Shown here: positions 1-22,105 of the stretch, in pieces | Numbering within the stretch: the stretch's first letter is position 1 | Layout: each line of letters opens with the position of its first letter | Source: a virus | Virus record (IMG/VR): IMGVR_UViG_3300049036_000011 | Coordinates: 1-22,105 of that record | Direction: 5' to 3' (one strand) | Length of the DNA stretch: 22,105 nt | Program-made: the position numbers and the translations under genes | The notes under the pieces: model-generated | What the model was told of the DNA's origin: nothing | The model's database searches: none | The model's input: only the letters and a program-made list of their open reading frames with translations

Positions 1-984
1 GTGTATCCCGGCTTGCAGACTCGGGCGGGGCTCCAGAAGATTGCCGAGAACGGTGGCGGTCGGCAGTCGGCGGGGTATTTCACGCAGGGGCGCGGCGCGT
101 ATCCTCCGCAGGGCGTCGAGCTTACCGTCATTCCTCCGGGCATGTTCCCGAAGTGGCGTGGCGAATTTGTATGGTATGAAGAACCGATCCGGGTAGGCGC
201 GCTCGACACGGCGCTCGAAGGTGGCGCAGCCGCCAGCTACACGCTCGGCTCGTGGGGCCGCGCCTCGGGCAAGAAGCTGCCGCCGTCAATCGAGCACCCC
301 AACGGGTTGACGGTCATGTTCAAGGACAAGATGGGTCAGGTGACTCCACGCTGGGGTCTGTCAGTCGATCAGCAGTTCGTGCTGCCGAAGGGTGACACCA
401 TCGCGATGAAAGAGGAAGTGCTGCGCATCAACAAGCACGCGGGTGTGCGTCCAGAATTTTTCGCTATCGACCGCACGGGCAACGGCTCCGGCGTGTCGGA
501 CTTGATCAAGTATGAGTGGTCGTCCGCGATCCACGAGATTAATTTTTACGGCTCTCCCAGCGAAGGAAAGATCATGCTGGAGGATAGCAAGCTGTGCGCC
601 GAGGACTTCGACCGCATTTGCTCGGAGCTTTGGTTCGCGTTGCGCGCGTTCGGAGAGTTTGGGTATATGCTCATCAATCCTGCGATTGATCTTTCGAAGC
701 TGACGCAACAGGTGACGCAGCGCCGTTTTCGTTCGGGGGCGAAGCGCCGGGTGGAGTCTAAGAAGGATTACATGAGCCGTGGCTACGCCAGCCCGGACGA
801 TGCGGACTCGCTCACACTGCTTGTGCTGGCTGCGCGCCGGGGGGCTCAGGTGACGCTTTCGATGCGGGGGGTGGACGTGGAAGCCAACGATGGGTTTGAT
901 GATTGGTGGGAGGTTGGCCGGGATGTTCAGAATGGGGTCTACATTGACCCTTCCAACCGCAGCGATTATTTGGGGGTGGAATGA
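1..984 (+). CDS. terL: Terminase large subunit, C-terminal nuclease part (5'-truncated by window)
   Basis: This is the DNA-packaging motor protein; the visible part is its C-terminal RNase H-like nuclease, which cuts concatemeric phage DNA. The visible 327 residues contain the expected spaced acidic positions: Asp69 in VGALDTALEGG, Asp157 in FFAIDRTGNGSGVSD, and the Asp266/267/269 cluster in RGYASPDDADS near the C-terminus. The DRTGNG and SPDDAD-type motifs are characteristic of phage terminase nuclease domains. The ATPase domain with its Walker motifs is absent because the reading frame runs off the left edge, so the GTG at position 1 should be read as an internal codon. The stop (982-984) overlaps the next start as ATGA. 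The place upstream of the portal is the usual one for this gene. Confidence 0.9.
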   Translation: MYPGLQTRAGLQKIAENGGGRQSAGYFTQGRGAYPPQGVELTVIPPGMFPKWRGEFVWYEEPIRVGALDTALEGGAAASYTLGSWGRASGKKLPPSIEHPNGLTVMFKDKMGQVTPRWGLSVDQQFVLPKGDTIAMKEEVLRINKHAGVRPEFFAIDRTGNGSGVSDLIKYEWSSAIHEINFYGSPSEGKIMLEDSKLCAEDFDRICSELWFALRAFGEFGYMLINPAIDLSKLTQQVTQRRFRSGAKRRVESKKDYMSRGYASPDDADSLTLLVLAARRGAQVTLSMRGVDVEANDGFDDWWEVGRDVQNGVYIDPSNRSDYLGVE

Positions 985-1559
985 AACGCATAAACGTCAA
1001 CCTCTATCCGAAGGACGGATACTTTTTTATCGAGCAGGACCAGTCGATGCACCGTGGCCAGTCGTGGACGGAGGTTGTTTCTAGGGTCAGGTCTTACCGA
1101 AAACGAAATCAATTGCCGCCCGGAAACCCGGAGCAGGAAATTCATGACCAAGCGTGCAAGCGGAACGAGAGTTTGTGTCATGACGAGAACCCGGAGCAGG
1201 TGAAAGCGGAGTTGCGGAAGACTTCGCTCAAGGGCCGGGTGCTGAAATGGTTCAACACGATACGAAAAGCGCGCGCCGAGCGAGAGCAGCAATACGTTTC
1301 TGAGACAGAAGCGAAGGCGCGGGCGCTGGTTTGTGCGAACTGCCCGCATAATCAACCGTATCCGAGCGGCTGTGGGTCATGCAAGGCCGCAGTTCGGGCT
1401 TCCCGTGAGGAAATTTTGGGCAAGCGGGTCGCTGATGGTCGTTTAAACGGTTGCAATGTGCTAGGGGAAGACTCCGCGACTTCCGTGCATCTCGATCAGG
1501 TGCGCGTGAATGACGCCGAGCTACCGTCGTTCTGTTGGAGAAAGCAAAAAACCGTATGA
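981..1559 (+). CDS. Hypothetical Cys-rich protein
   Basis: I do not recognise this 192-residue protein. It starts with ATG overlapping the terminase stop. The N-terminal half is charged and probably helical. The second half holds a Cys cluster (CANCPHNQPYPSGCGSCK, about residues 117-134) that looks like a zinc-ribbon-like knuckle pair, plus later Cys residues in NGCNVL and SFCWRK. A metal-binding fold is therefore plausible but not proven. It overlaps the next gene, also Cys-rich, by ATGA, so the two are probably co-translated and may act together. The position between terminase and portal suggests a packaging or head accessory role, which is inference only. The gene holds one GTTTAAAC octamer at 1441. 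Confidence 0.75.
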   Translation: MKRINVNLYPKDGYFFIEQDQSMHRGQSWTEVVSRVRSYRKRNQLPPGNPEQEIHDQACKRNESLCHDENPEQVKAELRKTSLKGRVLKWFNTIRKARAEREQQYVSETEAKARALVCANCPHNQPYPSGCGSCKAAVRASREEILGKRVADGRLNGCNVLGEDSATSVHLDQVRVNDAELPSFCWRKQKTV

Positions 1560-1831
1560 AAATGCTTCTCATGATGCCGTTTCGTGCCCTCGCCGCCGTG
1601 TTACGGGTGTCCATCGCTCGGCTTTTTGGGTTTAAGGTGCTCGCTACCACCGAATTAAGTGAACAGCGTCATAAAATTTGTGAGCGGTGCGATTTTTTTG
1701 ACCCGATGGAGTTGCAGTGTTTGAAGTGCGGATGTTTTACAGAGGCGAAGACTGCCATGAACACCGAAAAATGTCCCCTTGACAAGTGGCCGAGGGTGTG
1801 GATCAAAAAGCCGTTGGCGAAACGCCAATAA
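1556..1831 (+). CDS. Small zinc-ribbon-like phage protein
   Basis: A 91-residue protein. I chose ATG 1556, which overlaps the previous stop as ATGA, over a TTG at 1535 that would add seven residues. The N-terminus is hydrophobic and basic (MKMLLMMPFRALAAVLRV), possibly an amphipathic or membrane-touching helix. The second half has CERCDFF, CLKCGCF and a later CPLDKW, a four- to five-Cys zinc-ribbon pattern of the CxxC-CxxCxC-CPxxKW type that recurs in short phage structural-module proteins of unknown function. The upstream neighbour is also Cys-rich. The stop is followed by a 25-bp gap holding the 16-bp motif that precedes the portal. The function is unknown. Confidence 0.75.
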   Translation: MKMLLMMPFRALAAVLRVSIARLFGFKVLATTELSEQRHKICERCDFFDPMELQCLKCGCFTEAKTAMNTEKCPLDKWPRVWIKKPLAKRQ

Positions 1832-1833
1832 TT

Positions 1834-1849
1834 CGGCACTGTTTTAACG
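1834..1849 (+). promoter_or_regulatory. 16-bp repeated start-proximal motif, copy 1
   Basis: CGGCACTGTTTTAACG lies 7 nt upstream of the portal ATG. It is repeated base for base at 21299-21314, 6 nt upstream of another gene start. A shorter match, GCACTGTTT, lies at 9006-9014 in the capsid leader. No Shine-Dalgarno sequence is present here. It may be a phage promoter element giving a nearly leaderless message, or a non-Shine-Dalgarno translation signal. The role is inferred from position and conservation. Confidence 0.5.
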
Positions 1850-1856
1850 ACCTGAT

Positions 1857-3971
1857 ATGCCTTTAGAAACAAAGCCGTCAACTCAGCCCCCGAAAGACTT
1901 CACCGGGGGCCTAATCGAGTCGCCGGAGATCAATAAGTCCGGCGAACCGACTCGGCGTTCGATCACCAGCGTCCAAATGGGCGTCGAAGTTGTCAAACAG
2001 GTCATTCAGGCCGGGCGAAACCGCGCAATTGTCAGTTCCCGCATCCTCGCCAAGTATAATTCCGAGAAACCTTACGACTCGAAGAAGCTCGAACAGGACG
2101 GACTGGGCTGGCGGCAGAATTTCAGCACCAAACCCCTCGCCAGTTTGATCGAAAAGGTCTTCCCTCGGCTCACTGAGGCCGTTGGGGGCCTGAAATACTT
2201 CACCGACTCGTCCCTGCCGGACTCCTACGAAAACTCGGTCGAGAAAACGGAAACTTTTCGTGACACGATTACAAAGACGATTCGCAACAAGAAGGGTTGG
2301 ACGACGACCCTCGAAAACATCGCCTTCGACGACTCCCTTTTTGGTTCTACGGTCCTTGCATGGCTGGATGAATACAACTTTATGCCGCAGCACTTCCGCT
2401 GCGATGAAGTTTTCCTCGCCGATGGGACCAAACAGAACGTCAACTTTGCACAAGTCGTGGTTTTACGGGAAAATCTTTTACCGCACGAACTTTTTGCGAT
2501 GATCGAGGACGCCGATGCCGCCAAGGCAGTCGGTTGGAAGCTCGACGCGTGCCGCGAGGCCATCAACAAGGCCGCGCCGAAGCAAATTGCCGAGAGATTG
2601 GGGACGAGTGGTAATATCGAAGCGTGGTATCAGAACGCGCAGCGCGAATTGACCATCGGTGCCTCTTACATGGCCGGAGTAAGCGTCGTGTGCATCTATT
2701 CGCTGCTCGTGCGAGAGGTTACGGGCAAAGTTTCGCACTATCGATTCGTGGGCGATGAATACAAGCTGATTTTCGAGCACGACGACCGGTTTGACAGTAT
2801 GCAGGACTGTCTCGCGTTCTTCTCATACGAGAAGGGCAATGACACCATGCACGGCAGCAAGGGGATTGGTCGCAATCTCTACGAATTGGCCGGGATGATC
2901 GACCGCGCGCGCAATGAAGTTGTGGATCGCGCGATCATGTCGGGAAAAACGCTCGTGCAAGGGGACATCAAGAAAATCAATCAGTTCAAGATGTCCGTGG
3001 TGGGCGCGATGGCTATCGTCCCGACTGGTTGGACCTTTCTCGAACAGAAAATCGACGGTAACGTCGAGCCGTTCTTGAAACTCGACGCTTATTTTTCATC
3101 GCTCGCCGATCAACTCATCGGTTCGGTCAGCACCCCGAAGGTTGAGGGCGAAGCTTTTCGGTCTCCGCAGGCGTGGGCGCTTTTGGCGCAACGTGAGGAA
3201 GAAGGACGCGACGCGAAGATCGCTCGTTTTCTTAATCAGTTCACGTGTTTGATCGCCACGATGCAGCGCCGTATTTGTGACCCGGATACCGCTGATAAAG
3301 ATGCGAAAGCTGCGCAGGAGAAGTTACTGAAGCACATGACTCGCGAAGAACTGGATGTGCTCGCGAAACAGCCGGTTGCAGCTTCGATTGTTGATCTGAC
3401 TCCTATCGAGCGACAACTTGTGGTCGCTATCGCCGCCGAAAAACGCGGCAACCCCCTTTACAATCAACGCCAGCTTGAAGTCGAAGACCTTACCAATCGA
3501 ATTGGTTCTGACTTCGCCAAACGTGTGCTGTTGCCGACAAATGATCCGACTGAGGAAGCGGAGCAGAAGCGGTTGCAGCAGTTGGAAATGACGTTGCTCA
3601 CGCAAGCGCAGCCGGTGCCGGTCAGTCCTCGGGACAATCACATGATCCATTTGGAGATCATGGTGCCGGTCGCCGAAGGCATGGCGCAGCAGCTTATGCA
3701 GGGCGGCGCGGATACGGCAGTTTTGGAAGCGGTCCTCGCGCATATCACAGAGCATTACAATCGCGCCGTCGAGCAGAAAGTGGCCACGAAGGAACAACTC
3801 GCGCCTATTGCGCAACTCGTCAAGAAAGCCGGGCAGGCTATAGCGGAGTTGAAGGCGCTCGATCAGCAGGCCGCGCAGCTTCAGCAAGAGTCTGCGGCGC
3901 TCGATCAAGCCGCGATGATGGAAGAACAGGCGATGGCTGCCGGTATCGATCCTAACATTCCACTCCAGTGA
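1857..3971 (+). CDS. Portal protein
   Basis: A 704-residue protein, probably the dodecameric portal that forms the DNA entry pore at one head vertex and docks the terminase and neck. I base this on size, position after terminase and before a scaffold-like gene, and layout. The N-terminal region (about 60-480) is mixed alpha/beta with portal-like stretches such as LFGSTVLAWLDEYNF and MHGSKGIGRNLYELAGMIDRARNEV. The C-terminal third is helical and rich in Gln, Ala and Glu (for example AELKALDQQAAQLQQESAAL), reminiscent of the long helical barrel of P22-type portals. At about 700 residues it is in the size class of podovirus portals. No Shine-Dalgarno precedes ATG 1857; a repeated 16-bp motif does. 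Confidence 0.85.
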   Translation: MPLETKPSTQPPKDFTGGLIESPEINKSGEPTRRSITSVQMGVEVVKQVIQAGRNRAIVSSRILAKYNSEKPYDSKKLEQDGLGWRQNFSTKPLASLIEKVFPRLTEAVGGLKYFTDSSLPDSYENSVEKTETFRDTITKTIRNKKGWTTTLENIAFDDSLFGSTVLAWLDEYNFMPQHFRCDEVFLADGTKQNVNFAQVVVLRENLLPHELFAMIEDADAAKAVGWKLDACREAINKAAPKQIAERLGTSGNIEAWYQNAQRELTIGASYMAGVSVVCIYSLLVREVTGKVSHYRFVGDEYKLIFEHDDRFDSMQDCLAFFSYEKGNDTMHGSKGIGRNLYELAGMIDRARNEVVDRAIMSGKTLVQGDIKKINQFKMSVVGAMAIVPTGWTFLEQKIDGNVEPFLKLDAYFSSLADQLIGSVSTPKVEGEAFRSPQAWALLAQREEEGRDAKIARFLNQFTCLIATMQRRICDPDTADKDAKAAQEKLLKHMTREELDVLAKQPVAASIVDLTPIERQLVVAIAAEKRGNPLYNQRQLEVEDLTNRIGSDFAKRVLLPTNDPTEEAEQKRLQQLEMTLLTQAQPVPVSPRDNHMIHLEIMVPVAEGMAQQLMQGGADTAVLEAVLAHITEHYNRAVEQKVATKEQLAPIAQLVKKAGQAIAELKALDQQAAQLQQESAALDQAAMMEEQAMAAGIDPNIPLQ

Positions 3972-3986
3972 AATTCTTAACCTACC

Positions 3987-4298
3987 ATGATTACAAACGA
4001 ACCTCTCGATTGGTCGAGTGACGACGAACTTAACCTTCGTGCGTTTCTAGCCACACCCACAGGAAAACGATTTCTTCCGAAGCTGTGTGAAGCTTCTCCC
4101 GTGAATTTGCCCAAAGGCGAAATCCCGGAAGTGCTCATTCGGAGCGGGGAAGTGCGCGGCTTTTCGGATGCCGTTCGCACCATTCTGTCGCTTACAGTTC
4201 GGCCACAGATCGATAGTGTCGAACTGAACCAAACTACAAACTATCCGGCCCTCGAAAATGACGCGGCGTGGACGGATGGTCAAAAATCAAACGCGTAA
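3987..4298 (+). CDS. Small hypothetical protein between portal and scaffold
   Basis: A 103-residue acidic protein that I cannot assign. It starts at ATG 3987, 15 bp after the portal stop, preceded by TTAACCTACC rather than a Shine-Dalgarno sequence. The next gene has the same TAACCTAC string just upstream of its start. The middle section, with FLPKLCEASP and GEVRGFSDAVRTIL, looks globular, and no membrane segment or signal peptide is seen. Small genes at this place often encode head accessory proteins, but nothing in the sequence shows that here. Confidence 0.75.
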   Translation: MITNEPLDWSSDDELNLRAFLATPTGKRFLPKLCEASPVNLPKGEIPEVLIRSGEVRGFSDAVRTILSLTVRPQIDSVELNQTTNYPALENDAAWTDGQKSNA

Positions 4299-4307
4299 CC
4301 TACTCAT

Positions 4308-5687
4308 ATGCCAGACGAAAACAAAACGGGCGAAGGTTTTCCCGACCCTAGCAAAAACAATGAGGAAGTGGCTCAAAAACTGAAAGATCAGGATGTCCAC
4401 TCTCAAAACAATGTTGACCTGAAATCTCCTTCTGACGCACTCGACGCTTTGGTCGAAGCTAAGAAGAAAGAAAAGGAAGACGAAGACGCGACTCCGGCAC
4501 CCGATAAAAAAGACGATGCGACACCGCCTGCGAAAACCGAGGCCGAGCTTGCCGCCGAGAAAAAGGCGCAAGACGAGGCTGCGGCCAAGGCTGCGGAAGC
4601 CGAAGTGGCAAAGAAACGCGCCGACGAAATTTTCAAAGACACGCCGACGTTGCCACCGAACGCCAGCCCGAAGTCCACGGAAGCGTTCGCTACGATTAAG
4701 ATCAAGGCGGCGCAAGAGATTACGGCCCGTGATGCAAAGATCGAAGAACTGACGAAACGTAACGCGGAATTGGAGAGCACCGTCAAGCAGAGCAAGCCGC
4801 TCACGCCGGAGACGGAGAAAGAGATCGAGGAACTTCGGAAGTTCCGCGCTCGTCTGGATGTGGAAACTGATCCGCAGTTTAAACAGTTTGACAAGGCGGC
4901 TGACGCCGCGCGTGAATTCATTTACGCGCAGTTGAAAAAGTCCCCGGTCGTCACCGATGACGTGATTGCTGAGATCAAGAAGCACGGCGGGCCTGACAAC
5001 GTTAAGCTCGAAAAGATTTTCGAGGCCGTGAAAGACCCGACGATTCAGCGATTGGTCGAGTCGAAGATTGCCGACATTGAAATGGCCAAGCATAACAAGC
5101 AGCAGGCCATCGCTTCTGCCAAGGAGAACATCAACCAGTATCTTCAGGAGCGGGAGAAGTCCATTGGCGAATCCGCGCAGGCTCACAACAAAGCCACGCA
5201 GGGGGCCTTTGACCGGCTTCTTACGAGTGAGGCGCTTCAGTGGATGAAACCTAAAACCGTTGACGCGAAAGCGGACGAGGCCGCAAAGAAAGCCGCCGAT
5301 GAGCACAATGCGTTTGTCAAGGTGACACAAGAGCAACTCACGAGTGCCTTGAACGACGACTCCCCGGAGATGCGTGCGATCCTTCTGGCCGGTATGGCTC
5401 AGTTGCTTCAAACGCAACGGGTTCACGCCGCTGATAAAGCTCGGCTGGCGTCCATCGAGGCTGACCACAAGAAAGTGGTTGACGGGCATCTCGCCACAAT
5501 CAAAGAGCTTCAGGGCAAGCTCGACAAGATCAAGGGTGCCAGCGTCTCGCGCCTTGAACAGACTGGCGCGGCCCCCGGTGGAAAACCGCCTTCGACGGTC
5601 AAAGAAGGCGAAATCGATACTCGTCCTACGGTGCAAGCTCTCGACGATATCGCTCGCGACATCCGCGAGAAGCGTAACGCGAGTTAA
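4308..5687 (+). CDS. Scaffold-like protein
   Basis: A 459-residue, highly charged protein dominated by Lys, Glu, Ala and Asp, with a low-complexity N-terminal section (about residues 48-105) and long predicted coiled-coil stretches (about 130-165, 240-300 and 370-410). It has almost no Cys, few aromatics and no membrane segment. Composition, coiled coils and place between portal and capsid genes fit an internal scaffolding protein that shapes the procapsid and later leaves. No sequence motif proves this; another coiled-coil head protein is possible. The stop TAA overlaps an upstream ATG (5687) and a strong hairpin follows at 5707-5733. A GTTTAAAC octamer lies at 4877. Confidence 0.75.
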   Translation: MPDENKTGEGFPDPSKNNEEVAQKLKDQDVHSQNNVDLKSPSDALDALVEAKKKEKEDEDATPAPDKKDDATPPAKTEAELAAEKKAQDEAAAKAAEAEVAKKRADEIFKDTPTLPPNASPKSTEAFATIKIKAAQEITARDAKIEELTKRNAELESTVKQSKPLTPETEKEIEELRKFRARLDVETDPQFKQFDKAADAAREFIYAQLKKSPVVTDDVIAEIKKHGGPDNVKLEKIFEAVKDPTIQRLVESKIADIEMAKHNKQQAIASAKENINQYLQEREKSIGESAQAHNKATQGAFDRLLTSEALQWMKPKTVDAKADEAAKKAADEHNAFVKVTQEQLTSALNDDSPEMRAILLAGMAQLLQTQRVHAADKARLASIEADHKKVVDGHLATIKELQGKLDKIKGASVSRLEQTGAAPGGKPPSTVKEGEIDTRPTVQALDDIARDIREKRNAS

Positions 5688-5706
5688 TGCACAGCGATCA
5701 CACAGA

Positions 5707-5733
5707 GGGAGCGCCGGGTGTTCCGGCGCTCCC
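5707..5733 (+). terminator. GC-rich hairpin after the scaffold gene
   Basis: A perfect 11-bp stem, GGGAGCGCCGG paired with CCGGCGCTCCC around a GTGTT loop, starts 20 bp after the scaffold stop. There is no T-run after it, so it may be a leaky terminator, an RNA stability or processing element, or a barrier that lowers expression of the downstream glycan genes relative to the scaffold. Confidence 0.6.
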
Positions 5734-5734
5734 A

Positions 5735-6580
5735 ATGTCCACGGTCCGGGTCTTCGGCAAGAAGATCATGATCGTCATGCCTTGGTCTAAGACCATCAAC
5801 CCAATCACTGCTTTTTCGGTCATGCAGTTAATTGACCGACGACGCACCGCGTCGATGTTGAATTATGGGGATGCCTTTATTGCGCACAGTCGTAATAGCT
5901 GTGCTGACGTTTTTCTTCAATCCGACATGGAATGGATGCTCACCGTGGACGATGACATGTTGCTGCCTTATGGCAATGCGCAGTGGTATCGAGCATATAC
6001 GGGGTGGAATTGGTATCCTGATCCGTTTGCTTCGTTTAACACTCTCGACCGGCTTATGTCTCACGGGAAGACGATTATTGGTGCGCTTTATTTTGGTCGC
6101 CATCGTAACGGTCCTCCTGTATACGCGGAGGGTTCAATCGCCTCAGAATCCGCTTACGCTAGGTCCGGCCCCCACGACGTAATCAAAGCTACGAATTGGG
6201 TGGGCACGGGAGCGATGCTGATTCATCGATCTGTTTACGAGGACATCGAGAAAAAGTTCCCAGTGTTGGCGCGTGGTGCCAACGGAAAAGGGGGAAATTG
6301 GTTCACCAGTTCAGAGCATAACTTACTGGATGGGGTGCGACGAGTCCATCAGATGCTCGGTCAGGATGGACCGATGGATGGGACCAAGGCGCTCAAGGCT
6401 TACGAGATGCTTGAGGGCATCGTGAAGTCTACGGAGAAGAATTCATCCCTTGGTATGGGGGAGGACGTTGTATTTTGTCGTCGGGCGCGCGAGGCCGGTC
6501 ATCAGGTCTTCATTGACATGGGGTTGATTGCGGGGCACGTAGGCCATTGTGTTTACGGGCCAAAAAATACAGGTCAGTGA
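5735..6580 (+). CDS. GT-A fold glycosyltransferase (GT2-like)
   Basis: A 281-residue glycosyltransferase that probably moves a sugar from a nucleotide-sugar donor to a glycan or protein acceptor in the host cytoplasm. After a beta-strand start (KKIMIVMPW) comes EWMLTVDDDMLLP with the metal-binding DDD at residues 72-74, equivalent to the DxD motif. Near the C-terminus is GMGEDVVFCRRAREAGHQVFIDMG, followed by AGHVGH, the GED...FC...G...D...H pattern common in GT-A enzymes of phages and bacteria. I chose ATG 5735 because the alternative ATG 5687 (TAATG with the scaffold stop) would make the 11-bp hairpin coding and give an odd N-terminus; ATG 5768 is also possible. The TGA stop overlaps the next gene's GTG start. 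Confidence 0.8.
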   Translation: MSTVRVFGKKIMIVMPWSKTINPITAFSVMQLIDRRRTASMLNYGDAFIAHSRNSCADVFLQSDMEWMLTVDDDMLLPYGNAQWYRAYTGWNWYPDPFASFNTLDRLMSHGKTIIGALYFGRHRNGPPVYAEGSIASESAYARSGPHDVIKATNWVGTGAMLIHRSVYEDIEKKFPVLARGANGKGGNWFTSSEHNLLDGVRRVHQMLGQDGPMDGTKALKAYEMLEGIVKSTEKNSSLGMGEDVVFCRRAREAGHQVFIDMGLIAGHVGHCVYGPKNTGQ

Positions 6581-7269
6581 TACCGCAACCTCCAGACAGT
6601 TTGCTTGTCGCCGGGCACCTTGAGTTTGGCGACGCACTGGTTTTGAATGGACTCATCCGAGAACTGGCGAAGACGGAGTCGAGGATTGTTTGGCTTACCA
6701 GCACAAGCTACGTGCGCGCCGTTCGAGAGATGATGCTCGATCTGCCGAATGTGGAAGTCATGGCGGCGCTCAGTTACGACGAAGTCAGACACAGGTGGAT
6801 GCCGATTTGGCCGCGCAAGCTGTGCCTCGGTTATTTCAATCCCAACGGGTTTGACGAGTCAAAGTGGGACTCGGAGATGTATCGGCAGGCGGGGATGTCC
6901 TTCGATCTCCGATGGACTAATTTTCGACTGCCTAAAAAACTTTGGGATAAGCCCGGCTACACACGCCGCGAGACCGTCGTCTTTCACGAAGACCCGAGGC
7001 GGGCTTTTTTCGTCAAGCGCAACATGCTGCCACAGAATTTGGAACAAATCCGAATCGATCAACGCCCGTCTATACTTGACTGGCTTCCTGATATCTATGC
7101 GGCCAAGGAGCTTCATTTCATCGACTCAAGTTTTCTGAATCTGGCCGAGTCGCTTTACGCGATGGGATTTTTGCGTGACAAGTCACTGGTATTTCATAAA
7201 TATGCGAAGGCGTATCCCGGCAAGTCGCGGTGGCCGGTGCTTCGCGCTCCATGGATGGTGTTCGAATGA
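6577..7269 (+). CDS. GT9 / heptosyltransferase-like glycosyltransferase
   Basis: A 230-residue protein with GTG start overlapping the previous stop as GTGA; the TTG at 6547 is a less likely start. The N-terminal LLVAGHLEFGDALVLNGLIREL (residues 9-30) resembles the GxGDxLxxTPxLRxL opening of GT-B enzymes such as ADP-heptose:LPS heptosyltransferases. The later IYAAKELHFIDSSFLNLAESL (about 173-193) matches the donor-site pattern in which an Asp-Ser pair is followed by a helix reading LAxxL. At 230 residues it is shorter than typical GT9 enzymes (about 320-350), so it may be a reduced phage version. It probably acts with its three enzyme neighbours. The family call is by motif likeness only. Confidence 0.65.
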   Translation: MIPQPPDSLLVAGHLEFGDALVLNGLIRELAKTESRIVWLTSTSYVRAVREMMLDLPNVEVMAALSYDEVRHRWMPIWPRKLCLGYFNPNGFDESKWDSEMYRQAGMSFDLRWTNFRLPKKLWDKPGYTRRETVVFHEDPRRAFFVKRNMLPQNLEQIRIDQRPSILDWLPDIYAAKELHFIDSSFLNLAESLYAMGFLRDKSLVFHKYAKAYPGKSRWPVLRAPWMVFE

Positions 7270-8249
7270 AATGGCTTCTACTCACAACTGCCCGGCGCAC
7301 CCCCGAGACTTTAAACTCGAACGTGGGTGACGAATTTGCGTGCATAGGCACCGAAAATTTGATTAGGGCAGTAGATCGAAATGCTGAGTTTGATCGTTTA
7401 AACGTTGAGAATCCTAACGAGTGGACTGAACGTCCGTTTGATCGCTGCGTGTTCGCGGGCCGTCCTCTTTGGTGGAGCCAACGACCCGGCACTGATTGCC
7501 TCGATCATTTTTGGTGGGAGCCGATAATGCGTGGGTGGCCGACCAAGAATCGACGCAACTTTCTGGTGTTAGGTGCCGGTAGTGTTTGCGTCGGGGAGAT
7601 TCATGACACGGTCAAGTATATCCGAGCTATCTACGAAGTGTATAAACGCGCGTGGGCGGTGACGACCAGAAATACGGTGTTGGACCATCCGGGTTTTATC
7701 GACAGCGTGTGTCCTTCAGCCTTCGCGGTCCCTCCTAGGGTTTTGCAGAAAAAAGCACAAAAAGTTTGTAACCTGATGGTAGACGGCGGACACTTTCCAT
7801 TAAGCTCTGACGATGCGGGCGCGTGGGTAGATAAGTTCGATTCGATTGTCAGGGAGTTGCTTCGCAGTGAGTATACCTTCGTAGCCCACACGGAGCCTGA
7901 GCGCGATCTGGCCCTCTCCCTCGGATGGAAGCCCGAGGATGTTCGACTCTTTTCGTCGGCAGAAGAATACCTGTCGTTTTACGCTCGAACGACATGCTAC
8001 TTTGGCAACCGGTTGCACGGGGCTGCGGTGTGCGCGGCTTTGGGAATCCCTACGGTCGCGGTCGCGTATGATACGCGGTTGAATTTTGTCCGGCGATTGG
8101 GCGCGCGGGCGCTCCGGCCTTCTCAGATTGATCTCGGGCATCTGAAGTTCTGGCTCCGAGGGGTGCTCTCTCCGACGACGCCACAGGTGGACTTGGCGAC
8201 GGAGTATGAGCGCCTCTGTGAACTGCTCTACCGATTTGCTTACGAATGA
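7266..8249 (+). CDS. Polysaccharide pyruvyl transferase-like protein
   Basis: A 327-residue protein starting at ATG 7266, which overlaps the previous stop by ATGA. Known members of the family transfer pyruvate from phosphoenolpyruvate onto sugars of surface polysaccharides, forming acidic ketals. The evidence is the N-terminal NVGDEFACIGTENLI (residues 19-33), a GAGS segment (103-106), a VDGGHF stretch, and above all the C-terminal YFGNRLHGAAVCAALGIP (245-262), which matches the R-L-H-G-x-x-x-A-x-x-G-x-P signature of the PS_pyruv_trans family. Fold relatives with this signature may catalyse other glycan steps, so the exact reaction is uncertain. It contains one GTTTAAAC octamer at 7396. Its stop overlaps the next ATG. 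Confidence 0.75.
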   Translation: MKWLLLTTARRTPETLNSNVGDEFACIGTENLIRAVDRNAEFDRLNVENPNEWTERPFDRCVFAGRPLWWSQRPGTDCLDHFWWEPIMRGWPTKNRRNFLVLGAGSVCVGEIHDTVKYIRAIYEVYKRAWAVTTRNTVLDHPGFIDSVCPSAFAVPPRVLQKKAQKVCNLMVDGGHFPLSSDDAGAWVDKFDSIVRELLRSEYTFVAHTEPERDLALSLGWKPEDVRLFSSAEEYLSFYARTTCYFGNRLHGAAVCAALGIPTVAVAYDTRLNFVRRLGARALRPSQIDLGHLKFWLRGVLSPTTPQVDLATEYERLCELLYRFAYE

Positions 8250-8959
8250 AAGACGGGTTGATCTGCCTTCAGTATTGGGATGGGGACCGGGATAAAGCCA
8301 TGCGCCTCGCGCGGTTCCTCGCCGATCTCGAACCATCAAAGCGCGAGGACGTGGACTTTGCGTTCTTCGCTCGCGCCGACAGTTCGTTCGACGTGGCTAC
8401 CGTCGCCCACGTGGCACGCAAGTTCAACGTTCACACAGCCAAGCCGAGGATTCGCGCGGCTGGACATCCGTATGCGTGCTGGGTTACATTTTTTTCGGTG
8501 CTGGAGTGGGTGCTGGAGGCCCGGCTCAAGGGACGGTCGAGATATAAGTGGGTTCTTTGTTTCGAGCCAGATTGTGTCCCGCTGACCAAGTCATGGATTG
8601 ACGAACTGAAAGAGGAATGGAACCGTTTAAACAAGTATGTGGTGGGGAGCGAAACTTTTCATTGGCAAATGCACTTGAACGGGAATGCGCTTTACTCGGC
8701 GGATGAAAAATTTCTTACATGGTTTGTTCGCGGCCTTACTCTGAACGGCTGCCCGCAACGTGAACCCTACGACATTTATTTGTTCCCGCAGTTCGCGCGC
8801 TGGGGCGTTGGCTACTCCCGCAAAATTTCGAACCGGTGCGGGCAGAAGACGATGGCCCCCGATGAAGCCAAGTGGCTCCGCGAGAAGATGGGTATCGCAT
8901 TGGTTCACGGGGTCAAGGACGACAGCCTTCATCATTGGGCGACTTCGAATTTGAAATGA
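8246..8959 (+). CDS. GT-A-like glycosyltransferase, last gene of the glycan cassette
   Basis: A 237-residue protein starting with ATG overlapping the previous stop. It has a WVLCFEPDCVPLTKSWIDEL segment (about residues 102-121) in which E107-P-D109 takes the place of a DxD motif, a GSETFHWQMHLNGNALYSADEKFL segment of the acceptor-loop type, and KDDSLHHW near the end. These patterns occur in poorly studied GT-A-like enzymes encoded by phages and surface-glycan loci. Asp at both ExD positions is not present, so the metal site is slightly off the classic form. The stop codon lies inside a perfect 24-bp palindrome (8954-8977) that closes the cassette. The substrate is unknown. A GTTTAAAC octamer lies at 8625. 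Confidence 0.65.
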   Translation: MKDGLICLQYWDGDRDKAMRLARFLADLEPSKREDVDFAFFARADSSFDVATVAHVARKFNVHTAKPRIRAAGHPYACWVTFFSVLEWVLEARLKGRSRYKWVLCFEPDCVPLTKSWIDELKEEWNRLNKYVVGSETFHWQMHLNGNALYSADEKFLTWFVRGLTLNGCPQREPYDIYLFPQFARWGVGYSRKISNRCGQKTMAPDEAKWLREKMGIALVHGVKDDSLHHWATSNLK

Positions 8960-8977
8960 CACCAATTGGTGTCATTT
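8954..8977. terminator. 24-bp perfect palindrome at the cassette end
   Basis: A perfect inverted repeat centred on AATT between 8965 and 8966, with half-site AAATGACACCAA, spans the stop codon of the glycosyltransferase. As RNA it would fold into a 10-bp stem with an AAUU loop, ending in UUU, which fits a short terminator. As DNA it is also a good dimer operator. The two readings cannot be separated from sequence alone. Confidence 0.55.
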
Positions 8978-9166
8978 AGCACCTTGTCCGACTTCTGAAT
9001 TAGCAGCACTGTTTCCTTGACGCCTTACTGCGCTCCCCGGCGTCGGGAGCACGGCCTATCCGCTGATGGCCACAGCGACCAAACATAAATCTCTGCCGAG
9101 AGGATCGTTTTCTCGGTGCCGGTTTGAGACCCGGTAATGTAAAGTCTCTGTTAGGAAACTCGGATT
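8978..9166 (+). promoter_or_regulatory. Structured leader of the capsid gene
   Basis: This is the largest non-coding stretch of the window. It holds a partial copy (GCACTGTTT, 9006-9014) of the motif found before the portal and GNAT-like genes. It also holds the stem GCTCCC/GGGAGC (9032-9050), a mutually exclusive stem GACGCC/GGCGTC (9019-9044), the stem CCGAGA/TCTCGG (9096-9116) and a weak CCGG/CCGG pair (9119-9134). AGGA lies 11-14 nt before the ATG. I see no convincing -35/-10 pair. Probably a promoter and 5' leader that raises capsid expression. Confidence 0.5.
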
Positions 9167-10450
9167 ATGGCAGAATTTTGTGATGATCCCTCAGATATCA
9201 GTGATATCGCTACGAGGGACACCGCGCGCGTCATTGGCTCAATCGCCAAGTCGCTTGCGGCCAACTCCCCTTACTTGAACGTGATCGGCGGCGGGACGTT
9301 CCCGTCCGGCGTCTCCGACACCGTTCGCTCCGTCGTGCAGATGCAGGCTGCTCCCGGTGACTCGCTTGCCCTGCCTACGTTCCTTTGTGACGTGGACATG
9401 TGCGGTCAGACCGGTCATCAAGACCTGACTGACACCATCGAGTTTACGACCAAGCTGGAATCGTTCCGTGGTCGTGGCCCGAACATCTGCGTGAAGAAAG
9501 GCTATTCGGCCTTCAAAGGCAGCTATTCGATGGCTGAAGACAGCTTGAAGAAGCTGATCACCCAGTATGTGAACGCTGACGTTCGCGCTCAGTTGTATCT
9601 GCGCTCGGCGTCGAAGTTCACCGCCAACCACAACTACGACTTCAACTCGTTGTTTACCGGTGGCTCCGAGACTGATCTCGGCGTCAAGTTCGCTCCGCTG
9701 CTCCCGACCGGCCCGATGACCTTCAAGGCGCTCCACTATCTGGCGCGCTACCTGAAGGAGACTCTTTTCGCCGACTGGTATACTAGCGCGGGCTCCATGC
9801 CTCACTTCCGCTTCATCGGTGGTAGCGATCAGATCGAATACTACCGCTCCGAAGTCGGTGTGCAGAACGTCATGACTGCTCTCACGCAGGGCGGTTACAA
9901 ACTCGGCGAAACGGCGCTCACGGCCTATGGCTTCGAGCAGTCCCCGGCGTATCGCGGCATCGCTTTCGGTGTCGATCAGCGCCCGCTGCGTTTCAACGCG
10001 TTCGACGGTGCCGGGCTCCCGGTCCTGTTGAACCCTGTGACGATTGTTACCAACGCGTCCAAAGGCACTGCCTACGCGAAGGCCAATCCGACGTGGCTCG
10101 ACGCCAACTACGAAATCGGCACGTTCATTGCCGAAGGCTCGTTCGAACGTCAGGTTCCCGAGAAGTATGTCGGCGAAGGCAGCTTCAAGTTCGCCCCGCA
10201 GTTGCACATGGGTGAACTGGAATGGCATTACCTGAAGGACAACCACTGTAACCAGTGGGGTGACTTCGGCTGGCACAAATACCAGATCACGCGCGCTTAC
10301 AAGCCGCTCCGTCCGCAGCACATCATCCACATCGCCTACAAGCGTTGTAAGACCGACCTCGGTCTGGTGGAGTGCCCGACTGAGCCGGTGCAGTCCAGCT
10401 ACACTGGTGCTGACAGCTACACCACCGTTGGTGTGACCTGCGAAGAATAA
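9167..10450 (+). CDS. Probable major capsid protein
   Basis: A 427-residue protein proposed as the main shell subunit. The reasons are position (scaffold, cassette, then this gene), length typical for HK97-fold capsid proteins, its own structured leader, and a terminator-like hairpin set after it, as expected for the most expressed virion gene. Codon use looks biased toward C-ending codons compared with its neighbours, another sign of high expression. The N-terminal 60 residues are polar and may be a flexible arm. It has eight Cys residues (including 5, 74, 79 and 108, with the rest in the C-terminal region), many for a capsid protein. No motif identifies the fold directly, so the call rests on context. 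Confidence 0.75.
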   Translation: MAEFCDDPSDISDIATRDTARVIGSIAKSLAANSPYLNVIGGGTFPSGVSDTVRSVVQMQAAPGDSLALPTFLCDVDMCGQTGHQDLTDTIEFTTKLESFRGRGPNICVKKGYSAFKGSYSMAEDSLKKLITQYVNADVRAQLYLRSASKFTANHNYDFNSLFTGGSETDLGVKFAPLLPTGPMTFKALHYLARYLKETLFADWYTSAGSMPHFRFIGGSDQIEYYRSEVGVQNVMTALTQGGYKLGETALTAYGFEQSPAYRGIAFGVDQRPLRFNAFDGAGLPVLLNPVTIVTNASKGTAYAKANPTWLDANYEIGTFIAEGSFERQVPEKYVGEGSFKFAPQLHMGELEWHYLKDNHCNQWGDFGWHKYQITRAYKPLRPQHIIHIAYKRCKTDLGLVECPTEPVQSSYTGADSYTTVGVTCEE

Positions 10451-10464
10451 CTCGGGAAACCGAG
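10451..10464 (+). promoter_or_regulatory. Hairpin 1 after capsid gene (GAAA tetraloop)
   Basis: CTCGG-GAAA-CCGAG starts directly after the capsid TAA stop. The 5-bp stem is capped by a stable GNRA-type loop. It is the first of three consecutive hairpins and probably protects the 3' end of the capsid message or acts as a processing site. Confidence 0.5.
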
Positions 10465-10466
10465 TA

Positions 10467-10486
10467 TCGTCAAGGGTAGGTGACGA
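10467..10486 (+). promoter_or_regulatory. Hairpin 2 after capsid gene
   Basis: TCGTCA pairs with TGACGA around an 8-nt loop (AGGGTAGG), starting 2 nt after the first hairpin. The loop is purine-rich and Shine-Dalgarno-like, though no start codon follows it closely. Confidence 0.4.
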
Positions 10487-10492
10487 AAACAG

Positions 10493-10528
10493 AGCCGGGC
10501 GGGGGCGAGTAACCTTCGCCCGGCTTTT
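10493..10528 (+). terminator. Terminator-like hairpin after capsid gene
   Basis: AGCCGGGCG pairs with CGCCCGGCT (9 bp), and the right arm runs into TTTT. An alternative inner pairing GGGCGA/TCGCCC shares the same region. This is the best factor-independent terminator candidate in the window. It lies 6 nt before the next ATG (10535), so some read-through would be needed unless that gene has its own promoter. Confidence 0.65.
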
Positions 10529-10534
10529 CCTCAA

Positions 10535-10930
10535 ATGGCAAACGAATTTCAGTTCGCAGATACGGAGTGGGAGATCGTTCGTGAGATTCTCGCGAAGTCG
10601 AAAACCGGCTCTGATCATGAGAACGACGGGCGATCCGGCGATTTGCTTACGGACCTATTCGAAAAACTACTCGCCCGTATCAAAACTGGCGCGGATGACG
10701 AGAATGATTCTCGTCCCGGCGACAATGAAGTCGTCACTCTGCGCAAAATTCTCGCGCGGTGGAAAACGGGGGCGGATGACGAGAATGATTTTCGGCCCGG
10801 TGACGGAAAGCATCAGGTGCTCCGAAAGATTTTAGCTCGTAAGAAGGTGGGGGCCGATAATGAAAACGATTTCCAATTCGGCGACTCAGCCTATTCAATC
10901 CTGCGGAAGCTGCTCGCGCGACTTCCCTAA
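10535..10930 (+). CDS. 27-residue tandem-repeat protein
   Basis: A 131-residue protein built almost wholly of repeats with a period of exactly 27 residues: units at 18-44, 45-71, 72-98 and 99-125, with partial copies at each end. The consensus is about ILARxKTGADDENDFRPGD followed by a variable stretch and LRK. The acidic DDEND-type loop alternates with a basic amphipathic helix, which could give a solenoid or a metal-binding loop, but I do not recognise an experimentally known family. Position directly after the capsid gene suggests a decoration or head-fibre protein made in quantity. No Shine-Dalgarno precedes the ATG. Function unknown. Confidence 0.75.
   Translation: MANEFQFADTEWEIVREILAKSKTGSDHENDGRSGDLLTDLFEKLLARIKTGADDENDSRPGDNEVVTLRKILARWKTGADDENDFRPGDGKHQVLRKILARKKVGADNENDFQFGDSAYSILRKLLARLP
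10586..10909 (+). repeat. Four 81-bp tandem repeats (27 codons each)
   Basis: Four in-frame units of 81 bp encode the repeated acidic loop and helix. DNA identity is partial, with divergence in the third codon position and in the variable stretch, so the duplication is not recent. Confidence 0.75.
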
Positions 10931-10931
10931 A

Positions 10932-11159
10932 ATGAGTTTCAAAATGAATCTGTCTGACAAAGCGATGGTTGCCCTCGTGGCAACGAATGGGGTAGTGGCG
11001 TGGGTCCAAAAGATTTGCGCTGCGGTTGAACCGGTTATCGCGCCGTTGATTTCACTCGGCCAACTTGGAATTGCAATCGCCACTATCGTTTGGATTTGCG
11101 TCCGTGTGCGGGGCGTGCGCCTCGACAACAAGATCAAAGAGAAAGAATTGAAGAAGTGA
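10932..11159 (+). CDS. Holin-like small membrane protein
   Basis: A 75-residue protein. ATG 10932 follows the previous stop by one base; an upstream ATG at 10860 would overlap the repeat gene and is less likely. It has a hydrophobic region from about residue 12 to 65 that can form two membrane spans: AMVALVATNGVVAWVQKICAA, and a stronger one in LISLGQLGIAIATIVWICV. The C-terminus is short and strongly charged (RLDNKIKEKELKK). Small size, membrane spans and a charged tail are holin features, and the next gene is spanin-like, which supports a lysis role. No endolysin is visible nearby, so another small membrane protein of the virion module remains possible. Confidence 0.6.
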   Translation: MSFKMNLSDKAMVALVATNGVVAWVQKICAAVEPVIAPLISLGQLGIAIATIVWICVRVRGVRLDNKIKEKELKK

Positions 11160-11893
11160 AGCGTTATCTCCTACTCTTACTCGCCGCGACGTTGATCGCG
11201 GGCTGCTCCACGTTCATCCCGAAGCGGGTGGAATTGGGACAGGACAAGGTCCAGAAGTTTCCGCAGCCGACAGAGAAGCGAAAGGAAGCTGAGCGGCAGG
11301 CGGTGTTGTTGGCCGCGCAAAAAGCTCGTGAAGCGGAACGCATCGCGGCACTGGAGGGCAGCGCGGCGGAAAAGCCCGCTGGGGAAGCGGCGTCGCTGGC
11401 CGAGTCGGTCAGCCTGAGTCTCGGTCCTCCAAAAAACCCATGGAGTGGTGAAGTTGAAGTGCTGCGGCTGCAAGTTGCGCGTCTGACGGCGGAACATAAT
11501 TTGATGCTCGCCAAGTTCGCTAAGGAGAACGACAAGAACGAAGGTAAGAAGATCGAGGGCACTGGTTGGCTTTCGGTGCCGTATTTTGTTTGGACTGGTG
11601 GGGCTTTGCTGTTGATTTTTTTCGGGTTCATCGTGCTGAAGGTGGCGTTGAGCTTTGTCTCTATGGCGAACCCCGGGGTGGCGGTTGGGATGAGGGTCGC
11701 CAAAGTTGGCGGGCGGGCCGTGTCACGAGCTTTCTCTGAAGTGCTCGAAGGCGGGGAAGCGTTTAAACGTCGAGTGCAGGAAAAGCTGCCGGACGTGTCC
11801 GAGCAGGTTCTCGAATTGTTTCGGGAAATGCAGGAACGTCGCCAGTCAACCGAGACTCAAAAAATGATTAAGGAGTTGACGGAAAAGGTATGA
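11156..11893 (+). CDS. Lipoprotein with internal membrane span (unimolecular spanin-like)
   Basis: A 245-residue protein with GTG start overlapping the holin-like stop as GTGA. The N-terminus is a lipoprotein signal peptide with lipobox LIAGC and lipidated Cys17. Residues about 40-130 are helical and charged, probably coiled coil. A strong membrane span lies at about 144-170 (VWTGGALLLIFFGFIVLKV). An 75-residue helical, charged tail follows. Lipid anchor, periplasmic coiled coil and C-terminal transmembrane segment are the layout of unimolecular spanins, which fuse outer and inner membranes at lysis. The long tail past the span, predicted cytoplasmic, is unusual for them, so an anchored virion or entry protein cannot be excluded. 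A GTTTAAAC octamer lies at 11761. Confidence 0.65.
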   Translation: MKRYLLLLLAATLIAGCSTFIPKRVELGQDKVQKFPQPTEKRKEAERQAVLLAAQKAREAERIAALEGSAAEKPAGEAASLAESVSLSLGPPKNPWSGEVEVLRLQVARLTAEHNLMLAKFAKENDKNEGKKIEGTGWLSVPYFVWTGGALLLIFFGFIVLKVALSFVSMANPGVAVGMRVAKVGGRAVSRAFSEVLEGGEAFKRRVQEKLPDVSEQVLELFREMQERRQSTETQKMIKELTEKV

Positions 11894-12930
11894 GTTGCGG
11901 ATGCAATACAGATACGGCGACGTGCGGCAATCCCTGCGCCACGTCGGAAACGAACACGGCGGCGTGCGAATCGCTCCCAAGTCAGATCGAGAATTTTACG
12001 GCGCAGTTCTTTGGAGTTGTCGTCAAGTCTGAAGTGGATGGCGAGGTTGTGTGGACGCTGCCGTGCAATCTGGAAACCGGACTGGAGAATAACCCTCGCG
12101 CTGAGGACGAAGGGCTGGCGTGCTATTTTCTTCGGCTTTTTCGGGATGGTATCCTCGGTTTGACGGGTCCGCAAGGTGAGACCGGAGCGGACGGCACAAA
12201 TGGTCGTAACGCATACACGGTTACGCTTCAGTCGTTCACCCAGCCGACGCTGGGCTCGCCGACTGTTACTGTTCAGACGCAATACAATCCGGCGATTTTG
12301 GAGAACAGCTATATCTTCATCGCTACCTCGGGTTGGTATCACGTGGACGCGACTGATACTTCGGGAACGTTGTTCCTGACACTGGTCAAGGAAGTAACGG
12401 GCGCGAGTGGCACAATTACGGCGGGCAAGCTCGTGGTGCCGTCCGGGTTCCCCGGCGTCAGCGTTACGGGACCGACAGGCCCTCAAGGTCCACAGGGGCC
12501 GCAAGGTCCGGCTGGGGCTTCCCTAACGGAAGACAATGCATTTTTCTTTGCGACTGTGGGTGTGGATTTCAATCTCCCGCTTCTTTATGCGGCAGTTGAT
12601 TATACCAATTCGACCCCGCAAATTCTTCTCCCCACGGCAGGCATCTATAAAGTGACTGCGGTTGTGGGGCTTATTGGCTTGGCGAGCGTCGCTATAACCG
12701 ACACTGTTTCCCTGAAACTTCGGAACACGTCCAATGCGTCGGACGTGAGTGGTTCTGAGGTTGAAGTAAACGATTTCGCTGAAGACAGCGTGAAACAATT
12801 GGTGATCGATGTGTTTGTGACGACTGACGGGGCCAACCAAACGATTGCGCTGTTCGGCAAGTGCGCGACGGCAGATCGGGTTGCGGCCCGGGCTCTCAAA
12901 ACCACGATTACCGCGATTAGGATTGAATGA
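11890..12930 (+). CDS. Collagen-like fibre protein
   Basis: A 346-residue protein starting at an ATG that overlaps the previous stop, with GGAAAAGG upstream as a possible ribosome site. The N-terminus is Cys-rich (CGC at residues 3-5, C12, C16, C26). Two short Gly-X-Y collagen-like stretches occur: GLTGPQGETGADGTNGRN at about 90-107, and [18 protein letters not shown] at about 195-212. After each comes a beta-rich domain; the last (about 220-346), with LPTAGIYKVTAVVGLIGLASV, resembles C1q/TNF-like jelly rolls found at fibre tips. Such proteins trimerise through the collagen repeats. It is probably a tail or head fibre that touches the host or particles around it. Confidence 0.8.
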   Translation: MSCGCNTDTATCGNPCATSETNTAACESLPSQIENFTAQFFGVVVKSEVDGEVVWTLPCNLETGLENNPRAEDEGLACYFLRLFRDGILGLTGPQGETGADGTNGRNAYTVTLQSFTQPTLGSPTVTVQTQYNPAILENSYIFIATSGWYHVDATDTSGTLFLTLVKEVTGASGTITAGKLVVPSGFPGVSVTGPTGPQGPQGPQGPAGASLTEDNAFFFATVGVDFNLPLLYAAVDYTNSTPQILLPTAGIYKVTAVVGLIGLASVAITDTVSLKLRNTSNASDVSGSEVEVNDFAEDSVKQLVIDVFVTTDGANQTIALFGKCATADRVAARALKTTITAIRIE

Positions 12931-13283
12931 GTCGGGGCGGTTTTTCTCCCGTAACCACGGCAGCGTCCGGCGAAAGCCATGCGTCGATTACGCAGTCTCG
13001 TAACGGCGGGGTAAACACCCCCGCCATTACAGCAGCGTCCGGCGAGAGCCGTTCATCGGTCAAGCAGCATCGTAATGGGGGTATAACGGTTCCTGTCGTG
13101 GCTGCGGAAGCGGTTTGTGACCGCCCCGATGGCGGGGACAAGACGGCCTTGGCTCCGGGGTATGCTCTCGAAGTTGCCAATCCGCCTTCCCCGGGATTAG
13201 ACGCTTCCTGTTTGTGGCAGGACGACAACGGAATCATCGTTCAGGAAAACGATGGTGACACAATTTGTATCGATAACGCGTGA
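12927..13283 (+). CDS. Small repeat protein of unknown function
   Basis: A 118-residue protein translated from an ATG overlapping the previous stop, with AGGA 4 nt upstream. Residues 11-58 are two copies of a 24-residue unit beginning TAASGES and continuing with an RNGG motif. The DNA of the two copies (12957-13028 and 13029-13100) is still similar, so the duplication is moderately recent. The C-terminal half ([24 protein letters not shown]) looks beta-rich with two Cys. It sits between two collagen-like fibre genes and is joined to both by stop/start overlaps, so it probably belongs to the same fibre. I do not recognise it. Confidence 0.65.
12957..13100 (+). repeat. Two 72-bp tandem repeats
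   Basis: Two in-frame 72-bp units, each starting near GCAGCGTCCGGCGA, encode the 24-residue repeat of the small fibre-cluster protein. Confidence 0.7.
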
Positions 13284-14449
13284 GAACGAGTAGTATTCCA
13301 GTTTTTTTGGACCCCGGTTTGCCGACTGGGTATGGTGTCGCGACCGTCGAAATTTCGCCGGGCGTTTTTCGTCTTCGACTTGTCCCGTTGGAAAATTTGA
13401 AGGGGGACACGGGGGATGCGGGGCCGACTGGCGCGACCGGCGCGACTGGACCGCAGGGTCCGGCTGGTGCAACTGGTCCGGCTGGTGCGACCGGCGCGAC
13501 TGGTGCGACTGGTGCAACTGGTGCGACCGGTCCGCAAGGTGCAACTGGCCCGGCTGGTGCGACCGGTGCGACCGGTGCAACGGGAGCAACTGGTGCGGCG
13601 GGATCAGTATGGCGTGAAGGAACGGGGGCTCCGTCAAACGGCCTTGGGGTGGATGGGGATTTTTATCTCGAAGACGTAACAGGCGATGTCTATCAAAAAG
13701 CCGCAGGCACGTATTCCGTAGTTGCTAACATTAAAGGCCCGGCTGGGTCGAATGGAACAGCAACGGTGTGGCGAGAAGGAACTGGTGTGCCTTCTAATGG
13801 GCTCGGGATAAATGGTGATTTTTATCTTGACGATGCGACCGGAGATGTCTACCAGAAAGCGTCGGGGACTTATTCTGTCGTTGCCAACATAAAAGGTCCG
13901 ACTGGAGCGACCGGCGCAGCCGGTGCTGATGGCGCTGATGGCGCGGACGGCGCGGATGGAGTAAACGGTGCTGACGGGTCAGTATGGCGCGAAGGAACTG
14001 GTGTGCCTTCGAATGGACTCGGGGTCAATGGGGATTTTTATCTCGAAGATGTGACCGGGGATGTCTACCAGAAAGCAGCCGGAGTGTATTCGGTTGTGGC
14101 GAACATCAAAGGTCCAACTGGTGCTACGGGTCCAGAGGGTTCGTATTCGCACTCAGTTCTGACGTATAGCGCAACGACCAACATCGATTTTGACGGGGAC
14201 GACTATCGGTCTTTAACGCTTGCGGGCAACGTCACTTTTACTACTTCGAACAGGGGTGCCCCCAAATCGATTACTATACGTATTATCGGCGATGGATCGT
14301 TGCGCACTTTGACGTTCCCGGCTGGATGGACTTTTTTGGGCGACGGTGCCCCGGTTTCACTCGCCGCTAATAAGGATGCGGTTCTGTCGGTAACGTGTTT
14401 CGGTTCGGCGGATTCGGACATTGTCGCGGCATACGCAGTCGAGCCATGA
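13280..14449 (+). CDS. Collagen-like tail fibre with three repeated modules
   Basis: A 389-residue fibre protein with GTG start overlapping the previous stop as GTGA. After a 40-residue N-terminal region come 22 Gly-X-Y triplets (residues 42-107, mostly GAT). Three near-identical 45-residue modules follow (110-154, 163-207, 235-279; start VWREGTG, end NIKGP), with a second collagen run rich in GAD (208-234) between the last two and three more triplets after the third. The C-terminal 110 residues ([21 protein letters not shown] and [20 protein letters not shown]) are a beta-structured tip domain seen in many phage fibres. It probably forms a trimeric receptor-side fibre. The tip is followed at once by the next fibre gene, again with ATGA overlap. 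Confidence 0.85.
13403..13600 (+). repeat. Collagen-coding 9-bp tandem repeat tract
   Basis: The tract encodes 22 Gly-X-Y triplets, chiefly variations of GGTGCGACT. The near-perfect 9-bp periodicity makes it prone to slippage, so the fibre length may vary between isolates or be misassembled. Confidence 0.85.
13607..14116 (+). repeat. Three copies of a 135-bp module
   Basis: Copies at 13607-13741, 13766-13900 and 13982-14116 encode the 45-residue module starting VWREGTG. Copies differ at scattered, mostly silent positions, which suggests duplication followed by purifying selection or gene conversion. Confidence 0.85.
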
Positions 14450-14820
14450 GATCACTTAGCTTACTCGATGCTCCGTTTCTTATCGCGACCCTCGGTGGAA
14501 TCCCCCGCGATGACATGGAGGGGTATTCTGATTTGGTATTTTTGAATGCCCTCAACGGAGGGGCTCGATGGACCGGGGCCTATGCGGCTCGAAATAATTT
14601 TATGGGCGTCCAAGCTGAAGACGACATGGAGTCGTATACGGACGGCGCGGATGTTGATAGTTTAAACGGTGGATCGTCGGGTTGGACTGGGGCATATCAG
14701 ACCGTTGTCAACTATACGGGGCTCAAAGCGCAGGATGACATGGAATCCTACACTGATCTTGCGAATCTTAATGGGCAAAATGGTGGGGTGGGGTGGACTG
14801 CGGCTTACGTGGCGCGGTAA
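14446..14820 (+). CDS. DDMESY-repeat fibre protein, upstream half of a split reading frame
   Basis: A 124-residue protein whose ATG overlaps the previous stop. It contains two full and one partial copies of a 37- to 38-residue unit (22-58, 59-96, 97-124) beginning DDME-Y-D, then LNGxNGG, GWTGAY. This motif recurs in large bacterial and phage surface proteins, often just before a lectin-like jelly-roll domain. The frame ends at TAA 14818-14820, but the next gene continues in the same frame after two codons (N, F), and the stop takes the place of an Asn codon of repeat 1 (ARNNFMGV versus AR-stop-NFMAV). It may therefore be one half of an interrupted longer protein. A GTTTAAAC octamer lies at 14660. 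Confidence 0.7.
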
Positions 14821-14826
14821 AATTTT

Positions 14827-15510
14827 ATGGCAGTTACGATTTTAAGTAGAACGATTTCCTCAGTTGGGGATAAACGCATCGTCGTGTCTAACGGAACTTT
14901 TGTTCGGCCCATTCCGTTTGGCACGTCTTGGACCCAACTTCGTTTTGGGATTCGGTTCCACATTCGGGACTCAGGTGCGACTCTTACGGGCACGCCTCGG
15001 TTTGTGATGGGGGTGTGTAGTGGGTCTTCGAATATCTATGGGGATTCTTCTACGACTAATTTTGCGGGAATCCGAACGAATTCCGGGACGTGGACTCGCT
15101 CTGCGACCAACTATGAAGTAACCGTCAACATGTTTGCTCCAACTAAGAAAGTAGCAACGACGATTACTGATGGAACTGTCTTGAACACGTCTTGGAGATT
15201 GCCAAACGGTGCTGCGGTGCCGAGCGCGGACCGTGGAGTGTTTTTCGTGGACGTTAACAAGGGTAGCCCTAACTACACCTTCGATATTTTCAAACTCAGT
15301 TCAGGCGCGGCTTTGGTGGACATTAGCCGAACGACTTTTTTGGAGCAAATGGAAGTTGCGGCTCCATCTATTACGAACTACGCAACGGGAACTACTGCCG
15401 GTCTCGCGCTCGACGAGTCGGCGGGGAGCTTCGATCACCTGAGTTTGTTTTGGGATCGAACGACTCCTGAATTCGAGATTTGTGACATCGCTGTCTCTCG
15501 GTTAGCTTAA
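14827..15510 (+). CDS. Beta-rich, lectin-like fibre domain protein (downstream half of split frame)
   Basis: A 227-residue protein, 6 bp after the previous stop and in the same frame, with no Shine-Dalgarno sequence. It is rich in Ser, Thr, Gly and alternating hydrophobics, with segments such as WTQLRFGIRFHI and FDHLSLFWDRTTPEFEICDIAV that look like strands of a concanavalin/LamG-type jelly roll. In other proteins the preceding repeat type is commonly fused to such a domain. It may be made by reinitiation at ATG 14827, or by read-through of the TAA to give a protein of about 353 residues. Likely role: carbohydrate binding at a fibre tip; this is inferred from fold impression and neighbours. 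Confidence 0.65.
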   Translation: MAVTILSRTISSVGDKRIVVSNGTFVRPIPFGTSWTQLRFGIRFHIRDSGATLTGTPRFVMGVCSGSSNIYGDSSTTNFAGIRTNSGTWTRSATNYEVTVNMFAPTKKVATTITDGTVLNTSWRLPNGAAVPSADRGVFFVDVNKGSPNYTFDIFKLSSGAALVDISRTTFLEQMEVAAPSITNYATGTTAGLALDESAGSFDHLSLFWDRTTPEFEICDIAVSRLA

Positions 15511-15516
15511 TGATTT

Positions 15517-15834
15517 ATGAAACTGAATATCAAACTCGGCCAGAAGCACCCGGAAGGCCCTTGTTGTGTCTCGTCTCCGTCAAAGGATCGCGAGTATTAC
15601 CCGGAGTTGTATATCTCGCACAAAGAACCGTTGGACCTTCCCAAAGAAGGAACAATGGTGATTCGATTCAAAAAGGTCGCCAGTTCTGAGCGCGAGGACA
15701 GCTACTCTTGCACTCTGGAGGTTCACGAAATCGTCTCGACGGAAGGCGATAAAGAAGCGTCTGCCCCGAAACGCGAATCAGACGCCGCGCTCGACGCGCT
15801 GGTGGAAAAAAAGCTGAAAGAAAGAGGCTACTAA
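15517..15834 (+). CDS. Small hypothetical phage protein
   Basis: A 105-residue protein starting at ATG 15517, 6 nt after the previous stop. The first 70 residues look like a small beta domain (ELYISHKEPLDLPKEGTMVIRFKK, YSCTLEVHEI) with a CC pair at 16-17. The C-terminal 30 residues are charged and helical (AALDALVEKKLKERGY). I do not recognise a named family. It lies between fibre genes and the neck-like gene, one base from the latter's ATG, so it is probably expressed with the neck and tail proteins. Confidence 0.7.
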   Translation: MKLNIKLGQKHPEGPCCVSSPSKDREYYPELYISHKEPLDLPKEGTMVIRFKKVASSEREDSYSCTLEVHEIVSTEGDKEASAPKRESDAALDALVEKKLKERGY

Positions 15835-15835
15835 C

Positions 15836-16798
15836 ATGTTCCGCGTTGACGACATCTACGACGAAGCGAAAAAGATCATCGGCTCTTGCGAGGACCGGGT
15901 TCTTTTTCGTTACCTCGGCGACGCTGTGTCTCTGATCTCCAACAAGGGTGATTTTGAGGGATGGAAGGGTTGGATCGATATCTGCACCACGGGCGGGGGT
16001 CGGTGTATCACACTTCCGCGCGAAGTCGAGACGGTGCTGGCCGTGAACTTTGGCGGGCATCCCACGTTGGGTTACGGAACGTTTTTCAATTTCCATTTGA
16101 ACGGCATGGGAGACTGTCGCAATGCGTGCGATTGGTCTTGGCAGGATCAAGGGAATTGGCACACGACGTATCGTGATCTTGAGTCCCCGTCGAAGTTGAT
16201 TGCCTATCTTCAGACGCCGGAAGACGACGGCAAGGAGTTGATCGTCTTCGGTTACGATGTGAACGGGAATCTTTTGCGGCGCGAGGAAAACGGTGTGTGG
16301 AGAAACGGGTATCGGGTGCCCACAATCTACGGAGTCGCCGTGGCTGACGCTGACGCTCCGACGATTGCCCGCATCACGGGTGTCTTTAAGGCGGAAACGG
16401 TTGGCTCAATCCGGTTGTCTACCATCGATAACTCCAGCACTACCGGAGTTCTGCTCGGAGTCTATGAGCCCGACGAGAAGACGCCGCAGTATCGACGTAT
16501 TCGTTTAAACAGAGCTTGTTCGTGGGTGCGCGTCGCCTACCGGAGAACTAACCCAACGTTCACGAGCCGGTATGATCATATTCCGCTTAAAAGTCCGTTG
16601 GCGCTCATTCTCGCGGTTCGTGCGCGCAAGTTTTACAAGGACGAGAAGCTGAACGAGGCCATCGCTTACGAAGCGAATGCGGCGCGTCTTGAACTTGAAG
16701 CCCAGTCAGTCGCGGAGCCGAACACTACGTTCAACCCGATTCAAGTCCATGACGGAGCCGACAGTTTGGTTGATAAAGACGATTACGAGATTGTTTAA
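15836..16798 (+). CDS. Neck / head-tail connector-like protein (tail tubular A-like)
   Basis: A 320-residue protein starting one base after the previous stop with AAAGAGG upstream, one of the clearer Shine-Dalgarno candidates here. The N-terminal helix (DDIYDEAKKIIGSCEDRVLFRYLGDAVSLISNKG) is followed by a beta section with ITLPREVETVLAVNFGG, FFNFHLNG and IVFGYDVNGN. The C-terminal region has YRRIRLN and a helical end. This order (helical docking part, then a beta barrel with a LPREV-type strand) resembles adaptor proteins that plug onto the portal in short-tailed phages. The gene is followed 2 bp later by the nozzle-like gene, the usual pair. It is assigned by pattern and context, not a diagnostic motif. 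A GTTTAAAC octamer lies at 16503. Confidence 0.6.
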   Translation: MFRVDDIYDEAKKIIGSCEDRVLFRYLGDAVSLISNKGDFEGWKGWIDICTTGGGRCITLPREVETVLAVNFGGHPTLGYGTFFNFHLNGMGDCRNACDWSWQDQGNWHTTYRDLESPSKLIAYLQTPEDDGKELIVFGYDVNGNLLRREENGVWRNGYRVPTIYGVAVADADAPTIARITGVFKAETVGSIRLSTIDNSSTTGVLLGVYEPDEKTPQYRRIRLNRACSWVRVAYRRTNPTFTSRYDHIPLKSPLALILAVRARKFYKDEKLNEAIAYEANAARLELEAQSVAEPNTTFNPIQVHDGADSLVDKDDYEIV

Positions 16799-16800
16799 GT

Positions 16801-18804
16801 ATGTCGCAGCAACCGCAACCGCTAATTGATTTCGACTCCACGTGGATTCGCGGGTCGAATTCGTCTATGGACCCCGGCTCGTTACCGCAGGGGTATTCAT
16901 GGAACGCGATCAACATGCTGAACGTCGGGGGGTTCTGGTCGTGCCGCCCCGGATACCGGTGCCTTGTTACGCTTCCGGCTGGAAAACTTCAGGGGGCCAC
17001 TATTTTTCGTCCTCGGGTTGGGATCGAGCAGTTTGTAGTCGCGGTGGACGGTGCGATTTATGTTGCCGACTGGCCGTTTCTTGAATTCCGTCTTCTGACT
17101 AATATTCAGATGCTCCCGCACGCGAAGCAAGTGTGGTGGGTGCAGGCCACGCAAGTTGCTGAGCGTCGAACGAGTGATCTCACGTCGGCGATCAACGTGA
17201 TCGCGCCACGTGAGGTTCTTTTCATTTTTGACGGCGCTGATAACACTGCTCCGGCGTGGTATGATGGCTCGGATTCAGGTCACGTTCGCGATAACGAATT
17301 TGAAACCCCCACTGGCAGCGCAGTGGCGTGGGTGGGGGATCGGTTATGGGTTGCGCGCGGTAAGACTGTGCTTGCGTCGGATATCGGCAACCCTTTCAGT
17401 TTCCGAGAGCAAACGTATCTTGGGGGCACTACGGGATTCAACTTTAATCGGGAAGTGACGGCGCTGTCACGGACTCCGTCGTTGGAGTTTCCGCAGTTGA
17501 TGGCGTTCACGGAGGACTCGGTAACGATTCTTCAGGCCAATATTCGTGACCGCAACCAGTGGCCGCTCACTGACAACTTTCAGCGAGAAGTTTTGCAAGT
17601 TGGATGTCCGTCATCGCGCGCCGTTGTGTCGCATTTCGGTCGCATCTCGTGGATCAGTTCTTCAGGCGTCATCATTTTCGATGCCGCACATGCTGCTCAG
17701 CAGTCGGGCCGTGCTCCAATTCGGGATAGCGAGATGATGGTCTCGAAGTCCAATCTCCACGAAGACCTTAGTTTGACGGCGTGTGGCGCGTTCGGTCCTT
17801 ATCTGCTTTACAGCGTCCCCTCGGGAGACATCTACAACAAGCACACGTGGGTTCTTAACGATGCCAGCGTTGAAACCTTGAACGAAGACACCCCGCCGTC
17901 GTGGTCCGGTTATTGGCTCGGCACGCGACCCGTGGAATGGGTTTACGGGGATATCGCGGGCACTGAAAGAATTTTTCACGTGAGCGTGGATGAAGACGGT
18001 GAGAACCGACTGTGGGAAGCGTTTCAACCGGACCGGTTAGACAATGGATGTCCGATTACGTGGGCTCTTGAAACCCGTGGGATGTTTGGGGCTTCGTCCC
18101 AGTCAAAGCGAATCCCCGGGGGCGATGTAAAGTTCGGCTTTGCGGAGGTAGCTTTCGCGGGCATCGAAGAAACTTTGGACCTCGGTATTTTCTATGCAGG
18201 CGGCATTCGCGGGGCTTACAAACCGATTCTCGCTAAACAAATTTCTGTTGAGCGTGGAAGTTTGCGTTGGGACCAACAGGTGACGGCCACGTCGCAAATC
18301 TTTGCGTTTAAACCGCAAGCTCGAAAAGTTCGAACTATGGACGTGCGAGAGGAAACGACTGAAGGCGAAACCTCCTGTCCGGTCGAGTCCGAAAATTTGG
18401 ACGGTAAAGATGAATCGTTTCAGCTTTTGATTGTCGGCCACGGCCCGGCTACGATTCGTTGGATTCGCTCGTATGGCACCGAGGAATCGGAGTCCACTTC
18501 GGGTGATCCTGATTCTTGCAAGGACGAGTCCCCCTACAATGCGGTTCGTTTTGACGGGGCAGCCGTCCGAGCCACTGACTTTTCGGAGCTTGTCGAAGCC
18601 CTTACTGCCAAGGCACTATCTTATTATACGGCCAATCAAACGGACACGGTGGAGTCGTTTGTTGGCGTGGGAACTGCCGAGAGCATTGTGTCTCAGGCGG
18701 CGGCGGATCGTGTCGCGAAGCGAATTGCGACGCGTATGGCAGAAGTCGAATTTCTCGCGAGCCAGCCGCGCATCCTGAGCCTTGGCGAAGGCTTCAACGA
18801 ATGA
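16801..18804 (+). CDS. Tail nozzle / stabilisation-like protein
   Basis: A 667-residue protein following the neck gene. The opening (RGSNSSMDPGSLPQGYSWNA, about 17-36, then GFWSCRPGYRCL and FVVAVDGAIYV) matches a pattern often seen in phage beta-propeller nozzle proteins of short tails, with an N-terminal segment that identifies minted residues of the propeller (GSAVAWVGDRLWVA, MAFTEDSVTIL, GRISWISSSGVIIFD). The middle is beta-rich throughout. The last 65 residues (ALSYYTANQT onward, with SQAAADRVAKRIATRMAE at about 629-646) resemble the DUF5977-type tail found on some phage and bacterial surface proteins. It likely forms the tail tube/nozzle. A GTTTAAAC octamer lies at 18306. The stop overlaps the next ATG. 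Confidence 0.6.
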   Translation: MSQQPQPLIDFDSTWIRGSNSSMDPGSLPQGYSWNAINMLNVGGFWSCRPGYRCLVTLPAGKLQGATIFRPRVGIEQFVVAVDGAIYVADWPFLEFRLLTNIQMLPHAKQVWWVQATQVAERRTSDLTSAINVIAPREVLFIFDGADNTAPAWYDGSDSGHVRDNEFETPTGSAVAWVGDRLWVARGKTVLASDIGNPFSFREQTYLGGTTGFNFNREVTALSRTPSLEFPQLMAFTEDSVTILQANIRDRNQWPLTDNFQREVLQVGCPSSRAVVSHFGRISWISSSGVIIFDAAHAAQQSGRAPIRDSEMMVSKSNLHEDLSLTACGAFGPYLLYSVPSGDIYNKHTWVLNDASVETLNEDTPPSWSGYWLGTRPVEWVYGDIAGTERIFHVSVDEDGENRLWEAFQPDRLDNGCPITWALETRGMFGASSQSKRIPGGDVKFGFAEVAFAGIEETLDLGIFYAGGIRGAYKPILAKQISVERGSLRWDQQVTATSQIFAFKPQARKVRTMDVREETTEGETSCPVESENLDGKDESFQLLIVGHGPATIRWIRSYGTEESESTSGDPDSCKDESPYNAVRFDGAAVRATDFSELVEALTAKALSYYTANQTDTVESFVGVGTAESIVSQAAADRVAKRIATRMAEVEFLASQPRILSLGEGFNE

Positions 18805-20486
18805 GTGCATTAGACGTTCTCTTTCTACGCAGACCGAAAATCGACTACGTGTCGCCCCCGGTCTGCGAGAACATTTTCACAGGGTCGAGCGGCCCGGTGA
18901 TCGTGCTTGATCCTTTCGACGAACTCGGAAAAATTTCCGGCATTGTCATCGACGTGGAGGGTGGATCGCGTATCGTGTCTTGGCCTTCGTTTCCCGGCGC
19001 GATCTGCTATACGATTTATCTGGACGAGGATGGCGTGCTTACTGTGATCGCGGAGTGCGTCGAGGGTCCGTCGTATCCTATCCCGGACGACATCGACGGC
19101 TCGATTCGTATTAGTCCCATTACTCCCGATGGCGAAGGCCCTCCGAGTGATCCAGTGGTGCTTCCTCCGGGCGGGGGCGGCGGTGGGGGCTGCGAAGAAT
19201 TTATCGACGACACTCTCGTTGTCCCGGTCGGTAATGTCGAACGCCTCAATAAAATTTCGGGCACCTTTGTTGGAACGCGCGTTGTGTCAGGAGATCAACG
19301 TCCTCAGTTTTACCGGGACCGGGCTACTTCGGATATCCGAACGACTATTTCGAGCGGGGCGGTCCAAGCGTCTCAGTCGGCCAGCGATCTTGTCAATACC
19401 GATGGATCGAATTTTTTCGAGGCCAGTCATGTCGGAAAATTTTTGAAGTTTACTTCAGGTGGAGACGCTCGCGAGATTATCGCGTTTGTATCCCCTACGC
19501 AAGTTCAAGTAGCTGTTTCTGACACTGTTGCGTTATCGACGTTCACCATTAGGGGGCAGACTTTGGGTGGAGTAGCGGGCCAATTGTTCTTCTCTACGGA
19601 CAGTGGAGTGTTTGTCGGTTCTGAACAAAATCCCGCAGGCGATTACCGAACGCTTTGGTTTAATGAGGGCAACGGTGAAATTCGTGACTTAGGAGACGGT
19701 ATCGTGATCGTTCCTATTCAGCTTAACGAGAATGGATTTTTTCTCTACTGGGATTCAAGTTCTGGAGAGTCTTTCATTTACAATCCTAATACTCAAACCT
19801 CGACGCTAACCGGGACGCATTCGTCCAATGGTTTTAACACAAGCTTACTGGTAACAGGGCAATATCAGATTAGTCACTTTCCTGACCCGGATGAGTTTCG
19901 GGCGTTTAAATGGCAGGGGGGTATCTCGACTGATATTCACCCCCCTGAAGTCGGCACTGGGATTGGTAAATTTAGTGAAGGTCGGTTTGTATTGGATTCT
20001 GGCATGATAATTGGGAAGTATCTCGAACCTTCTAACAGCAAGGCACGAGTATTCTATCATGTCGGGGGAGTTTCAGCCGGAATTGGATTTTTTAATACCG
20101 ATGGTGCGATGGATTTAACGGACTACAACCAAGCCGGAATGGTTGTAGGGGGCGGGGATATTTCCGCAGGTTTGCTAGACATTCGTGCCTTTAAGTGGAC
20201 TCTTGCTGGTGGCCTAGTTCAGCTTGGTGTGTTGCCCGGTCAGGCGACTAGCTCTGTGGCCAGCGTGAACGAAGCTGGCGTAATTGTTGGCGAGAGCGGA
20301 GGGCGCGCGTGCATCTGGCTTCCGGGCCAAACGGTGCCCGAGGACTTGAACGATTATTTACCCGTTGGTTCTGGTTGGACTCTGGTTTCCTCTCTCGGCA
20401 TTACTAACGACAATGGTGTCGTCGTATTGGGGAGTTTTAACGGGCCGTTCGCTTACGGCTTTCTTCAGCTTTGCTTAGACTTATGA
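18801..20486 (+). CDS. Tail protein with FN3-like domain and HAF-like repeats
   Basis: A 561-residue protein whose ATG overlaps the nozzle-like stop. Residues about 57-121 look like a fibronectin type III domain (VSWPSFPGAICYTIYLDEDG, RISPITPDGEGPPSDP). A Gly7 linker (124-130) follows. Residues about 190-260 (SQSASDLVNTDGSNFF, GKFLKFTSGGDAREIIAF) are a module shared by phage tail proteins. The C-terminal 200 residues have repeats in the style of the HAF family of extracellular repeats: two RAFKW strands (near 366 and 462), VASVNEAGVIVGES, and GITNDNGVVVLG. This suggests a beta-propeller for surface binding, so the protein is probably a receptor-side tail component. HAF is assigned by pattern; the function of the family is not firmly known. 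Confidence 0.65.
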   Translation: MSALDVLFLRRPKIDYVSPPVCENIFTGSSGPVIVLDPFDELGKISGIVIDVEGGSRIVSWPSFPGAICYTIYLDEDGVLTVIAECVEGPSYPIPDDIDGSIRISPITPDGEGPPSDPVVLPPGGGGGGGCEEFIDDTLVVPVGNVERLNKISGTFVGTRVVSGDQRPQFYRDRATSDIRTTISSGAVQASQSASDLVNTDGSNFFEASHVGKFLKFTSGGDAREIIAFVSPTQVQVAVSDTVALSTFTIRGQTLGGVAGQLFFSTDSGVFVGSEQNPAGDYRTLWFNEGNGEIRDLGDGIVIVPIQLNENGFFLYWDSSSGESFIYNPNTQTSTLTGTHSSNGFNTSLLVTGQYQISHFPDPDEFRAFKWQGGISTDIHPPEVGTGIGKFSEGRFVLDSGMIIGKYLEPSNSKARVFYHVGGVSAGIGFFNTDGAMDLTDYNQAGMVVGGGDISAGLLDIRAFKWTLAGGLVQLGVLPGQATSSVASVNEAGVIVGESGGRACIWLPGQTVPEDLNDYLPVGSGWTLVSSLGITNDNGVVVLGSFNGPFAYGFLQLCLDL

Positions 20487-21292
20487 AAGACACAAACTTA
20501 ATTCTGTCCGTCGCGCCGCTCCCTCCGACTTTTAGTGGGACGCCGCAACAGATGTTCGCGGCCCTCGTGCGTCGGTCGAAAATTGTTTCGCCGTCCGGGA
20601 TCAATTTTATTTACATCGGTGATACCGAGCCGACTTCAAACGTCGGACCGTGGTTGCGTGGGACAAAATGGTATGTTTTCGACGACTCCATCAAACGTTA
20701 TGTCCCACTCGACATCACGGATTCTGAAAAGACGTGGTATCATATCGGGGCTACCGCACCGACGAGCGACGAGCCGCCTCTGTGGTTACGCACCACGAAG
20801 GACGCGACCGAAGCGGACCCCTCGCGCGGAGATGCGGTGGGCTGGTATTTTTGGGACGGCAGCGCGTGGGAGCCTTACCTCAGCATCGTGCTGAGCGGGC
20901 CGACTGTCAACCGTCCGGTGAGCCCGGTGACGTTCACGCAATATTACGACACCGACATCGCGTGTCTGATTTGGTTTGAGCGCGCGCAATGGCGGACCGT
21001 CTCGGGGGTGCCCGGCGACGTGAAAGCTGTGATGTTCGAGACTCTCGTCGATGCTCTGGAGCACAACCCCGGCTGGCAAGTGGTTGGCGAGTCCAATCAG
21101 GCGTTACGCGGGCGTATAATCATGCAGGCTACGAAGGACTCCGGGGGCGCGAATCCGATCACGGTCGGCTCCGGCCTTGCCCAACGGGAAGCTTTTGAGA
21201 CCTTCGGCGAGACCGATGGGGTCAAAATCGACGCCTCGTCCACGGTCCCGTATCCGCCACAATTGGCACTTTGGCACCTAGTCAAAGAGTAA
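20483..21292 (+). CDS. Tail fibre / collar-like protein
   Basis: A 269-residue protein starting at ATG 20483, overlapping the previous stop; TTG 20471 is a weaker choice. Two copies of a G-x-T-x-PTS-x-x-x-WLR module occur (GDTEPTSNVGPWLRGTKWYVF at about 46-66 and GATAPTSDEPPLWLR at about 88-102), seen in many phage tail fibres. The C-terminal 75 residues (LEHNPGWQVVGESNQALRGRIIM, ending PPQLALWHLVK) resemble the tail-collar type domain: a conserved start, an LRGR-type strand and a pro-rich end. It probably sits at the fibre tip or links a fibre to the tail. The 28-bp gap after it carries the second copy of the 16-bp motif. Confidence 0.65.
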   Translation: MKDTNLILSVAPLPPTFSGTPQQMFAALVRRSKIVSPSGINFIYIGDTEPTSNVGPWLRGTKWYVFDDSIKRYVPLDITDSEKTWYHIGATAPTSDEPPLWLRTTKDATEADPSRGDAVGWYFWDGSAWEPYLSIVLSGPTVNRPVSPVTFTQYYDTDIACLIWFERAQWRTVSGVPGDVKAVMFETLVDALEHNPGWQVVGESNQALRGRIIMQATKDSGGANPITVGSGLAQREAFETFGETDGVKIDASSTVPYPPQLALWHLVKE

Positions 21293-21298
21293 GAAAAA

Positions 21299-21314
21299 CG
21301 GCACTGTTTTAACG
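21299..21314 (+). promoter_or_regulatory. 16-bp repeated start-proximal motif, copy 2
   Basis: CGGCACTGTTTTAACG again, identical to 1834-1849, here 6 nt before ATG 21321. The nearly constant distance to the start codon in both places points to a signal for expression of the following gene rather than chance. No Shine-Dalgarno sequence lies between. Confidence 0.5.
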
Positions 21315-21320
21315 TAACAA

Positions 21321-21752
21321 ATGGTGAAAGAACTGACGCCCGACGAGTTTACGGAACGGCTGCTCCCGATTTTTCGAGACGTAGAGCGAAAGTTCTCCTA
21401 TCCGGGCGGAACTTTCGATCCCGGACACTTCTTTCCGACTTGGCAAAGCCTCATGAAAGTCAAGGTTGCGCGAACTTGGGAGCAGGGTCCGGGAAATGCC
21501 GTGCTTGGCGCTATCTTTACTCCGAACATGTTCGTCAAAAACCCGAACGCGCTCGTGACCTTCTGGTATAAAAGGGACAACGCCCCAAGCGCGATGCCTT
21601 TACTGAAGGTCGCGATTAAGGAAGCCCGCAAGGCTGGTTGCAAGTTGCTTTATTCCGCGATCTACCACGGCCTTACCCCCGAACGCGTGAAGGTAGCCCA
21701 TTATCGGTTGGGCTTTGAGGATTCGGAAACAGTTCTCCGCAAAGTTTTATGA
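21321..21752 (+). CDS. GNAT-like acetyltransferase-fold protein
   Basis: A 143-residue protein with length and layout of the GNAT N-acetyltransferase superfamily: an N-terminal helix pair (DEFTERLLPIFRDVERKF), the central strand pair VLGAIFTPN and ALVTFWYKR, an amphipathic helix LLKVAIKEARKAGCKLL in the place of the acetyl-CoA helix, and a C-terminal YRLGFEDSETVL, matching the usual Y-x-x-x-GF-motif. The canonical acetyl-CoA loop (Q/R-x-x-G-x-G/A) is not clear, so it may be a non-catalytic relative. GNAT-like genes are often found among short-tailed phage virion genes, near ejection proteins, as here. Substrate unknown. The stop overlaps the next ATG. Confidence 0.55.
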   Translation: MVKELTPDEFTERLLPIFRDVERKFSYPGGTFDPGHFFPTWQSLMKVKVARTWEQGPGNAVLGAIFTPNMFVKNPNALVTFWYKRDNAPSAMPLLKVAIKEARKAGCKLLYSAIYHGLTPERVKVAHYRLGFEDSETVLRKVL

Positions 21753-22105
21753 GTGATATTTTCGGCGCAGTTGGACAAGTAGCAGGCGCGGCGATCACCG
21801 CTGCCGCAATGAAGGATGCCGCCGAGACGCAAGCGCGTGCTTTGGAGAAGCAGCGTCAATTTGTTTTCAGTCAGCTTGACCCCGCGAAGATCAATATGAT
21901 GGCCGGGGCGGCTGACGTTGATCAAGTTCGTAATCGTCTGGCGCTTCAAGGTGCCATCGATCCTTCTTTATTGAAGGCTCGGTTCGAATCTCAGGACGCG
22001 ATTCTTAATGCGTCTCGTGGGCTCGGTGCGGACTCGACCGCGATGAAGACCGGAGAACTTGCGGCCAAGGAAGCTGTCGCGGGCGTAAAGGGGATGGACC
22101 AAGTT
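21749..22105 (+). CDS. Putative internal virion / ejection protein, N-terminal part (3'-truncated by window)
   Basis: An open frame starting at ATG 21749 (ATGA overlap with the GNAT-like stop) and running off the right edge; 119 codons are visible. The start MSDIFGAVGQVAGAAITAAA is a Gly/Ala-rich amphipathic or membrane-active segment. Residues about 21-119 are Ala-, Gln- and Asp-rich and predicted helical (AETQARALEKQRQFVFSQLD, VRNRLALQGAIDPSLLKARF). Such a beginning is common in internal head or DNA-ejection proteins of short-tailed phages, which pass into the host envelope with the genome. Place after the tail genes agrees with this. The full domain content, for example a transglycosylase, cannot be seen, so the function is inferred. 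Confidence 0.7.
   Translation, partial: MSDIFGAVGQVAGAAITAAAMKDAAETQARALEKQRQFVFSQLDPAKINMMAGAADVDQVRNRLALQGAIDPSLLKARFESQDAILNASRGLGADSTAMKTGELAAKEAVAGVKGMDQV

Follow-up and report, generated by a model that had tools for sequence, protein, structure and literature searches.

A glycan-gene island in the head operon of a soil phage lineage that probably glycosylates its own virions

Between the scaffold and capsid genes of the virus IMGVR_UViG_3300049036_000011 lie four consecutive genes (genes 1 to 4) that the original prediction read as a glycan cassette. The window analyzed here comprises 22,105 nucleotides (positions 1 to 22,105 of the record); all genes discussed are on its forward (+) strand. 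Genes 2, 3, and 4 extend from 6577 to 7269, 7266 to 8249, and 8246 to 8959, respectively, and gene 1 ends at 6580. Both the four-gene arrangement and the 4-nt overlaps claimed in the original prediction (GTGA at 6577–6580; ATGA at 7266–7269 and at 8246–8249) were found to be correct. The first ATG considered for gene 1, at 5735, is probably internal. An alternative ATG at 5687, sharing one base with the scaffold stop codon (TAATG), is the better start because the homologs on contigs L057 and L007 begin at the same place (opening with M-S/N-T-D). Judged from sequence, gene 1 would then span 5687–6580 (297 aa). It is translationally coupled to the scaffold gene.

The C-terminal part of the terminase large subunit (TerL; 1–984, cut by the window edge) was recognized from its full-length homologs, which have Walker-type motifs and match PHROG TerL entries weakly. 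The portal-like protein (1857–3971; 704 aa) had no sequence match and the charged scaffold-like protein (4308–5687; 459 aa) no database match; their naming follows position, the size of the former and composition of the latter, and a gene order (portal, an ORF of ∼100 aa, scaffold, capsid) that matches those of N4 and phiEco32. Sequence comparison with Pfam, PHROG, PDB, N4, phiEco32, and T7 did not identify capsid or portal. The sole signal came from a low-confidence model (pLDDT only 48.5) of the 9167–10450 product, which lacks a sequence match to known capsids: 46–47 of its 50 best structural matches were HK97-fold shell proteins (top Z 8.5), which suggests that it is the major capsid protein. 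Further downstream, two collagen-like fiber proteins are encoded, one (11890–12930) with PHROG tail matches and a G-X-Y tract, the other (13280–14449) with PHROG tail-fiber matches, a long GXT tract, and tracts of 23 and 10 triplets.

The lineage to which this virus belongs is represented by 165 capsid-bearing contigs from soil, is known from metagenomes only, and has genomes of roughly 70–75 kb. Gene 1 was present in all 65 distinct scaffold-to-capsid intervals and, when the survey was conducted from the gene 1 side, was followed by the capsid gene in 64/64 and preceded by the scaffold gene in 75/75 testable loci. A gene 4-like gene occurred in 63 of the 65 intervals, gene 2 in only four, and gene 3 in two. 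As gene 1 is universal and present in single copy (25/25 long contigs), acquisition of the cassette as an insertion or moron was ruled out. Rather than an insertion in one phage, the cassette is one version of an island carried by every detectable member of the lineage. The description of an inserted, discrete unit was therefore wrong in detail: gene 1 is a universal part of the head operon, transmitted vertically and coupled to the scaffold gene, and exchange is confined to the genes downstream of it. Gene 1 is under strong purifying selection (dN/dS about 0.09–0.15) and is as conserved as TerL. With portal distances controlled for in partial Mantel tests, gene 1 distances tracked those of scaffold (0.39) and capsid (0.22) but not of the collagen fiber (−0.01), and gene 4 distances tracked none of the three; linkage alone may suffice to explain the co-variation of gene 1 with its neighbors. 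Searches with capsid, portal, and gene 1 gave no tblastn match in isolated phages, and 50,697 phage records contained no relative. The only capsid match across 84,980 species genomes was a metagenome-assembled genome (MAG) contig (L169) labeled Ca. Peribacteraceae; because binning of phage contigs is unreliable, no host is claimed from this single contig.

The cassette had also been considered to be bounded by inverted repeats. Both repeats are real: a hairpin with 11-bp arms and a 5-nt loop (5707–5733; + strand) and a perfect 24-bp palindrome (8954–8977; no strand assigned). They are the only perfect inverted repeats of the window (arms of at least 10 bp, loop of at most 8 nt) and exceed chance, since 15 Markov-1 simulations yielded 0.13 on average. 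Their role as boundaries did not hold, as the hairpin falls within gene 1, at its 5′ end, if the start at 5687 is used, the palindrome overlaps the stop codon of gene 4, and the sequences are not conserved. Neither was found in L007 or L057, so they do not delimit a mobile unit. No T-run was present at either site. Across the family, the scaffold–gene 1 junction was unusually structured (mean folding z −1.35 vs −0.1 to −0.3 in controls; z below −1.5 in 26/65 vs 6–12, counts that come from related, non-independent sequences), which would fit an element controlling expression rather than the end of a mobile unit.

The assignment of gene 1 as a GT-A enzyme was borne out by its AlphaFold2 model (pLDDT 88.6). 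In structural comparison with the PDB, 987 of 998 chains reached a Z of at least 5, the top matches being GT-A enzymes that cover residues 5–273. The best matches were A197 of the archaeal virus STIV (Z 17.7), LH3 (17.3), Mimivirus R699, Mnn9 (15.9), and ColGalT1, all with Z between 15 and 18, compared with 12–13 for generic GT2 enzymes. Profile searches of the PDB with genes 1 to 4 gave no relevant relative, and PHROG 34859 (glycosyltransferase) matched gene 1 at 3e-6. The protein carries the motifs DDDM, GEDVxFCxRA, and GHxG, and invariant among 37 gene 1 sequences were D72, D73, and D74 (DxD metal motif), G242, E243, and D244 (catalytic acid region), and H268 (C-terminal His); D-x-D is retained in more distant members. 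By its predicted fold, and with no candidate membrane helix detected by hydropathy in any of the four proteins (maximum 19-residue value 1.60 or less), gene 1 would encode a soluble GT-A glycosyltransferase.

The other three assignments fared unevenly. Gene 2 had been called GT9-like, which found no backing, as neither it nor its homologs matched any family or structure in Pfam, PHROG, NCBIfam, or PDB; absence from profiles leaves the fold possible, and with its conserved motifs (GDxLxxNGLIRxLA and ELHFIDSSFLNLAES), the protein is possibly GT-B-like. Gene 3 scored 40.5 bits against Pfam PS_pyruv_trans (PF04230; cut-off 25.3), albeit only over the last 43 profile positions containing the C-terminal motif, and its homolog in L057 reached 32.9 bits, in agreement with a pyruvyl transferase-like enzyme; the equivalog threshold of NCBIfam CsaB was not reached (22.5 vs 213.1). 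Gene 4, predicted as a second GT-A enzyme, is probably GT-A-like at the level of motifs (ExDxxP, HxNGN, GWD/PYD, HGxK; motif residues invariant), but matched no family, had no PHROG or PDB match, and showed no significant hhalign similarity to gene 1.

In relatives, the islands encode GDP-mannose dehydratase (GMD; 1e-156), GDP-L-fucose synthase (Fcl; 1e-128), sulfotransferases, and other likely transferases. Both short-chain dehydrogenase genes (GMD and GDP-L-fucose synthase) were present in 14 of 25 long contigs; 57 kb of G025, the window's own phage, contained no GMD or Fcl match. Other glycan genes of these phages sit outside the head module, so the position is not absolute.

Taken together, this lineage probably coats its own virions with sugars, and the reading as a glycan cassette in the head module, with virion glycosylation as its leading role, is supported. 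With reasonable though not high confidence, we favor a virion-glycosylation island in which a constant priming enzyme is combined with tailoring enzymes that can be exchanged, with the capsid as the preferred acceptor. Gene 1, which no island lacks and which is passed on together with the head genes, would use a nucleotide-sugar of the host to attach the first sugar to a structural protein that the phage produces concurrently. Gene 4 and the exchangeable genes would extend and cap the glycan chain. Here, gene 3 would add a pyruvate ketal as the cap; in relatives, the cap would be L-fucose, made with the phage's own GMD and GDP-fucose synthase, or sulfate. Each virion would then bear a lineage-specific sugar coat. 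The analysis shows the gene content of the island, its synteny and conservation, the fold predicted for gene 1, and the sugar-nucleotide genes of relatives; enzyme activities, acceptor, order of steps, and biological benefit are inferred. A Ser/Thr-rich C-terminal tail of the capsid (S+T 32% vs 12% in the body), with no counterpart in the capsids of N4, phiEco32, and T7, is a candidate site only; composition is not diagnostic because mycobacteriophage capsids reported or presumed to be glycosylated show no such enrichment either.

The structural neighbors of gene 1 also bring a different acceptor into play. They include collagen glycosyltransferases (LH3, ColGalT1, and Mimivirus R699), and collagen-like fibers are as universal as the capsid, a G-X-Y tract being present in every locus extending ∼2.8 kb or more beyond it, which would speak against the capsid. 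Thr, dominant at position Y (687 T vs 116 K), or another residue of these tracts could be glycosylated, stabilizing the fiber or tuning adsorption, and in two genomes a GMD gene located outside the island has a collagen-like gene nearby. However, such a GMD gene is not near collagen in three others, the animal and Mimivirus enzymes target hydroxylysine while Lys is minor at Y, STIV A197 matches equally well without any link to collagen, and gene 1 distances do not correlate with those of the fiber once portal is controlled for. The fiber as acceptor is considered rather unlikely. Less probable still is that the enzymes alter host surface glycans late in infection, for superinfection exclusion or to keep released virions off debris. 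Bacterial surface polysaccharides are the usual target of pyruvyl transferases and GDP-fucose pathways, and some genomes contain small serine recombinases, which makes temperance possible. Against this stand the strict head-module location in all loci, the universality of gene 1 where phage surface-modifying genes are normally accessory, and the absence of any sign of lysogeny, with the one MAG contig as sole match among the species genomes. No membrane-embedded glycosyltransferase, flippase, or polyprenol glycosyltransferase, such as the membrane partners of a Gtr serotype-conversion cassette, was seen among the island genes.

T4-like hypermodification of phage DNA would agree with DNA glycosylation being frequent for phage glycosyltransferases (PMC12619734) and with the N-terminal helix-turn-helix-like extension on some gene 1 homologs (L081 and L143). 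Pyrimidine hydroxymethylases belong to the thymidylate synthase family, yet a gene of this family (PF00303) was found in none of 24 long contigs, while controls were positive in 9 of 14 genomes. DNA modification would also not account for the sulfotransferases and the pyruvyl transferase, and this explanation is highly improbable. A Tet_JBP search of the genomes gave no hit, with no signal from its control either.

If the virion is indeed the target, glycosylation would be obligatory in a soil lineage that is common. The pattern of a fixed core and a variable tail of genes opens to test what sugar coats confer without animal antibodies; candidate benefits concern adsorption, shielding against enzymes or soil particles, and evasion of receptor decoys. 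The lineage also supplies soluble glycosyltransferases with new motifs, together with matched candidate acceptors. More speculatively, and with less confidence than in virion glycosylation as such, the arrangement may amount to an O-antigen-like system on a virus, in which an invariant priming glycosyltransferase in the head operon is combined with swapped tailoring genes (for GDP-L-fucose synthesis and for pyruvyl, sulfo, and further transferases) to give a strain-specific, sometimes acidic coat on the capsid (possibly on tail residues 408–420) or on the collagen-like fiber.

Among tailed phages, demonstrations of virion glycosylation come mainly from a few mycobacteriophages. The cassette had been put forward as an undescribed system, which is partly wrong, as head-module glycosyltransferases are known in Corndogvirus. 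Like this lineage, mycobacteriophages encode soluble glycosyltransferases (Che8 gp108–110, Corndog gp38, Firecracker gp35–36); their capsid and tail-tube proteins are reported to be glycosylated (PMC12363180, PMC11256854), and Corndog gp38 and Che8 gp110 to be essential for capsid glycosylation (PMC12363180). In the Corndogvirus relative Firecracker, the genes of gp35 and gp36 even show 4-nt overlaps and occupy a head-module position flanked by portal and protease/capsid, but hhalign of the gene 1 and gene 4 profiles with them was not significant; the glycosyltransferase genes of Che8 are at the far right end, outside the head module. STIV A197, the closest solved structure to gene 1 and likewise a single-domain viral GT-A enzyme, is reported to be essential for its virus, whose capsid protein B345 is glycosylated (PMC10551542); its acceptor is deduced, as is that of gene 1. 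In contrast, STIV is an archaeal non-tailed virus without a multi-gene sugar island, and identity of gene 1 to A197 is 15%. LH3, ColGalT1, and R699 share the GT-A fold (Z 15–17), and the soil phages carry collagen-like proteins, but gene 1 lacks a fused lysyl hydroxylase and position Y is mostly Thr, not Lys. The chlorovirus PBCV-1 encodes GMD (A118R) and GMER (A295L) as well as glycosyltransferases for a complex capsid glycan, and the glycan of its capsid protein Vp54 bears fucose (PMC9614988); relatives of the phage studied here similarly encode GMD and Fcl, whereas PBCV-1 is a eukaryotic algal virus and no GMD/Fcl match was found in the window's own phage. The principle is known from mycobacteriophages (Che8, Corndog), from which the soil phages differ in lineage and in their complement of pyruvyl transferase, GMD/Fcl, and sulfotransferase genes.

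The observation of a glycan gene cassette within the head operon is real and well conserved. In the window, a viral record of 22,105 bases, the C-terminal part of TerL, two CxxC proteins, a 704-aa portal-like protein, a 103-aa ORF and a 459-aa scaffold-like protein precede the four genes (genes 1–4; 5687–6580, 6577–7269, 7266–8249 and 8246–8959), which are followed by a 427-aa protein (9167–10450) and then by fibre and tail genes. N4 and phiEco32 have the same order of portal, ∼100-aa ORF, scaffold and capsid; sequence similarity of their proteins to those of the window was looked for and none was found. A small CxxC protein between TerL and portal (1535–1831) matches DUF6171 (8e-9) and PHROG 13558 (1e-14) and has a relative in most loci.

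As originally predicted, the three internal junctions are 4-nt overlaps (GTGA, ATGA and ATGA). Homologues support a gene 1 start at 5687, where the start codon shares one base with the scaffold stop. The two inverted repeats said to bound the cassette do stand out, being the only perfect ones in the window with arms of at least 10 bp (0.13 expected), but gene 1 contains the first of them, and the second shares bases with the stop codon of gene 4. Across many relatives, the scaffold–gene 1 junction (window 5687–5770) folds more strongly than shuffled sequences (mean z −1.35 versus −0.1 to −0.3 in controls) despite sequence divergence; one relative (L011) has a 13-bp perfect stem there.

The capsid query retrieved 101 relatives and a capsid profile 165. 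Gene 1 was present in all 65 distinct scaffold-to-capsid intervals and a gene 4 relative in 63, whereas genes 2 and 3 occurred in four and two, respectively. A second survey, seeded with gene 1, recovered the capsid downstream of it at every testable locus (64/64) and likewise the scaffold upstream (75/75), and gene 1 was single-copy in 25/25 long contigs. Minimal islands consist of gene 1 alone or of genes 1 and 4; larger ones add GDP-mannose 4,6-dehydratase (GMD), GDP-L-fucose synthase (Fcl), probable further glycosyltransferases (GTs), sulfotransferases, a PseB/CapD-like SDR and HNH/endonuclease VII genes. Of the 25 long contigs, 14 encode GMD together with a second, GDP-fucose-type SDR, sometimes outside the island. 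In L045, a 694-aa island ORF appears, on inspection of its sequence, to be a GMD gene split in frame by an intein-like insertion. Small serine-recombinase-like genes occur in several genomes of the lineage (L174 18069–18926, L177 4569–5327, L180 11923–12615), and the virion module of another relative contains a 2424-aa ORF (L175 731–8005), possibly an ejected internal protein. Among 84,980 species genomes, the sole capsid relative lay on a MAG contig labelled Ca. Peribacteraceae (L169, JABFSS010000103.1), which may be a phage contig binned in error or may hint at the host. Relatives of capsid, portal or gene 1 were sought in the INPHARED phage set and none was found.

The assignment of gene 1 as a GT-A-type enzyme is borne out by its predicted fold (AlphaFold2, pLDDT 88.6), whose closest solved structures are STIV A197 (Z 17.7), the GT part of LH3 (17.3), Mimivirus R699, Mnn9 and ColGalT1, with generic GT2 enzymes ranking lower (Z 12–13), and by motifs DDD, GED and GHxG, invariant across 37 aligned relatives. 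In one subclade, the gene 1 homologues (L081 8081–9097, L143 8067–9086) carry a helix-turn-helix-like N-terminal extension of ∼55 residues. Gene 3 scores above the Pfam threshold for polysaccharide pyruvyl transferase, with the match confined to a C-terminal motif. Genes 2 and 4 matched no family in the searches. By inference from motifs, gene 4, with its invariant set, looks GT-A-like and gene 2 may be GT-B-like; the GT9-like label for gene 2 finds no support. Hydropathy yielded a candidate membrane helix in none of the four. Upstream of TerL, the window's own phage (genome G025) encodes a short c7 glycosyltransferase family-like ORF (L174 19393–19869) that apparently lacks an acidic D-x-D-like motif and is possibly a degenerate transferase.

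Sequence searches did not identify the protein downstream of the cassette. A model built from 57 relatives was poor (pLDDT 48.5), and shell proteins with the HK97 fold, almost all of them capsids of phages, made up 46–47 of its best 50 structural matches; these matches of a low-confidence model, combined with gene order, make it likely the capsid.

Judged from the genes, the cassette rather probably serves virion glycosylation. The strict head-operon place, coupling to the scaffold, soluble enzymes and relatives' sugar-nucleotide genes favour this over modification of phage DNA or of the host surface; DNA modification is further disfavoured by the missing pyrimidine hydroxymethylase family (0/24 long contigs, controls positive). 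Gene 1 would be a fixed priming enzyme, and exchangeable enzymes would tailor the glycan. In pairwise comparison, gene 1 sequences are on average 52% identical (TerL 50%, portal 56%, scaffold 38%, capsid 76%); genes 1 and 4 have a dN/dS of ∼0.09, and GMD/Fcl one of ∼0.15. With portal controlled, gene 1 distances track those of the scaffold (0.39) and of the capsid (0.22) and show no relation to those of the collagen-like fibre (−0.01); gene 4 distances track none of the three, as expected of such a division of labour, although linkage alone could partly cause this pattern.

Position and precedent favour the capsid as acceptor. A strong competitor is the collagen-like fibre, since collagen glycosyltransferases rank with the structures closest to the gene 1 model and every locus extending at least about 2.8 kb beyond the capsid contains G-X-Y tracts that are rich in Thr at Y; the lack of correlation with gene 1 distances speaks against it. 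For the capsid, the Ser/Thr-rich C-terminal tail (32% versus 12%) is a candidate site at most, since capsids of glycosylated mycobacteriophages lack such enrichment.

Among these phages, Corndog gp38 and Che8 gp110 are reported to be essential to capsid glycosylation (PMC12363180). In Corndogvirus Firecracker, GT genes with 4-nt overlaps lie between portal and protease/capsid, as in the window's head module, so this location is not new and the proposed undescribed system stands in part. STIV has a glycosylated capsid protein, and its GT A197 is essential (PMC10551542); PBCV-1, whose capsid glycan bears fucose, encodes GMD and GMER (PMC9614988), as relatives of the window phage likewise encode GMD and Fcl. 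What is new compared with these systems are the GT families, the universality within an uncultured lineage, and a fixed core with a variable tail of genes for fucose, pyruvyl and sulfo functions.
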